A DNA stretch of 64,000 bases from Lachnospiraceae bacterium YSB2008 (GTDB lineage: Bacteria > Bacillota > Clostridia > Lachnospirales > Lachnospiraceae). Position numbers and translations under genes: made by a program. This document shows positions 1-64,000 of the stretch, piece after piece. Positions within the stretch are counted from its first letter, which is position 1. Every line of letters starts with the position of its first letter. The DNA lies in contig JHWR01000007.1 in the NCBI GenBank assembly GCA_000687655.1, forward strand, positions 1-64,000, in the 5' to 3' direction. The notes beneath the pieces were generated by a model, which worked only from the letters and a program-made list of their open reading frames with translations, made no database searches and had not been told where the DNA came from.

Positions 1-2475
1 AAGGGTTCTGATACTGTTACGAGTATGTCATTTGAGAATACAAAGACAGTAACACCTAAGGCTAAACTCACAGTAAAGAAGGTTGAAACCGGTGACGTTG
101 ACGGAAGCGGTAAGCCTTCAAGCTACAGCTTCTATGTTAAGAGTGGCAGTGATTACGTTCAGGATGCAACCAGTGGTACGCTTGCGTCAACTAAGCCAGC
201 AACACCATTTACTGTTGCTGTAAGCAATACAGATGGAGTTGTAATCAGTGGACTTGATATTGATAAGACATATACTGTTGAAGAAGTGCAGGTAACAAAT
301 CTTAATGCAAATTACACTTGCACACCTTCATATAGTCCTGCATCATTTGCAGCAACATCAACTAAGACAGAAGAAACAATAACAATTACAAATAAGTATG
401 TTTACACAACTCCAAAGGCAAGCCTGACTATTAACAAGTCAGTAGCAACAGATGGAGCAAACAAGGATAACATCACAGGTATTCCAACAACATTTAGTAT
501 AGCTGTGAAGCATGGTACAGATTATGTTCAGAATACCGATGGCGCTACAGCTGCAGATGTGAAGTATTTCGATGTAACGCCGGGAACACCACTTGTTATT
601 AACGGACTTCTTGTCGGTGAGACATATACAATCGTTGAGGATGAGAATGATGCAATGGTAGGTGTTACGCCTGCAGCGGATACAAGCCTTTCAGTTACAG
701 GTACTGATAGTGTAACAATATCAGCAGACTCGACAGCAAATGTTGCTAGCCTTACAAATACATATACCAATCCTTCGATACCTGAGTTCCCTGTAAAGAT
801 CAGCAAGAAGGCTGTAAATGGAACAGATGAGCTTTCGGGCGCAAAGCTTAGTATCAGAAAAGATACAGCAGATGGAGATGTTGTAAAGGAATGGATTTCC
901 GATGGTTCTGTTAAGGAGTTTACTCTTCCGGCAGGAACATATGTACTTGTTGAAGATCAGGCTCCTACAGGATATGAAGTTGCATCTTCAATCACATTTA
1001 CAGTTAGTGATACAGGAGTTATATCAGGCGTATCGACCAATGTTAGTACCGCTGATGGCCTTGTAACCATGTTCGATGCACTTATACCGAAAATAGATCT
1101 TCAGATTACCAAGGTAGATGTTGCAAATGGTTCTAAGGAAATAGCAGGAGCAGAGCTCACACTCTATTCAGAGGATGCAAGCGGAAATCTTACAGAGCTT
1201 ATAAGCTGGATTTCTTCTGCAACTGAGGTTTATACATTCAAGGTTACAGAGGGCAGCTTTGTAATTAAGGAAACTGTTGCTCCTAAGGGATACAAGAAGA
1301 CAGATACTACAGTTACATTTGATGTTGTTAATAATGGTGGAACTCTGGAAGTTCAGAATGTCGGTGGTAGTGGCGCATGGAACGATGCTAAGCAGCACAT
1401 CGAGTTCCAGAACGATCCTATCAAGGTTTCTATAAGCAAGGTAGATGCAACTAATTCAGAAGAGGTTGCAGGTGCAAAGCTTGTACTTACATTCCCTGAT
1501 GGAACTAAGGAAACATGGACATCAACTACATCTAAGCATATAGTTGAAAAGACTATTCAGACAGGTACATATACTCTTGAAGAAACTACAGCACCTGAAG
1601 GCTATGAAAAAGAAACAACCAAGATGACATTCAAGGTTGATGAGTATGGAAACGTAACAGATGTTACAGGACCTGGTGAATACGGTGCAGATGGAATCTT
1701 AAGATTCAAGAACAGACCTCTTACAGGTGGACTTGATATCCTCGTTAGAGATGAAGTAACCAAGGAACCTGTACCAAATGCAACTGTAGAGGTTGTTGAA
1801 CCTGACGGAACAGTTAAGACATATAAGACCGACAAAAATGGTATGATTACTGAGTATACAAAGAAAGATGGCTCAGGAAAGTACACTGCTAGAGTTGGTA
1901 AGTATACCGTGACAGTTAAGGATGTTCCTCCTGGATATACTGTAACTGTAGGAAAGAAACAGGAAGAGACAGTTGTTGCAGGAGATGTTAAGCATCTTAT
2001 ATCTGAGGTTAATACCAAGACAGGCGGTCTCCGTATCCGCGTTATCGATGAAAAGACAGAGGAGCCTGTACCGGATGCAACTGTTGAAGTAGTTAAGCCG
2101 GACGGAACTATAGAAACTCTGACAACTGATTCTGATGGTTATATCAGAAAGTTTGAAGAGACTGATGAAGATGGTCATTATACGGCAGAGCTTGGAACGT
2201 ACAAGATTACCGTTACAAAGGTTCCTGAGGGATACTCCGTAACAACAGGTGAGACTGAAGAGAAGACTGTAGTTGTAGGTACATGTGTAGAGCATATTGC
2301 TAGGATAGCAACAGCTACAGAATCAAAGACGGACAAGACAACAACTGACACAAAGACTACAACATCTAAGAAGACAGGTGATACAACACCTATAGCACTT
2401 GTTGTTATCCTTATGGGTCTTTCACTTGCAGCTGCTACAGCTATAGTGATCAAGCGTAGGAAAAACAGAGCATAG
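1..2475 (+). CDS. CnaB-repeat surface protein, 5' end outside window
   Basis: The frame is open from base 1, so the N-terminus and signal peptide lie upstream and only about 825 C-terminal residues are visible. Seven consecutive beta-sandwich modules can be seen. Two resemble each other near the start, then three are SpaA/Cna-B type, each with an early Lys (ISKKAV, ITKVDV, ISKVDA) and a late Glu in E-box-like strings (VEDQAPTGY, KETVAPKGY, EETTAPEGY). This arrangement supports intramolecular isopeptide bonds. The last two modules, about 1729-2020 and 2023-2310, are near-duplicates (GGLDI/GGLRI, EPVPNATVEVV/EPVPDATVEVV). The end has a Thr/Lys-rich spacer, SKKTGD, a hydrophobic helix and a KRRKNRA tail, which reads as a non-LPXTG sortase signal. 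It is probably a pilin-like stalk or adhesin anchored to the wall. The ligand cannot be inferred. Confidence 0.85.
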   Translation, partial: KGSDTVTSMSFENTKTVTPKAKLTVKKVETGDVDGSGKPSSYSFYVKSGSDYVQDATSGTLASTKPATPFTVAVSNTDGVVISGLDIDKTYTVEEVQVTNLNANYTCTPSYSPASFAATSTKTEETITITNKYVYTTPKASLTINKSVATDGANKDNITGIPTTFSIAVKHGTDYVQNTDGATAADVKYFDVTPGTPLVINGLLVGETYTIVEDENDAMVGVTPAADTSLSVTGTDSVTISADSTANVASLTNTYTNPSIPEFPVKISKKAVNGTDELSGAKLSIRKDTADGDVVKEWISDGSVKEFTLPAGTYVLVEDQAPTGYEVASSITFTVSDTGVISGVSTNVSTADGLVTMFDALIPKIDLQITKVDVANGSKEIAGAELTLYSEDASGNLTELISWISSATEVYTFKVTEGSFVIKETVAPKGYKKTDTTVTFDVVNNGGTLEVQNVGGSGAWNDAKQHIEFQNDPIKVSISKVDATNSEEVAGAKLVLTFPDGTKETWTSTTSKHIVEKTIQTGTYTLEETTAPEGYEKETTKMTFKVDEYGNVTDVTGPGEYGADGILRFKNRPLTGGLDILVRDEVTKEPVPNATVEVVEPDGTVKTYKTDKNGMITEYTKKDGSGKYTARVGKYTVTVKDVPPGYTVTVGKKQEETVVAGDVKHLISEVNTKTGGLRIRVIDEKTEEPVPDATVEVVKPDGTIETLTTDSDGYIRKFEETDEDGHYTAELGTYKITVTKVPEGYSVTTGETEEKTVVVGTCVEHIARIATATESKTDKTTTDTKTTTSKKTGDTTPIALVVILMGLSLAAATAIVIKRRKNRA

Positions 2476-2516
2476 TTAGATGTCTGAGCAATTCATTTGC
2501 AAATAAGTAAAAATGT

Positions 2517-2548
2517 AAGGCTGTCACACTTAGGTGCGGCAGCCTTTT
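2517..2548 (+). terminator. Intrinsic terminator after the surface protein
   Basis: AAGGCTG and CAGCCTT arms enclose an inner CAC/GTG pairing and are followed by a short T run. It sits about 40 bases after the stop codon and separates the surface protein from the next unit. Confidence 0.75.
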
Positions 2549-2586
2549 CACATGTAGTATAAACTGTGTCCTGACGCTATTTTCTA

Positions 2587-2615
2587 TTGAAAAGCGGTGG
2601 GGTATAGAGTAAACT
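2587..2615 (+). promoter_or_regulatory. Candidate promoter for the AAA ATPase gene
   Basis: TTGAAA (2587-2592) and TAAACT (2610-2615) are separated by 17 bases, about 85 bases before the ATG at 2701. The -35 is good and the -10 is weaker. Two direct copies of a 14-base unit (2640-2653 and 2656-2669, GAAACAG then TCAGTA) lie in the presumed leader. Confidence 0.45.
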
Positions 2616-2700
2616 GTACTAGTGTACTAAAACAGTATTGAAACAGATCAGTATAGAAACAGGTCAGTAATATTATTAACTAACACAAAGGACATTAAAG

Positions 2701-4230
2701 ATGGTAAATGTAGCGCTGAAAACACTTATAGCTCAATGCTTTATGTATGCCGATGATGCGACAAACCGTGGATTGGTAACTATCGGTAATATGTCTCTTC
2801 GAGATATGCTGAAATATGATTTTATACGTTATATAGGTTTCTTATATGAGGCTGACAGTAATGATTCAACATTTTCCGCTTCATTCATAAATGACTATTT
2901 TTCATTATATATGACGCCGGCAAAATTCCTGCAGTTTCATTATGAGAACTGTACGAATGACAAGTTCATTAATACGGTTCCAAGATCACTGACATATTTT
3001 GCAAAGGCTGATTTTTCCGGAGGTCAGAGAAGAACTGCAGAGGGTTATACTGTAGCAAGGTATATAGCCAAAGCATATGACACCATAGGAAGAGAGTATA
3101 TTTCCTACAGTGGTGCCAGTGTAACAGAGCTGGGCAATCTGACGAACTATTCTCTTATGATGGATAAATACCTTCAGGGGCTTGGCCTGTATACTGCAGG
3201 TAAACCATATACGCTTTATTCGCCGAAGACCGGTGAAGGCATAGATATGTCAGGTATTGATATAGATAATCTTGATGAGCTTATATCAAATTTTAAAGGT
3301 TCCGGTTCAGGTACAGGAGAAGATGACAAATCAGGCGAGGGTACGAGCGTGAAGAATGGCAAAGAAGTCAAGGAGAAGGAGGACGATAAGTCTCTGGAAG
3401 AACTTATGGATGAGTTCAATTCTCTTGTAGGCCTTAAATCTGTTAAGCAGGATCTCAACAACCTTGTCAATCTTATCAAGGTTAAGAAGATGCGTGAAGA
3501 GAGGGGCATGAAGCAGCCGGAGATATCTCTGCATCTTGTTTTCTCGGGTAATCCGGGCACAGGTAAGACTACAGTTGCAAGACTTCTTGCAAAGATATAT
3601 AAGAAGCTGGGTGTTCTGAAAAAAGGCCATCTGGTAGAGGTGGATCGTTCTGATCTTGTAGTTGGTTACATAGGCCAGACTGCGACCAAGACTGCCAAGG
3701 TTATCGACAGTGCCCTGGGTGGAGTGCTCTTCATAGATGAGGCTTATACGCTCACAAATACCGGTGACGAGAAGGATTTTGGACAGGAAGCTGTAGATAC
3801 ACTTCTTAAAAGAATGGAGGATGAGAGGGACAATCTCATCGTTATAGTTGCCGGTTATACAGATCCTATGGATGAGTTCGTTAATTCCAACCCTGGACTC
3901 AAATCACGTTTCAACAAATACATATTCTTCCAGGATTACACCGGAGATGAACTTTATAAGATATTCCTTCAGATGTGCGAGAAGCAGGAGTACATCCCAT
4001 CTCGTTCGGCAAAGACCTATGTGAAGAAGTACCTGACTGAGAGAGCTACACGTCATGAAGAGAACTTTGCAAATGCACGTGAGGTACGTAATTATATCGA
4101 GAGATGTATAGAACGTCAGGCTAACCGTATAGTTAGTGTTGAAGGCCATGTTGATGACGAATCACTCAGGGAATTCTCGCTTCAGGACGTAAAGGAAGAT
4201 ATTAAGGATGAGATCATACCGAAAGACTGA
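2701..4230 (+). CDS. CbxX/SpoVK-type AAA+ ATPase
   Basis: This is a 509-residue soluble ATPase. The N-terminal ~200 residues have no motif I recognise. A Gly/Ser/Lys/Glu-rich linker (about 200-235) leads to one AAA+ module. It contains Walker A GNPGTGKT (283-290), Walker B GVLFIDEA (341-348) and the downstream sensor region VIVAGYTDPM. The 'LDSLVGL..VK.....L' style entry and the module order match the CbxX/CfxQ/SpoVK family (EccA is a relative), whose members remodel protein partners. The substrate is unknown. The start is supported by an AAAGGA box 9 bases upstream. The next gene, hisA, follows 65 bases later, but nothing links the two functionally. A role in sporulation or secretion cannot be assigned from the sequence. 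Confidence 0.8.
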   Translation: MVNVALKTLIAQCFMYADDATNRGLVTIGNMSLRDMLKYDFIRYIGFLYEADSNDSTFSASFINDYFSLYMTPAKFLQFHYENCTNDKFINTVPRSLTYFAKADFSGGQRRTAEGYTVARYIAKAYDTIGREYISYSGASVTELGNLTNYSLMMDKYLQGLGLYTAGKPYTLYSPKTGEGIDMSGIDIDNLDELISNFKGSGSGTGEDDKSGEGTSVKNGKEVKEKEDDKSLEELMDEFNSLVGLKSVKQDLNNLVNLIKVKKMREERGMKQPEISLHLVFSGNPGTGKTTVARLLAKIYKKLGVLKKGHLVEVDRSDLVVGYIGQTATKTAKVIDSALGGVLFIDEAYTLTNTGDEKDFGQEAVDTLLKRMEDERDNLIVIVAGYTDPMDEFVNSNPGLKSRFNKYIFFQDYTGDELYKIFLQMCEKQEYIPSRSAKTYVKKYLTERATRHEENFANAREVRNYIERCIERQANRIVSVEGHVDDESLREFSLQDVKEDIKDEIIPKD

Positions 4231-4295
4231 TATCGGTACATTTTATAGAGAAAGATAAACGCTGCAGCATTTGGAGGTTATAAACTAAACAGTAT

Positions 4296-5087
4296 ATGAA
4301 ACTACGACCGTGCATAGATATTCATAATGGTAAGGTTAAGCAGATAGTAGGCGGAACCCTTCGTGACGCCGGAAGTCAGGCTACTGACAATTTCGTTTCC
4401 GACCGGGGCGGGGATTATTACGGTAATCTCTATAAGGAGAAAAATCTTCCGGGAGGACATATAATACTTCTCAATAAGAGCGACAGTGAGTATTATGAAC
4501 AGGATCTTGCGGTTGCAAAGGATGCACTCGATGCATTCCCGGGCGGCCTTATGATCGGCGGCGGAGTTACGGCGGAAAATGCACCTGGGTTTCTTGACAT
4601 GGGCGCATCACATGTAATAGTCACCTCCTATGTTTTTAAAGACGGAATAGTTGATATGGAGAAACTTCTCCGCCTTGTCGGTGCAGTCGGAAGAGAGAAT
4701 ATATGTCTCGATCTTAGCTGCAGAAAGAAAGACGGAGAGTATTATATAGTCACTGACAGATGGCAGACCTTTACAGATACGGTCGTGAATATGGAAACTA
4801 TGGAGATGCTTTCGGAATATGCAGGAGAATTCCTGATTCACGGCGTTGATGTTGAAGGGAAAAGCAGTGGAATAGATGAAGAACTGATAGGACTTCTGTC
4901 CGGCTGGGACGAGAATCCGCTTACATACGCAGGCGGCATCAGCAGCTTCGAAGATATAGATAAGGTATATAAGGCTTCGGAAGCGAAGCTGGATATAACC
5001 ATAGGCAGTGCACTTTCGATATTCGGTGGTGATTTGGATATTGATGAGATACAGGATCGTATTCAGACACTGAATGATATGGTTTAA
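4296..5087 (+). CDS. hisA: Eukaryote-type phosphoribosylformimino-AICAR ribotide isomerase
   Basis: This 263-residue TIM barrel catalyses the Amadori-type isomerisation of ProFAR to PRFAR, the fourth step of histidine biosynthesis. The start LRPCIDIHNGKVKQIVGG contains the catalytic Asp on strand 1. The phosphate-binding ends read GGLMIGGGV and LTYAGGIS, and a second acidic region is IHGVDVEGKSSGID. The extended segment after KQIVGGTLRD (QATDNFVSDRGGDYYGNLY) and the 'LDLSCRKKDGEYYIVTDRWQ' stretch are typical of the fungal/plant HIS6 type, not of standard bacterial HisA. No other his gene is adjacent. The only nearby ribosome-binding sequence, GGAGG at 4272-4276, is about 19 bases from the ATG, which is unusually far. 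I see no better start. Confidence 0.85.
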   Translation: MKLRPCIDIHNGKVKQIVGGTLRDAGSQATDNFVSDRGGDYYGNLYKEKNLPGGHIILLNKSDSEYYEQDLAVAKDALDAFPGGLMIGGGVTAENAPGFLDMGASHVIVTSYVFKDGIVDMEKLLRLVGAVGRENICLDLSCRKKDGEYYIVTDRWQTFTDTVVNMETMEMLSEYAGEFLIHGVDVEGKSSGIDEELIGLLSGWDENPLTYAGGISSFEDIDKVYKASEAKLDITIGSALSIFGGDLDIDEIQDRIQTLNDMV

Positions 5088-5117
5088 GCAGATTTTGCAT
5101 AATAATTGGAAATAAAT

Positions 5118-7799
5118 ATGAAACAGAAACTGATTAACTTCAAAAAGAGGAACTGGGTTCCGTTGCTCTCAGCAGCTATAGTGCTCGTGTTCTTTCTCAT
5201 AGTTATGATAGCAGGAGGGGTAGCGCCATTTGGTGACTATTCCTTCACTTTTGTGGACAGCATGCATCAGTATCTGCCGTTTTTCTCTGATTACCAGGGT
5301 AAGCTGCAGAATGGCGGAAGCATGTTTTATACCTGGAATATCGGGCTTGGCCAGAACTTCCAGTCGCTGCTTCTCTATTACATGGGATGCCCGTTGAACG
5401 TATTTGTGGGCCTTGGTACGCGAAAAGGCATAATAGGCTTCATGTCCATGATGATAGTTCTGAAGCTTGCATTTTCAGCATGGAGCTTCGGGTATCTCCT
5501 CACAAGAAGGAATGGCAAGGTGCGTAACAGAGCACTCATGGTTCCATTTGCGGTTGCATATGCCATAGGCAATTTCATGCTTGGTTATATGTGGAATATC
5601 ATGTGGCTTGACTGCATCATGGTCATGCCGCTCATTATACTGGGTATAGAACGCATAGTTTCGGGAGGAGGGGTGAAGCTCTATACACTGACTCTTTTCT
5701 ATGCACTCTTCGTGAACTACTATATATCCTTTATTATGTGCATATTCTTCGTGCTGTGGTACCTGACAGCACATCATGAGAAGGTCTCAGGATTTTTCAT
5801 AAATGGATTGAAATTCGCAGGATGCTCACTCCTCGCCGGAGGCATGGCAGCGTTCTCTCTTCTGACTGCTTATTCAGCCATCATGAGGACTTCATCTGCC
5901 AGCCAGACAGTTCCCAAGTGGGAGTGGTATGGCAATATATTCGTAATATTGAAGCAGCATCTGGCATTTCTTCCACCGATAAAGAATGATAACTTTGACG
6001 GGAACGCGAATCTCTATTGCGGAATCTTTGCGCTTCTCTTCTTATTCCTTTATATCTTTTCGGACAGGATCAGACTTGCAGATAAGATAAGAAAAGGGAT
6101 CCTTGTTGCAATACTCATAGTAAGCTTAAATGCAACGACTCTTAACTTCATATGGCACGGATTCCATGATCAGTATGGAATTCCAAACCGCTTTGCATTT
6201 GTATATATATTCACAATACTTGTTATGGGATATGATGCGGCAGCAAGACTCAGGAATCTAAAATCAAGGTATGTTTATATCAGTCTCGGATGCTGTATTG
6301 CATTCATGGTTACCGTGATAATGAAAACAGATCTTGGAGCCGGTAAGCTTCCGGCGCTTGCAGTCGGACTTATAAGTCTAGGGCTCGTTATGATCTATAC
6401 CGTACTGACGCTTCTCAGGATAGAGAAGATCATGCCTGCGAAGACTGCAAATATTGTCATCATGTCCGTATGTATTGTTGAGCTTCTGGCAAATGCAGTA
6501 TACGGCTTTACCGAGATGGGATTTGCGGATGGTGAATTCTATCTCAAGTACTGCGAGGAAATGCAGCAGCTGACTGATGATGTGGCAAAGTACGAAAGCA
6601 TGAACGGCGATACATTTTACAGGGAAGAGATAGTGAATCCTGTAATGCTTGATGAAACCACCTTCGACAACATGAAAGGTGTTTCAACCTTCTGTTCAAC
6701 CGTAAGAGGTGATACTGTTGACGTCATGAGCAGCATGGGCTTCTACACCGGCGTAAATGAGTATCTGTATAATGGTGCCAATCCATATACAAACGCCATT
6801 CTCGGTGTTAAGTATGTATATGACCATGATGAAGCTTATTATCCTGATATCGGTTACTCGGATTATGTGACTGAGAGAGGAGTTACAAAGGCATACAGAA
6901 ACAAGTACACACTTCCTGTAGGATTTGCAGTTGATGAATATGTAACGGCCTGGATGATGGAAGGTGAAGGCGATGCTGATAAGCTGAACAGCTTCGTTAA
7001 GCTTGCCACAAATGTTGATGAGATATTTGAAAAGACCATGGTCGATATGGAAGTCAGCGGAGACGGATGCAATGCTTCAGTCGGCAATAATTCCAGGTAC
7101 ATTTCCTATACAGATGGAAAAGGAAGCAAGATATCCATAGATACGAAGTTTACTATACCGAAGGACGGCATATATTACGTCGAGGTCTCCGGTAACTACA
7201 TGGAAAAAGTGACGTATTACCTGAACGGGGCGGAACGTGCTTCGGGAAGGTATTTCCAGCAGATTTTCTGTCTGGGAGATCTTCTTGCCGGCGATGAGGT
7301 CAAACTTGATATTGACTTCTCGTCAGGATATTCCAAGGATGGGCAGATAGGAATAAAGCTTGCCAAATGGAATGATGAGAATTTCAAAAAGGCATTTGAC
7401 GAACATAACAAAGAGGTTCTGAATGTTACTGATTTCGGAGATGATTACATCAAGGGAAATATAACTGTTTCAGAACAGAGAATGCTTTTTACATCAATAC
7501 CATTTGATGAGGGCTGGACGGTATTTGTAGATGGAGAAAAGGCAGAGATAGAGAAGATCGGCAATGCATTTATCGGCGTGCAGCTCACGCCGGGAACTCA
7601 TGAAATCAGCATGAAGTTCTTCCCTGACGGTATGATATCGGGAATTATCATTTCATTTACAAGCTGGATACTCTTCCTTCTGGTCATATGTTTCCTGCCG
7701 TTTATGCTTTCAAGAGTGAAGAAGATGCCGGTCAGTGAACCTGTAAAAGAAACAGAAAATGATGCTTCTGATGAAGGAGTTAGTCTTGACCGTGAATGA
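5118..7799 (+). CDS. YfhO-family polytopic membrane protein
   Basis: This large membrane protein has about 893 residues from the ATG at 5118. A TTG four codons earlier (5106) is also possible, but the GGA box at 5108-5110 fits the ATG better. The N-terminal half has about a dozen hydrophobic helices, with an early extracytoplasmic motif around FVDSMHQYLPFFSDY that is characteristic of YfhO proteins. The C-terminal half is mostly extracytoplasmic beta structure (for example PFDEGWTVFVDGEKAEI and VQLTPGTHEISMKF) before a final helix and a charged cytoplasmic tail. YfhO proteins are GT-C-like and are implicated in glycosylation of cell-wall polymers such as lipoteichoic acid. The exact substrate here is not inferable. 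It follows hisA by 30 bases and may be cotranscribed. Confidence 0.85.
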   Translation: MKQKLINFKKRNWVPLLSAAIVLVFFLIVMIAGGVAPFGDYSFTFVDSMHQYLPFFSDYQGKLQNGGSMFYTWNIGLGQNFQSLLLYYMGCPLNVFVGLGTRKGIIGFMSMMIVLKLAFSAWSFGYLLTRRNGKVRNRALMVPFAVAYAIGNFMLGYMWNIMWLDCIMVMPLIILGIERIVSGGGVKLYTLTLFYALFVNYYISFIMCIFFVLWYLTAHHEKVSGFFINGLKFAGCSLLAGGMAAFSLLTAYSAIMRTSSASQTVPKWEWYGNIFVILKQHLAFLPPIKNDNFDGNANLYCGIFALLFLFLYIFSDRIRLADKIRKGILVAILIVSLNATTLNFIWHGFHDQYGIPNRFAFVYIFTILVMGYDAAARLRNLKSRYVYISLGCCIAFMVTVIMKTDLGAGKLPALAVGLISLGLVMIYTVLTLLRIEKIMPAKTANIVIMSVCIVELLANAVYGFTEMGFADGEFYLKYCEEMQQLTDDVAKYESMNGDTFYREEIVNPVMLDETTFDNMKGVSTFCSTVRGDTVDVMSSMGFYTGVNEYLYNGANPYTNAILGVKYVYDHDEAYYPDIGYSDYVTERGVTKAYRNKYTLPVGFAVDEYVTAWMMEGEGDADKLNSFVKLATNVDEIFEKTMVDMEVSGDGCNASVGNNSRYISYTDGKGSKISIDTKFTIPKDGIYYVEVSGNYMEKVTYYLNGAERASGRYFQQIFCLGDLLAGDEVKLDIDFSSGYSKDGQIGIKLAKWNDENFKKAFDEHNKEVLNVTDFGDDYIKGNITVSEQRMLFTSIPFDEGWTVFVDGEKAEIEKIGNAFIGVQLTPGTHEISMKFFPDGMISGIIISFTSWILFLLVICFLPFMLSRVKKMPVSEPVKETENDASDEGVSLDRE

Positions 7800-7839
7800 T
7801 AATTATAGTAAAATTTTCCTAGTTGTTTATTAGCAGAGA

Positions 7840-7872
7840 GATGGCAGTCTGAAGTGTATTCAGACTGTCATC
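7840..7872 (+). promoter_or_regulatory. Long hairpin upstream of the hybrid kinase
   Basis: A 14-bp stem (7840-7853 with 7859-7872, one G-U pair) encloses a 5-base loop. No T run follows, so it is not a standard terminator. It could be a 3'-end stabilising structure of the YfhO transcript or a leader element of the next gene. The kinase's own AGGGG box lies further down, just before 7910. Confidence 0.5.
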
Positions 7873-7909
7873 CCGACTGTTGAAGTATATAGATATAGGG
7901 GTGTAAAAG

Positions 7910-9667
7910 ATGGATAAGATCAGGTCACTGGGCTGGGTTAAGCTCATGATAATTGCGGCAGTTTTGATTATCGGACTGGGGGTTGCAGGTGCTGTTTTGG
8001 GCTCACCTGTCAACTATATAGTTATTCCGTTTCAGGCTGCAGTAGCAATATTTGTGCTCTATGTAATGATGGGTACGGATACCAGCGCAAGCTCACAGAA
8101 TGATAAGTATCGTAAGCTTTTCATGAATCTTCCTATCGGATTTGCTCAGGCAAAGATCATAGAGGATTATTCAGGAAATGTAACGGGTTACCAGATGGTA
8201 GATGCCAACGAAACATTTGGCGAATACTTCAATCTCGACAAAGCAGATTACCATGACAAGGTTCTTGGTGATACAAACATAGAAGTTCTCCAGGACATAA
8301 ATGCATGGTTCAAGGCATACAATACATCGGGTACCAAGCAGGGTGACCTTATGGATGTTGAGATCACCATGGAGAAGCTTGGAAAGACATTCAATACAGT
8401 TATGTATAAGTCAGAAGCTGACTACATCAACATGGTTGTTATTGATGTAACTGAGCAGAAGGAAACAGAGGCTAAGCTTTCAAAGGCTATCGAAGATGCA
8501 AATGCAGCATACAAGACACAGGCTGAGTTCCTTGCTAACATGAGCCACGAGATAAGGACACCTATCAACGGTATCCTCGGTATGATCCAGCTTACACTTA
8601 TGGCTGATGATCTTCAGGCTGATTACAGAGATAACCTCTTAACAGCTAAGAACTGCGCAGATAACCTTCTCAGACTTATCAATGATATCCTTGATATCAG
8701 TAAGCTCGAGGCAGGTAAGTACAGAATCAAAGAAGAAATCTGTGATATTAAGTCAGCTATCGAAGAAACAGTTGCAGCTCATGTTCCTGCAGCTACAAAC
8801 AAGGGAATCACCCTTGATCTTAACTTCGGTAATAATATTCCTAAGCTTGTTAAAGCTGATGGACAGCGTATACAGCAGGTACTCAACTGTCTCCTTTCAA
8901 ACGCTATCAAGTTTACATCTGATGGTGGAGTAAGAGTTAAGGTTGCAGCACTTGATGACAGCAGTGAAAACATTAAGCTTCGTCTTGCAGTTGCAGATAC
9001 AGGTATAGGTATCAGTGATTACAACATGAACAAGCTCTTCATACGTTTCTCACAGGTTGATGGATCTGATACGAGAAAGTATGGCGGTTCCGGACTCGGA
9101 CTCGTAATATCCAAGCAGATAACAGAACTCATGAATGGTACTATTTCTGTTCAGAGTAAGGAAGGTATAGGTTCAACATTCATAGCTGAGATTCCTCTTA
9201 AGGTTGTTAAGGCAGCTGAAGCAGAGGAGCCTAAGGAAGTAGTTCCTGAAGAGCCAGCAGTATTCTCAGTTAATTCAAACGGTAAGAATGCCCGCGTTCT
9301 CGTTGCTGAGGATGAGCCTGTAAATCAGCAGGTTATCGGTAAGCTTCTCGGTATGGCAGGCTTCTCATACGATATAGCTGAAAATGGAGAGAAGGCAGTT
9401 GAGCTCTTCAAGCAGAAGACTTATGATGCAGCACTCTTCGATGTACAGATGCCTGTTATGGACGGTATCGCAGCTACTCAGGAGATCCGTAAGATCGAGC
9501 AGAGAGAGCACAGAAAGAGACTTCCTATCATAGCCGTTACAGCAAGAGCTATGTTCGGCGATAAGGAAAGAATCATAGAGAATCAGCTTGATGATTATAT
9601 AGCTAAGCCATATAACTTAAATACAGTTGTTGATACACTTAATAAGTATATTAACAGAGATAACTAA
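7910..9667 (+). CDS. Hybrid sensor histidine kinase with C-terminal receiver
   Basis: This 585-residue protein starts with two close hydrophobic helices (residues ~10-55). A PAS-like sensing segment follows (about 65-185, ending in VVIDVTEQKETEAKL). Next come HisKA with MSHEIRTPINGIL (phosphorylated His213), a HATPase domain with its N-box region (LLSNAIKFT), DTGIGI and GSGLGL. A Pro/Glu-rich linker leads to a receiver with an acidic pocket VAEDEPVN (Asp468), phospho-acceptor Asp511 in LFDVQMPVMDG, Thr in IIAVTA and Lys in YIAKPY. No HPt domain or DNA-binding regulator is adjacent, so the output partner is unknown. The short N-terminal hairpin suggests sensing in or near the membrane. The gene ends 35 bases before a strong terminator. 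Confidence 0.9.
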   Translation: MDKIRSLGWVKLMIIAAVLIIGLGVAGAVLGSPVNYIVIPFQAAVAIFVLYVMMGTDTSASSQNDKYRKLFMNLPIGFAQAKIIEDYSGNVTGYQMVDANETFGEYFNLDKADYHDKVLGDTNIEVLQDINAWFKAYNTSGTKQGDLMDVEITMEKLGKTFNTVMYKSEADYINMVVIDVTEQKETEAKLSKAIEDANAAYKTQAEFLANMSHEIRTPINGILGMIQLTLMADDLQADYRDNLLTAKNCADNLLRLINDILDISKLEAGKYRIKEEICDIKSAIEETVAAHVPAATNKGITLDLNFGNNIPKLVKADGQRIQQVLNCLLSNAIKFTSDGGVRVKVAALDDSSENIKLRLAVADTGIGISDYNMNKLFIRFSQVDGSDTRKYGGSGLGLVISKQITELMNGTISVQSKEGIGSTFIAEIPLKVVKAAEAEEPKEVVPEEPAVFSVNSNGKNARVLVAEDEPVNQQVIGKLLGMAGFSYDIAENGEKAVELFKQKTYDAALFDVQMPVMDGIAATQEIRKIEQREHRKRLPIIAVTARAMFGDKERIIENQLDDYIAKPYNLNTVVDTLNKYINRDN

Positions 9668-9702
9668 AGCTGATGTGATTTATATCAATATGAAATGTAA
9701 TG

Positions 9703-9730
9703 CCGCAGGTCGAAGGACCTGCGGTTTTTC
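9703..9730 (+). terminator. Intrinsic terminator, insertion site of the group II intron
   Basis: A perfect 9-bp stem (9703-9711 with 9716-9724), loop GAAG and a T5C tract follow the hybrid kinase gene. The group IIC intron begins two to three bases after the T tract, the location this intron class is known to select. Confidence 0.9.
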
Positions 9731-9732
9731 TG

Positions 9733-11630
9733 GTGCGCCTTGCGGCGCACGTTTCTAATGGGTGAAAGTCCCAAATCCGCCCTAGTAGTGGGAAGGATAT
9801 AGCCAATGACAAGGGTGTCCATCGTGAGGTGGAATCTGAAGGAAGTCAAAGGCAAATCTCTGGTCTGACGAACAGAAATCACATTAGGCTACAGTTACGG
9901 ATAAGGTTGCCAGGCAAACTGAAGTCCAATAACTACTCGGAATTAACTGTGGTAAATGTGGCAGATTGATGGAGTGAAAGAAACGTGTGGTACCAAGGGA
10001 GGTCTTGTCAGCAAGTGAAAACAGAGTGTGAAACTTGTAGTAACAACGAATGGCAAGAAGTCAGCAGAGGTCATAGTACCAGTGTGGTTGCAAACACAGT
10101 GGGAAGGACTGAACTTTAGGAGATGTGAGTAAATGAATGTAACCAATGATGGACTTAAGGACAGACAACTTCATATTGAGGACTATCTGCAAATGGTATC
10201 TGCGGAACAGAGAGAGTATGCAGAAGTGTCCGCCTGTCAGAGGATTACTGAAAACAACGACATCATCACAGATTTTCAAACGGACAAACTGCTGGAGAAG
10301 ATTCTATCTAATGACAATCTCAACAATGCCTACAAGAAGGTAAAATCTAACAAAGGTGCTGGCGGAGTTGATGGGATGAACGTAGATGAACTTCTATCGT
10401 TTCTCAAAGACAATGGAAAGCAACTTAAACAGCAGTTACTGGAAGGAAAATATAAACCCAACCCAGTCCGAAGGGTAGAAATACCCAAAGAAACCAAAGG
10501 TGAGTTTAGAAAACTGGGAGTACCAACAGTAGTAGATCGTGTTTTTCAACAGGCAATCACACAGGTGCTATCACCTGTTTATGAGGAACAGTTTTCAGAA
10601 AACAGTTTTGGCTTTCGACCAGGCAGAGGTGCTCACAATGCACTAAAGCAATGCCAGACAAATGTAAATGATGGTTATGAATACGTGGTAGATATGGATT
10701 TAGAGAAATTCTTTGACACCGTATGCCAGAGCAAACTCGTTGAAGTATTATCACGAACTATCAAGGATGGAAGAGTTATTTCAATCATCCATAAATATCT
10801 CAATGCTGGAGTGATTAGCAGAGGGATATTTGAAAGGACAGAAGTAGGCATGCCACAAGGTGGACCATTAAGCCCACTACTCAGTAACATAATGCTGAAT
10901 GAACTAGACAAGGAATTAATGCTTAGAGGACATCGATTTGTTCGCTATGCAGATGACTGTATGATTTTCTGCAAGAGCAAGAAAAGTGCAGAAAGAACCT
11001 TGGAAAACATCATACCGTTCATTGAAGGGAAACTTTTCTTGAAAGTGAACAAGAATAAAACGTGTGTGGAACATATCAGCAGAGTTAAGTATCTTGGTTA
11101 TTCCTTTTATAAGTATCGAGGGAAGTGCCGATTTAGAGTTCATCCAAAATCTATTGCGAAAATGAAGGACAAAATCCGAGAATTAACAAATCGTAGCAAT
11201 GGATGGGGAAATGAATATCGTGCGTTAAAACTCACTCAATTCATAAGAGGATGGGTAAACTACTTTGGGATGGCGGATATGAAGAAGCTACTTCGAGATA
11301 CAGATGAATGGCTAAGGCATAAGATAAGGACAATCTATTGGAAACAATGGAAGAAGGCTAAAACGAAATTCAAAGAACTCCAAAAGTTAGGCGTGGAAGA
11401 AGGAAAAGCGAGGATATGCGCAAATATGCGTAATGGCAGCTGGTATTGTGGTAGTTATTTCGTATTACAGACTGCGTTTAACAACAAGAAACTCCGGGAA
11501 CTTGGATACCCAACATTCACAGAGTTTTATTTGAAAATATGTGAAAACTAAAGAAGCGCCGTATACGGAACCGTACGTACGGTGCTGTGGGAGGACGGTA
11601 GATAAATTAATTATCTACCTCCTACCCGAT
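9733..11630 (+). mobile_element. Group IIC (bacterial class C) intron, apparently full length
   Basis: The 5' end starts GTGCGCC. It is followed by the conserved domain I strings GGGTGAAAGTCCC, AAGGGTGTCC, GGAATCTGAAGGAAG and GGTCTGACGAACA, and by GAAGTCAGCAGAGGTCATAGTACC ahead of the reverse-transcriptase gene. These resemble what I remember of the Oceanobacillus iheyensis IIC intron. Domain V lies at about 11553-11590 (GCCGTATACGG / CCGTACGTACGG). Domain VI follows, with a GGTAGATAA...TTATCTACC hairpin and the terminal CTCCTACCCGAT. The 3' boundary is set at 11630 by that similarity and may be off by a base or two. Insertion directly behind an intrinsic terminator is diagnostic of class C. 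The non-ORF parts, 9733-10132 and 11552-11630, are ribozyme sequence. Confidence 0.9.
10133..11551 (+). CDS. ltrA: Group II intron reverse transcriptase/maturase
   Basis: This 472-residue intron-encoded protein lies in domain IV. The RT domain shows 'NKGAGGVDGM' (RT0/1), 'KGEFRKLGVPTVVDRVFQQAI', 'FGFRPGRGAHNAL', 'YVVDMDLEKFFDTV' and the catalytic YADD at 272-275. It is followed by the thumb/X maturase region and the 'LTQFIRGWVNYFGMAD' GIIM segment. There is no HNH endonuclease domain, as usual for class C, which depends on nicked or lagging-strand targets. The reading frame is intact and an AGGAG box precedes the ATG, so splicing and mobility may still be active. It acts on its own intron RNA to assist splicing and to copy it into DNA. 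Confidence 0.95.
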   Translation: MNVTNDGLKDRQLHIEDYLQMVSAEQREYAEVSACQRITENNDIITDFQTDKLLEKILSNDNLNNAYKKVKSNKGAGGVDGMNVDELLSFLKDNGKQLKQQLLEGKYKPNPVRRVEIPKETKGEFRKLGVPTVVDRVFQQAITQVLSPVYEEQFSENSFGFRPGRGAHNALKQCQTNVNDGYEYVVDMDLEKFFDTVCQSKLVEVLSRTIKDGRVISIIHKYLNAGVISRGIFERTEVGMPQGGPLSPLLSNIMLNELDKELMLRGHRFVRYADDCMIFCKSKKSAERTLENIIPFIEGKLFLKVNKNKTCVEHISRVKYLGYSFYKYRGKCRFRVHPKSIAKMKDKIRELTNRSNGWGNEYRALKLTQFIRGWVNYFGMADMKKLLRDTDEWLRHKIRTIYWKQWKKAKTKFKELQKLGVEEGKARICANMRNGSWYCGSYFVLQTAFNNKKLRELGYPTFTEFYLKICEN

Positions 11631-11638
11631 TGGCGTAA

Positions 11639-11788
11639 AATGATGCTGTTGAGCAAATTGCCGCAAAGCACGTTTTTACGTTAAAAATGCCGGAAATGAT
11701 AGCTTGGTACATTTTCACAAAGTTATATGTGAAAGATGCACAAGTGAAGCCCTTATGGAAACTGAAAGAAGAACCTTATGTTAAATGA
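11639..11788 (+). pseudogene. Possible 3' remnant of an unidentified gene
   Basis: Directly behind the intron a 49-codon open stretch reads protein-like (NDAVEQIAAKHVF, then PEMIAWYIFTKLYVKD, ending KLKEEPYVK). It has no start codon or ribosome-binding site and is preceded by a TAA at 11636-11638. The composition looks like a real C-terminal helical segment, but I do not recognise the family. It lies downstream of the original terminator, so the intron did not break this gene. It is better read as an older deletion remnant. Chance coding-like sequence cannot be excluded. Confidence 0.3.
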
Positions 11789-11847
11789 ATGAGCGATACA
11801 TTTTTATATATAAAATAAGAACCACGTATTTATGCGGGTTAAAGGCG

Positions 11848-11887
11848 AAAAAGCTAGTGTTTGTTGCGCAACAAATGCTAGCTTTTT
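11848..11887 (+). terminator. Symmetric (bidirectional) terminator upstream of the tad operon
   Basis: Arms AAAAAGCTAG and CTAGCTTTTT enclose a second perfect palindrome TTTGTTG-CG-CAACAAA. The A and T runs on both sides allow it to act in both directions. It insulates the intron region from the Tad operon. Confidence 0.75.
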
Positions 11888-11967
11888 ATAAGTTTACGCG
11901 TCGCTGATTCAGTGGTAATCTTGTCCACACAGAAGGGGATGACCCTTCCAACGAGAGGACTTTTGAT

Positions 11968-12846
11968 ATGACGAAATTGCTGGAGATCGGAATATGTGAC
12001 ACAAACAGACAGTACATGGCTTCACTTGTATCATATATCAATGATGATGAGAGCCTGGGGCAGAGAGCTGTTTCTTTCAGGGAATCATCTGAGATAGATG
12101 ATTACATGGAAAACCACAAACTGGATGTAATCATAGCCGGCAGTTTCTTTCCGTACGATGAGGATGGGAGCGGAGGAATCAGATACGGGAATGTTCCTTG
12201 TCTGATACTTACTGAAGGTGAGGAGTCAGATAAGCGTTATATGACCTCCAGATATCAGAATGCCCGATCGATATGCAGCAGAGCTGCTGCTTTGGTTTCA
12301 GGTAAGAAGAATGATATCTGTAAGGCTGTCGGTACCAGACATGTTACAGCAGTATACTCCCCGTTTGGCAGATGCGGCAAAACCAGGATGGCACGGGAAC
12401 TTGCGGCAAAGGCCGGAACAAAGGGGCTGTATGTCGGCATCGAAGACCTTACAAGCGTTCTTCTCACAAGTGACCTCCTATATCTTGCTAAAACCGGGAA
12501 TGAGAGATTTGGGGAGACTGCTCTGGCAGACATTAAGTCAGAGGACGGAGTGAACGTTCTTAGGCTTTCGGAAAGCTATCTGGATGCTCGACTCCTAACT
12601 GTGAAGGATATGGCTTATATCGCAGACAGTCTTCTTGGTCTCGGCATTCATGAAACTCTGGTGTTTGATATAGGAAGCGCGGTGCCCGCTGATTTTGAAA
12701 TACTGACAGTGTTTGATGAAATTATAGTTCCTGTTCCGGAGGGGGATCTTTATCGAAGAAAGTTCGAGAGTTTTACGAGAATCCTAAGGGGATTTGGACT
12801 GGATGAACTGACAGACAGAATGAATGTGGTGAACGTAAAAAGATGA
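11968..12846 (+). CDS. tadZ: TadZ/CpaE-like MinD-family localisation ATPase
   Basis: This first gene of the Tad operon encodes 292 residues. The N-terminal ~110 residues have a receiver-like fold pattern (LEIGICDTNRQYMASLVSYI), as in CpaE/TadZ. The C-terminal part is a ParA/MinD-type domain with a degenerate Walker A, SPFGRCGKT, at about residue 131, and a late LVFDIGSAVPADFEIL strand. The degenerate P-loop and acidic replacements suggest weak or no ATP turnover, common in TadZ. Family members place the pilus machine at a pole or focus. The start is supported by AGAGGA 8 bases upstream. The stop overlaps the next start by 4 bases, so translation is coupled. Confidence 0.75.
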   Translation: MTKLLEIGICDTNRQYMASLVSYINDDESLGQRAVSFRESSEIDDYMENHKLDVIIAGSFFPYDEDGSGGIRYGNVPCLILTEGEESDKRYMTSRYQNARSICSRAAALVSGKKNDICKAVGTRHVTAVYSPFGRCGKTRMARELAAKAGTKGLYVGIEDLTSVLLTSDLLYLAKTGNERFGETALADIKSEDGVNVLRLSESYLDARLLTVKDMAYIADSLLGLGIHETLVFDIGSAVPADFEILTVFDEIIVPVPEGDLYRRKFESFTRILRGFGLDELTDRMNVVNVKR

Positions 12847-14081
12847 AAGATGAGATGCAGAGACAGGTAAGTGAGACTGTAAGGCGTCGTCTTGAGGATG
12901 AAGAGGAGATTGATGACGGCAAGGTTGACAGGGTTATAGATGAGGCACTCCTTGATGCAATTGGAGACAGATATATACCGCTTGCAGTGAAGCTTTCAAT
13001 CAAGAAGGATGTTTTCAATTCCATAAGACGCTTCGATGTTCTGTCAAACCTGCTTGAGGACGAGGATATCACAGAAATAATGATAAATGGATATGACAGA
13101 ATATTCCTGGAAAAGGCGGGAAGGATAGAGCGTTCTGAAGTGAGCTTTGAGTCTCAAGAGAAACTCATGACGGTAGTTCAGAACATAGTTTCACGAACCA
13201 ACAGACGTGTAAATGAAACGAATCCGATAGCTGATGCGATACTGCCTGATGGTTCGAGGGTGAACATAGTTTTGAATGGTGTTTCCTGCGACGGAACGAC
13301 AGTCACCATACGAAAGTTTCCCAAAGAAATCATGGGAATGAAAGAGCTCATAGAACTGGGAGCCATAGACAGAGGTACAGCAGATTTTCTGGGCGTGCTT
13401 GTGAAGGCTGGCTATAACATTTTCATATCCGGAGGAACCGGGGCAGGGAAGACTACATTTCTGAATGCACTTTCCGAATATATACCTAAGGATGAAAGGG
13501 TCATTACGATAGAAGACTCGGCTGAACTTCGGATAAAAGGAGTTGAGAATCTTGTCAGGCTTGAAGCGAGAACAACGAATGTCGAGGGCGAGAATGAAAT
13601 AACCATAAGGGACCTGATAAGAACATCACTTCGCATGCGGCCTGATCGGATTATAGTCGGAGAATGCAGGGATGCTGCAGCGATAGATATGCTTGCGGCT
13701 ATGAATACGGGGCATGACGGAAGTATATCGACAGGACATGCGAACAGTGCCGAGGATATGATGTTAAGGCTTGAAAGTATGGTGCTTATGGGAGTGGAAT
13801 TACCTGTTCTTGCCATCAGACAGCAGATTGCTTCGGCAATAGATATAGTAATACATCTGGGGAGGCTCAGAGACAGAAGCAGGAAGGTACTTGGAATAAG
13901 TGAGGTGATAGGGATGAAGGATGGAGAAATCATACTGAGTAAGCTTTATGAATTTGAAGAGGATTCGGAAAAGACGGGACGCATAGTCGGACATCTTAAA
14001 AAGGTGAAAGATCTGATGCATGTGGGCAAGCTGGCATCTGCCGGATATCTGAATGTTATCAGGGAAGAGACAGCGGTATGA
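12843..14081 (+). CDS. cpaF: Tad pilus secretion ATPase CpaF/TadA
   Basis: This 412-residue GSPE/VirB11-class hexameric ATPase powers Flp pilus extension and retraction. The N-terminal domain (~1-170) contains the CpaF-typical 'ITEIMINGYDRIFLEKAGRI' and 'VSRTNRRVNETNPIADAILPDGSRVNIV'. The motor domain has Walker A GGTGAGKT (197-204) and 'VITIEDSAELRI' (Asp box). It continues with 'LRMRPDRIIVGECRDAAAIDMLAAMNTGHDGSISTGHANSAEDMMLRLE', covering Walker B and His box. All key residues are present and the length is normal. It overlaps both neighbours by 4 bases (ATGA junctions). Confidence 0.95.
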   Translation: MKDEMQRQVSETVRRRLEDEEEIDDGKVDRVIDEALLDAIGDRYIPLAVKLSIKKDVFNSIRRFDVLSNLLEDEDITEIMINGYDRIFLEKAGRIERSEVSFESQEKLMTVVQNIVSRTNRRVNETNPIADAILPDGSRVNIVLNGVSCDGTTVTIRKFPKEIMGMKELIELGAIDRGTADFLGVLVKAGYNIFISGGTGAGKTTFLNALSEYIPKDERVITIEDSAELRIKGVENLVRLEARTTNVEGENEITIRDLIRTSLRMRPDRIIVGECRDAAAIDMLAAMNTGHDGSISTGHANSAEDMMLRLESMVLMGVELPVLAIRQQIASAIDIVIHLGRLRDRSRKVLGISEVIGMKDGEIILSKLYEFEEDSEKTGRIVGHLKKVKDLMHVGKLASAGYLNVIREETAV

Positions 14082-14833
14082 AGAACAGGCTTAAAAAGGG
14101 TCAGTTAAGGAAACACGGATTCAGAACTGTAGCCGGGAGCTTTCTAGTATCTGCCGTGGTAACTGTTATGACAGCATATCTTTTCTTTGATTCTATGTTA
14201 GGTATGATACCGGCCGGTTTTATAGGTTATCTTTTGTACAGAAAGTGCATAAAGGCGGCAGAAGAAAAAGAAAAGCTGGAGCTTCTCAGCGAGTTCGGAA
14301 CACTGATCAATACAGTCGCTGCATCACTGTCGTCGGGAATGTCCGTAGAAAATGCATTTAAGGGGGCAGGACGTGATCTGGACAGAGTTTATGACAGAAA
14401 CCATATCATAATGAAGGAACTTAGGATAATTGAAAAGAAGCTGGAGACAGGAGAACATCTGCACGATGCTCTCTACGATATGGCGGAGAGACATGAACAG
14501 GAGGAAATCAGAGATTTTGCAGGCGTTCTGGCGACTATAGAGAGAACCGGCGGAAATACGATAAAAATCATAAAGAAGACTGTCGAGACCATAACTGGCA
14601 GGATAGAACTTCGTGAAGAGATAGGTGTAATGGTGGCAGGAAAGAAGCTGGAACAGAGGATTATGACATGCATGCCGTTTGTGATAGTTTTGTATCTTCG
14701 GTTCAGTAATGCTGAATACCTTGAACCGCTTTACGGGAGCGTAGGCGGAAGGCTTGTTATGTGCATTGCTCTGGCCGGAATAGCATTGGCAGATCATCTG
14801 GGAAGCCGGATAACTGACTGGAATACACTTTGA
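14078..14833 (+). CDS. tadB: Tad inner-membrane platform protein TadB
   Basis: This 251-residue T2SSF-type platform protein has an N-terminal helix pair (about 20-60). A cytoplasmic four-helix bundle with LSSGMSVENAFKGAGRDL, KLETGEHLHDALYDMAER and ATIERTGGNTIKI follows, then C-terminal membrane helices. With TadC it forms the membrane base on which the CpaF ATPase acts. Its start overlaps the cpaF stop by 4 bases, indicating coupled translation. It is slightly shorter than proteobacterial TadB. Confidence 0.85.
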   Translation: MKNRLKKGQLRKHGFRTVAGSFLVSAVVTVMTAYLFFDSMLGMIPAGFIGYLLYRKCIKAAEEKEKLELLSEFGTLINTVAASLSSGMSVENAFKGAGRDLDRVYDRNHIIMKELRIIEKKLETGEHLHDALYDMAERHEQEEIRDFAGVLATIERTGGNTIKIIKKTVETITGRIELREEIGVMVAGKKLEQRIMTCMPFVIVLYLRFSNAEYLEPLYGSVGGRLVMCIALAGIALADHLGSRITDWNTL

Positions 14834-14885
14834 TCGTTTTGCAATGTATGTCGGCAGATAAAGACAGTGGAAAGGAGGAAGGCAT

Positions 14886-16208
14886 TTGAAGTTATTTCGC
14901 CGATTGGCATCGTATCTGCTGAATCATATAAAAATACCCGCTCTTAGGAGAATGGTTGAAAGAAGACTCCGGAAGAAGGAGGTACTGGGCAGGGGCAGGC
15001 TCATGGAAGAAACAGATAAGTTTCTGGCGGAGGTTTTGGCTTATGCACTTATGATTTTCACCGGGCTTCTGATACTCTCAGGAATAGTTCTGATAAAAGG
15101 TAAAAAGGAAGACAGCAGGGCACTGAAAAGACCTGAAGTAGGAGATAACGACAGAGTATATGTAATTGAATTATTAAAAGAAAATGAGGTCTGGTCAGAG
15201 GATTTTAAGCTTTCAGCAAGGAGTTACACGGAGGATGAGTTTTTTGACATGGCTTCAGCTGCTGAAGATTTTATAAGAAGCGTTTATCTTATGGATAATC
15301 AGGATGAAGACCATATAAGGACGGACTTGTATCTCCCCGAAAGTGATGAAACAGGTACGCTGTCTATAGAATGGAAGAGTGAGGATCCCTTGGTCCTGAA
15401 CAGATACGGAGCAGTGGATTCAAAAGAGCTGAAAGAAGCAGAGAAAGTGCATCTTGAAGGAAGGATAAGTTATGAAGAATATGAGAAAACCATAGAACTG
15501 GATGTAAAGATACTTCCATATGATGATGAAATGGATGAGCTTTCTATCGCAGTTAAAGAACTTGAAGACATGCAGGAAGAGTCCAGAGAGAATGAGGACT
15601 TTCAACTGCCTGAAAGTATTCAGGGATTCAATGTGAGAAGAAAGGGTGATGAAGGTGGAACGGCTTTGCAGCTTATAGCTATGGCATTTATCATAACGGC
15701 CGTCTTCATTTACTACAGAATATACCTTCTGGGAGAAGCAGGTAAGAAACGTGACAGGATTCTTATGGACAGATACTACAGTTTTATTAATAAGCTGATA
15801 CTTGGACTCTCCTCAGGGATGAACCTGCGCGGTGCATTTGCCCGTATGGTAGAAGATGAGAAGAGAGAAAAAGTACGTGACTGTGATGTGCTGTACCGGG
15901 AAATACAGGTGGCACTTAACGAGATTAACAGTGGTATCCCTGAAGAGGAAGCGTATACGGGTTTGGGAAAACGTATAGGTATTCCGGAATATATAAGGGC
16001 TATGTCGCTGATCGAACAGAATCTTTGTCATGGCAATAAAGACCTCATTAAGCTTCTGGAGGAAGAAGAACGAAAAGCCAGATTTCAGAACAGAGAAAGA
16101 GCGAAGAAGAGAGGAGAGGAGGCATCTGAGAAGCTGCTCTTCCCAATGCTAATACTCCTCCTTGTAGTAATTGGGATAGTCATATATCCCGCATTCATTA
16201 ATATCTAG
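14886..16208 (+). CDS. tadC: TadC-like platform protein with inserted extracytoplasmic domain
   Basis: This 440-residue protein has a TTG start at 14886, chosen because AGGAGG lies 6-7 bases upstream. A first helix (about 52-73) is followed by ~180 acidic, hydrophilic residues. The insert (e.g. 'RSYTEDEFFDMASAAEDFI', 'RISYEEYEKTIELDVKIL') probably lies outside the membrane. A second helix near residue 260 leads into the T2SSF bundle (LILGLSSGMNLRGAFARM, INSGIPEEEAYTGLGKRIG) and a last helix. The C-terminal half is clearly TadC. The long insert is not part of typical TadC and may reach the pilus or wall. It lies in the tad operon, ten bases ahead of the pilin gene. Confidence 0.8.
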   Translation: MKLFRRLASYLLNHIKIPALRRMVERRLRKKEVLGRGRLMEETDKFLAEVLAYALMIFTGLLILSGIVLIKGKKEDSRALKRPEVGDNDRVYVIELLKENEVWSEDFKLSARSYTEDEFFDMASAAEDFIRSVYLMDNQDEDHIRTDLYLPESDETGTLSIEWKSEDPLVLNRYGAVDSKELKEAEKVHLEGRISYEEYEKTIELDVKILPYDDEMDELSIAVKELEDMQEESRENEDFQLPESIQGFNVRRKGDEGGTALQLIAMAFIITAVFIYYRIYLLGEAGKKRDRILMDRYYSFINKLILGLSSGMNLRGAFARMVEDEKREKVRDCDVLYREIQVALNEINSGIPEEEAYTGLGKRIGIPEYIRAMSLIEQNLCHGNKDLIKLLEEEERKARFQNRERAKKRGEEASEKLLFPMLILLLVVIGIVIYPAFINI

Positions 16209-16218
16209 GAGGTGTGTC

Positions 16219-16386
16219 ATGAAATATCTCAGAGAGATGAATAACAATAAAGGTGTTGCTGCTGTTGAAGTAATACTTATACTGGTTGTTCTCATAAGCC
16301 TCGTGATCATATTCAAGGATCAGATAACGACATTGGTTGAGGCTATATGGAAGTCCATAAACAGCAATGCACATAAGATTTACTAA
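16219..16386 (+). CDS. flp: Flp1-type type IVb pilin
   Basis: This gene encodes a 55-residue peptide. It starts MKYLREMNNNKGVAAVEVIL, a short basic leader followed by the class IV cleavage region (…NKG|VAAVEV, with the conserved Glu). A hydrophobic stem VILILVVLISLVIIF and a short polar tail (WKSINSNAHKIY) follow. This matches Flp pilins, the major subunit of Tad pili, processed by an A24 peptidase such as the one at 45.6 kb. AGGAGG sits 6 bases before the ATG. Only one pilin copy is present. Confidence 0.9.
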   Translation: MKYLREMNNNKGVAAVEVILILVVLISLVIIFKDQITTLVEAIWKSINSNAHKIY

Positions 16387-16419
16387 GACAGAATGTTTTA
16401 ATTCAGGAGGTCAGGAGCA

Positions 16420-17871
16420 GTGAATAATAAAGGTCAGGTTACGGTATTCATATCAATGGTACTTGTGGTGCTTATGATATTTATCCCGGCTGTTATACAC
16501 GGCATAAATGTCCAATGCGCAAATACAAAGGCTGTGACATTATTCAGAACAGCAGAATCAGGAGTCAAGGCTGACTATAACAGATACATATTTGACGAAT
16601 ATCACTTGCTTCTTATCGATAAAGATTACTATGGGAAAGGAGAAGGAATGATAGAGGAACTTATCGATAGCAGTCTTCGTGCCAATCTGGGAGATGCTTT
16701 CACCATTGAGAGCGTCGAGCTGGCCGGCGTTACATCTCTGATGGATGATGATCTTCTGGAATTCAGGAATGAAATATCAGAGTATTTCGTATACGGGGCA
16801 CTGGATTCTGCTATAGATAAAGTTTCCGAATATATAGAGGGTGATTTTGGAATGTCAGATTCCGATATAGATGAAATGAAGAAAAAAACAGGTGGATATG
16901 ACGGAAAGGAAACTGAGGGAGGAACATCTGCACCGTCTGACGAAGATGACGAGGAAACGGTACAAAAGAAAATGTCATATCAGGAGGCGAAGAAAAAAGA
17001 TCCGAGAAAGTCAGTATCTCTATGGGCTAAGCTTGGAATAGGGAATCTTATTAAACCTGACTCGCTTTTGTTCAGTGACACGGTTCTTAATCAGAAAGAA
17101 CTCCCTTCCTATGGACATACCGGTTTATTCTCATCGCCGAATATAGATACGGATTTCAACAGCTTCAATAACCTCCGTTCATATCTCGAGAAGGAGAAAC
17201 TTACCGGAGGGAAGCTCATAAATAATGCAGAGCTCCTTTGTTATGCGGATAAACTGTTCAGCTCTGCGGTTACAAAAAAGAATTCAGGAGAAGTGCTGCG
17301 ACTGGAGAAGGAGTATCTTATAGCCGGGCATGATACGGATATTGAGAATTATAACTTCGTCGTAAATGAACTGCTGGCGATGAAGTTTGTTCCAAATCTT
17401 GTATACCTTCTTAATGATTCTGAGAAGATGAGTGAGATAGAGGCGGTTGCATCGGCAATAGCTATTCTTGTACCGCCGGCTGAACCGGTTATTGAATATC
17501 TGATAACTGCCTGCTGGGCGTATGCAGAATCTGTAGTGGATGTATACCGGCTGCTCCGGGGTAACAAGGTTACCCTGATTAAAACAAAGGATACATGGAA
17601 AACATCTCTTGATCATCTGTCAGATTTTGCTTTGGCTAAGAATGATGATTCTGACGCGCTGGGACTGAGCTATGATCAATATCTTATAGTTCTTATGGCA
17701 TTAACGCCCAATTCGGTAGCTTACAGAATGCTTGATGTGATAGAGGAAAACACTGTTCATGCCGGCTATGAGGGATTCAGTATGAAGAATGCCATAACGG
17801 AGTTCAGGGTAAATGCGTGTATTTCATATGGAAGTAATGAGTTTTATTTCATGGAATCGGCAGGATTTTGA
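16420..17871 (+). CDS. DUF5702-type Tad-associated pseudopilin-like protein
   Basis: This 483-residue protein has a GTG start at 16420, supported by AGGAGG 9 bases upstream. It begins with NNKGQVTVFISMVLVVLMIFIPAVI, which resembles a TadG/TadE prepilin leader with one N-terminal membrane anchor. A long extracellular part follows. A Lys/Glu-rich low-complexity stretch lies at about 150-200, and a helical hydrophobic region near 345-385 (IAILVPPAEPVIEYLITACW). DUF5702 proteins occur in Clostridia Tad operons. They are probably minor pilins or assembly factors, but no biochemical role is established. Confidence 0.7.
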   Translation: MNNKGQVTVFISMVLVVLMIFIPAVIHGINVQCANTKAVTLFRTAESGVKADYNRYIFDEYHLLLIDKDYYGKGEGMIEELIDSSLRANLGDAFTIESVELAGVTSLMDDDLLEFRNEISEYFVYGALDSAIDKVSEYIEGDFGMSDSDIDEMKKKTGGYDGKETEGGTSAPSDEDDEETVQKKMSYQEAKKKDPRKSVSLWAKLGIGNLIKPDSLLFSDTVLNQKELPSYGHTGLFSSPNIDTDFNSFNNLRSYLEKEKLTGGKLINNAELLCYADKLFSSAVTKKNSGEVLRLEKEYLIAGHDTDIENYNFVVNELLAMKFVPNLVYLLNDSEKMSEIEAVASAIAILVPPAEPVIEYLITACWAYAESVVDVYRLLRGNKVTLIKTKDTWKTSLDHLSDFALAKNDDSDALGLSYDQYLIVLMALTPNSVAYRMLDVIEENTVHAGYEGFSMKNAITEFRVNACISYGSNEFYFMESAGF

Positions 17872-17903
17872 TATAGATACGGAAGGACGGATATTTCGAG
17901 CAA

Positions 17904-18773
17904 ATGATAGATAATAAAACCTCCACTAAAAAAACTGTGATTAATAAACATTGTAATCCGGAAACAAATAAACACTGTCTCTTTGGGGCTGCGAAGTATT
18001 CGTCCTCCTGTATCTATAAGAACAACGCAGGCAGTATTTCTGTCGAGGCTTCATTTGTCATTCCATTATTTCTGTTTGCTATGCTTGCCATAGTATATAT
18101 GTGCAACGCCATTGCTGTGAAAGGGGTTATTCATGAGGCTGCAGTCGAAACCTCTGAATATATGGCAGAGTATTCGTACCTTGCTGACAGGAAAGGTGAG
18201 CTGTCTATACTTTCACATGTCATGGCCATGGAAAAGTTCCATGAGTATCTGGATGACAGTGATCTGGTGAAAACTTATGTTTCAGGTGGGACTATGGGGG
18301 TGACCTTCATAGGCTCACATTTTCCGGACGATGATGGATATATAAGGCTGCGGGTGACCTACAGACTTGGGATAAACGCTCCGCTGTTCGGCAAGTTTTC
18401 CAAGCTTGTTTCTTACGAGATAAAGCAAAAGGCTTATCTCGGGTACACTCCGTCTGATATAGAAGAGAATAATGATGATGACGATACGTATGTTTATCTG
18501 GCTGATAACAGTGAGGTTTATCATAAGAGCAGAACCTGTACTTATCTTCATTATGATATATCATCAATCAGTCTTTCGGGAGCTGTGGCAGATAAGAGAA
18601 AGAAGTGTGAATACTGTGGAAAGAATGCAGGCGATATGGTTTACATAACTCAATATGGGGACAGGTATCACAGTACAATGTCCTGCTCCAGACTTTACAG
18701 AAATGTCAGGAGGGTAAAACTTAGTGAAGTTGAAGGAAGTTATCCGCCATGTTCGAAATGTGGCGGAGGATAA
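17904..18773 (+). CDS. TadE-like pseudopilin with duplicated Cys/His ribbon
   Basis: The 289-residue protein has an unusual ~45-residue N-terminus, then NNAGSISVEASFVIPLFLFAML, a TadE-type pseudopilin signal and membrane helix. The extracellular part ends in two copies (about 196-238 and 243-289) of a small motif. Each has V-Y, then YHxSxxC or YHSTMSC, then L, then CxxC (CEYCGK and CSKCGG). The spacing resembles Ada-type or 'YHxxxC…CxxC' zinc ribbons found at the ends of secreted Gram-positive proteins. Metal binding is inferred. No good ribosome-binding site precedes the ATG; the nearest GGAAGG is about 20 bases away, so the start is uncertain. Confidence 0.75.
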   Translation: MIDNKTSTKKTVINKHCNPETNKHCLFGAAKYSSSCIYKNNAGSISVEASFVIPLFLFAMLAIVYMCNAIAVKGVIHEAAVETSEYMAEYSYLADRKGELSILSHVMAMEKFHEYLDDSDLVKTYVSGGTMGVTFIGSHFPDDDGYIRLRVTYRLGINAPLFGKFSKLVSYEIKQKAYLGYTPSDIEENNDDDDTYVYLADNSEVYHKSRTCTYLHYDISSISLSGAVADKRKKCEYCGKNAGDMVYITQYGDRYHSTMSCSRLYRNVRRVKLSEVEGSYPPCSKCGGG

Positions 18774-19182
18774 AAGATTTGAGAATAGAATACTTGGTAA
18801 TAAAGGAAGTATGACTGTAGAAGCAAGTGTTATATTTCCGGTTACCATACTTATAGTTTTCTTCGTTTTATATGCATACATTTACATACTTGACCGAGAG
18901 ATCCTTCGAAGCGGAATATATGAAACTATATACACTGCACCATTAGTAGACGCTGATAAATATTTGGAGAGCAACATGGACGCTGGGGAAGTGGGTGGGA
19001 CTCTTATATGGTGCGGTGAAGAAGATGTAGTTATAGATTCGCGTTGCGGCAGCGGAATTGTAAGTGTGAATGCAGTAATGGATATGAAGGGAGAAACCGA
19101 TATAGAAGGCAAAGCTGAATATGATGTATGTACAGACAGACTGAGGAGGTGGCAGCTATATGGTGATATTACAGAAGAATAA
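18724..19182 (+). CDS. TadE-like minor pseudopilin
   Basis: This 152-residue protein uses a GTG start, chosen because AGGAGGG at 18708-18714 has ideal spacing. The gene therefore overlaps the previous one by 50 bases in another frame. After a basic leader the pattern LGNKGSMTVEASVIFPVTILIVFFVLYAYIYI is a clear TadE/TadF signal-anchor with the conserved Glu. The extracellular part is short with two Cys (WCGEE, SRCGSG). It is probably a minor pilus subunit processed by the prepilin peptidase. Confidence 0.8.
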   Translation: MKLKEVIRHVRNVAEDKRFENRILGNKGSMTVEASVIFPVTILIVFFVLYAYIYILDREILRSGIYETIYTAPLVDADKYLESNMDAGEVGGTLIWCGEEDVVIDSRCGSGIVSVNAVMDMKGETDIEGKAEYDVCTDRLRRWQLYGDITEE

Positions 19183-20059
19183 AGGATTGAACAGTACACT
19201 TGTTTTATCAGGGGTCACAGATAACAGTGGGTATGAGATTGAGATGCTCACGAGAAACGAATTTGAATCCCTTCCTCCTGCTTGTGACAGCTTTACCGAG
19301 GGAGAAAGGAGCGTAATCTATAAGATTGACGGATTGGGTTCCCTTTCTAAAATATACGGGAGACAGGCTCCGGGGGATAGAGAAGTGAAAGGCATACTTA
19401 AGGGGATATCAGACTGCATCAGAGAACTGAGGGACCATCTTCTCTCGGCAGATAATCTTAAGCTCGATCTTCAGCACATATTCTTTGACAGAATTAAGTC
19501 TGGTTACCGATTTATATATATCCCTGACAGGGTGGGCGAATTCGTTAAAGACATGAAGAAGCTCCTGGAAGATATAATGCTTATATATGACAGGGATGAC
19601 AGGAAGGGGATTGTATTCCTTTATGATTTCTACAGTGAGGTTCTAAAGGATAATTTTTCTCCTAAAATGTTCTGTGACGCCGTTCGAAGGATGATAGAGG
19701 ATTCGGATGATGATGTAGTCATAGATGCAGATGGCTTTGAAAATGCTGAAAGAGAGAAGAATACCTGCGTAAGGAAACTGGTTCCGGTTGTGACAGGAAG
19801 ATATGAATCACTCATGGTAACAAATGAGGATCAGTATATAGGAAGAAGTATGAAAGAAAGTGATTACTGCATAGATGAACCGGGTATAAGCAGAAAGCAC
19901 GCAAGTATTAGAAAGTATGGAAACGTTACGAAAGTAACAGATTGTGATTCGACAAATGGAACGTATGTCAATAATAAGAGGGTAAAAAAAGGAGACACTG
20001 TCAGACTGAAGGTTGGGGACACGGTAAGCTTCGCCGGGGTTGAGTATTACTGTGTATGA
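19160..20059 (+). CDS. DUF6382-FHA domain protein of the tad locus
   Basis: This 299-residue cytoplasmic protein has an N-terminal domain (about 1-190) starting with LVLSGVTDNSGYEIEMLTRNE. It contains IYKIDGLGSLSKIYG and GYRFIYIPDRVGE, resembling DUF6382. A linker leads to a C-terminal FHA domain (~222-299) with GRS, SRKHASI, DSTNGTYVNN and GDTVRLKVGD signatures, which bind phospho-Thr peptides. The gene overlaps the upstream pseudopilin gene by 23 bases and has AGGAGG 10 bases before its ATG. As the last operon gene it may tie pilus activity to Ser/Thr kinase signalling, but no kinase is encoded nearby. Confidence 0.75.
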   Translation: MVILQKNKGLNSTLVLSGVTDNSGYEIEMLTRNEFESLPPACDSFTEGERSVIYKIDGLGSLSKIYGRQAPGDREVKGILKGISDCIRELRDHLLSADNLKLDLQHIFFDRIKSGYRFIYIPDRVGEFVKDMKKLLEDIMLIYDRDDRKGIVFLYDFYSEVLKDNFSPKMFCDAVRRMIEDSDDDVVIDADGFENAEREKNTCVRKLVPVVTGRYESLMVTNEDQYIGRSMKESDYCIDEPGISRKHASIRKYGNVTKVTDCDSTNGTYVNNKRVKKGDTVRLKVGDTVSFAGVEYYCV

Positions 20060-20138
20060 AATCAGGTTTGTATCTTGTGAATTATAATCATATCTGCTAC
20101 AATCTTTGAAACTGTTCAAATATAGGAGACTGGTTGTT

Positions 20139-21044
20139 ATGTGGATTGCAGACAGATGGCAGGATTATAGAGTGCTGGATTCAAGTTCCGGTGATAAGCT
20201 TGAAAGGTGGGGAAACTATATCCTCAGAAGACCTGATCCTCAGGTTATATGGGATACCCCTATGGATATTCCTGAATGGAAGAAGCTGAACGGACATTAC
20301 CATAGAAGTAAGAGCGGAGGTGGAAACTGGGAGTTTCATAATCTTCCTGAGGAATGGCAGATATCATATGAGCTGGAAGAGGTTGACAGGAACCTTATAT
20401 TTAATCTTAAGCCTTTTGCCTTTAAACATACAGGCGTTTTCCCTGAACAGGCAGTGAACTGGGATTGGTTTTCTTCTATTATATATAAGGAAGTAAAAGA
20501 TCATCCGGAAATGAAAGGCAGACTCAAGGTTCTTAATCTTTTTGCATATACAGGCGGGGCAACTCTTGCAGCGGCTGCGGCAGGTGCAGCGGTTACTCAT
20601 GTGGATGCGGCAAAGGGAATGGTCGGATGGGCCAAAGAGAATGCTGCATCATCGGGACTTTCGGATGCCCCGATAAGATGGCTCGTTGACGACTGTGTGA
20701 AGTTCGTAGAGCGTGAGATAAGAAGAGGAAACCGCTACGACGGAATCATTATGGATCCTCCTTCTTATGGAAGAGGACCGAAGGGCGAGATATGGAAGAT
20801 AGAAGAGAGTGTATATAATCTTATCAAACTCACAACAGAGCTTCTTGATAAGGATTCCCTTTTCTTCCTTATTAATTCATATACAACAGGACTTCAGCCG
20901 GCAGTTCTTTCCTATATGATAGGAACAACGGTACAAAAAAAGCTTGGCGGTATGGTTGAGTCGTCTGAGATCGGACTTCCTGTTGAGAAGAACGGACTTG
21001 TGCTTCCATGTGGAGCGAGTGGCCGTTGGACTCGAGATAATTGA
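20139..21044 (+). CDS. Class I SAM-dependent methyltransferase (RlmI/COG1092-like)
   Basis: About 301 residues from the ATG at 20139, chosen because AGGAG lies 10 bases upstream; an in-frame TTG at 20106 gives a longer form without such a site. The N-terminal part has the beta-rich segment of RlmI-like enzymes. The Rossmann core shows VLNLFAYTGGATLAAAAAGA (SAM loop), VTHVDAAKGMVGWAKENA and the catalytic-region motif IIMDPPSYGRGPKG. Family members methylate 23S rRNA cytosine or guanine. The exact target is not deducible. The gene lies between the tad operon and the ribosomal operon. Confidence 0.8.
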   Translation: MWIADRWQDYRVLDSSSGDKLERWGNYILRRPDPQVIWDTPMDIPEWKKLNGHYHRSKSGGGNWEFHNLPEEWQISYELEEVDRNLIFNLKPFAFKHTGVFPEQAVNWDWFSSIIYKEVKDHPEMKGRLKVLNLFAYTGGATLAAAAAGAAVTHVDAAKGMVGWAKENAASSGLSDAPIRWLVDDCVKFVEREIRRGNRYDGIIMDPPSYGRGPKGEIWKIEESVYNLIKLTTELLDKDSLFFLINSYTTGLQPAVLSYMIGTTVQKKLGGMVESSEIGLPVEKNGLVLPCGASGRWTRDN

Positions 21045-21155
21045 TTTATAATAAATCGGATTAATAAACAGCAGACTAGATAATGGGGTTGCAGGCGGCC
21101 CTGTCACAATATATATAATGTAAAAATTGGATTGAAAAAAATACAAAAAAATCGC

Positions 21156-21184
21156 TTGCATTATACAAAACAATACTATATAAT
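21156..21184 (+). promoter_or_regulatory. Probable promoter of the S10-spc-alpha operon
   Basis: TTGCAT (21156-21161) and TATAAT (21179-21184) are separated by exactly 17 bases, in an A-rich setting. Transcription would start near 21191, leaving a ~245-base leader before rpsJ. The same TTGCAT-17-TATAAT layout recurs before the ECF genes at 41364. Confidence 0.7.
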
Positions 21185-21190
21185 GGCTCT

Positions 21191-21437
21191 TGCTGTGACA
21201 CTTAGATAGCGTTGAAGCGGAGGTTGCTGCACTGGATGCAGGTTAATTTCGTGGAGCGAATGTCAAGTTCAGAGAAACTGACGACCAAGTCACTGATACA
21301 ATCTAACCATCCGGCAAGAGTCGGAGATGACGTGCGTACGTTTCTAGTTATGTATATAAATAGGACACACACGGGAAAGTTGTTCAGTCACCACTTGTTC
21401 GTAACAAACAATTAACGAAAAGGAGGCGGCTTTTTTT
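21191..21437 (+). ncRNA. Long 5' leader of the ribosomal operon
   Basis: This region of about 247 bases has no convincing protein gene. It contains short self-complementary strings such as GTTGCTGCACTGGATGCAGG and CGTGCGTACG, and ends with the rpsJ AGGAGG box at 21421-21426. Position and length fit a cis-acting autoregulatory leader, as ribosomal protein leaders commonly are. I cannot match it to a named family. Confidence 0.45.
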
Positions 21438-21749
21438 ATGGCTAGTCAAGTAATGAGAATCACATTAAAGGCTTATGATCATAAGCTTATCGATCAGGCA
21501 GCTAAGCAGATCGTGGATGCTGTTAAGGAGACAGGTGCTAAGGTTAGCGGACCTGTTCCAATGCCAACTAAGGTTGAGAAGATCACAATTCTTCGTGCAG
21601 TTCATAAGTATAAGGACTCAAGAGAGCAGTTCGAGCAGAGAACTCACAAGAGACTTATCGATATCATTGCTCCAAACCAGAAGACAGTTGATGTTCTTCG
21701 TAAGATGGACATTTCTGCCGGAGTTTATATCGACATGAAGATGAAGTAA
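21438..21749 (+). CDS. rpsJ: 30S ribosomal protein S10
   Basis: 103 residues, normal length. The core reads [39 protein letters not shown], followed by the [19 protein letters not shown] loop that contacts 16S rRNA in the 30S head and NusB in antitermination. It is the first gene of the operon, with AGGAGG 11 bases upstream. No elongation-factor genes (fusA, tuf) precede it; a methyltransferase does. Confidence 0.98.
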
Positions 21750-21766
21750 AACAGTAGAACCTAAAC

Positions 21767-21818
21767 GTTTCCTATTAAAAGGAAGGAAACAATTTAGTAT
21801 GATTGCGCTCACGCAATC
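21767..21818 (+). promoter_or_regulatory. Two intercistronic hairpins between rpsJ and rplC
   Basis: The stem GTTTCCT/AGGAAAC (21767-21773 with 21784-21790) is followed by GATTGCG-CTCA-CGCAATC (21801-21818). They occupy an unusually wide 98-base gap in an otherwise tight operon. No T run follows, so RNA processing or regulation is more likely than termination. Confidence 0.4.
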
Positions 21819-21847
21819 CGCTGTGAATTATTTAGGAGGAAATAAAG

Positions 21848-22528
21848 ATGAAGAAAGCAATACTTGCAGAAAAGCTTGGAATGACTCAGGTCTTCACAGA
21901 AGACGGTGCACTCGTTCCGGTTACAGTTCTCAAGGCAGGACCATGTACAGTATTACAGGTTAAGACAGAAGAGAACGATGGTTACGAAGCTATACAGGTT
22001 GGCTTCGAAGAGAAGAAAGAGAAAGTTACAGCAAAAGATGGTTCCGGTAAGAAGGTAGTTAGATTACCTCACGGAGCAACTAAAGCAGAAGTTGGACATG
22101 CTAAGAAGGCAGGTACAACTCCTAAGAAATTCGTTAAAGAGTTCAGAGTAGAGAACATAGCTGATTACACAGCAGGCGAGTCAGTGATCAAAGCTGACAT
22201 CTTCGAAGTTGGTGATAAGGTTGATGTTACTGCTAAGTCAAAGGGTAAAGGTTATGCAGGTGGTATCAAGAGACATGGCCTTCACTCAGGTCCTTCAGGT
22301 CATGGTTCAAAGTACCATCGTCATGCAGGTTCCAATGGTTCAGCAACTACTCCGGGTCGTGTTATGAAGGGCAAGAAGATGCCTGGTCATGCAGGTGATG
22401 TTCAGATAACAGTTCAGAACCTTGAGGTTGTAAGAGTAGATGCAGAGAACGATGTAATCCTTGTAAAGGGTGCCGTTCCTGGACCAAAGAAGGCTGTAGT
22501 TGTTATTCGCGAATCAGTTAAGGCATAA
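21848..22528 (+). CDS. rplC: 50S ribosomal protein L3
   Basis: 226 residues. It starts [16 protein letters not shown] and contains the internal L3 loop [28 protein letters not shown], which reaches toward the peptidyl-transferase centre, and [19 protein letters not shown] precedes the ATG closely. Length and motifs are standard for the early-assembly 50S protein. Confidence 0.98.
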
Positions 22529-22560
22529 GCCAAGGACCAGAAGGAAAGGAGGAAAAGACA

Positions 22561-23181
22561 GTGGCAACAGTAGCTGTATACAATACTGAAGGCAAGGAAG
22601 TTGAAAAGCTTGAGATTTCCGATAATATCTTCGGTGTAGAAATAAATGAAAATTTAATGCATAAGGCAGTCGTTGCATTTCTTGCAAACAGACGCCAGGG
22701 AACACAGAGCGCACTTACTCGTTCAGAAGTAAGAGGCGGTGGCCGTAAGCCATGGAGACAGAAGGGAACAGGTCATGCAAGACAGGGTTCTATCAGAGCT
22801 CCACAGTGGACAGGCGGTGGTGTAGTATTCGCACCAAAGCCAAGAGATTACAGCAAGAAGCTTAATAAGAGAGAAAGACAGATCGCTCTTTTCTCAGCAC
22901 TTACATCAAAGGTAAATGATGAGAAGTTCGTAGTTGTTGATGAGATCAGCTTCGAGGCACCTAAGACAAAGACAGCAGTTGAGATGCTTGACAAGCTTGG
23001 CGCAGAGAAGGCTCTTATCATTACAAAGGATAAGAACGAGAATCTTGTTCTTTCAGCAAGAAATATCGCAGGTGTTGATACAGCAATCAGCACATCAATA
23101 AGTGTCTATGACATTCTTAACCATGACTCACTTGTTATGACTAAGGATGCTGTTAAGGCTATAGAGGAGGTGTACGCATAA
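22561..23181 (+). CDS. rplD: 50S ribosomal protein L4
   Basis: 206 residues with a GTG start supported by AGGAGG upstream. The extended loop ([49 protein letters not shown]) lines the exit tunnel. In some bacteria L4 represses its own operon, so it is a candidate ligand for the 5' leader. The gene abuts rplW with a 1-base stop/start overlap. Confidence 0.98.
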
Positions 23182-23480
23182 TGGCAGATATCAAGTATTA
23201 TGACGTTATCTTTAAACCGGTTCTCACAGAGAAGAGCATGAATCTTATGGCTGAGAAGAAATACACATTTCTCGTACACCCGGATGCAACAAAGAACCAG
23301 GTTAAGGAAGCTGTAGAGAAGATGTTCGATGGAACAAAGGTAGCTTCAGTAAACACAGCTAACTATGACGGAAAGGTTAAGAGACGTGGCCGTACAGAGG
23401 GTAGAACCGCTAAGTATAAGAAGGCTTACGTTACACTTACAGCAGAGAGCGCAGATATCGAGCTTTTCGAAGGACTGTAA
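23181..23480 (+). CDS. rplW: 50S ribosomal protein L23
   Basis: 99 residues, starting [21 protein letters not shown], with the loop [26 protein letters not shown]23 sits at the tunnel exit and is a docking site for trigger factor and SRP. Its ATG overlaps the final A of the rplD stop, so translation is coupled. Confidence 0.98.
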
Positions 23481-23563
23481 GATAGATTTTAGAGATTAAA
23501 TCGCTAAAAGATTATTGGTAGAGAATACCAGATAAAGCAAAGGATTTTGAAAGGAGAAAGAAA

Positions 23564-24406
23564 ATGGGAATTAAGACATATACCCCATATACACCTTCTA
23601 GAAGGAATATGACAGGTCTTGATTTTGACGTAATCACGACCAGCACACCTGAGAAGTCACTCCTTGCACCTAAGAAGAAGACTGCAGGAAGAAACAATCA
23701 GGGTAAGATAACAGTTAGACACCATGGTGGTGGAAACAGACAGAAGTACAGAATCATCGATTTCAAGAGAAATAAGGACAACATACCTGCAAAGGTAGCT
23801 ACAATAGAGTATGATCCAAACAGAACTGCTAATATAGCACTTCTTGTTTATGCAGATGGTGAGAAGAGATACATCCTCGCTCCTGCAGGCATCAAGGTTG
23901 GTGAGACTCTTATGAGTGGTCCTGATGCAGAAATCAAGCCAGGAAATGCACTTTCACTCAGCGATATCCCTGTTGGTACAGAAGTACACAACATCGAGCT
24001 TGTACCTGGTAAGGGTGGACAGCTTGTTCGTTCAGCAGGTAACAGCGCACAGCTTATGGCTAAGGAAGGAAAGTATGCAACCCTCCGTCTTCCTTCGGGA
24101 GAGATGAGAATGGTTCCTATAGCTGCAAGAGCAACTGTTGGAACTGTTGGTAACATTGAGCATGGTCTTGTTAACATAGGTAAGGCAGGACGTAAGCGTC
24201 ACATGGGTATCCGCCCAACAGTACGTGGTTCTGTTATGAACCCTAACGACCATCCACACGGTGGTGGTGAAGGTAGAGCACCTATCGGACGTAGCGGTCC
24301 TTCAACTCCTTGGGGTAAGCCGGCACTTGGTCTTAAGACAAGGAAGAAGAATGCTAAGTCTAACAAGTACATCGTAAGAACAAGATCAGGAAAGAATGTT
24401 AAGTAA
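23564..24406 (+). CDS. rplB: 50S ribosomal protein L2
   Basis: 280 residues, starting [17 protein letters not shown]. The RNA-binding core has [22 protein letters not shown], and the C-terminal stretch is [27 protein letters not shown] containing the conserved His near the peptidyl-transferase centre. AAAGGAG lies upstream. The 83-base gap before it is larger than most gaps in the operon. Confidence 0.98.
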
Positions 24407-24418
24407 GGAGGAAAAATC

Positions 24419-24691
24419 ATGGCACGTTCACTTAAAAAGGGACCTTTCGCAGATGAAAGCTTATTAAAGAAGATTGATGACCTCAATAAGAAAGAAGCAC
24501 ATGAGGTTGTAAAGACATGGTCACGTCGTTCAACGATTTTCCCTTCATTTGTTGGTCATACTATTGCAGTTTATGATGGTAGAAAACATGTACCTGTATA
24601 TGTTACAGAAGATATGGTTGGTCACAAGCTCGGTGAGTTCGTTGCAACCAGAACATACAGAGGTCATGGTAAGGACGAAAAGAAGAAGTAA
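24419..24691 (+). CDS. rpsS: 30S ribosomal protein S19
   Basis: 90 residues. It starts [19 protein letters not shown], with [41 protein letters not shown], the invariant S19 core of the 30S head. It follows rplB by 12 bases with AAGGAGG. Confidence 0.98.
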
Positions 24692-24710
24692 TTAAGGGAG
24701 GAATATCGAC

Positions 24711-25097
24711 ATGGCTAAGGGACATAGATCTCAAATCATAAGACAGAGAAATGAACAAAAAGATACAAGACCTAGGGCTACTGTTTCTTTCGCAAGAGTT
24801 TCAGTTACCAAAGCTTGTTTCGTACTGGATGCCATAAGAGGCAAGGATGTCCAGACAGCACTCGGAATCCTTCAGTATAACAATAGATATGCTTCTAGCG
24901 TTATATACAAGTTGCTCAAGTCAGCTGTAGCAAATGCAGAGAACAACAACGGTATGAAGATGGAAGATCTTTACGTTGCTGAGTGCTACGCTAACAAGGG
25001 ACCTACTATGAAGAGGATACATCCAAGAGCACAGGGTAGAGCTTATAGGATCGAGAAGAGAACAAGCCACATCACAGTTGTGCTTGACGAAAGATAG
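24711..25097 (+). CDS. rplV: 50S ribosomal protein L22
   Basis: 128 residues, with the L22 helix region [29 protein letters not shown]. The beta-hairpin [37 protein letters not shown] lines the exit tunnel and is a site of macrolide resistance in other bacteria. No insertions are visible. AGGGAGG precedes the start. Confidence 0.98.
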
Positions 25098-25110
25098 GAG
25101 GAAATGCTGC

Positions 25111-25776
25111 ATGGGACAGAAAGTTAATCCACATGGTTTAAGAGTCGGAATCATCAAGGATTGGGATTCAAAGTGGTATGCTGACACCAAGAACGGTGAA
25201 TTCGCAAACAACCTTGTTGAAGATTACAACATCAGAAAGTTCCTCAAGAAAGAGCTTTATGATGCAAATATATCAAAGATAGATATTGAAAGAACCAGAG
25301 ATCGCGTTAAGGTTTCCGTATACACAGCTAAGCCTGGTGTAGTAATCGGAAAGGGCGGTTCAGGTATCGAGAAGGTTAAGGCTAAGGTTCAGAAGCTTAC
25401 AGCTAAGAAGCTTATCATCGACATCAAGGAGATCAAGAAGCCTGACCTTGACGCTCAGCTCGTTGCTGAGAATATAGCTAAGCAGCTTGAAGAGAGAGTT
25501 TCATTCAGACGTGCAATGAAGTCTTGCATGGGTAGAACCATGAAGGCAGGCGCACTTGGTATCAAGGCAGCATGTTCAGGACGTCTTGGTGGTGCTGATA
25601 TGGCTAGAACAGAGTTCTACAGCGAGGGCACAATACCTCTTCAGACACTTCGTGCAGATATCGATTATGGTTTTGCAGAGGCAAATACAACTTATGGTAA
25701 AGTTGGTGTTAAGACATGGATCTACCATGGTGAAGTACTTCCTACTAAGGGAAATGTAGAAGGGAGCGATAAATAA
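25111..25776 (+). CDS. rpsC: 30S ribosomal protein S3
   Basis: 221 residues from the ATG at 25111, where the family start [15 protein letters not shown] begins and AGGAGG is correctly spaced. An open frame runs back to 25078, but its extra residues overlap rplV and are not S3. The KH domain GXXG motif is in [17 protein letters not shown]. The C-terminal domain is standard. Confidence 0.98.
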
Positions 25777-25778
25777 TT

Positions 25779-26216
25779 ATGTTAATGCCAAAGAGAGTTA
25801 AACATCGTAAGCAGTTCAGAGGCTCCATGAGAGGTAAGGCACTCCGTGGTAACAAGATTACTCATGGTGAGTTCGGTATCGTAGCAGCTGAGCCTGCATG
25901 GATCAAGTCTAATCAGATAGAGGCAGCCAGAGTTGCCATCAACCGTTACCTCAGACGTGAAGGTAAGGTTTGGATCAAGATTTTCCCTGACAAGCCGGTT
26001 ACAGCACAGCCTGCTGAAACTCGAATGGGTTCAGGAAAAGGTTCACTTGAGTACTGGGTAGCAGTAGTTAAGCCGGGTCGTGTACTTTTCGAAGTAGGCG
26101 GCGTAACAGAAGAGAAGGCCAGAGAGGCACTTCGTCTTGCTACTTACAAGCTTCCTATCAAGTGTAAGATAGTTTCAAAAGCAGATTTAGAAGGAGGTAG
26201 CAGCAGTGAAAACTAA
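25779..26216 (+). CDS. rplP: 50S ribosomal protein L16
   Basis: 145 residues, starting [21 protein letters not shown], with the conserved [32 protein letters not shown] segment that contacts tRNA and 23S rRNA near the A site. It begins two bases after the rpsC stop and overlaps rpmC by 11 bases. Confidence 0.98.
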
Positions 26217-26409
26217 GGATTACATCGCAGAGTTAAATGGAAAGACTGTTGACGAGTTAAATGCTGACTTAGTAGCTGCTAAGAAGGAACTCTTCAATCT
26301 GAGATTCCAGAATGCTACTAACCAGCTTGAGAATACAAGCAGAATCAAAGAAGTTAAGAAGAATATCGCAAGAATTCAGACAATCATAGCTGTAAAGGCT
26401 AAGGCATAA
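26206..26409 (+). CDS. rpmC: 50S ribosomal protein L29
   Basis: 67 residues with a GTG start supported by GGAGG inside the rplP end (26191-26197). The two-helix pattern includes [35 protein letters not shown]29 flanks the tunnel exit next to L23. Confidence 0.97.
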
Positions 26410-26430
26410 TTATCGAAAGGAGAAGAAGCA

Positions 26431-26685
26431 GTGGAAAGAAATCTTAGAAAAACACGTGTAGGTATCGTTACAAGTGACAAGATGGATAAGACAATCGTTG
26501 TTTCAATCATCGATAATGTTAAGCATCCCCTTTATGGCAAGATTGTAAAGAGGACATACAAGCTTAAGGCTCATGATGAGAACAATGAGTGCAGAAAAGG
26601 CGATAGAGTTAAAGTTATGGAGACAAGACCACTCTCTAAGGATAAGAGATGGAGACTTGTTGAAATCGTAGAGAAAGCTAAATAA
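26431..26685 (+). CDS. rpsQ: 30S ribosomal protein S17
   Basis: 84 residues, GTG start with AAAGGAG upstream. The OB fold reads [42 protein letters not shown] and [14 protein letters not shown]. It is a primary 16S rRNA-binding protein of normal length. Confidence 0.97.
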
Positions 26686-26698
26686 GGAGGCGCGTGAA

Positions 26699-27067
26699 AT
26701 GGTACAGCAGGAAACAAGACTTAAGGTCGCTGACAACACAGGCGCAAAAGAGCTTCTTTGCATCAGAGTTTTAGGCGGCTCAACAAGAAGATATGCAAAT
26801 ATCGGTGATATAATAGTTGCGACTGTTAAAGACGCAACACCAGGCGGCGTTGTAAAGAAAGGTGACGTTGTCAAGGCTGTAGTTGTTCGTACAAAGAAGG
26901 GAGCACATCGTAAGGATGGTTCTTACATAAGATTCGATGAGAACGCAGCAGTAATAATAAAGGATGATCTTAATCCTAGAGGAACTCGTATATTTGGACC
27001 AGTTGCTAGAGAACTTCGTGAGAAGAAATTCATGAAGATTATCTCACTCGCACCTGAAGTACTGTAA
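26699..27067 (+). CDS. rplN: 50S ribosomal protein L14
   Basis: 122 residues, starting [28 protein letters not shown], with [27 protein letters not shown] and [14 protein letters not shown]. It is the first protein of the spc segment and lies at the subunit interface. AAGGAGG precedes the ATG. Confidence 0.98.
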
Positions 27068-27079
27068 GGAGGTAGCACG

Positions 27080-27397
27080 GTGGCAACATCAAAGATTAAG
27101 AAGGATGACCTTGTTAAGGTTATCGCCGGTAAGGATAAAGGAAAAGAAGGCAAGGTGCTCGCAGTTGACACAAAGAACAACAAGGTTCTTGTTGAAGGTG
27201 TTAACAAGGTATTCAAGCATTCAAAGCCAAGCATGCAGAATCAGACAGGCGGAATCGTTGAGAAAGAAGCTCCTATTGATATATCTAATGTAATGTATCT
27301 TTACAAGGGTAAAGCAGTAAGAGTTGGTTTCAAGGGCGAGAAGCAGGATAAAGTCAGAGTAGCCAAGGTTGATGGCAAGCTCGAGACAATAGACTAA
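27080..27397 (+). CDS. rplX: 50S ribosomal protein L24
   Basis: 105 residues with a GTG start. The KOW motif KDDLVKVIAGKDKGKEGKVLAVD is near the N-terminus, and VEGVNKVFKHSKPSMQNQTGGIVEKEAPI follows. It is an assembly initiator of the 50S subunit. AAGGAGG lies upstream. Confidence 0.98.
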   Translation: MATSKIKKDDLVKVIAGKDKGKEGKVLAVDTKNNKVLVEGVNKVFKHSKPSMQNQTGGIVEKEAPIDISNVMYLYKGKAVRVGFKGEKQDKVRVAKVDGKLETID

Positions 27398-27420
27398 TCT
27401 AAGGAAGGAGGAAGCACATA

Positions 27421-27960
27421 GTGAGCAGATTAAGAGATACTTACGAGAACGAGATCAAGACAGAAATGATCAAGAAGTTCGGATATAAAAATGTAATGCA
27501 GGTTCCAAAGCTCGAGAAGATCGTTATCAACATGGGCGTTGGCGAAGCTAGAGATAATGCAAAGATTCTTGAATCAGCAGTAAAGGATCTTACAGAGATT
27601 GCAGGTCAGAAGCCGGTTATCTGTAAGGCAAAGAAGTCAGTTGCTAACTTCAAACTTAGAGAGGGTATGCCTATAGGTTGTAAGGTTACACTCCGCGGCG
27701 ACAGGATGTATGAATTTGCAGACAGACTCATCAATCTCGCACTCCCACGAGTACGTGACTTTAGAGGTGTCAGCGCTGATGCATTTGATGGTAGAGGAAA
27801 TTATGCACTCGGTATCAAGGAGCAGATCATATTCCCTGAGATTGAATACGATAAGGTTGACAAGGTAAGAGGTATGGATATCATCTTCGTAACAACTGCT
27901 AATACAGATGAGGAATCCAGAGAATTACTCAGACTTTTCGGTATGCCGTTTAAGAAATAA
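27421..27960 (+). CDS. rplE: 50S ribosomal protein L5
   Basis: 179 residues, GTG start behind AAGGAGG. Diagnostic segments are [22 protein letters not shown]-like [34 protein letters not shown] and [18 protein letters not shown]. It binds 5S rRNA in the central protuberance. Confidence 0.98.
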
Positions 27961-27972
27961 GGAGGAAGTATC

Positions 27973-28158
27973 ATGGCAAAGACTTCAATGAAGATTAAGC
28001 AGCAGAGAAAGCAGAAGTTCTCTACTAGAGAATATACTCGTTGCAAGATTTGTGGTAGACCACATGCAGTTTTGAGAAAGTACGGAATTTGCAGAGTATG
28101 CTTCCGTGAATTAGCATATAAGGGCGAGATTCCTGGTGTTAGGAAATCAAGCTGGTAG
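27973..28158 (+). CDS. rpsZ: 30S ribosomal protein S14, zinc-binding (type Z)
   Basis: 61 residues, the short S14 form. Cysteines in C24-x2-C27 and C40-x2-C43 ([19 protein letters not shown]) form a zinc ribbon. The end [16 protein letters not shown] is typical of Firmicutes. It follows rplE by 12 bases. Confidence 0.98.
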
Positions 28159-28184
28159 AAAAAGATTAAGGAGGCAAGTTTAAG

Positions 28185-28586
28185 ATGTCAATGAGCGATC
28201 CAATTGCAGATATGCTTACAAGAATTCGTAATGCAAATACTGCGAAGCATGATACAGTAGATATACCTGCATCTAAGATGAAGCAGGCGATTGCAGACAT
28301 TCTTCTCAGAGAAGGATACGTTAAGGCAGTTGACGTTATAGAAGACGGCAAGTTCAATACTATCAGAATCACCCTTAAGTATGGTGATAATAAGAATGAG
28401 AAAGTTATCAAGGGACTTAAGAGAATCTCTAAGCCAGGTTTCCGTGTTTATGCAGACACAGAGAACCTTCCTAAAGTTCTTGGCGGACTTGGTATCGCTA
28501 TCATTTCTACAAACAAGGGAATTCTTACAGATAAGGAAGCAAGAAAAGAGAACGTTGGTGGTGAAGTTCTTGCATTCGTTTGGTAA
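28185..28586 (+). CDS. rpsH: 30S ribosomal protein S8
   Basis: 133 residues, starting [18 protein letters not shown] and ending with the S8 signature [27 protein letters not shown]8 binds 16S helix 21 and in E. coli represses the spc operon. Directly behind it the end of the gene is partly repeated (GAGTATTCGTTTGGTAAT), probably a small duplication. Confidence 0.98.
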
Positions 28587-28632
28587 TTAAGAGTATTCGT
28601 TTGGTAATAAGAATTTTTAGGAGGTAAAGGCA

Positions 28633-29172
28633 ATGTCACGAATCGGAAGAATGCCTATCGCTATACCGGCAGGAGTAACTGTTACTATAGCAGAAAATAA
28701 CAAGGTGACTGTTAAGGGACCTAAGGGCGAGCTCGAGAGAGTACTCCCAGCTGAGATGGAAATCTCTCAGGAAGGTGCCGAGATTTTAGTAAAAAGACCA
28801 AATGATCTGAAGAAGATGAAATCACTTCACGGTCTTACAAGAACACTTATAAACAACATGGTTATCGGTGTTACAAATGGTTATACCAAGACACTTGAGG
28901 TAAACGGTGTTGGTTACAGAGCAGCTAAGCAGGGTAAGAAGCTTGTTCTTAACCTTGGTTACTCTCATCCGGTTGAGATGGAAGATCCTGAAGGACTTTC
29001 AACAACCGTAGAAGGTGACAAGATCATCGTTTCCGGTATCGATAAGGAAAAAGTTGGACAGTATGCAGCTGAGATCAGATCTACAAGAGCTCCTGAACCA
29101 TATAAGGGCAAGGGTATCAAGTACGATTATGAAGTGATCAGACGCAAGGTTGGTAAGACTGGTAAGAAATAA
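28633..29172 (+). CDS. rplF: 50S ribosomal protein L6
   Basis: 179 residues with two homologous halves. Motifs are [53 protein letters not shown] and the signature [26 protein letters not shown]. It is located near the factor-binding site. Length is normal. Confidence 0.98.
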
Positions 29173-29190
29173 TTAAAGGAGTGAAGAAGG

Positions 29191-29559
29191 ATGATTAACA
29201 AGGAATCAAGAACCGCGATCCGCGAAAAGAAACATTTGAAAATACGTAACCGTTTCAGCGGAACTGCTGAAAGACCGAGACTCGCTGTCTTCAGAAGTAA
29301 TAATCATATGTACGCTCAGATTATTGATGACTCAGTCGGCAAGACTCTTTGCTCTGCTTCAACTCTTGAATCAGCAGTTAAGTCAGAGCTCAGCAAGACT
29401 AACAACGTAGAAGCAGCAGCTTACGTTGGTAAGGTTATAGCTGAAAGAGCAGCTAAGATCGGTGTAACTGAAGTCGTTTTCGATAGAGGCGGTTTCATAT
29501 ATCAGGGTAAGATTAAGGCTTTGGCAGATGCAGCTAGAGAAGCTGGTCTAGTATTCTAA
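29191..29559 (+). CDS. rplR: 50S ribosomal protein L18
   Basis: 122 residues. The basic N-terminus [33 protein letters not shown] and the C-terminal [28 protein letters not shown] are typical. It binds 5S rRNA together with L5. Confidence 0.98.
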
Positions 29560-29575
29560 GAAGGAGGAAGTAAAA

Positions 29576-30082
29576 GTGAATCAGATTATTGATGCTAGAA
29601 ACTTAGAACTGGAAGATAGCGTAGTTGCAATCAAAAGAGTTACCAAGGTTGTTAAAGGTGGACGTAACATGAGATTCTCAGCACTTGTTGTTGTTGGAGA
29701 TAAGAATGGTCATGTAGGCGTTGGTGTTGGTAAGGCAGCTGAAGTACCTGAAGCTATCCGTAAAGCAAAAGAAGATGCAATAAAGGGACTTATAGAAGTA
29801 CCTATCAATGATAAAGGAAGTATCCCATATGACTACACAGGAAAGTTCGGAAGTGCAGAAGTACTTCTCAAGAGCGCTCCTGAAGGTACAGGTATCATAG
29901 CAGGTGGTCCGGCTCGTTCCGTACTTTCACTTGCTGGTTACAAGAATATTCGTACAAAGTCACTTGGTTCAAACAACAAGCAGAACGTTGTACTTGCAAC
30001 TATAGAGGGACTGAAGAGTATACAGTCTCCAGAAGAGATTGCCAGACTCCGTGGTAAGTCTGTTGATGAGATCCTTAACTAG
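29576..30082 (+). CDS. rpsE: 30S ribosomal protein S5
   Basis: 168 residues, GTG start after AAGGAGG. The dsRBD-like N-terminal half contains [22 protein letters not shown] and [20 protein letters not shown]. The C-terminal half contains [25 protein letters not shown]. It affects decoding fidelity and the mRNA entry channel. Confidence 0.98.
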
Positions 30083-30096
30083 GAGGTAGGTTAAAA

Positions 30097-30279
30097 ATGG
30101 CAGATAAGTTAAAAGTAACACTCGTAAAATCACCTATAGGCGCAATTCCTAAGCACAGAAGAACTGTTGAGGCACTTGGTCTTACAAAGATGCACAAGAC
30201 AGTTGAACTTCCAAACAATGATGCAACGAAGGGAATGGTTGCTCAGGTTCGTCATTTAGTTAAAGTAGAAGAAGTTTAG
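30097..30279 (+). CDS. rpmD: 50S ribosomal protein L30
   Basis: 60 residues, the short bacterial form. It contains KVTLVKSPIGAIPKHRRTVEALGLTKMHKTVELPNN. It lies between rpsE and rplO with AGGAGG upstream. Confidence 0.97.
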   Translation: MADKLKVTLVKSPIGAIPKHRRTVEALGLTKMHKTVELPNNDATKGMVAQVRHLVKVEEV

Positions 30280-30292
30280 GAGGTAAAGCGGC

Positions 30293-30733
30293 ATGGATTT
30301 ATCCAATTTAAAGCCAGCCGAGGGTTCAGTAACACGTGATGATTTCAGACGTGGACGTGGACACGGTTCAGGCAACGGAAAGACAGCAGGTAAGGGACAC
30401 AAGGGTCAGAAGGCTCGTTCAGGTGCACCAAGACCTGGTTTCGAAGGTGGTCAGATGCCACTCTACAGACGTATCCCTAAGAGAGGTTTCACATGCAGAA
30501 ACACAAAGGATATCGTTGCTATAAATGTTAGTATGCTTAATAGATTCGATGATAACAGCGAAGTAACAGTAGCAAGCCTTATCGAGGCAGGAATCATCAA
30601 GAATCCTAGAGACGGCGTAAAGATACTTGGAAATGGAGAGCTCACAAAATGTCTTACTGTTAAAGTAAATGCAGTAAGCAAGGCAGCCGCTGAGAAGATT
30701 GAAAAGCTCGGTGGAAAAGTCGAGGTGATTTAG
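30293..30733 (+). CDS. rplO: 50S ribosomal protein L15
   Basis: 146 residues. It starts [15 protein letters not shown]; the Gly-rich extension [25 protein letters not shown] and [17 protein letters not shown] are diagnostic. The stop lies 1 base before the secY start, linking ribosome and translocon synthesis. Confidence 0.98.
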
Positions 30734-30734
30734 T

Positions 30735-32048
30735 ATGTTTAAAGGCTTGGTAAACGCTATTAAGATAAAGGAGATCAGAAATGGACTTCTGTTCGCGCTT
30801 TTCATCTTAGTCGTTGTAAGGCTTGGATCACAGATACCTGCACCTGGTGTTGATGTTGCCGGACTCAAGGAGTATCTTGCAAATAACCTCGGACAGGCAG
30901 GAACACTGATCGATTCATTTACAGGTGGTTCATTCTCTGAGATGTCAATATTTGCACTCAGTGTAACACCATATATTACATCTTCTATCATCATCCAGCT
31001 TCTTACCATAGCAATTCCTGCTCTGGAAGAAATGCAGAAGGATGGCGAAGAAGGACGTAAGAAGATGACTGCTATAACAAGATTTGTTTCTATAGCACTT
31101 GCAATCATCGAAAGCCTTGGTCTTTCAATAGGTTTTGGTCGTGCAGGTTATATAGAGAACTATGGCTTCCTCAGTGTAATGGTTATCGTTGTTACACTTA
31201 CAGCCGGAAGTACAGTCATCATGTGGCTCGGTGAAAGAATCACATCAAGAGGTATCGGAAACGGTATATCGATCATACTTCTTATAAACATAGTATCCAG
31301 AATGCCTAGCGACTTCTATAACCTTTATCAGATGTTCGTTCAGGGCAAGGATATAGTATATATGGTAATCTCAATAGTTATCATACTTGGTGTAGTTCTT
31401 CTTACAACTGTACTTACTATAATCCTTCAGGATGCTGAGAGAAGAATTCCGGTATCATATGCTCAGAAGGTTCAGGGCAGAAGAATGGTAGGAGCAAGAA
31501 GCTCACATATTCCTCTTAAGGTTAACACAGGAAATGTAATGCCTATTATCTTTGCTTCAACACTTATGTCAGTTCCTTCAATAGTAATAAACCTTTTCAA
31601 GGTTGAGGTTAAATCAACTGTAGGGCAGAAGATAATAACAGGACTTAGCCAGAGCTACTGGTTCAAGCCGGGTTATCCATGGGCATATATAGGACTTGCA
31701 TTGTATATATTCCTCGTAATGTTCTTTGCATATTTCTATACAACAATTTCTTTCAACCCTATGGAAGTTGCAAATAACCTTAAGAAGGGCGGCGGATTCA
31801 TACCTGGTATAAGACCTGGTAAGCCAACTCAGGAGTATCTTAACAAGATACTTAATTACATAGTATTTATCGGTGCAACAGGACTCATGCTTGTAGCGAT
31901 AATACCTATTTTCTTCAATGGAAGATTCAATGCAGACGTTTCATTTGGTGGTACATCACTTATCATTATCGTTGGTGTTATCATAGAGACAATCAAGCAG
32001 ATCGAATCTAAGATGATCGTAAGGAATTATTCAGGATTCCTTAAGTAG
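30735..32048 (+). CDS. secY: Preprotein translocase subunit SecY
   Basis: 437 residues with ten predicted membrane helices, the central pore of the Sec translocon. Recognisable segments are LVVVRLGSQIPAPGVD (TM1), GGSFSEMSIFALSVTPYITSSIIIQLL (plug and TM2 region), WLGERITSRGIGNGISI, QKVQGRRMVGARSSHIPLKVNTGNVMPIIFAS and the C-terminal KKGGGFIPGIRPGKPTQEYL. The start follows rplO almost directly; an AGGTGAT-like site within rplO serves it. Confidence 0.98.
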   Translation: MFKGLVNAIKIKEIRNGLLFALFILVVVRLGSQIPAPGVDVAGLKEYLANNLGQAGTLIDSFTGGSFSEMSIFALSVTPYITSSIIIQLLTIAIPALEEMQKDGEEGRKKMTAITRFVSIALAIIESLGLSIGFGRAGYIENYGFLSVMVIVVTLTAGSTVIMWLGERITSRGIGNGISIILLINIVSRMPSDFYNLYQMFVQGKDIVYMVISIVIILGVVLLTTVLTIILQDAERRIPVSYAQKVQGRRMVGARSSHIPLKVNTGNVMPIIFASTLMSVPSIVINLFKVEVKSTVGQKIITGLSQSYWFKPGYPWAYIGLALYIFLVMFFAYFYTTISFNPMEVANNLKKGGGFIPGIRPGKPTQEYLNKILNYIVFIGATGLMLVAIIPIFFNGRFNADVSFGGTSLIIIVGVIIETIKQIESKMIVRNYSGFLK

Positions 32049-32066
32049 GTAAATGATTAACAGGAA

Positions 32067-32152
32067 CATCTCCGGAGAATCCTTCGGAGATGCTACCTGA
32101 TTTTGTTGTCTAATAAGCAATTTCGTTGTTTATCAGATCCCTCCGGGGGATG
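32067..32152 (+). promoter_or_regulatory. Structured intercistronic RNA before adk
   Basis: The 130-base secY-adk gap holds two hairpins: CATCTCCG/CGGAGATG (about 32067-32094) and a short ATCCC-TCC-GGGGGAT stem (about 32138-32152). Neither is followed by a T tract. They could set mRNA stability or adk expression within the operon. Confidence 0.4.
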
Positions 32153-32178
32153 CGCACCATGCGAGAAAGGAAAAGATT

Positions 32179-32820
32179 ATGAAGATTATCATGTTAGGAG
32201 CACCTGGTGCCGGCAAGGGTACACAGGCAAAGATGATTGCTGCAAAGTATAGTATCCCACACATCTCAACGGGGGATATCTTCAGAGCTAATATTAAAGA
32301 AGGAACAGAACTTGGCCAGAAGGCTAAGGAGTATATGGACAAGGGACTTCTTGTACCGGATGAGCTTGTTGTAGATCTTATCATGGACAGATTCCAGCAG
32401 GATGATGCAAAGAACGGATACGTTCTTGATGGTTTCCCAAGAACAATACCTCAGGCAGAGGCGCTTGATAAGGCTCTTGCAGCAGCAGGTGAGGCAGTTG
32501 ATTTCGCAATCAACGTAGAAGTACCTGATGAGAACATCGTAAACAGAATGTCAGGACGTAGAGCATGTGTTGGATGTGGAGCTACATATCATGTAGTTTA
32601 CAATGCACCAAAGGTTGAAGGCGTGTGCGATACATGTGGTGAGAAGCTGATCCTCAGAGATGATGATAAGCCGGAAACAGTTCTTAACAGACTTTCAGTT
32701 TACCATGAGCAGACACAGCCCCTTATCGATTACTATACAGAGAAGGGCATTGAGAAAGAAGTAGACGGTACACAGGATATGAACAAAGTATTCGATGATA
32801 TCGTTGCTATACTTGGTTAA
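32179..32820 (+). CDS. adk: Adenylate kinase with zinc-type LID
   Basis: 213 residues. It catalyses AMP + ATP to 2 ADP. It shows P-loop [11 protein letters not shown], the NMP-binding [11 protein letters not shown], the DGFPRT motif and a LID with two CxxC pairs ([10 protein letters not shown] and VCDTCGE), the zinc-binding form common in Gram-positives. AAAGGAAAAG precedes the ATG. It lies in the classical secY-adk position. Confidence 0.98.
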
Positions 32821-32856
32821 TTGTTGGCTATCGTAGAGTAAAAAAGGAGATAATAT

Positions 32857-33075
32857 ATGTCAAAAGCAGATGAGATAGAATGCGAAGGCGTAGTTATAGA
32901 GAAGCTTCCAAATGCAATGTTTCAGGTTGAACTTGAGAACGGTCACCAGATTCTTGCACATATAAGCGGTAAGCTCAGGATGAATTATATCAAGATTCTT
33001 CCTGGTGATAAGGTTACGGTAGTCCTCTCTCCATATGACCTTTCAAAGGGAAGGATTACCTGGAGAGCAAAATAA
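32857..33075 (+). CDS. infA: Translation initiation factor IF-1
   Basis: 72 residues, a single S1/OB fold. The sequence reads [57 protein letters not shown]. It follows adk by only 36 bases; the methionine aminopeptidase gene and KOW-protein gene often found here in Clostridia are missing. Confidence 0.98.
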
Positions 33076-33157
33076 ATAAGATTTTTCTTGCATTTATATA
33101 TAATGCTATGTTAGAATAGCAATTTGCAGAGACTTTATGCGAAAGGAGAGTATTTTA

Positions 33158-33271
33158 ATGAAGGTTAGAGCATCAGTTAAACCAATTTGCGACAAGTGCA
33201 AAGTCATTAAAAGAAAAGGCAGAGTTCTTATAATCTGCGAAAATCCAAAGCACAAGCAGCGTCAGGGTTAA
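33158..33271 (+). CDS. rpmJ: 50S ribosomal protein L36, zinc type
   Basis: 37 residues, [20 protein letters not shown] to the end KHKQRQG. The zinc ligands Cys11, Cys14, Cys27 and His32 are intact, so this is the zinc-dependent form. AAAGGAGAG lies about 9 bases upstream of the ATG. It is the smallest gene of the cluster. Confidence 0.97.
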
Positions 33272-33549
33272 TTAAGTATTAATTCATGATGTAAAGAAGT
33301 CTAAGGAAGACATTTAGGATGATAGCCCATCTACAACTATGTCCTCCCTTTTGTGCGTTAGATGCATTATTCCGTGTATCTATAAGACTAAATTGCGGCT
33401 GTAGTATCATTTGATGCTATGTTTACTAATATGGAAGAAGTGTCCAAGAGTCGGATATACATTTCACCCTCTGATCCATACAGAGGATATCATGGCTGAC
33501 ATTTCATTTGCAGACTAACTTTAAGATTATTATTCGGAGGTAAACAAGA
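33272..33549 (+). promoter_or_regulatory. Unusually long rpmJ-rpsM spacer, candidate alpha-operon leader
   Basis: 278 bases without an open frame of note, in a cluster where most gaps are 10-30 bases. A CCTCTG-ATCCATA-CAGAGG hairpin (33468-33486) lies 60 bases before the rpsM ribosome-binding site. The position equals that of the S4-binding alpha-operon leader of enterobacteria, but I see no sequence proof of that structure. A secondary promoter could also reside here. Confidence 0.4.
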
Positions 33550-33918
33550 ATGGCTCGTATTTCAGGTGTAGATTTACCTAGAGAAAAGCGTGTCGAAGTA
33601 GGTCTTACATATATCTATGGTATAGGACTTACAACATCAAAGAACATTCTCTCTAAAGCAGAAGTAAATCCTGACACAAGAGTTAAGGATCTTACAGATG
33701 ATGAGGTTAGAAAGATAAGCGATATTATCAATGAAGATATCATGGTAGAAGGTGATCTCAGAAGAGAGACAGCACTTAATATCAAGCGTCTTCAGGAAAT
33801 CGGTTGTTATCGTGGTATCCGTCATAGGAAGGGTCTGCCTGTACGTGGACAGAACACAAAGAACAATGCCCGTACACGTAAGGGACCAAAGAAGACGGTT
33901 GCAAACAAGAAGAAGTAA
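33550..33918 (+). CDS. rpsM: 30S ribosomal protein S13
   Basis: 122 residues. It starts [26 protein letters not shown] and ends [34 protein letters not shown], the tail that contacts P-site tRNA. CGGAGG precedes the ATG. It is the first gene of the alpha segment. Confidence 0.98.
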
Positions 33919-33940
33919 TTCGTAGGAGGATGTTAAATAC

Positions 33941-34342
33941 ATGGCAGCTAATACTAAAGGCGTAAAGAAGAGCGCTAAGAAGCGTAATAGAAAAAATGTA
34001 GAACATGGACAGGCTCATATTCAGTCTTCTTTCAATAACACTATCGTTACATTAACAGATGCAGAAGGTAATGCTCTTTCATGGGCAAGTGCAGGTGGAC
34101 TCGGATTCAGAGGATCAAAGAAGTCTACTCCTTATGCTGCTCAGATGGCAGCTGAGACTGCATGCAAGGCTGCAGCTCCATATGGCCTTAAGACTGTTGA
34201 TGTTATGGTAAAGGGACCGGGTTCAGGTCGTGAGGCAGCTATACGTGCACTCGCAGCAAACGGTCTTGAAGTGCTTACTATAAAGGACGTTACTCCGGTA
34301 CCACACAACGGATGTCGCCCACCAAAGAGAAGAAGAGTCTGA
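33941..34342 (+). CDS. rpsK: 30S ribosomal protein S11
   Basis: 133 residues. Signature segments are [62 protein letters not shown] and [16 protein letters not shown]. It forms part of the 30S platform at the mRNA exit. AGGAGG lies upstream. Confidence 0.98.
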
Positions 34343-34361
34343 TTAGGAGGTACATGGAATT

Positions 34362-34955
34362 ATGGCAATTGATAGAACACCTGTTCTCAAGAGATGCAGA
34401 TCACTCGGTATGGAGCCTATGTATCTCGGTGTGAACAAGAAATCAAGAAGAAGATTAACAAGAACTAACAGAAAGGTTAGTGAATATGGACTTCAGCTTC
34501 GTGAGAAGCAGAAGGCAAAGTTTATATACGGCGTACAGGAGAAGCCTTTCCGTAATCTTTATGAGAAGGCTGAGAGAATGCCTGGCGTAGTTGGTGAGAA
34601 TCTTATGCTTCTCCTCGAGGAGAGACTTGATAACATCATCTTCCGTATGGGATTCGCAAGAACAAGAAGAGAAGCTAGACAGATCGTTTCTCACAGACAT
34701 GTTCTTGTAAATGGAAAGATAGTTAATATCCCTTCATACAGAATCTCAGCTGGTGACAAGATCGAGATCAAAGAGAAGAGTAAGTCACTTCAGAGATTTA
34801 AGGACATAGTTGAGGCAAATGGACAGGTATCTGTTCCTGCATGGCTCACCGCTAGCAGCGAAACACTTTCAGGTGAGGTTGTTGAACTTCCGCTTAGAGA
34901 CCAGATTGATGTTCCTGTTAACGAGACCCTCATTGTCGAGTTATATTCTAAGTAA
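34362..34955 (+). CDS. rpsD: 30S ribosomal protein S4
   Basis: 197 residues. It has only one Cys near the N-terminus ([15 protein letters not shown]), so it is the zinc-free form. The S4 RNA-binding domain is at [50 protein letters not shown]. It initiates 16S assembly and is the known autoregulator of rpsD or alpha operons in several bacteria. Confidence 0.98.
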
Positions 34956-34993
34956 GATAAATTTACTGTTAAACGAAATTGTTTTTCTGCTAT

Positions 34994-35038
34994 ATATGCA
35001 TCGTATATGTACAGAGTCTGTTATATACAGATGCATAT
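34994..35038 (+). promoter_or_regulatory. Long hairpin between rpsD and rpoA
   Basis: A ~15-bp stem pairs 34994-35008 (ATATGCATCGTATAT) with 35023-35038, with one bulged A, and encloses a ~14-base loop. It has no T run. It sits 40 bases before the rpoA start and may adjust rpoA expression or be an RNase site. Confidence 0.5.
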
Positions 35039-35079
35039 GTAATGGAAAACTACATAGGATAAATGTAGGAGGGTAAAAA

Positions 35080-36033
35080 GTGTTCGAATTCGAAAAACCA
35101 AGAATTGAGATAGTAGAGCAGTCAGATGACAACAAGTACGGAAGATTCGTAGTTGAGCCACTTGAGAGAGGCTACGGCACAACTCTCGGTAACTCACTCA
35201 GAAGAATCATGCTTTCTTCACTTCCGGGTACAGCTGTCAGCTTCGTTAAGATCAAGGGAGTTCTTCATGAGTTCACATCTATTCCTGGTGTAAAGGAAGA
35301 TGTTACGGAGATCGTTATGAACATCAAGGATCTCCACATAAAGAACAATTCAAATCTCAACGAGCCTAAGACAGCATATATCGAAGCAGAAGGCGACAAG
35401 GTCGTTACTGCAGCAGATATAAATGTTGATGGTGATATAGAGATTCTTAATCCGGATCTTGTTATCGCTAATCTTAACGGCCCTGATGCAAAGCTCGAGA
35501 TGGAGCTTACTATAACAAACGGACGTGGTTATGTCAGCGCTGAGAAGAACAAAGAGCATGACACAGCTATAGACGTTATCGCTGTTGACTCCATTTATAC
35601 ACCTGTTGAGAGAGTTAATCTTACAGTTGAAAACACTCGTGTTGGCCAGATCACAGATTATGATAAGCTTACACTTGATGTATTTACAAATGGAACGCTT
35701 GCTCCTGATGAGGCTGTCAGCCTTGCCGCTAAGGTACTCAGTGAGCACTTAAGCCTTTTCATCAATCTTTCAGAGAAGGCAAATGAAGTCAGCGTAATAG
35801 TTGAGAAAGAGCCGGAAGTTGTAGACAATGTAACAGATATGAACATTGATGAGCTTGAGCTTTCAGTTCGTTCATTCAACTGTCTCAAGAGAGCTGGTAT
35901 CAATACAGTTAGAGAGCTCTGCGACAGAACACCTGAGGACATGATGAAGGTTCGTAACCTTGGTCGTAAGTCACTCGATGAGGTTCTTGCTAAGCTTAAG
36001 GAGCTTGGACTGTCACTTAATACAGGAGAATAA
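35080..36033 (+). CDS. rpoA: RNA polymerase alpha subunit
   Basis: 317 residues with a GTG start supported by AGGAGGG. The N-terminal assembly domain has [31 protein letters not shown] and [15 protein letters not shown] short linker leads to the C-terminal domain (~245-317) with [22 protein letters not shown] and [21 protein letters not shown], which contacts UP elements and activators. Length is normal. Confidence 0.98.
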
Positions 36034-36144
36034 ATAATAATTACCACTAAAGCGGAAGAACAGCCTTGGACGCGTGAGATAATATTCACGAAAGAGGCAG
36101 TACGCATAGTGAAGGCCTGAAAACAGGCGGGAAAGGATTTAAAA

Positions 36145-36681
36145 ATGGCAATGTATAGAAAACTTGGAAAGAAGTCAGACCAGAGAAAGGCACTTCTTAG
36201 AAATCAGGTTACACAGCTTATATATCACGGTAAGATCAAGACTACCGAGGCTAGAGCTAAGGAAGTTCGTAAGATCGCTGAACATCTTATCACACTTGCT
36301 GTAAAGGAAAAGGATAACTACGAAGAAGTTAAGGTTATGGCAAAGGTTGCTGATAAGGACAAGGACGGAAAGAGAATCAAGGAAGTTGTTGATGGTAAGA
36401 AGGTAACAAAGTACCATGAAGAAGAAAAGACCATCAAGAAGGATATGCCTTCAAGACTTCATGCAAGACGTGAAATGCTTAAGGTTCTCTACCCTGTAGT
36501 AGAAGTTCCAACTGAAGCAGCAGGTAAGAAGAGAGCAACCAAGAAGGTTGATCTTACAGACAAGCTCTTCAGCGAGTATGGTCCAAAGTATGCTGACCGT
36601 AAGGGTGGTTATACAAGGATCGTAAAGATAGGACAGAGAAAGGGCGATGGCGCTCTTGAAGTAATCCTTGAGTTAGTCTAA
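36145..36681 (+). CDS. rplQ: 50S ribosomal protein L17 with lineage-type insertion
   Basis: 178 residues, about 50 longer than E. coli L17. The N-terminal core (MYRKLGKKSDQRKALLRNQVTQLIYHGKIKTTEARAKEVRKIAEHLITL) and the C-terminal end (GGYTRIVKIGQRKGDGALEVILELV) are normal. Between them is a Lys/Asp/Glu-rich insertion of roughly residues 62-105 (KVADKDKDGKRIKEVVDG...). Similar enlarged L17 proteins occur in Lachnospiraceae. It is the last gene of the ribosomal operon. Confidence 0.97.
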   Translation: MAMYRKLGKKSDQRKALLRNQVTQLIYHGKIKTTEARAKEVRKIAEHLITLAVKEKDNYEEVKVMAKVADKDKDGKRIKEVVDGKKVTKYHEEEKTIKKDMPSRLHARREMLKVLYPVVEVPTEAAGKKRATKKVDLTDKLFSEYGPKYADRKGGYTRIVKIGQRKGDGALEVILELV

Positions 36682-36710
36682 TAAGAATTTTCAATACAGA
36701 GTAATATGCA

Positions 36711-36744
36711 AAAAGACAGTCTATGTATATAGGCTGTCTTTTTT
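36711..36744 (+). terminator. Terminator of the S10-spc-alpha operon
   Basis: A 10-bp stem (36713-36722 with 36731-36740, G-U tolerated) and a run of six T end the ribosomal operon 30 bases after rplQ. The T run overlaps the first operator of the next cassette. Confidence 0.85.
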
Positions 36745-36764
36745 ACTTGACGTACGACAAGTAA
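36743..36764. promoter_or_regulatory. Palindromic operator O1 of the kinase cassette
   Basis: This 22-bp near-perfect palindrome, TTACTTG-A-CGTACG-A-CAAGTAA, is symmetric at all but one base pair of positions (8/15). It overlaps a TTGACG -35 box (36747-36752) that is 17 bases from a TAACAT -10 (36770-36775). A dimeric repressor, probably the partner HTH protein, is the obvious ligand (inference). Confidence 0.65.
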
Positions 36765-36783
36765 AATGATAACATATATAGAA

Positions 36784-36805
36784 ACACTTTACGTACGTCA
36801 AGTAA
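36784..36805. promoter_or_regulatory. Second operator O2 with one perfect half-site
   Basis: The centre CGTACG and right half (CAAGTAA) are identical to O1; the left half matches 5 of 8 positions. Its centre is 41 bp from that of O1, close to four helical turns, so two dimers would lie on the same DNA face. A TATAAT (36808-36813) follows immediately, 13 bases before the ATG at 36826. Confidence 0.6.
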
Positions 36806-36825
36806 TCTATAATGGGTGGGTATAG

Positions 36826-37650
36826 ATGTATAAAGATATAATATATGAAATAAAAGATCTGAGATATTTGAAATGGTCAAAAATCAGAAAATCTTCGGGG
36901 ACTGCAGGGTCTTTTCTGAAGGCTTATGATGATTCCGGTATAGTGAAGAAGTATTATAAGCTTTCTGATTATGACACTGTAAAAGGAATAGTCGGACATG
37001 AATGTGTAAATGAAATAATAGTACAAAGACTCATGGATGTCCTTGGAATAGATCATCTTGAATATAGATTGATAAATGCTCTGATATCGATAGATGGTAA
37101 AGAGTATAAGACCTATCTGTGTGAATCAGAGGATTTCAAGCAGAGAGACGAATCCAAAATTGCTCTTGAAGATTTTTACGTCGCAGAAAAAAAAGAGGAT
37201 GAGACTCCACTGGATTTATGCAAGAGAATGGGTTGGGAGGAGTACATCTATGGTATGCTTTCTGTCGATTATTTAATACTGAATCGTGACAGGCACGGAG
37301 CAAATATTGAAGTTCTAAGAAATAGAAAAACAAAGACTCTCAGACTTGCGCCGCTTTTTGACCAAGGATTATCTTTTGTCTGCAGATGCCACGATAAAAA
37401 GGAACTAAAGAATTTTGATGTAATGAAGGATCAGAAGGTACAGGCTTTTATTGGGGGTTCAAGTACCGCTGAGAACCTTGGGTTAATCCCTAAGAAGTAT
37501 CTTAGGACTCTTCCTGAATTGAAAGAGGAAGATATACATATGGTTACCGGTGGATTTGAGGCTGCTTTAGATACGGCTTACATTGAGAAGATTCGTGAAA
37601 TGATTCGGAGGAGGTGGATGTATCTTGACAGTATTCGAAATAAGAGATGA
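36826..37650 (+). CDS. HipA-like Ser/Thr kinase-fold protein
   Basis: This 274-residue protein has the catalytic core of HipA/PI3K-like kinases. It has a Ser/Gly loop near the N-terminus (KSSGTAGSFLKAY), the catalytic loop NRDRHGAN (153-160) with Asp155 and Asn160, and the metal-binding DQG at 179-181 (LAPLFDQGLSF). The separate N-terminal HipA subdomain is absent. HipA toxins phosphorylate targets such as GltX and are held by HTH antitoxins. Whether this one is toxic is unknown. It overlaps the downstream gene by 26 bases, which suggests fixed stoichiometry. Base composition is close to the host's. Confidence 0.75.
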   Translation: MYKDIIYEIKDLRYLKWSKIRKSSGTAGSFLKAYDDSGIVKKYYKLSDYDTVKGIVGHECVNEIIVQRLMDVLGIDHLEYRLINALISIDGKEYKTYLCESEDFKQRDESKIALEDFYVAEKKEDETPLDLCKRMGWEEYIYGMLSVDYLILNRDRHGANIEVLRNRKTKTLRLAPLFDQGLSFVCRCHDKKELKNFDVMKDQKVQAFIGGSSTAENLGLIPKKYLRTLPELKEEDIHMVTGGFEAALDTAYIEKIREMIRRRWMYLDSIRNKR

Positions 37651-38437
37651 GTCAAATAAGGATAATCTGCTGGGGTATCTTTTCTATTATCCGAAGAGCA
37701 AACGATTCTACACGGAATTACTTGGATCAGTTGATAAATGGAACGCTCCATTTATATTCTGGGGAAAGATTAAAAAAGGTGAGTACAGTATAGGATATGA
37801 GGAAAGCCTTGAGTTTGTCAGACAGAGGATTATTCCACCTGACAGACAGAATATAGGTATGATTCTTCGCGATAATAATATCAGCGAATATGATGAGTAT
37901 AAGCTCCTAACTTTAAGTTCCGGAAGATGTGCCCAGGATGATCTTTATTTGGTAAAAATAGATACTGATGATGTGGCTGATGAAATAAAAGCAAGATTTG
38001 AATTGAAGCTAAAGGATGTAATTGCTTTGTCAGATTACAGAGTTATGGTTTTCTTCAAAAATGGCAGGACGGGAATAGCAGACATAAATAAACTGAGAAA
38101 GGATGACAGGCTGTTTTCACGAGTGTTTGAAGAAAAGCACGTTTTCGATAATGTAAAGCTTTCTCCGGGCGGAAATGGGATTGAATGGAGTGGGACCACG
38201 ATCATTTCTGCAGAGGATATATATGCAAATAGTAAATGGATCGACATTGCTTATGCAGATATTATTAATTTATCCAAAAACAGAGTTATTGATACAGGAG
38301 AGGCAGCTGCTCTTCTGGGATGTACAAGGCAGTACATCAATCAATTGGTAAATCAGAAAAAACTTATACCAGTAAAAAGAATATCAAATAATTTTTTATT
38401 TTTACGTAGTGATATTGAGAGTGAGCAGATTTCTTGA
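37625..38437 (+). CDS. DUF2442-like protein with excisionase-type HTH, kinase partner
   Basis: A 270-residue protein with a TTG start at 37625, supported by a strong GGAGGAGGTGG inside the kinase gene. Three parts are visible. An N-terminal domain (1-120, LLGYLFYYPKSKRFYTELL) is unrecognised. The middle (about 136-205) is a DUF2442-like fold (VMVFFKNGRTGIADINKL and IEWSGTTIISAEDIYANS). The C-terminus (about 218-262) is a MerR/excisionase-type HTH (DTGEAAALLGCTRQYINQLVNQKKLIPVKR). The likely role is repressor of the operators at 36743-36805 and neutralising or substrate partner of the HipA-like kinase. This is inferred from gene order. Confidence 0.65.
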   Translation: MTVFEIRDESNKDNLLGYLFYYPKSKRFYTELLGSVDKWNAPFIFWGKIKKGEYSIGYEESLEFVRQRIIPPDRQNIGMILRDNNISEYDEYKLLTLSSGRCAQDDLYLVKIDTDDVADEIKARFELKLKDVIALSDYRVMVFFKNGRTGIADINKLRKDDRLFSRVFEEKHVFDNVKLSPGGNGIEWSGTTIISAEDIYANSKWIDIAYADIINLSKNRVIDTGEAAALLGCTRQYINQLVNQKKLIPVKRISNNFLFLRSDIESEQIS

Positions 38438-38690
38438 TTACTACAGTGAGAGAAGTAGAGGCACAGAGGGCTGTGGTGATGGCATTTAACACGCTGCCGA
38501 GCAAGCGCGAGGAACTGGTGGTACAGCGGGAGCGGATGCTTGCTTTTTTGCGTTTGTGCCTGCCCTGGCTTCATGACCACACGCGCCAAATCTGCTCTTG
38601 CACTCATATCTACGCCTGTGCTAAACTACCGTCAGGCGAGGACATGCTTCTCGCCTATTTGTTGCTCGCGAGAATTCATCGAAATTTACG
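38438..38690 (+). other. G+C-rich degenerate stretch, possible gene remnant
   Basis: About 250 bases of distinctly higher G+C than the genes on the left. One frame is open to a TGA at 38692 and reads protein-like (VEAQRAVVMAFNTLPSKREE, then LAFLRLCLPWLHDHTRQI). It has no proper start or ribosome-binding site and no family I recognise. It was probably imported together with the following surface-protein module. Confidence 0.3.
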
Positions 38691-38718
38691 TTGAAATCAG
38701 CCCAGGTTTTGCTATAAT
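38691..38718 (+). promoter_or_regulatory. Promoter of the repeat-containing leader
   Basis: TTGAAA (38691-38696) and TATAAT (38713-38718) with a 16-base spacer are near consensus. Transcription would start about 38725, giving a ~355-base leader before the surface-protein ATG at 39081. No other promoter is evident between the leader terminator and the gene. Confidence 0.75.
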
Positions 38719-38825
38719 ATAAGCGTATCTTTATGCTCACGTGCAGGGGTTAAGAATCCGCGCTGGCAGGCCGATACATGAGATGAGAACTTCTTATATT
38801 TTTGACGGAAAGGGGCTTGACAGCC

Positions 38826-38903
38826 ATGCGGAATAGAAATACGCTCCTTAGAGCAGAGCAGAGCAGAGCAGAGCAGAGCAGAGCAGAGCAGAGCAGAGGC
38901 TAA
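38826..38903 (+). CDS. Leader peptide ORF built on GAGCA pentamers
   Basis: A 25-codon ORF starts with ATG at 38826, 10 bases after AAAGGGG. It encodes MRNRNTLL, three RAEQS units and RG. Because the repeat is 5 bases, all three frames of the tract encode the same cyclic peptide without stops; only the exit frame changes with repeat number. With the present nine copies the exit frame meets TAA at 38901-38903. It is most likely a regulatory leader, not a functional protein. Translation is inferred from the start signals. Confidence 0.5.
   Translation: MRNRNTLLRAEQSRAEQSRAEQSRG
38851..38895 (+). repeat. Nine perfect tandem GAGCA pentamers
   Basis: 45 bases of uninterrupted 5-bp repeats, followed by a near-copy GAGGC. 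Perfect pentamer tracts of this length are slippage hot spots; the CTCTT repeats of neisserial opa genes are a known analogue for phase variation. It lies in the transcribed leader, well downstream of the promoter. Confidence 0.95.
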
Positions 38904-38964
38904 CTGCGCCCTTTTAGCGTCCTGCGGGGCGTTTGAAACTGAATACTTCATTCGTGATGGATAA

Positions 38965-39014
38965 CCGTCGGACTTGACGGGGGTACTATACCCTGTCAGG
39001 TTCGGCGGTTTTTT
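38965..39014 (+). terminator. Strong leader terminator (attenuator) before the surface-protein gene
   Basis: An uninterrupted 18-bp stem (38965-38982 with 38991-39008, several G-U pairs), an 8-base loop and six T residues. It lies between the only visible promoter and the gene at 39081, so transcription must read through it. The first base of the stem directly follows a TAA (38962-38964) that is in frame with the leader ORF when the repeat count is 7, 10 or 13. Confidence 0.85.
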
Positions 39015-39080
39015 CGTTGTACAACATGGGGCCGCGGCGGCCATAACAGCCGTGAATAAGAAATAAAGGAGAAATAGCTT

Positions 39081-41312
39081 ATGAGAATTAAGATGAAAAG
39101 ATTTTTAGGCATCCTGCTCAGCCTTGCGATGGTCGTCGGGCTGTTCCCCGGCATGAGTTTGACGGCGTATGCGAAAACCTATGATTCGCTGACTGTCGGA
39201 ATGGTACTTCATCTGGGCGATACCATCAATACGAGTACCGATTATAAGCTTAGCACTAACTGGCTCACTGCAAATACATGGACATTGGTAAGAGGAAATA
39301 TCACTAGTGAGCCTCCTTTTGGTAATGAATCAGATTCTGGTGCTTACTACTTATTAAAGAAAAGCGATGGTTCTGTCTATGTTGATTTTAAAATGGGTCA
39401 AGGGGGTTTAGAAGGCTGTTGGCCAGTAACTGACACTTCCGACGGCATCTGTGTGGAATCACTCAACGGTGAAAACGTAACATTTGCTGTGCATGAAGCA
39501 TCGGCCCACACCCACAGCTTTACCTACTCCGCCGGTGGCGCGACCATCACGGCGACCTGCGGCGCAGCGGATTGCCCGCTACCGGTGGTTAACAACAAGC
39601 CTACGGCCACGCTGACCATCGCAGCACCGTTACATACGACTTATGGTGACGGAAACGAGGCGGCGGCTGTTATCACCGATACGAACAGCATCAAAGGCGA
39701 CGCGACGATCCAGTATCAGACCAAGAGCGGCGGCACCTATGGAACCGCGACGACAACCGCGCCCACCGGCGCGGGCGACCACAAGGCGAGCATCACGGTG
39801 GGCGGCGTTACCGCGTATGTGGAGTACACCATCGCCCAGGCTGATTCGACCGCAAACGCGCCTACAGGCCTGACCGCGACCTATGGCCAGACCCTTGCCG
39901 ATGTGTCGCTGACCAATCCGAGCGGCAACACGGCGGGCACTTGGGCATGGGCGGATGCGGGAACCACCAGCGTCGGCGCGGTGGGCAGCCATATCTTCAA
40001 GGTGAACTTTACGCCGACGGATACCACGAATTATAAATCGGTCAGCAATGTGGATGTGACCGTGACCGTCGGCAAAGCGGCGAACCCCGCGACGGTTACA
40101 AACACCGCATCCGTTACAAAGGGCGGCAAGACCGTCGATCTGGCAAGCAATGTCACAAAGAATGGTGCGACGGGGGATGTCAGTTACGCGATCAGCGGCG
40201 GAGAGAACGGCTGCTCGCTGAACGGCAGCGTGCTGACCTCCGGCAATACTACGGGCACTGTGACCGTGAACGTTACCGTCGCGGAGGACGACAATTATAA
40301 CGCCCTTGCCGCGACGCCCATCACCGTGACGATCAGCGACAAGGCGACGCAGACCATCACCGCTGAAAACGTAACCGCGAATTACGGCGACACGGATAAG
40401 AAAGTAACTGCTACGACCAATGGAAACGGCACGATCACTTATACCGTAAAGGATGGCAGCGCGGATTACATCGATGTGGACGCTTCTACCGGCGCATTGA
40501 CGATCAAGAAGGTCGGCACGGCTACCGTAATTGTAACGGCAACGGAGACAGATACCTACGCGGCGGCAACCAAGGAAGTAACCGTGACTATCAATAAGGC
40601 GAATGCTGTTGCCGCAACCGTCACCGCGAACAACCGTACCTACGACGGCACGGCGAAGCCGCTGGTGACCATTACCGGCACACCGACCGGCGGCACGATG
40701 CAGTACGCTCTCGGCACCGCAACCGAAGCAACCGAAGAATATACCACATCCATCCCTACAGCCACCGAAGCCGGAACCTACTATGTTTGGTATATGGTTG
40801 CCGGCGACAGTAACCATCTTGACAGTGAACCTGAATGTGTAAAGGCTTATATCAATAAGAAGATCATTACATATTCAAATGTATCGGGCGATGGCAGTGA
40901 ATGGAAGAAGGGCTCAGACGGCTCTCTTGAGTTCGTATTCAAGAGAAGTGAAGATGATGATGAAACCTTCGTACATTTCACAGGTGTTAAGGTTGACGAG
41001 ACAGCGGTTGCAGCTAAGGATTATGATGCAAAACCGGGAAGCGTTATCATAACACTGAAGCCGGAATTCATTAAGACACTTGCAGTTGGTAAGCATACAC
41101 TTACTGCAATGTTTGATGATGGTAATGATGTTACCGTAACATTCTGGATTCTGGCAGATGAGAAGAAGGGCAGCAAGACAGATGGACAGAAAGAGGAAAT
41201 TGCAAAGCGGACGAGTGATGATACATCGATATTACTTCCGCTGCTCATAATGATCGATTCATTTGCGGCTGCGATTTATATCATGCTTCTTAAGAAAAAA
41301 ACAGGAAAGTAA
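39081..41312 (+). CDS. Mosaic secreted surface protein with Ig-like/MBG-type repeats
   Basis: 743 residues, with AAAGGAG 9 bases before the ATG. A signal peptide (RIKMKRFLGILLSLAMVVGL...SLTAYA) is followed by an AT-rich coded segment (~35-135). Then come G+C-rich repeats (about 140-575) of MBG/YDG-like modules (TATYGQTLADVSL, TANYGDTDKKV, TANNRTYDGTAKPLVTI), and an AT-rich C-terminal part. The end has a TM helix and a KKKTGK tail, with RTSDDTSI in the place of a sorting motif. It is probably a wall- or membrane-attached adhesin. The composition switches mid-gene near 39.5 and 40.8 kb, which indicates recombination. Confidence 0.8.
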   Translation: MRIKMKRFLGILLSLAMVVGLFPGMSLTAYAKTYDSLTVGMVLHLGDTINTSTDYKLSTNWLTANTWTLVRGNITSEPPFGNESDSGAYYLLKKSDGSVYVDFKMGQGGLEGCWPVTDTSDGICVESLNGENVTFAVHEASAHTHSFTYSAGGATITATCGAADCPLPVVNNKPTATLTIAAPLHTTYGDGNEAAAVITDTNSIKGDATIQYQTKSGGTYGTATTTAPTGAGDHKASITVGGVTAYVEYTIAQADSTANAPTGLTATYGQTLADVSLTNPSGNTAGTWAWADAGTTSVGAVGSHIFKVNFTPTDTTNYKSVSNVDVTVTVGKAANPATVTNTASVTKGGKTVDLASNVTKNGATGDVSYAISGGENGCSLNGSVLTSGNTTGTVTVNVTVAEDDNYNALAATPITVTISDKATQTITAENVTANYGDTDKKVTATTNGNGTITYTVKDGSADYIDVDASTGALTIKKVGTATVIVTATETDTYAAATKEVTVTINKANAVAATVTANNRTYDGTAKPLVTITGTPTGGTMQYALGTATEATEEYTTSIPTATEAGTYYVWYMVAGDSNHLDSEPECVKAYINKKIITYSNVSGDGSEWKKGSDGSLEFVFKRSEDDDETFVHFTGVKVDETAVAAKDYDAKPGSVIITLKPEFIKTLAVGKHTLTAMFDDGNDVTVTFWILADEKKGSKTDGQKEEIAKRTSDDTSILLPLLIMIDSFAAAIYIMLLKKKTGK

Positions 41313-41327
41313 TATATGATATGCAGG

Positions 41328-41357
41328 GCGGAAGATCCTTTGGGTCTTCCGCTTTTT
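41328..41357 (+). terminator. Terminator of the surface-protein gene
   Basis: An 11-bp stem (41328-41338 with 41342-41352, one G-U), a TTT loop and T5. It ends the accessory block just before the ECF promoter. Confidence 0.85.
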
Positions 41358-41363
41358 ACGTCA

Positions 41364-41392
41364 TTGCATAAAGCCTTAAGTTTTATTATAAT
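41364..41392 (+). promoter_or_regulatory. Promoter of the ECF transporter operon, probably leaderless
   Basis: TTGCAT (41364-41369), a 17-base spacer and TATAAT (41387-41392). The expected start of transcription, about 7 bases on, coincides with the ATG at 41399, and no ribosome-binding sequence is present. Confidence 0.7.
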
Positions 41393-41398
41393 CGGGAT

Positions 41399-42874
41399 AT
41401 GGATAATTTCAGTGACAGTTATATAAAGGTCAGAAATCTTAGGCTGAAGTACTTCAGAAAGAGTGATATAACTCTTAACATCCGGAAGGGAGAGGTTGTT
41501 GCCTTGACCGGTGACAGCGGAAGCGGAAAAAGCACGCTTCTTAAATATCTGGGTGGAGTTATAAGACCCGAGCAGAATGGAATCATCAAGGTCGGGGAGC
41601 TTGATCTCTATAATGAAGTAGATATCGCTAAGTTTCACAGAATATGCGGCATATGTTTTCAGGACCCTCTGGATAATCTTATTTTTGATAATCTTGAGAC
41701 GGATCTTAGATTCGGTTATGAGAATATAGGCTCTTCTTATGATGCGGAAAAGATGGACGCGTTGCTGAGAAAAAACAAGCTGGCAGGAAAGGCAGGCATA
41801 TCATATGATGCACTGTCCGGCGGAGAACTTAGACGGGCTTCTATAGTCAGCGCACTTATGTATGACCCGGAACTTATCCTTATGGACGAGGCGCTTACCG
41901 GGTGCGATAATGAATACAGGGAGAATAAGTTCACTGAGCTTCTGCAGTCAGCAAGGGAAGATGGAAAGACCTTTATATTCATTTCTCATAATGATTGGGA
42001 AATCAAGCAGGCTGACCGTATCATAGAGCTGAGACAGGGCGATGTCATAAGTGACTATTCAACGGTTACAGCTTCTCCGAAAAAGAGCGAGGGAATGACA
42101 CGCATAACAAAGTATATGCGTTATGACCCGAATATGTCTGTTCTGATGAGAGGTGCGGACGGAAAGAAGCTTTTCATACACAGTTATGTTTATAATAATA
42201 ATGAAGAAGGCTCGCCTGTTATAAGATTCAGGGATGTTGGATTCTTCTATAGGAAGAGAAAAACGAGGCTTCATATTATAGATGGTCTTTCATATGACTT
42301 TTTATCCGGAAGGCTTTATGTCATATCCGGAAGATCCGGTGCGGGCAAGAGTACATTTCTTAAGCTTCTGAACGGCATACTTCATGCGAAGAAGGGAAAT
42401 GTATATGTGTTCGGAAAGAAGCTTCCGGGATATGGAAAGAATGGCTGGCAGAAGATCAAGGATACAGAGCACGTCACATATCTTAACAGGATCAGAAAGC
42501 GTATAGGCTATCTTGATCAGAATACCGACAATATGCTTATAGAAGGAAATGTGCTCGGCGAGGCTATGTTCGGACCTCTTTCTTTCGGGATGAACAAGGC
42601 AAATGCAACGCACAGGGCAAGGGTTGCTCTCAGAACCATGCAGGTCGACGAAAGCAGATGGAAGGATTCTCCTTATATACTGTCTGACGGACAGAAACGC
42701 AGGCTTGCGCTTGCAGGCGCAATAGCTGCAGAACCGGATATACTCCTTTTAGATGAGCCTTTCGTAGGACTTGATCTGGAAGGCGAGAGACTTCTGGCGG
42801 CTCTTGTATCGGAATATATATCAAATGGAAAGACAGTCATAGTTTCAACGGCTGATGACGAACATAATATTTAG
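41399..42874 (+). CDS. Fused energy-coupling-factor ATPases (EcfA1-EcfA2)
   Basis: This 491-residue protein has two complete ABC modules in one chain. Module 1 has Walker A GDSGSGKST (38-46), Q-loop CFQDP, signature LSGGELRRASIVSAL and Walker B LILMDEAL. Module 2 has Walker A GRSGAGKST (311-319), LDQNTDN, signature LSDGQKRRLALAGAI and ILLLDEPFVG. Most Firmicutes encode these as two genes, ecfA1 and ecfA2, after rplQ. Together with EcfT they energise vitamin and metal uptake through exchangeable S-components encoded elsewhere. Module 1 has Ala for the usual Pro after the Walker B Glu, and module 2 has Asp in place of the second signature Gly. Both catalytic Glu residues are present. Confidence 0.85.
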   Translation: MDNFSDSYIKVRNLRLKYFRKSDITLNIRKGEVVALTGDSGSGKSTLLKYLGGVIRPEQNGIIKVGELDLYNEVDIAKFHRICGICFQDPLDNLIFDNLETDLRFGYENIGSSYDAEKMDALLRKNKLAGKAGISYDALSGGELRRASIVSALMYDPELILMDEALTGCDNEYRENKFTELLQSAREDGKTFIFISHNDWEIKQADRIIELRQGDVISDYSTVTASPKKSEGMTRITKYMRYDPNMSVLMRGADGKKLFIHSYVYNNNEEGSPVIRFRDVGFFYRKRKTRLHIIDGLSYDFLSGRLYVISGRSGAGKSTFLKLLNGILHAKKGNVYVFGKKLPGYGKNGWQKIKDTEHVTYLNRIRKRIGYLDQNTDNMLIEGNVLGEAMFGPLSFGMNKANATHRARVALRTMQVDESRWKDSPYILSDGQKRRLALAGAIAAEPDILLLDEPFVGLDLEGERLLAALVSEYISNGKTVIVSTADDEHNI

Positions 42875-42940
42875 TTTTAATTTCAAAAGAATATTTGAGG
42901 GCTCTGATTTCGAAGAATAAATATATCAGATTGGAAAAAA

Positions 42941-43687
42941 ATGAACGGCGGATACATGTTTGGAAAATTCAATAGCGGCAAGTCACCGATACACGGACTG
43001 GACCCAAGAGCAAAGATTTATTTTCTGCTCATGTTCATTCCGGCGGCACTTCTGGCAAACAGGTGGATACCGGTTGCAATAGTTTCTGTTGCAGCATTTG
43101 TTATTATTTTTATTTCAGAGATACCTTTCGGAAATATCATCAGGTCGTCTCTGCTGGTACTCGCACTTATATTTCTTGTATCACTTATTACCCTGCCGCT
43201 TATATCCTGGCAGTTTGCTGTGATGCTGTTTCTGAAACTCGTCAGCATTACATTTGTGGCCGAAGTAGTAACAATGTCGACCAGACCGGAGGACCTTCTT
43301 GCTGGATTTATGCAGGGCTTCAGGATGCCGGCTCAGAGTTCTATGACCATGCTCAGGGTCTTTACATTTCCAACTGTATTTGGAAATGAAATGATTGCCA
43401 TAAGAGATGGCCAGGCAGCAAGAGGTGCGGACGTCGTAGAAGGACGGTTCTTCGAGAGAACGGGAATGAAGCTTCGTGTAATGCAGCCGCGTGTCAAGGC
43501 TGCGTCGGTCAGGAGCAGAAAGATAAAGACTGCAGCAGAGCTCAAATGCTATGACAGGGATTCACAGAGAATAGTAACAAGACCGCTTAAGTTTGCAGAG
43601 GGCGACTTTGTATTTATAGTGCTTGGTGCGGTTATTCTTGTGGCCTGTGTGTTTACGCAGTTTTTCCTACATCTATTGATCAGTTGA
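42941..43687 (+). CDS. ecfT: Energy-coupling-factor transmembrane protein EcfT
   Basis: 248 residues with about five or six membrane helices. The start region (SGKSPIHGLDPRAKIYFLLMF) and the coupling-helix motif (AIRDGQAARGADV), with a second basic segment (KTAAELKCYDRD), are typical. EcfT links the ATPases to the substrate-specific S-subunit. A second ATG at 42956 is also plausible because GGCGGA lies before it. Gene order ecfA-ecfT-truA-rplM-rpsI is the standard Firmicutes arrangement. Confidence 0.9.
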   Translation: MNGGYMFGKFNSGKSPIHGLDPRAKIYFLLMFIPAALLANRWIPVAIVSVAAFVIIFISEIPFGNIIRSSLLVLALIFLVSLITLPLISWQFAVMLFLKLVSITFVAEVVTMSTRPEDLLAGFMQGFRMPAQSSMTMLRVFTFPTVFGNEMIAIRDGQAARGADVVEGRFFERTGMKLRVMQPRVKAASVRSRKIKTAAELKCYDRDSQRIVTRPLKFAEGDFVFIVLGAVILVACVFTQFFLHLLIS

Positions 43688-43717
43688 GAATTGTTTGACG
43701 TTGTATAACAGATCAGA

Positions 43718-44467
43718 ATGAAAAGAATTAAACTAACAGTTGCATATGATGGCACGTCCTACTGCGGATGGCAGGTGCAGGATAATGCTATAACTATCGA
43801 GGGAGTTCTGAATAAAGAACTCTCTGATTTGCTTGGGGAGAATATCGAAGTAATCGGTGCCAGCAGGACAGATTCAGGAGTTCATGCACTTGGAAACGTA
43901 TGTATATTCGATACAGAGACAAGGATTCCTGCTGAGAAGATATCGTATGCTCTAAATACAAGGCTTCCGGATGATATAAGGGTGATAGATTCCTGTGAAG
44001 TGGAACCGGATTTTCATCCGAGACATGTAGATTCTGTTAAGACCTATGAGTATAAGATATGGAATGACCGATTCCCGAATCCGACAGTCAGGCTTTATAC
44101 CTGCTTCTGCTATTATGATCTTGATGTTGATGCAATGCAGAAGGCTGGAGATTTCCTGGTCGGTGAACATGATTTCAAGAGTTTCTGCTCCAGCGGCAGT
44201 CAGGTAACAACTACTGTCAGGACTATAACCGGGCTGACGGTCGCTCGTGACGAAAATGAACCGAGAATAATTAAGATCAGAGTGAGCGGTACAGGCTTCC
44301 TCTATAATATGGTTCGTATCATAGCCGGAACCCTTATGGAAGTTGGATGTGGACAGAGAGAAGCGGAAGATGTGAAACGGATTCTGGAAGCCTGCGACAG
44401 AACTGCTGCAGGTAAGAGAGCACCGGCATCAGGGCTTACTCTGGTTGAGATTCAGTATAAGCAATAA
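43718..44467 (+). CDS. truA: tRNA pseudouridine(38-40) synthase TruA
   Basis: 249 residues. It modifies uridines 38-40 in the anticodon stem. Motifs are KLTVAYDGTSYCGWQVQ, the catalytic Asp52 in ASRTDSGVHALGNV, and FLYNMVRIIAGTLMEVG near the C-terminus. Length is typical. No clear Shine-Dalgarno box precedes the ATG; it may depend on readthrough from ecfT. Confidence 0.97.
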   Translation: MKRIKLTVAYDGTSYCGWQVQDNAITIEGVLNKELSDLLGENIEVIGASRTDSGVHALGNVCIFDTETRIPAEKISYALNTRLPDDIRVIDSCEVEPDFHPRHVDSVKTYEYKIWNDRFPNPTVRLYTCFCYYDLDVDAMQKAGDFLVGEHDFKSFCSSGSQVTTTVRTITGLTVARDENEPRIIKIRVSGTGFLYNMVRIIAGTLMEVGCGQREAEDVKRILEACDRTAAGKRAPASGLTLVEIQYKQ

Positions 44468-44486
44468 AAATAATTATAAAAATCGG

Positions 44487-44515
44487 TTGACACACGCGGG
44501 TGAGTGTTATAAAAT
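44487..44515 (+). promoter_or_regulatory. Promoter of rplM-rpsI
   Basis: A perfect TTGACA (44487-44492), a 17-base spacer and TAAAAT (44510-44515). The leader to the rplM ATG is about 130 bases. Confidence 0.75.
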
Positions 44516-44521
44516 ATCAAT

Positions 44522-44653
44522 CTGTGACGGGTGAACTATGCCCTGGGTTCTCGGACATTTCCCAGAGCGAAGATCCTTCGGCCTCCACAACCGAAGCAGT
44601 TTTAGCCGTACAGAATCAGTTAAGTATTTGAATATTTAGAGGAGGAAACCACG
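44522..44653 (+). ncRNA. Candidate L13 leader
   Basis: This ~130-base leader before rplM-rpsI has self-complementary parts, for example GGGTGAACTATGCCC, CTGGGTTCTCGGACATTTCCCAG and CGAAGATCCTTCG. A structured L13 autoregulatory leader at this position is an established Firmicutes element. I assign it by position and folding potential, not by alignment. Confidence 0.5.
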
Positions 44654-45088
44654 ATGAAGAGTTTTATGGCAAGTCCATCAAACATTGAAAGAAAGTGGTA
44701 CGTAGTTGATGCTACGGGACATACATTAGGACGCCTTTCAAGCGAGATCGCTAAGGTGCTCAGAGGAAAGAATAAGCCTACATATACACCTCATATCGAT
44801 ACAGGTGATTATGTTATAGTTATTAATGCTGATAAGATCAAGGTAACAGGTAAGAAGATGGATGATAAGATTTATTATTCACATTCTGACTATGTTGGTG
44901 GTTTTAAGGCTACTACACTTAGGGAGAAGATGGCTAAGGAGCCAACCTTCGCTGTTGAGAATGCAGTTAAGGGTATGCTTCCTAAGGGACCTCTTGGAAG
45001 ACAGATGCTGAAGAAGCTTTTTGTTTATGCAGGACCAGAGCATAAGCAGCAGGCACAGAAGCCGGAAGCTCTCGAGATCAAGTATTAA
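44654..45088 (+). CDS. rplM: 50S ribosomal protein L13
   Basis: 144 residues. Motifs include [54 protein letters not shown] and [24 protein letters not shown]. Early 50S assembly protein. GAGGAGG precedes the ATG. Confidence 0.98.
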
Positions 45089-45103
45089 TAGGAGGAAGCA
45101 GAG

Positions 45104-45502
45104 ATGGCAAAAGCTAGCAGATTTTACGGAACAGGCAGAAGAAAGAGCAGTGTTGCTCGTGTATATATTAAGCCGGGTACAGGTAAGATAACAGTAAACA
45201 AGAAGGACCTTGATGAATACTTCGGTCTTGATACTCTTAAGGTTATAGTTAAGCAGCCTTTCGCAGTTACAGGTACAGAAGGTAAGTTCGACGTTATGGT
45301 AAATGTTTACGGCGGCGGATTCACAGGTCAGGCAGGTGCCATAAGACATGGTATCGCTCGTGCACTTAATGAGGCAGATAAGGAAGCTTATCGTCCAGCA
45401 CTTAAGAAGGCAGGTTTCCTTACAAGAGATTCACGTATGAAGGAAAGAAAGAAGTACGGTCTCAAGGGCGCTCGTCGTGCACCACAGTTCTCAAAGAGAT
45501 AG
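45104..45502 (+). CDS. rpsI: 30S ribosomal protein S9
   Basis: 132 residues with [40 protein letters not shown] and the tRNA-contacting tail [11 protein letters not shown]. It follows rplM by 15 bases with AGGAGG, the standard pair. Confidence 0.98.
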
Positions 45503-45518
45503 TTTTTATATTCATATA

Positions 45519-45604
45519 CAAGAAAAGGCGTGCCGTTGGCACGCTTTTCTTGTTTCGCATCCTGCGCTCGGCGCGGCGCATGTTGCAAGCAACATGCTTT
45601 TTTT
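45519..45604 (+). terminator. Two tandem terminators after rpsI
   Basis: First stem: 45519-45534 with 45538-45552 (CAAGAAAAG..GTGCC, one bulge). Second stem: GCATGTTG-CAAG-CAACATGC at 45578-45597, followed by T7. Both lie between rpsI and the peptidase gene. Confidence 0.85.
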
Positions 45605-45643
45605 ATATAATAAACCGAAAGAGTAAATGATGTATGGAGAAGT

Positions 45644-46366
45644 ATGATGAGTAAAGCAATGACTATAATTATATCAATCGCTATAGGGCTCGTTCTCTAT
45701 GGGGTGGGTTACCTTCTTCTTAAGAAAACAGAGGAAGCAACAATTAAAGATAAAGATTATGAAGGGGAATTGACTGAAATTAAGTGGAGCTGGCCAAGGC
45801 TTATAGTGTTTACTCTTATCGGTGTAGCACTTACAGCTGTGGCAGGTTGTTCATTCGGTCTCAACCTGGGATTCATACTTATAACAATTCTTTTCTTCAT
45901 GCTTACTATAGCTGCATTTGTGGATGCCAGGATGATGGTCATTCCATTTTATATTAATATAGTGATTATTGTTCTTGGAATAGCTTCGATATGGGTGTTC
46001 CCTGAGGTGTCTCTGAGCAGTCATCTGATCGGGGCGGCAGCAATCAGTATTCCGATGATAATTATCAACCTTATATGCCAGAAGACCATAGGACGTGACG
46101 GCTTTGGCGGCGGAGATATAAAGCTCATGCTTGCCGCAGGATTGATGCTTGGTGTTAAAGGAATATGCTCAGCATTCTTTATGGGCTGCGTAGCAGGTGC
46201 GATAGTAGGTATCTTCTCCATGACCGTACTTAAGAAAAAGGGAAAGGATCCCATACCTTTCGGACCATCACTGTGCATCGGTATTGTTCTTGCTACACTC
46301 TTTGGCACAGCACTTATTGACTGGTATATCAATATAGTTCGTATGTCCATGAACCCGCCGGCATAG
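45644..46366 (+). CDS. A24-family prepilin peptidase (TadV/CpaA-like)
   Basis: 240 residues with about seven membrane helices. The two catalytic aspartates of A24 peptidases are visible: Asp94 in FVDARMMVIP and Asp158 in FGGGDIKLM. There is no N-terminal methylase domain with CxxC pairs, as in TadV/CpaA and archaeal enzymes. It probably cleaves the Flp pilin and TadE-like precursors of the tad operon 25 kb away, which lacks its own peptidase gene. GGAG lies before the ATG. The gene stands alone between rpsI terminators and a two-component system. Confidence 0.85.
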   Translation: MMSKAMTIIISIAIGLVLYGVGYLLLKKTEEATIKDKDYEGELTEIKWSWPRLIVFTLIGVALTAVAGCSFGLNLGFILITILFFMLTIAAFVDARMMVIPFYINIVIIVLGIASIWVFPEVSLSSHLIGAAAISIPMIIINLICQKTIGRDGFGGGDIKLMLAAGLMLGVKGICSAFFMGCVAGAIVGIFSMTVLKKKGKDPIPFGPSLCIGIVLATLFGTALIDWYINIVRMSMNPPA

Positions 46367-46390
46367 AACTATAATAAATAGAAAAGATCT

Positions 46391-47137
46391 ATGGATATGT
46401 ATAATATACTTCTGATAGAAGATGACGCGGCTCTCGCGATGGGAACTGAATATGCGCTGAAGGCGGAAGGATACGAGGTTATCCATGCTGAGAATCTTGC
46501 CGTGGCGAGAAGAACTCTGTGGGGAAATGAATCGAATTCCGGAGTTGGAAATGAGGCTGGAACCGATAAACGGGTTGATATAATCCTTCTGGATGTTATG
46601 CTTCCTGATGGAAATGGATTTGACTTCATAAAGGAAATCCGTGAGCATGATGTGATGACGCCGGTCATTTTCCTTACAGCTGTCGGGGACGAGGTAAATA
46701 TAGTTCAGGGACTGGACAGCGGAGCAGATGACTATGTGACCAAGCCTTACAGAGTGAGGGAACTTCTGTCACGTATAGCTGCAGTGCTTCGAAGACAGAG
46801 GATTCTGAGTGAGAAACAGGGTGGCTTCGAAGAAAAGAAGTCCGGACTTGTATTTGGCTCTCACAGAATGGATAAAGAAGGCTTCAGACTTTATAAGGAT
46901 GACCGCCTTGTTGATTGTACCGCTGCAGAGTTCCGGCTTCTTAAGGAACTTGCTGAACATCCGGGCCGGGTCATAACGAGGAGTGCACTGATGGACAGCC
47001 TTTATGAGACGGGAGACAGTTTTATAGATGACAATACGCTTTCTGTATATATGAAGCGTCTTAGGGATAAGCTTGGCGATGATGCAGAATACATAGAAAC
47101 AGTTCGAGGAGTAGGATATCGCTTTCGTGACGCATAA
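46391..47137 (+). CDS. OmpR-family response regulator
   Basis: 248 residues. The receiver has acidic EDDAAL, the phospho-acceptor Asp68 in ILLDVMLPDGNG, Thr in IFLTAVG and Lys in YVTKPYRVREL. About 15 extra residues (GNESNSGVGNEAGTDK) are inserted before strand 3. The C-terminal winged helix contains LTAAEFRLL-like CTAAEFRLLKELAEHPGRVITRSALMDSLY and VYMKRLRDKLG. It probably controls the ABC genes downstream. No clear ribosome-binding site is visible. It ends in a terminator that separates it from its kinase. Confidence 0.92.
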   Translation: MDMYNILLIEDDAALAMGTEYALKAEGYEVIHAENLAVARRTLWGNESNSGVGNEAGTDKRVDIILLDVMLPDGNGFDFIKEIREHDVMTPVIFLTAVGDEVNIVQGLDSGADDYVTKPYRVRELLSRIAAVLRRQRILSEKQGGFEEKKSGLVFGSHRMDKEGFRLYKDDRLVDCTAAEFRLLKELAEHPGRVITRSALMDSLYETGDSFIDDNTLSVYMKRLRDKLGDDAEYIETVRGVGYRFRDA

Positions 47138-47166
47138 AAACCAACGGGACGATTCCGTTGGTTTTT
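47137..47166 (+). terminator. Terminator/attenuator between response regulator and kinase
   Basis: A perfect 11-bp stem AAAACCAACGG/CCGTTGGTTTT with a 7-base loop and further T residues. It begins at the last base of the regulator stop codon. It should reduce kinase expression relative to the regulator. Confidence 0.85.
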
Positions 47167-47182
47167 CTCATATGGGGGATTC

Positions 47183-48202
47183 ATGAAGAATAGTTTTGAA
47201 AAAAGAAACTTCATAAGGAACTTCATTTTGATAAGTCTGGGAGTTACTGTTGCAGGGTCATTAATATCGTTTTTTGCGGGCGGTATTACGGGCGCAGTAT
47301 GTACAGGACTTGCGATGGTAATCATGGCAGTAGTTCTTGGAATTCTGAGTTACAGGCATCTCGAGAAACCATACTCGGAGATCGACAGGCTTTCAGGAAT
47401 AATGGACGAGGTTCTCAACAATGAAGATACTACATGGGAAGACCCTTTGGCTGAAGGAAGTATCGGCGTACTTTATTCCAATTTTGGAAAGATGGTTCAT
47501 ATGTTCCGTGAAGGAAAGAAGAAAGAACTGGCGGAAAAGGATTTTCTGAAGGATATAATGTCGGATATTTCACATCAGCTTAAGACACCGCTTGCTTCAC
47601 TGAATGTCTTCATAGATCTTCTTCTGGAGGATAAGGTTGAGACCAAAGAAGAGCGAATGAAGATTCTCCGAGAAGCATCCAACCAGCTCTCGCGTATGGA
47701 ATGGATGGTTCTCTCCATGCTGAAGCTTGCACGTATAGAGGCAAAGGCTATATCCTTTGAAAAGAAAGATTCTGAGATAAAGCCGATACTTCTTCAAGTT
47801 GAGGAGAGTGTTAAATATCTTACCGATAAGAAAGAACAGAAGCTGGAGATTAATTGCAGTGATGGGGTTTTTGCTACACTGGATCCGGAATGGCTCACGG
47901 AAGCAATCATCAATCTGGTAAAGAATGCTTCTGATTATTCTGAAAATGGCGCAACTATAAAACTCTCTGCTGATAAGGACGAGGTATTCACTAGGATTTT
48001 TGTTGAAGATAATGGTGTTGGAATAGATGAGAAGGATCTGCCTTACATTTTCAAGAGATTCTACAGAGTTAACAGCTCAGTGAATCCGAATAGTGTCGGT
48101 ATAGGACTTTCGCTCACCAAGTCAATAGTTGAGGGAATGGGCGGACATATACATGTAGAGAGTAAGAAAGGCGAAGGAACTAAGTTCAGCATAACTTTCT
48201 GA
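47183..48202 (+). CDS. Sensor histidine kinase
   Basis: 339 residues with two N-terminal membrane helices separated by almost no loop (about 10-55), then a HAMP-like linker. HisKA has SHQLKTPLASL (His131). HATPase has LVKNASDYS (N box), VEDNGVGI and VGIGLSLTKSIVEG. The near-absent extracellular loop makes it an intramembrane-sensing kinase of the BceS type, which usually senses through a partner ABC transporter. That fits the exporter genes that follow. Confidence 0.9.
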   Translation: MKNSFEKRNFIRNFILISLGVTVAGSLISFFAGGITGAVCTGLAMVIMAVVLGILSYRHLEKPYSEIDRLSGIMDEVLNNEDTTWEDPLAEGSIGVLYSNFGKMVHMFREGKKKELAEKDFLKDIMSDISHQLKTPLASLNVFIDLLLEDKVETKEERMKILREASNQLSRMEWMVLSMLKLARIEAKAISFEKKDSEIKPILLQVEESVKYLTDKKEQKLEINCSDGVFATLDPEWLTEAIINLVKNASDYSENGATIKLSADKDEVFTRIFVEDNGVGIDEKDLPYIFKRFYRVNSSVNPNSVGIGLSLTKSIVEGMGGHIHVESKKGEGTKFSITF

Positions 48203-48236
48203 TAGTAAAGTGTGCAGTCTCGGATTCAGACTGCGT

Positions 48237-48276
48237 ATCTTACAAAATTGTAAGATTATATGTCACGGTATAGTAA
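48237..48276 (+). promoter_or_regulatory. Palindromic operator overlapping the exporter promoter
   Basis: A perfect inverted repeat, ATCTTACAA-AA-TTGTAAGAT (48237-48256), contains the -35 TTGTAA (48248-48253). TAGTAA (48271-48276) is 17 bases further on. A preceding GCAGTCT/AGACTGC hairpin (48214-48234) may end the kinase transcript. The operator is a natural site for the response regulator or another dimeric regulator. Confidence 0.6.
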
Positions 48277-48291
48277 GAAGGGTGAGTTATC

Positions 48292-48342
48292 ATGAAACCA
48301 TGGAATGAATCTATGGAAGGAATGACTCATGCTTACATATAA
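48292..48342 (+). CDS. Short leader ORF overlapping the permease start
   Basis: A 16-residue ORF, MKPWNESMEGMTHAYI, begins after AAGGGTGAG and ends 14 bases inside the permease gene. It has its own good ribosome-binding site, so it may couple translation to the permease. It is too short to assign as a protein product. Confidence 0.4.
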   Translation: MKPWNESMEGMTHAYI

Positions 48343-50884
48343 TACCCTTGCAAAAAAATATCTGATGGTAAATAAAAGAAGGAGTGTATTCACTATAGTC
48401 GGAGTGGCTTTAGTGACTGCATTCCTTTTTATTATTTTAAATGGAATAGTGAATCTGGCATTGCAGTTAAGAGAGATCGAAAGGATTGACGGGGGTGATT
48501 ACGAACTGGTTTTCTACGAGGTTTCTCCGGAAACCATGGAGCAGATGGTAAATGATCCACGTATAGTGAGCGCATACATAGGGACGGAGTTCGATGCAAG
48601 AACTGAGACTGAATATCCGAATGCCCTTCATGTAAATGTAAGTCATCCATACTTCATGAGCTCAGTCCTTAAGAACCTTGAAAAGGATTATGGGGTAAAG
48701 GGAGAAATGAATGAACTGATTTCGTGGACCTATCTTCAGACCTCGGATGCAGGAGTTTATATTGCAATCATGTTCATTATCCTGTTTACCTATATCTTTT
48801 CCATCATAGGAGTCGGAGTTATCAAGAACTCTATAGAACTGTCAAACCTTGAACAGATTAAGGATTACGGTAATCTGCGATGCATAGGTGCTACCAGGAA
48901 AGAGATAGAGAAGATTATTTTCAACGAAGGTCTTTTTCTGGAGGGCGCCGGTATCGGGCTGGGTATAGTCATAGGATATCCTCTCTATATTATAACGGCT
49001 CTGAATGTATCGCTTTCAGAGATATTCAACGATTCGACAACTAAGTTGAGTCTTGGCTTCCATATCCTGCCGGTAATAGTTATCTTTCTGATATTCATGT
49101 TTGACCTTTACTTCACAATGAAGTCGAGTGCAAAGCATATAGCAAAGATTTCTCCCGTCAGTGCCATAAAGGGCGAGTTCAGGATAAAGAAAGGAAAGTA
49201 TAAGAGAAGGCATTCCGGGTTATTTGGACTGATATTCGGGGTAGAAGGGGATTATGCATATAAAAATGTAATGCGCAATAAAGGACGATTTATCAAAACT
49301 GTACTTGCAATGTCTCTGGGACTTGCGGCGATGACCTTCTTCGGCTGCTTCGTCGGAATGCTGGTTAAGCTCACAAATGATTCGGAAAAATTCTTTGGTT
49401 ATTATAAATATGGATTTGTTGCAGAAAACAATCCTACATATTCGAATGAGGATATCAAGGCTGCATTTCCATCGGCAGATTCGCTTAAAAGAATGAGTGG
49501 CTCGGGAGAAGTTCTAAGTACCTCATATGTATATCGTGCATGCGTATATTCTGGGGAAGATATATTCATGAAAAACCACATGAATGTCAATGTAGACACA
49601 TTTTTATACGGTAAATATATGAGTAAGGCTATAAATCAGCTCGAAAACAGTGACCCTGTTCCGAAGTTTGATTCACTGCTTGAGGTGCATGATAATTATA
49701 CCGAATATCAAAAGACGGGTATTAATGACGTTGAGACAAATATTCTTTATCTGAATGGTTATGAGGGAGAAGATTATGAAAGACTTAAAGATAATCTTGT
49801 GGAAGGAACGCTGAATCTCTCGCCTGATGGAATAATACTCGTCGGCAGCGGATATACATTTCTGGATAAAGATACCGGGCTCGAATATGACCATATTGAT
49901 TTCTCCAATATAAAAGTCGGAGATAAGATAGAGATTGTTGATCCTGTGGAACTAAGAAAAAGATGTCTTGAAAGACTGGAAAAGTCAATGAGGGATTACG
50001 AAGATGGAGTCGCAAAGCTGACGAGCGATGAAATCAAAGCCTTCGATGATGATAAAGATCTGATGGAAGAAAAAGGACTCGGGTTTTTTGATCCTAACAC
50101 ATCGCCGAATGCATTTCAGGACAGAGATATGATCATATCTGTAACCAGACACGAACTTATGGAGGAAGGAAAAACGAGAACCTTCACAGTTGAAGGAATA
50201 CTGGATGGAAATCCCAATACTGATGATGGTATGGAATTAATTCTTCCGCTTGACAGATATATGGATCTTATGGGATGTGCAAGAGAAGACTGGAACGGAA
50301 TCTGTTACGGACTGCAAAAGCATATATTTGTAGATGATGAGATAAATGATGAACTGCTGCAGCTTGTAAATGCTTCATACAGCGATGAAGGCTACACAGA
50401 TAACAGCATTCCGTATCTCGATATGAGAGGGATAATGTTCTTTGAAATAAACCAGATTGTAAAGCCTATGGCAAAGATGTTTCTGCTGCTGGCATTTATC
50501 ATATTCATGGTTGTTGCACTCAATTGCATCAATATTGCAAATACATCAGCTGCAAGCCTGCATATGAGAAGAAAGGAATTTGCACAGCTCAAAGCAATGG
50601 GCATGACGGACAAGGGACTTACCAAGGCAGTCATACTTGAGGGAGTAATAGCACTGTTCTTTTCGGCAGTCATTGGAATTGCCATAGGAATGGGACTGAT
50701 GATTTTTATGTACAAAACTTTGTTTGTACAGATTATGATGATAAATGGCTTGCTTTCGTTTCCGTGGTTCGCAGTGATATTGGGCCTCGTTCTTTCAGGA
50801 ACAGTTCTGATCGGATCACTGTATGTGCCACTCAGGAATATGAAGAAATCTCTGCAGGCGGAATTAACACTGTCAGGTGAATGA
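48329..50884 (+). CDS. FtsX-type ABC exporter permease
   Basis: 851 residues with the two-domain FtsX/MacB architecture. There is an N-terminal helix (about 20-43), then an extracellular segment. A cluster of helices (~145-285) follows, then a second N-terminal-like helix (~325-350) with a large (~350-residue) extracellular domain. The last three helices (~705-840) close the protein. Conserved cytoplasmic loops read RCIGATRKEIEKIIFNEG and KAMGMTDKGLTKAVILEG. Such permeases serve antimicrobial-peptide resistance or lipoprotein/peptide handling. The direction of action here is not known. It is coupled to the ATPase gene 22 bases downstream. Confidence 0.85.
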   Translation: MLTYNTLAKKYLMVNKRRSVFTIVGVALVTAFLFIILNGIVNLALQLREIERIDGGDYELVFYEVSPETMEQMVNDPRIVSAYIGTEFDARTETEYPNALHVNVSHPYFMSSVLKNLEKDYGVKGEMNELISWTYLQTSDAGVYIAIMFIILFTYIFSIIGVGVIKNSIELSNLEQIKDYGNLRCIGATRKEIEKIIFNEGLFLEGAGIGLGIVIGYPLYIITALNVSLSEIFNDSTTKLSLGFHILPVIVIFLIFMFDLYFTMKSSAKHIAKISPVSAIKGEFRIKKGKYKRRHSGLFGLIFGVEGDYAYKNVMRNKGRFIKTVLAMSLGLAAMTFFGCFVGMLVKLTNDSEKFFGYYKYGFVAENNPTYSNEDIKAAFPSADSLKRMSGSGEVLSTSYVYRACVYSGEDIFMKNHMNVNVDTFLYGKYMSKAINQLENSDPVPKFDSLLEVHDNYTEYQKTGINDVETNILYLNGYEGEDYERLKDNLVEGTLNLSPDGIILVGSGYTFLDKDTGLEYDHIDFSNIKVGDKIEIVDPVELRKRCLERLEKSMRDYEDGVAKLTSDEIKAFDDDKDLMEEKGLGFFDPNTSPNAFQDRDMIISVTRHELMEEGKTRTFTVEGILDGNPNTDDGMELILPLDRYMDLMGCAREDWNGICYGLQKHIFVDDEINDELLQLVNASYSDEGYTDNSIPYLDMRGIMFFEINQIVKPMAKMFLLLAFIIFMVVALNCINIANTSAASLHMRRKEFAQLKAMGMTDKGLTKAVILEGVIALFFSAVIGIAIGMGLMIFMYKTLFVQIMMINGLLSFPWFAVILGLVLSGTVLIGSLYVPLRNMKKSLQAELTLSGE

Positions 50885-50906
50885 TAATTCAAGGAGGAAC
50901 CAGGTC

Positions 50907-51572
50907 ATGGATATAGTAAGACTTGAAAATGTAACGAAGATATACGGAGAAAATGAGAATAAGGTAATAGCACTCCATAATGTAAATCTTAATATAGAGA
51001 AGGGAAGCATAGTTGCAGTAGTCGGAGCATCAGGTTCCGGAAAATCAACGCTTCTTCACATCATGGGAGGCGTGGATATTCCATCTGACGGAAGAGTATT
51101 CGTTGATGATAAGGAGATTACGAAGCTTAGGGATGAGCAGCTTTCCGTATTCAGAAGAAGAAAGGTCGGATTTGTATTCCAGGCTTATCACCTTATTCCG
51201 GTTCTTACTGTTGAAGAGAATATAACCATGCCGATACTTCTCGATCACAGAAAGCCTGATAAGGAGTATGTGAATCATATCATGGATCTTCTCGGGATTG
51301 CAGACAGGAGGACACATCTTCCTAACCAGCTTTCCGGTGGACAGCAGCAGAGATGTGCAATAGCAAGGGCTCTTGCAAATAAACCATCACTGATACTTGC
51401 AGACGAACCTACCGGTGCGCTTGATACCGCTAACGGAAATGAGGTTATGGAGCTTCTTAAGAAGTCTGTAAGGGAACTCGGACAGACACTCGTGCTCATA
51501 ACACACAATCTGGATCTGACACGGGAAGCGGACAGAATTATCAAGATTTCTGATGGTATGATTGTTGAATAG
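50907..51572 (+). CDS. LolD/MacB-type ABC ATPase
   Basis: 221 residues from the ATG at 50907, where AAGGAGG is correctly spaced (an ATG at 50877 inside the permease gene lacks support). Walker A is GASGSGKST, Q-loop VFQAYHLIP, signature LSGGQQQRCAIARAL, Walker B LILADEPTGALD, and the H-loop LVLITHN. It is complete and should power both FtsX-like permeases of this locus. Confidence 0.95.
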   Translation: MDIVRLENVTKIYGENENKVIALHNVNLNIEKGSIVAVVGASGSGKSTLLHIMGGVDIPSDGRVFVDDKEITKLRDEQLSVFRRRKVGFVFQAYHLIPVLTVEENITMPILLDHRKPDKEYVNHIMDLLGIADRRTHLPNQLSGGQQQRCAIARALANKPSLILADEPTGALDTANGNEVMELLKKSVRELGQTLVLITHNLDLTREADRIIKISDGMIVE

Positions 51573-51589
51573 CATTGAGAGGTGTCATT

Positions 51590-52528
51590 ATGAAAAAACG
51601 AATAAGCATAATAGCATTGATTATTACAATCATAATAGTTTGTGGCTTGTCGGGTATAAATAGTATGGCGGCGGTACCGAGGGTTATGCTCAGTGATTAT
51701 AAGCTGAGCAGCGAGAAGATATATCCCGGCGATACATTTAAGCTTACTTTTACCCTGAAGAATACTTCGAAGGTTGCGGTCAGCAATATCAAGGTCACTG
51801 TATCAACTGAGGATGGAAGTATACTTCCGGATGGGAATGCAGGAACTATCTATATTGATAAAATCGATAAGGAGAGAGAATCTGTGCAGGAGATAAGTCT
51901 CAAGGCGGGAGCTGCTCTCGAGGAAAAATCCTACAAGCTAAATATCAAGACTGAGTACGAGGGGAGCTACAGTGCACCTTATGAGGTGACGGACTCTGTA
52001 TATATTCCGATAGCTCTTAAGCAGGATGTTATGATATCAGATCTTTATATAGCTGAAGAAGAGATAAGGCTCGGTGACAATATCGAGATACTTGCCACTG
52101 TGAATAATACAGGTGCGTCAACACTATACAATGTGACAGCTACGGTCAGCGGCTCAAATATATCAAAGCAGCAGAGCTATGTTGGAAATATAATGCCGGG
52201 CAAGAGTGGACAAGTTGACATAATAACAAAAACTACTGCCCTTTATATGAAGACAAGAAATGATAATACTATGGTCATCACCTACGAAGACAGAGAGGGT
52301 AATCGATATGAGGAGAAGATGAGGATTACTTCAGGCGGCGAAGAAGGGACCATAAATGTTCAGGAAGTGAACTATGCTGATATCATAGAGGTTAAGAAGG
52401 ATGACAGGAATCCTAACCGAGGTAAGAAGATTGGATACATATTAATAGGTGTGGGCGCAGCGGTTATAATAGCAGCTGCCGTTATAGCCAGAAGACGAAA
52501 GAAAAAGCAGATTCTGGATGAGTTCTAA
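51590..52528 (+). CDS. Secreted, membrane-anchored CARDB-like protein of the exporter operon
   Basis: 312 residues from the ATG at 51590, which has GAGGTG in the right place; a TTG at 51575 is less likely. A signal peptide (MKKRISIIALIITIIIVCGL...MAA) precedes two Ig-like/CARDB-type beta domains (about 25-130 and 140-245, IYPGDTFKLTFTLKNTSKVAV and IRLGDNIEILATVNNTGAS). A C-terminal TM helix (~283-302) and RRRKKK tail follow. It may act as the extracytoplasmic adaptor of the transporter, comparable to MacA by position only. Confidence 0.75.
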   Translation: MKKRISIIALIITIIIVCGLSGINSMAAVPRVMLSDYKLSSEKIYPGDTFKLTFTLKNTSKVAVSNIKVTVSTEDGSILPDGNAGTIYIDKIDKERESVQEISLKAGAALEEKSYKLNIKTEYEGSYSAPYEVTDSVYIPIALKQDVMISDLYIAEEEIRLGDNIEILATVNNTGASTLYNVTATVSGSNISKQQSYVGNIMPGKSGQVDIITKTTALYMKTRNDNTMVITYEDREGNRYEEKMRITSGGEEGTINVQEVNYADIIEVKKDDRNPNRGKKIGYILIGVGAAVIIAAAVIARRRKKKQILDEF

Positions 52529-52582
52529 ATCTATTGAACGAAGTGAGACGGTCGGCGGATCGTAAGATACGGGGTGTAATGT

Positions 52583-53944
52583 ATGAGCTGGATTATTAAA
52601 ATGTCCATTTCAAACATGAAGAAGAGGCGTGCAAGGACTCTTCTGACTATATTGGGTGTTATCATCGGTACGGTTTCTATAGTATCAATGATTTCTGTCG
52701 GACTGGGTTTCTCAAGGTCTGTAATGACTGAGATAGCGAAGCAGGGAAACCCTACTGAAATCAAGGTCTATGATAATGTGAGATCTGATAAGATTGAAAG
52801 AAAGGACAGAAAGATCACAGACAAAACCATACAGAAGATAGAGGAGCTTGAGGGTGTTGTAAATGTATATCCGGTCATATCTCTCGAGGGAGAGCTTAAG
52901 ATGGGTAAGTATGAAACATATACCGAGATAAAGGGAGTTCCTATGGAATACCTTGAATCAAAGGGACTTAAGGACGGAAGCTATCCTGAGACATCGACCA
53001 AGCCGCTGCTTCTGGCAGGACAGGGCCTTTCTTATGCTCTTTACAACAGCAGAAACGGTGTGAGCTATAACGATACTATGTCTAAGGGCGAAACATTTAC
53101 AGGAAAGAAAGTGGATTTTTCATATTTCAATGAACCTGACGAAGAAACCATGAATGAGAATAGTGAGAAGGATTCTTCTGAAAAGGGAAGTAACAAAGAT
53201 AGTTCGGATGAACTGTCTTACGATGACTATTTTATAAATGTGAAGCTCAATATAGTGGGAATGACAGATAATGAATATGACTATTCAGTCTATACGGATA
53301 TCGAGAGCTTGAAGAAATATGTCAGAAGAAACAAGGCTGGTACGAAGATACCGGGTCAGCCTCTGGACAAGGACGGGAAGGCCATAAATGAATGGATATA
53401 TACCGGGCTTATAGTTGAAATTGAGGATGCGGCTGATGTGGACAGGGTATCCAAGGCTATATCAAATCTCGGTTTCAGAGCTGAGAATAACAAAGAGGCG
53501 ATAAAGAATGCGAATAAGACTACAACGTCAGTTAAGGTGCTTCTGGGAATCGTCGGAACGATAGCTCTTATCGTTGCGATTATTGGTATAGTGAATACTA
53601 TGTCAACAGCTGTTTATGACAGAATGCAGGAGATAGGAACGCTCAAACTTATCGGATGTGACAGCGATGATATTCTTTTCATGTTCCTTTTTGAATCCGG
53701 AATACTCGGTGCCATTGGCGGCAGCATAGGAGTAGGAGCTTCCTACATGGTGAATCAGCTCCTTATAGAGAAAAAAATTCCGGCAATGTTGGAACTTCCG
53801 AAAGGCCTTCCTGTAACTTATATGCCTTGGTGGCTTTCTGTCGGTGCGATACTTCTTGCGATAGTAGTTTCGGTGCTGGCCGGAGCCTTCCCGGCTCGAT
53901 ATGCCGCCCGCCTGAAACCACTCGACGCCGCTACTACAGTATAA
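52583..53944 (+). CDS. MacB-like ABC permease
   Basis: 453 residues with the four-helix MacB topology. Helix 1 follows NMKKRRARTLLTILGVIIGTVSIVSM, a MacB-type entry. A large extracellular domain (about 45-310) contains a Glu/Ser/Lys-rich low-complexity insert (NENSEKDSSEKGSNKDSSDE). Three C-terminal helices include MQEIGTLKLIGCDSDDILFMFLFES. It probably pairs with the upstream ATPase as a second permease. Last gene of the exporter unit. Confidence 0.88.
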   Translation: MSWIIKMSISNMKKRRARTLLTILGVIIGTVSIVSMISVGLGFSRSVMTEIAKQGNPTEIKVYDNVRSDKIERKDRKITDKTIQKIEELEGVVNVYPVISLEGELKMGKYETYTEIKGVPMEYLESKGLKDGSYPETSTKPLLLAGQGLSYALYNSRNGVSYNDTMSKGETFTGKKVDFSYFNEPDEETMNENSEKDSSEKGSNKDSSDELSYDDYFINVKLNIVGMTDNEYDYSVYTDIESLKKYVRRNKAGTKIPGQPLDKDGKAINEWIYTGLIVEIEDAADVDRVSKAISNLGFRAENNKEAIKNANKTTTSVKVLLGIVGTIALIVAIIGIVNTMSTAVYDRMQEIGTLKLIGCDSDDILFMFLFESGILGAIGGSIGVGASYMVNQLLIEKKIPAMLELPKGLPVTYMPWWLSVGAILLAIVVSVLAGAFPARYAARLKPLDAATTV

Positions 53945-53948
53945 AAAA

Positions 53949-53977
53949 ATCCCCGAGAGGCGTGTTTTCTCGGGGAT
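53949..53977 (-). terminator. Terminator between convergent genes
   Basis: A 10-bp stem ATCCCCGAGA/TCTCGGGGAT. On the minus strand it is followed by seven T, so it is a strong terminator for the aminotransferase gene. On the plus strand it may end the exporter operon less efficiently. Confidence 0.8.
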
Positions 53978-54001
53978 ACAATTTAGTGTCAATCGTAACG
54001 A

Positions 54002-55054
54002 TTAGACTATCTCAAGTATCGTATTAACCATGAGATCGTTTTGTTTTGGCTTCATGAACGAAAATCTTATATAATTACTTCCAAGCCCGCGGATATCACT
54101 GCAGTCCCTTATGATGATGCCGCGGGTTCTGCAATGCTCAGCTACTGCCTTTGCATCTATGTTATCTTTAAGCAGTTTACAGAGCATGAAGTTTGCTTCA
54201 GGCTTGTAGAGCTTTATGGTCTTGCAGGTTGACATTGCAAGATATACAAGACTTCTCTCTGTATGGATCATTGACTTGGATTCTTCTATGAAGATTCGGT
54301 CGCTCAGCATAACTGTTCCTGCTACTGCGGAAAGTGAAGCAAGATTATTCTTGGTGCTTGTTATGTTGATGATTTCAATATTGTCAGGATTGCTGTGAAC
54401 TGCGTAGGCCAGTCTTATGCCCGGAACGGCGAAGAACTTGGATACACTTCTCATTACAGCTATGTTCTCATATTCTTTGGTAAGAGGTATGCTTGTAAGT
54501 TCACTTTCGTTGTCTGTGAACTCTACATACATCTCATCAATAAGCAGGAATACGTCAAGTTCCTTACAGGTCTTGGCAAGTATCTCCATGTTTTCTCTGT
54601 CTATAGACTTGGATGAAGGGTTGTTTGGATTGCTTATGATGATCATGTCATAAGAAGAGTCTATGCTGTGGCACAGCTTGGCAAGATCTATCTCAAAATC
54701 CTCCTCTTCATTAAGATCGAAGAAGTCAACTTCACTTCCGTAGGATTTAAGTACATTCTCATACTCTATAGGACCCGGTGAGAGAAGAAGGGCTTTCTTC
54801 GGCATAACCAGGGCTGCGAAAAGTCTGAGGATGTCGGACGATCCATTTCCAAGTACAACATTCTCGTCAGAAACATCTACATACTCTGATATAGCCTTCT
54901 TCAGATTATCATAATAAACATCCGGATAAGTCACGACTGCGTCGATGTTTTCCTGGATTGCTCTCTTGACTGAATCAGGTGTTCCGAGAGGATTGACATT
55001 TGTATCAAAATGAACCGTTTGATATTGTTCGATTCTAAGTGTTGCTTTACTCAT
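54002..55054 (-). CDS. PLP-dependent class I/II aminotransferase (HisC/CobD-like)
   Basis: 350 residues on the minus strand. The fold-type I signs are NGSSDILRLFAALV (PLP phosphate region), SNPNNPSSKSIDRENM, DEMYVEF and the Schiff-base Lys in MRSVSKFFAVPGIRLAYA. Overall similarity is to histidinol-phosphate aminotransferase and threonine-phosphate decarboxylase. The substrate cannot be fixed. With hisA 50 kb away, a histidine role is conceivable but unsupported. It is transcribed against its left neighbours and divergent from the DUF5717 operon. Confidence 0.85.
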   Translation of the reverse strand: MSKATLRIEQYQTVHFDTNVNPLGTPDSVKRAIQENIDAVVTYPDVYYDNLKKAISEYVDVSDENVVLGNGSSDILRLFAALVMPKKALLLSPGPIEYENVLKSYGSEVDFFDLNEEEDFEIDLAKLCHSIDSSYDMIIISNPNNPSSKSIDRENMEILAKTCKELDVFLLIDEMYVEFTDNESELTSIPLTKEYENIAVMRSVSKFFAVPGIRLAYAVHSNPDNIEIINITSTKNNLASLSAVAGTVMLSDRIFIEESKSMIHTERSLVYLAMSTCKTIKLYKPEANFMLCKLLKDNIDAKAVAEHCRTRGIIIRDCSDIRGLGSNYIRFSFMKPKQNDLMVNTILEIV

Positions 55055-55090
55055 AGACTATGATTTTCCCTTTTAAAAAAGACTTGTATT

Positions 55091-55099
55091 TGTTATAAT
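55091..55099 (+). promoter_or_regulatory. Extended -10 promoter of the DUF5717 operon
   Basis: TGTTATAAT is a perfect extended -10 element; the -35 region is only A/T-rich. It gives a leader of about 130 bases to the ATG at 55241. A hairpin ACCCGTGC/GCATGGGT (55204-55228) lies immediately before the ribosome-binding site and could mask it. Confidence 0.55.
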
Positions 55100-55240
55100 A
55101 CTATAGTGTATGTCCATTTGTGGATAAACTCAGAAGTATTTTACAACATTACACATTGCATTATCAAGTATTTTCTATATGTGATTGCCGGATGCAATTA
55201 CATACCCGTGCTGTGCGTCGGCATGGGTTGGAGGGGGAAC

Positions 55241-58200
55241 ATGAAGGCGATTGTTGAACAATATGCGAAGGGAATCTTCGCCATAGACCGTCCTTTGGTC
55301 AGAGTGTCAGAGGACCACATACAGAAGAGCATAGAAGCCGGAACATTGTACGCCGGTTCATTTATGGTTGAAAGCGAAAATGATTATCCTATCAAGGGTA
55401 TGGTCTATGACAGTAGATATATACTCCGATTTGAGACTCATAACTTCATCAGCAGGAGGTTTGAGGTTAAGTATACTCTCGATGCCACCTGTCTTGAAGA
55501 GGGACAGACATTTTCAGGGCATATCAGCGTCATCACTGATGGCGGTGAATTCTCTATACCTTATGACATAGACATAGTGTCCCCTTGCATAAGATATAAC
55601 GGAAGCAGAATAGATGATCTCTTTAAGTTTGCAACTCTCGCTGAAAGAAACTGGAGCGAAGCAGCTAAGCTTTTTGTAGATGAAAGCTTCAGACGTACAT
55701 TTATTGATAAGGACCCGCTTACCAAGCAGGTTTATACAAGTCTTCTTGAGAGCCGTTCCATTAACCAGTCCATGGAAGAGTTCCTGGTAATGGTTCATAA
55801 GAAGAGAACTGTAACACTTTCTGTTGATAAGCCGAGATTTGAGCTGGAGATGCCTGCAGAGACTGAGGCTATAACTGTTGAAATCAGCAAGAATACATGG
55901 GGACATACTTTCTCCGAGATTAAGAGTGACTGTGAATTCATCATATCATCGAAGAAATGTATAACGGAGCAGGATTTCAATGGAAATATCTGTGAACTGA
56001 AGGTGTACATATCTCCTGAACATGTTCCGGATGGCGAGAACAGCGGAAGGCTCACTATACAGAACATTTACCAGACTATACATGTAGATATACATCTCTC
56101 ACGTCCGAAGGCTATAAGACCGAATACGGAACAGAGAGCAAGGAAGCAGGAGTATAAGAGAAACAGGATCAATATCCTTCAGGCATATCTTGACTTCAGA
56201 ATGGACCGTATAGGTCTCGATGAATATATAAGCGATACCATAGAGGCTCTCCGTAATCTGAATGAACTGGATTCTGAAGAGGATCTCTACAGACTTGGTA
56301 TCATGCATATGAATATCCTGTCCGGTGACCTTGCAAAGGTTGAGCAGGAGTTCCTGCGTATAGAGGCAGATATAGACAAGAACCTTATGAGTAATCAGCA
56401 GAAGTGTTACTATAGCTATCTCAAGGCTCTTATGCTCAAGGATGAGGAGGCTATAGAGAAGGCTGCTACACTGATAAGGAGAACCTTCAGGACAGACGAA
56501 CCGAAGATATTCTATTTCTGGCTGCTCCTCTTTGTGGACACTGTTTATAACGAGGACAAGAACGCTCTCTATAACGAGCTTGAGAAGATGTATTATGACG
56601 GCGAGAACAGCCCTATCATCTATTTCGAGCAGTGTGACCTCTTCAATGCAAATCCTATGATGCTGAAGAAACTCGGAGATTTCGAGATCACGACTGTTAA
56701 GTGGGGCATAAGACATAAATACATTTCAGATGATGTTCTGAATGAGTTCGTCAAGATAGCCGGCAAGAATAAGGATTTCAATAAGCAGATATTTGATATC
56801 CTTAGACAGATTTACGACAAGAATATACTTGAGCTTTCCAAGTACAGTGACGATCCTGAGTATGGAACACAGGATAAAGAGACACGGGATGACGACTTCA
56901 AGGAAAGATTCACAGAGAATTTTGGTAGCGATTTTGATGCCGATGACGAATTATATGATGAAGATGAAGATATAGATTATCTCCTTGATGAGGATGAAGA
57001 TGAAGAGGAAAATGCTGAATCTGAAGATGAGGCCAGCCTTTCATTTCAGAAGAAGGAAAGAACGGAGAAGATAGTTAAGAAGGAGAATGAAAATGATGAA
57101 GTTCTCCGAAGCATATGCTCCATGCTCATCTCAGCAAACATGCTCGATACCAGGTATCACAGGTTTTATAAGGCAGCGGTACTGAAGAGCTTTAAGTTCA
57201 TAGGTTTAAATGAATGTTACATCAGAAGTATGAACCGTTCATCTTATGAACTGATTCCGACCTCTGTACTTATGTATCTGAATTACAAGAATACACTCAA
57301 TGATGAAGAGCTTGCATATCTCTATGCCAATGTTATCTACAACAAGGCAGAGAATATGAAGATTTATCATGAGTATTCTCCATCCATGGAAGATTTCATG
57401 GAGAACATGATTATCAAGGGTGAGGTAAACGACGACCTTACTGTTATCTATGATGAATTCCTGGAGCCGGAATCAGTAAGCTCCATGTTTGCGGGCAAGC
57501 TCATTAATATCATATTCAAGAGAAAGCTCGTCTGCTTCAACAAGAATGTCAGAGCAGTCATCATTAATCATGAAGAGCTTTCGGGCGAGCAGAGAGTTCC
57601 GCTCGTAAATGGAGAAGCATACGTTGAGATCATTTCCGACAATGCTTCAGTAATATTCGAAGACAATATGGGTAACCGCTATGCAGGTTCCATCCCATAC
57701 AGGTTCGAAAGGATAGTTGATGAGAAGGCATATATGCAGATATGCCGCGAGTACAGTCCTAAGGACTACAGAGTCATACTTTTCGACTATCAGAGCATTA
57801 AGGAATTCACTTACAAAAATGCAAAAGAAGTCAATGCCGCAAGAGAGGTTATTAACTGCGACAAGATTTCATATGATTATAAGCAGAAGGCATGTCTCAA
57901 TATCATAGAGTACTATCATGAGAATCTCGACAGAGATGTACTTATAAGATATCTCGACAGACTCGATATCGAGTACATGACTCATGCCAATACAAGAACC
58001 ATAATCTCATATCTCATCGATATGAATATGTTTGATAAGGCGTTCCAGGCGGTTAAGCTTTACGGCTTTAACGAGTTGGATGTAGATGAGCTGTACAGAC
58101 TTGCAGATTACGGTGTAAAGGATTCAGAAGGCTTCCTGAACGAAGACCTTATGTCTATCTGCCTGAATATCTACAAGACAGGTACTGTCAATTCAAATAT

Positions 58201-59068
58201 CCTTACATATATAATCATGAATTTCCACGGCGGACTTATGGAGCTTGCAGAACTCTTCAAGCTCGCAAAGGACAGAGTAAGTGATGTTTCACTCCTCGCC
58301 GAGAATACTCTCGCGCAGATGATGTTCACCAAGGGATTCATTGAATACATTTATGATATCTTTGCAACATATTATAATGGACGAAGCAGAGGACTTGTTG
58401 TAAAGGCATTCCTCAGACTTTGTGCATATAATTATCTCATCAAAGATGCACAGGTTCCAAGTAACATACTTGAGTGTCTCTACCTTGAAGTTGAGAAGGG
58501 TGATATAGATGATGAGATCAGCAAGATGGCTCTGATGCTTTACTTCAGTCATCTTGACAGATACAGCAACCAGCAGAAGAACTGGATATCTGAAAATGTA
58601 AGCCGCTTCATAGATGCAGGAAAGATACTTCCTTTCTTCAAGAGCTTCGCTTCATTTATAAGACTTCCGCAGGATGTCTTCCTCAAGACTTATCTTATCT
58701 ATAAGACTGAGAACAGAAGAGGAGTCTTTGTTGACTATTCATTCGATGCAGGAACGAGAGCAAAGGCTGTTACAAAGAGGAAGAGACTTGAAGAAGTCGT
58801 TACCGGACTTTATGTGCTTGAATTCGTTCTGTTCCACGGTGAGAGACTTGTATACAGCATAGTCGATGATGAAAATGGAAATGTAAAGATAGTCGAAAGT
58901 GATGTGCTTAAGACAAAGTCCTGGAATAAGAAGGAAAAGAACCGTTTCGAGATGATCAACAGTATGCTGGTTGATCAGGAAATGAGGAAGGACAACAAGC
59001 TTCTTCAGGATCTGGATGTTTATATCAATACGGTTCATCTGTTCGAGGAGAACCTGGATATACTGTAA
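55241..59068 (+). CDS. DUF5717-family giant cytoplasmic protein
   Basis: 1275 residues from the ATG at 55241, preceded by GGAGGGGG; the frame is open upstream but lacks a start signal. No signal peptide or membrane helix is visible. The first ~290 residues are beta-rich (two sandwich-like units, e.g. EVKYTLDATCLEEGQTFSGHI). They are followed by alpha-helical repeats of TPR-like character. A strongly acidic stretch lies at about 549-606 (DEDEDIDYLLDEDEDEEENA). More helices and beta segments end the protein. I associate it with DUF5717 of Lachnospiraceae, whose function is unknown. The constant partner genes suggest a complex with the next two products. Confidence 0.7.
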   Translation: MKAIVEQYAKGIFAIDRPLVRVSEDHIQKSIEAGTLYAGSFMVESENDYPIKGMVYDSRYILRFETHNFISRRFEVKYTLDATCLEEGQTFSGHISVITDGGEFSIPYDIDIVSPCIRYNGSRIDDLFKFATLAERNWSEAAKLFVDESFRRTFIDKDPLTKQVYTSLLESRSINQSMEEFLVMVHKKRTVTLSVDKPRFELEMPAETEAITVEISKNTWGHTFSEIKSDCEFIISSKKCITEQDFNGNICELKVYISPEHVPDGENSGRLTIQNIYQTIHVDIHLSRPKAIRPNTEQRARKQEYKRNRINILQAYLDFRMDRIGLDEYISDTIEALRNLNELDSEEDLYRLGIMHMNILSGDLAKVEQEFLRIEADIDKNLMSNQQKCYYSYLKALMLKDEEAIEKAATLIRRTFRTDEPKIFYFWLLLFVDTVYNEDKNALYNELEKMYYDGENSPIIYFEQCDLFNANPMMLKKLGDFEITTVKWGIRHKYISDDVLNEFVKIAGKNKDFNKQIFDILRQIYDKNILELSKYSDDPEYGTQDKETRDDDFKERFTENFGSDFDADDELYDEDEDIDYLLDEDEDEEENAESEDEASLSFQKKERTEKIVKKENENDEVLRSICSMLISANMLDTRYHRFYKAAVLKSFKFIGLNECYIRSMNRSSYELIPTSVLMYLNYKNTLNDEELAYLYANVIYNKAENMKIYHEYSPSMEDFMENMIIKGEVNDDLTVIYDEFLEPESVSSMFAGKLINIIFKRKLVCFNKNVRAVIINHEELSGEQRVPLVNGEAYVEIISDNASVIFEDNMGNRYAGSIPYRFERIVDEKAYMQICREYSPKDYRVILFDYQSIKEFTYKNAKEVNAAREVINCDKISYDYKQKACLNIIEYYHENLDRDVLIRYLDRLDIEYMTHANTRTIISYLIDMNMFDKAFQAVKLYGFNELDVDELYRLADYGVKDSEGFLNEDLMSICLNIYKTGTVNSNILTYIIMNFHGGLMELAELFKLAKDRVSDVSLLAENTLAQMMFTKGFIEYIYDIFATYYNGRSRGLVVKAFLRLCAYNYLIKDAQVPSNILECLYLEVEKGDIDDEISKMALMLYFSHLDRYSNQQKNWISENVSRFIDAGKILPFFKSFASFIRLPQDVFLKTYLIYKTENRRGVFVDYSFDAGTRAKAVTKRKRLEEVVTGLYVLEFVLFHGERLVYSIVDDENGNVKIVESDVLKTKSWNKKEKNRFEMINSMLVDQEMRKDNKLLQDLDVYINTVHLFEENLDIL

Positions 59069-59093
59069 CTAATACTTTCCGAAAGGAGAAGAC

Positions 59094-60395
59094 ATGGCTG
59101 ATAGCTTTTACATAGGTATGGATTTATGCTCGGATTTTACCCAGCTTTCATACTACAATGATATAAAAAGAGAGCCGGAATCGGTTAGTCAGCTCAATAA
59201 TAAAGAGACATACATGATGCCGAACATCCTTTTCTACAGCGTAGATTCGAAGAGATGGTATGTCGGCGGTGAAGCGTCAGAAGCAAGATTCACTGAGCAG
59301 GGTGTGGTCATTGACGGGATATTTGAGAATCTCGGGAATAAAGCTCCTGTAAAGGTCGGATCCGGTGAATATACTTATCCCGAGCTTTTTCTCATGATGG
59401 TCAAGCTTCATATCGATTCATTTCTCTATAGATATGAAGATGCGGTCGTGAAGAAGCTTGTTATATCAGTGCCTGAGTATAATCCTGAGATATATGCACT
59501 TCTGTCCCAGCTTTATTCAGAGATCGGTGTTCCGGAGGATTGCATAGAGATAACAAGTCATCTTGACAGCGGACTCTATTATATATTCAATCAACAGACG
59601 GATCTCTGGATCAACAGTGTTGCACTTTATGATTACAATGCTGACGGACTGAATTATTACAGGATAGATATTTCGAGAAACAGAAAGCCTGAGATCGTTT
59701 CGGTTATTCACGAAGACTATTCCGAGCAGATGAGTCTTTCCATTTATGGAAATGATACATACTCGATGGACAATGACTTCGCAAAGATAGCTGAACATGA
59801 GAATAAGCAGGCATACATTTCATCTGTATTCCTTACAGGTATAGGGTTCTCGGACAAATGGATGAAGAAGTCAACGAACGTTCTCTGCCAGGGCAGAAGA
59901 GTTTTCGTAGGACAGAACATATATACAAAAGGAGCCTGCTACAGAGCAGTCGGCGGCGAGTACGGCAGATTCTACGACAGGTTTTATGTTGAAACTAAAG
60001 AGAATGTACTCTATGATGTCGGAATCATAATTGATGAAGAGACAGAGGAGTTCGTTCCTATAGTCACAGGCGGCAAGCAGTGGTATAACACCAAGGGACG
60101 TATCGAGGTTATTCTTGATAATACAGACAGACTGAAGCTTTCATATCGAAGCATAGGCGGCGATATAGAAAAGCAGGAAGTTGTGCGCATCCACGGAATC
60201 CCGAAGAGACCTAACAAGACCACGAAACTTTCCATAGAAGTTGAGTATGACAGCCCTCTTGAAGGTGCGGTTATCATAAAGGATCTGGGCTTCGGCAAGC
60301 TCTTCCCTACGACTAATAAGATATATCGTAAGGAGTTCGTGCTGCCAAAGCCGGGTCAGGATTCGGAAGTGAAGGAGGAGATGCAGGATGTCTAA
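59094..60395 (+). CDS. DUF5716-like divergent actin/Hsp70-fold protein
   Basis: 433 residues, soluble, with AAAGGAG before the ATG. The start FYIGMDLCSDFTQLSYYN corresponds to the phosphate-1 loop of Hsp70/actin ATPases (IGxDLxxxxT). VALYDYNADGLNYYRIDI fits phosphate-2, and FLTGIGFSDKWM followed by RRVFVGQNIYTKGACYRAVGG fits the adenosine motif and its following strand. A C-terminal beta domain (about 310-425, IEVILDNTDRLKLSY) resembles the substrate-binding sandwich of Hsp70. ATP binding is inferred and not certain, since key Gly residues are changed. Its stop overlaps the next gene by 8 bases. Confidence 0.7.
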   Translation: MADSFYIGMDLCSDFTQLSYYNDIKREPESVSQLNNKETYMMPNILFYSVDSKRWYVGGEASEARFTEQGVVIDGIFENLGNKAPVKVGSGEYTYPELFLMMVKLHIDSFLYRYEDAVVKKLVISVPEYNPEIYALLSQLYSEIGVPEDCIEITSHLDSGLYYIFNQQTDLWINSVALYDYNADGLNYYRIDISRNRKPEIVSVIHEDYSEQMSLSIYGNDTYSMDNDFAKIAEHENKQAYISSVFLTGIGFSDKWMKKSTNVLCQGRRVFVGQNIYTKGACYRAVGGEYGRFYDRFYVETKENVLYDVGIIIDEETEEFVPIVTGGKQWYNTKGRIEVILDNTDRLKLSYRSIGGDIEKQEVVRIHGIPKRPNKTTKLSIEVEYDSPLEGAVIIKDLGFGKLFPTTNKIYRKEFVLPKPGQDSEVKEEMQDV

Positions 60396-61221
60396 AATTA
60401 TTGTATGTACATCAAAAAAAGCAGAGAATCCCTTTACATTTCTGAATACCAAGGTTGAGATATATTCATATGAGGAACTCTGTTTCTATATATATAACAA
60501 CACTGTGCTTATAAGTAAGTCGTCACTTTCCGACAAACTCTTCAACTGGATCAGGGATGAGCTCGGAATGACCGCGCTTTCGGACAAGCTTTTTGCAATA
60601 GCAAACAAGGCTTATCATGCGCAGGACCTTCTTATCGAGATACTCTCGGCAGGCGATTATATAGATGCTGACGAGATAAAAGAGTATATGGATGCATGGC
60701 AGAAGTACCGCAAGCTTTCCAAGCCTCAGAAGCTTAAGCTCAAGGCTGATGGATATCTCGGATACAGGCGTTACATCAAGGCTGCTACCATATATGACAG
60801 CATAATAGACGTGGCAGATACGATTACTGACAGAGAATTCCTCGGAAATGTATATCACAACAGAGGCGTTGCTGCTGCGAGCAACTTCGAGCTTGAAGAG
60901 GCAAAGGAATATTTCCTTAAAGCTCATGAGCTTAACGATAATGTAACCTCACTGAAGGGTTACTTCTACATCGTTGCCATTACCAGTGATACTGCTGATC
61001 TTCGTGAAGAGATACGCCGTATGGATCTTACAGAGGAGTATTTCGAGGAGATCATGATGGATATCGGTGATGCCAAGGATGATGTTTCAGAGATGACCAT
61101 CTTCGCTATGCTGCAGCGTGCGGTATATAACAAGATGCATAAAGACATAAATGAGTATGACAGAAGGATGGATATAATCCTTTCCTTACTTAAGGATGAA
61201 TTCAGAGAACAGGCAATATAA
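60388..61221 (+). CDS. TPR-like partner protein of the DUF5717/DUF5716 operon
   Basis: 277 residues, no membrane segment. The N-terminal ~75 residues (IVCTSKKAENPFTFLNTKVEIYSYEELCFYIYNN) are compact and mixed. From about 110 onward helical repeats follow; a TPR-like unit is visible in GNVYHNRGVAAASNFELEEAKEYFLKAHELN. GGAGG inside the upstream gene serves its ATG, so translation is coupled. The function is unknown. It probably binds the actin-fold protein or DUF5717. Confidence 0.65.
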   Translation: MSKIIVCTSKKAENPFTFLNTKVEIYSYEELCFYIYNNTVLISKSSLSDKLFNWIRDELGMTALSDKLFAIANKAYHAQDLLIEILSAGDYIDADEIKEYMDAWQKYRKLSKPQKLKLKADGYLGYRRYIKAATIYDSIIDVADTITDREFLGNVYHNRGVAAASNFELEEAKEYFLKAHELNDNVTSLKGYFYIVAITSDTADLREEIRRMDLTEEYFEEIMMDIGDAKDDVSEMTIFAMLQRAVYNKMHKDINEYDRRMDIILSLLKDEFREQAI

Positions 61222-61236
61222 GGAGCGTTTTAAACA

Positions 61237-63906
61237 ATGAGTAAAGAACTAGGCAAGACTTACAACCCGGCGGACATTGAAGGAAGACTTTATCAGAAAT
61301 GGATCGATAATGGATACTTCCATGCAGAAGTGGACAGGGACAAAAAACCATTCACTATAGTGATGCCGCCACCAAATATAACAGGACAGCTCCATATGGG
61401 TCATGCCCTTGATAATACCATGCAGGATATACTTATCCGTATGAAGAGAATGCAGGGCTATAATGCTCTCTGGCAGCCGGGTACAGACCACGCAGCTATT
61501 GCGACTGAGGTTAAGATCACAGAAGCACTTAAGGAACAGGGAATAGACAAGGCAGATCTTGGAAGAGACGGATTCCTGAAGCGTGCATGGGACTGGCGTA
61601 AGGAATATGGTGGACGTATCATCAGACAGCTTAAGAGACTCGGTTCTTCAGCTGACTGGGAGAGAGAACGCTTCACCATGGATGAAGGAAACAATAAGGC
61701 TGTAAACACAGTATTTAAGAAGCTTTACGATAAAGGCTGGATATACAAGGGTTCACGTATAGTAAACTGGTGCCCTGTTTGTGAAACAACCATCTCTGAT
61801 GCTGAGGTTATACATGAGGAGCAGCAGGGTAACTTCTGGCATATCAATTATCCGGTAGTAGGTGAAGAAGGACGATTTGTTGAGATAGCTACAACACGTC
61901 CGGAGACTCTTCTTGGTGATACTGCGGTAGCGGTTAATCCTGAGGATGAGAGATATACAGACATCATAGGCAAGACACTCATGCTTCCGCTTGTTAACCG
62001 TGAGATTCCGGTTGTTGCGGACAGCTATGTAGATAAAGAATTCGGAACAGGATGTGTTAAGATAACACCTGCTCATGACCCTAACGACTTTGAGGTTGGT
62101 AAGCGTCATGATCTTCCTGAGATAAACATCATGAATGATGATGCTACCATCAACTGCCCTGGAACAAGATATGACGGTATGGATCGTTATGAGGCAAGAA
62201 AGGCAGTTCTCGAGGATCTCGAGGCACAGGGACTTCTTGTAAAGACGGTTCCTCATACCCATATGGTAGGAACTCACGACAGATGTAAGACTACAGTAGA
62301 ACCGCTCATCAAGCCACAGTGGTTCGTAAAGATGAGTGAGATGATAGTTCCTGCAAGAAAGGCTGTCGAAGAAGGAAAGCTCAAGCTTGTTCCTGAAAGA
62401 ATGAACAAGGTTTATTATAACTGGATAGATAACATACGTGACTGGTGTATATCACGTCAGCTCTGGTGGGGACACAGGATTCCTGCATGGTACTGCCAGG
62501 ACTGCGGCGAGATAGTTGTTGATATGGAAGCACCATCAGTATGTCCTAAGTGTGGCGGCACACATCTTAGGCAGGATGAAGATACACTTGATACATGGTT
62601 CTCATCAGCACTCTGGCCTTTCTCAACTGTAGGCTGGCCTGATACTGATTCAGAGGATTATAAGTATTTCTTCCCTACAGATGTACTTGTTACCGGTTAT
62701 GACATTATATTCTTCTGGGTTCTCAGAATGGTATTCTCATCCATAGAGCAGACAGGTGAAATTCCGTTCCATACAGTTCTTTTCCACGGACTTGTAAGAG
62801 ATGAACAGGGTCGTAAGATGAGTAAGTCCCTCGGAAATGGAATCGATCCGCTCGAGGTTATCGAAAGCCACGGCGCAGATGCACTCCGTTTCATGCTCAT
62901 AACAGGAAATGCGCCTGGTAATGACATGAGATTCATCTGGGACAGACTTGATGCAAGCCGAAATTTCGCAAATAAAATCTGGAATGCTTCACGTTTCATC
63001 ATGATGAACATGGACACCGCAAAGGAAAAGGGCATAACAGATGAAATGATAGAGAACGTTACATTTGCAGACCTTACCCCTGCTGACAGATGGATCATAG
63101 CAAAGGCAAATACTCTGGTTCGTGATGTTACAGATAATATGGAGAAGTACGAACTCGGTATAGCAGCTGATAAGATTCATGATTTCCTCTGGGATGAGTT
63201 CTGTGACTGGTACATAGAGATGGTTAAGCCAAGACTCTGGAGCGATACTGATACTACCAAGGCGGCAGCGCTCTATACACTCCGCGAGGTTCTTTCTATA
63301 GGACTCAAGCTGCTCCATCCATATATGCCATTCGTAACAGAAGAGATTTACTGCACACTTACGGGCGATGAGTCCATTATGATAGCTCCATGGCCGGTTT
63401 ACAGCGAGGAGAGGAACTTCGAGAAGGAGTCAAATGATGTTGATATCATCAAGGAAGCTGTAAGGGCTATAAGAACAGTAAGAGCTGACATGAATGTTCC
63501 GCCTTCAAGAAAGGCTGCAGTTTATGTTGTATCTGAGAAGGAAGAGATAAGGAGAGTCTTTGAGGAAAGTAAGACCTTCTTCAGTACTCTCGGATATGCA
63601 AGTGAGGTTATTATCAGAGAAAACAAGGATGGCATAGGTGATGATGCAGTTTCTGCGGTAATCCATAACGCAGTAATGTATATTCCTCTTGCTGAGCTTG
63701 TTGATATAGACAAGGAGCTCGAGAGACTCGACAAAGAGAAGAAGAGACTCGAAGGTGAAATCAAGAGAGGTGAAGGAATGCTCGGTAATCCTAACTTCAC
63801 CGGTAAAGCTCCTGCTGAGAAAGTTGAGGCAGAGAGAGCAAAGCTTGCCAAGTACAAGGAAACCTATGAACAGGTCCTTCAGCGTATAGAACAGATGAAG
63901 GCATAG
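61237..63906 (+). CDS. valS: Valyl-tRNA synthetase
   Basis: 889 residues, class Ia. Motifs are HMGH (53-56), the CP1 editing domain with TTRPETLLGDTAVAVNP, a CxxC pair zinc region (CQDCGE and CPKCGG), DTWFSSALWPFSTVGWP and KMSKS (527-531). The C-terminal coiled coil is LDKELERLDKEKKRLEGEI-like and typical of ValRS. It follows the TPR gene by 15 bases without a T-box leader, so it is expressed from the DUF5717 operon promoter or an internal one. Confidence 0.98.
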   Translation: MSKELGKTYNPADIEGRLYQKWIDNGYFHAEVDRDKKPFTIVMPPPNITGQLHMGHALDNTMQDILIRMKRMQGYNALWQPGTDHAAIATEVKITEALKEQGIDKADLGRDGFLKRAWDWRKEYGGRIIRQLKRLGSSADWERERFTMDEGNNKAVNTVFKKLYDKGWIYKGSRIVNWCPVCETTISDAEVIHEEQQGNFWHINYPVVGEEGRFVEIATTRPETLLGDTAVAVNPEDERYTDIIGKTLMLPLVNREIPVVADSYVDKEFGTGCVKITPAHDPNDFEVGKRHDLPEINIMNDDATINCPGTRYDGMDRYEARKAVLEDLEAQGLLVKTVPHTHMVGTHDRCKTTVEPLIKPQWFVKMSEMIVPARKAVEEGKLKLVPERMNKVYYNWIDNIRDWCISRQLWWGHRIPAWYCQDCGEIVVDMEAPSVCPKCGGTHLRQDEDTLDTWFSSALWPFSTVGWPDTDSEDYKYFFPTDVLVTGYDIIFFWVLRMVFSSIEQTGEIPFHTVLFHGLVRDEQGRKMSKSLGNGIDPLEVIESHGADALRFMLITGNAPGNDMRFIWDRLDASRNFANKIWNASRFIMMNMDTAKEKGITDEMIENVTFADLTPADRWIIAKANTLVRDVTDNMEKYELGIAADKIHDFLWDEFCDWYIEMVKPRLWSDTDTTKAAALYTLREVLSIGLKLLHPYMPFVTEEIYCTLTGDESIMIAPWPVYSEERNFEKESNDVDIIKEAVRAIRTVRADMNVPPSRKAAVYVVSEKEEIRRVFEESKTFFSTLGYASEVIIRENKDGIGDDAVSAVIHNAVMYIPLAELVDIDKELERLDKEKKRLEGEIKRGEGMLGNPNFTGKAPAEKVEAERAKLAKYKETYEQVLQRIEQMKA

Positions 63907-63925
63907 ATAAAAGGATGTGGCAAAA

Positions 63926-64000
63926 GTGAAAGAAGAAAGAGAATTAAGAGGTATAATCAGATATCTTATAATAGTGTCATTTGTCGTGGGACTTGTGATG
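63926..64000 (+). CDS. Start of an unidentified gene, cut by the window end
   Basis: GTG at 63926 follows an AAAGGA box by about 10 bases. The 25 visible codons read KEERELRGIIRYLIIVSF and on, a charged start followed by a hydrophobic helix, so a membrane protein is likely. The family cannot be recognised. It lies 19 bases after valS in the same direction. Confidence 0.5.
   Translation, partial: MKEERELRGIIRYLIIVSFVVGLVM

Follow-up and report, generated by a model that had tools for sequence, protein, structure and literature searches.

The region upstream of a secreted surface-protein gene in the rumen bacterium Lachnospiraceae bacterium YSB2008 is very probably a phase-variable leader-peptide attenuator of the type described for the pil1 locus of Streptococcus gallolyticus. 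The anatomy of the switch is present in the analysed window (64,000 nt; contig JHWR01000007.1, positions 1-64,000, forward strand) and is conserved among related leaders: on the + strand a predicted promoter, a ribosome binding site (RBS), a leader ORF, the (GAGCA)9 tract, an intrinsic terminator and the surface-protein gene follow one another in that order (Table 1). The mechanism itself is already known from pil1, and what is new is comparative, namely a family of such switches in Lachnospiraceae. A proven, apparently isolated switch of two S. gallolyticus pilus loci is thereby extended to about 35 rumen or gut loci, a family that makes the model testable by comparison, and the model predicts ON and OFF surface proteins from sequence alone, per genome or metagenome.

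Table 1. Features of the leader region and surface-protein gene (positions in the window)
Feature	Position	Strand	Evidence or comment
Relic of phage-type large serine integrase	38446..38541	+	32 aa, 29 identical to the L215 integrase beside the same cassette
Upstream promoter P1, TTGAAA-16-TATAAT, extended TG	38691..38718	+	11/12 matches
Leader RBS, AAAGGGG	38809..38815	+	sequence; most relatives have an RBS at the equal position before the ATG
Second promoter-like element, TTGACA-17-TACGCT	38817..38845	+	overlaps leader start codon; missed in the original prediction
Leader ORF at 9 repeats	38826..38903	+	ATG 38826, 25 codons, TAA 38901-38903; predicted OFF
Nine tandem GAGCA repeats	38851..38895	+	sequence and TRF
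TAG	38915..38917	+	exit stop at 5, 8, 11 and 14 repeats (recomputed frames); predicted OFF
TAA	38962..38964	+	exit stop at 7, 10 and 13 repeats; overlaps first stem bases; predicted ON
Intrinsic terminator	38963..39014	+	20-bp stem (38963-39010), 8-nt loop, six T (39009-39014)
RBS of surface-protein gene, AAAGGAG	39065..39071	+	sequence
Secreted or surface protein, 743 aa	39081..41312	+	signal peptide, repeat domains, weak CBM_X2-like stretch, C-terminal hydrophobic anchor

In the proposed mechanism, transcription would begin at P1 and ribosomes would start on the leader at ATG 38826 and read on across the GAGCA tract, where slipped-strand mispairing would alter the copy number and hence the exit frame. 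When the leader ends at TAA 38901 or TAG 38915 (OFF), the terminator would fold and most transcripts would end; when it reaches TAA 38962 (ON), the ribosome would cover the 5' arm, block the terminator and allow the surface-protein gene to be transcribed. We infer leader translation, slippage and the effect on expression mostly by analogy with S. gallolyticus.

In that organism, both pil1 and pil3 have a leader peptide gene that contains GCAGA repeats and precedes a stem-loop terminator (Danne et al. 2014; PMC3894217). At 22 repeats translation of the pil1 leader ends 49 bp ahead of the terminator according to the results (39 bp according to the figure legend), and expression is low; at 21 repeats the stop lies 4 bp before the hairpin, with 23 it lies inside, and in both cases expression is high (PMC3894217). 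Treatment with chloramphenicol, removal of the leader start and insertion of stop codons cut or fixed pil1 expression, mostly as the model predicts (the added-stop mutants were slightly above the low expression level), a mutant without one stem strand was locked on, and switching occurs at a rate of about 5 in 1000 per cell per generation (PMC3894217). The idea behind the original prediction, that slippage determines the stopping point of the ribosome relative to an attenuator, is supported by comparison of related loci and by a proven precedent in which the pentamer is the same; its claim that the combination was undescribed fails, since Danne et al. had demonstrated the mechanism experimentally for pil1, which by the same token lends the mechanism strong support (PMC3894217).

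The likeness to pil1 is close. GCAGA is GAGCA rotated and lies in a short leader ORF with its own RBS, an intrinsic terminator precedes the gene for a surface structure, and the stop geometry is nearly the same, with one frame ending about 40-50 nt upstream (low) and another 4 nt before or inside the hairpin (high). The hosts (Streptococcus versus Lachnospiraceae) and products (sortase pili versus surface proteins) differ, however, and the Lachnospiraceae have many related copies, varied repeat units that include tetramers, a conserved TTGACA-17-nAnnnT overlap and a link to prophage integrases. Two of three frames are ON in pil1, whereas two of three are predicted OFF in the window, where the third frame is closed by the TAG at 38915. 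This TAG is missing from most relatives, in which that frame enters the hairpin and usually ends 13 nt past the stem-side stop, within the 5' arm, so that two of three frames are predicted ON in most relatives, as in pil1. Attenuators of the trp type likewise let the position of a ribosome on a leader ORF decide terminator formation, but the variable in the window is the number of DNA repeats and not charged tRNA. As in the neisserial opa-type simple-repeat genes, pentamer slippage would shift a reading frame ahead of a surface protein; unlike in those genes, the repeats lie in a separate leader outside the surface-protein ORF, and the surface protein itself would therefore never be frameshifted.

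Tandem Repeats Finder (TRF) reports the GAGCA tract as 38850-38898, with 9.8 copies and a 100% match, and by pattern search it is the sole tract with at least three GAGCA units in the 2.69-Mb genome. The unit length is not divisible by three, and the tract lies within a leader ORF that has an RBS and an ATG. From the end of the tract to the surface-gene ATG at 39081 there are 185 nt. The signal peptide and C-terminal anchor of the 743-aa protein are predicted from its sequence, and the genes downstream of the related leaders are similar. A search of Rfam for a curated cis-regulatory RNA family gave chance-level matches only, and the reading as a riboswitch or as another element known to Rfam was rejected.

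For every copy number of GAGCA from 5 to 14, the exit stop was recomputed. TAA 38901, the exit stop at 6, 9 and 12 copies (predicted OFF), lies 59 nt before the stem, TAG 38915 lies 45 nt before it, and TAA 38962 overlaps it by 2 nt; the window thus has the arrangement taken here as pil1-type, with one exit frame ending at least 28 nt before the hairpin and another at or in it. The sequenced genome, with 9 copies, is predicted to be in the OFF state. The original prediction had its frame arithmetic (9; 8 or 11; 7, 10 or 13 copies) exactly right, and its promoter TTGAAA-16-TATAAT, leader ORF from 38826 and nine GAGCA units at 38851-38895 were all found. The prediction also had TAA 38962-38964 just touching the first base of an 18-bp stem with T6 at 38965-39014; the terminator, its six T and a stop at the stem edge stand, but the stem comprises 20 bp and begins at 38963, which is why the stop overlaps its first bases. 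The surface-protein gene does appear to lack a promoter of its own, as had been proposed: no sigma-70-like promoter was found in 39015-39081, the interval where one had been named as grounds for rejecting the prediction.

The terminator folds with -37.1 kcal/mol (z = -7.8). In a covariation alignment 95% of cells in the hairpin are paired (shuffled sequences, 84%; slid controls, no more than 51%), and 19 of the 20 pairs show compensatory changes, although the sequences had been aligned by fitting them to the model and some of the matches lie on the reverse strand; an unfitted alignment of 14 sequences has 4 pairs with a compensatory change. The consensus fold contains no competing antiterminator, and no run of regulatory codons is seen in the leader. 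Terminator-like sequences without a nearby leader occur in L100 and L107, in L100 before a PspA-like gene.

Relatives of the leader were sought with BLAST and then with a covariance model (R1). Within the same genus, 22 of 61 genomes gave a match at E <= 0.01, a count that takes in weak matches and matches to the terminator alone. A sample of 397 genomes from across the family yielded 12 with a match at E <= 1e-5, and these belong to 11 of 334 genera. About 35 distinct loci remain once near-duplicates (L105, L117, L124, L143) are removed; L135 and L137 are doubtful members. Most leaders lie upstream of genes with closely similar signal peptides, of the type MKMKKRLLGILLSLALVLGLMPGMSLTAYA. The position of the repeats is constant across the family and the units differ (GAGCA, CGCAT, CCGTA, CAGCA, ACAGA, CAGGT and the tetramer AAGC). 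Several arrays terminate at contig edges, as would happen if variable tracts defeat the assembler; assemblies from short reads are often broken at such tracts, and these switches are therefore probably undercounted. A pentamer tract is not in itself a marker of such switches: the (GAGCA)24 of L155, in the distant genome G584 of the same phylum, is intergenic and has neither leader ORF nor terminator, and among 50 pentamer-bearing viral contigs only 2 have the leader. Comparison of the leader core with annotated plasmids and phages gave no homologues.

Comparison of these loci, the counts from which are not independent because the loci share ancestry, mostly supports the translation model. Of 32 loci, 29 have a stop codon at the repeat exit (22 TAA, 4 TGA, 3 TAG), and 7 of the 10 departures from TAA are still stops (P = 0.002 if a 2/9 rule is assumed, with no correction for shared ancestry); the interchange of TAA, TGA and TAG indicates that stop function is kept rather than sequence. 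The stem-side stop likewise varies among TAA, TAG and TGA. Counted from the core start, the spacing between the two stops is a multiple of three, and so keeps frame, in 28 of the 35 loci, which show eight distinct lengths; in the other 7, with five other lengths, the rule is broken, which counts against the model. An in-frame substitute replaces a lost ATG or 5' half in L092, L096, L113 and L134: L092 has lost the usual ATG, but another one lies upstream in frame and comes with a GGAG site, and L113 and L134 have different 5' halves with the frame open down to the stem stop. The loci divide about evenly among the predicted exits: the leader would stop where the repeats end in some 10, at the stem in 9 and within the hairpin or past it in 11. 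Between genomes, L091 and L111 have cores identical at 118 of 120 positions with 12.4 and 7.4 copies, predicted OFF and ON, respectively. Differences at the three codon positions of the leader number 248, 261 and 212, and its amino acids are not conserved beyond the nucleotide level; selection on them finds no support, as synonymous changes are no commoner in the leader frame than in shifted frames. This is expected if only the stopping point of the ribosome matters; the model allows the absence of amino-acid conservation without requiring it, and we list it among the points against the model.

A challenge to translational control comes from the second promoter-like element. In 28 of 34 loci, against an expectation of 4.7 from shuffled sequences, TTGACA-N16/17/18-nAnnnT lies across the start of the leader. 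The element is kept even where the sequence between the hexamers has diverged, and in most loci the repeats start 0-6 nt past its second hexamer. Judged from its sequence, the element may be a second promoter with an RNA beginning at the repeat tract; it could start RNA inside the tract and skip the leader ATG, which counts against a leader attenuator. Were TTGACA-17-TACGCT the true promoter, copy number would act on the RNA 5' end or on initiation and not through translation. We consider this unlikely: L111 (spacing 13), L113 and L153 are without the element yet retain the leader ORF, so that the translation model does not need it, and conservation of the frame and of the stop codons would be left without explanation. 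P1, a predicted promoter identified by sequence match, is conserved too: 12 of 33 related leaders have an exact TGnTATAAT upstream, where 0.7 would be expected, and P1 is near-identical in two viral contigs (L215 and L198, described below).

Frame-dependent expression would result as well if translation of the leader shielded the RNA from Rho or decay, the frame acting through polarity and the hairpin being an ordinary terminator. A strong covarying hairpin with a T tract, placed exactly at the stop codon, and the locked high expression of the S. gallolyticus mutant lacking one stem strand (PMC3894217) make this most improbable. Even harder to credit is a decayed or neutral remnant, in which the terminator would merely end an upstream transcript and the pentamer tract be an incidental microsatellite. 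Such decay would agree with the loss of the tract in L122 and L148 and with the copies before other genes in L111 and L140, but not with the conservation of the repeat site across seven or more different units, with that of stop codons and frame, or with the recurrent link to signal-peptide genes.

The attenuator cassette also occurs in prophage contigs. Two members of the family, on the IMG/VR contigs L215 and L198, have it complete, including P1, adjoining large serine integrases, and L215 has in addition an endolysin and a terminase small subunit. The integrase relic of the window lies on the same side of the cassette as the L215 integrase. Together with the L215 and L198 cassettes, it suggests that the window cassette probably arrived with, or adjoins the integration site of, such a prophage element. 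In the prophage leaders most similar to that of the window the repeat is present in 12 and 14 copies, versus 9 in the window. A broader reading is possible, though we hold it to be rather doubtful: a mobile, partly prophage-borne cassette would have spread through Lachnospiraceae and placed many surface proteins under independent repeat-count switches, the tract being continually rebuilt from different units at a fixed site and the overlapping promoter giving a second start at the tract.

Cores also stand before genes unlike those for signal-peptide surface proteins (L111, L140, L124, L125, L137), which suggests recombination or cassette transfer. An ORF resembling a reverse-transcriptase fragment lies downstream of the leader in L012/L143. 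Immediately upstream of the TATAAT box, L091, L092, L093, L096, L099, L134 and L153 have a direct repeat like TGTTGCGCTTTTGTTGC, which looks like a candidate regulator-binding site.
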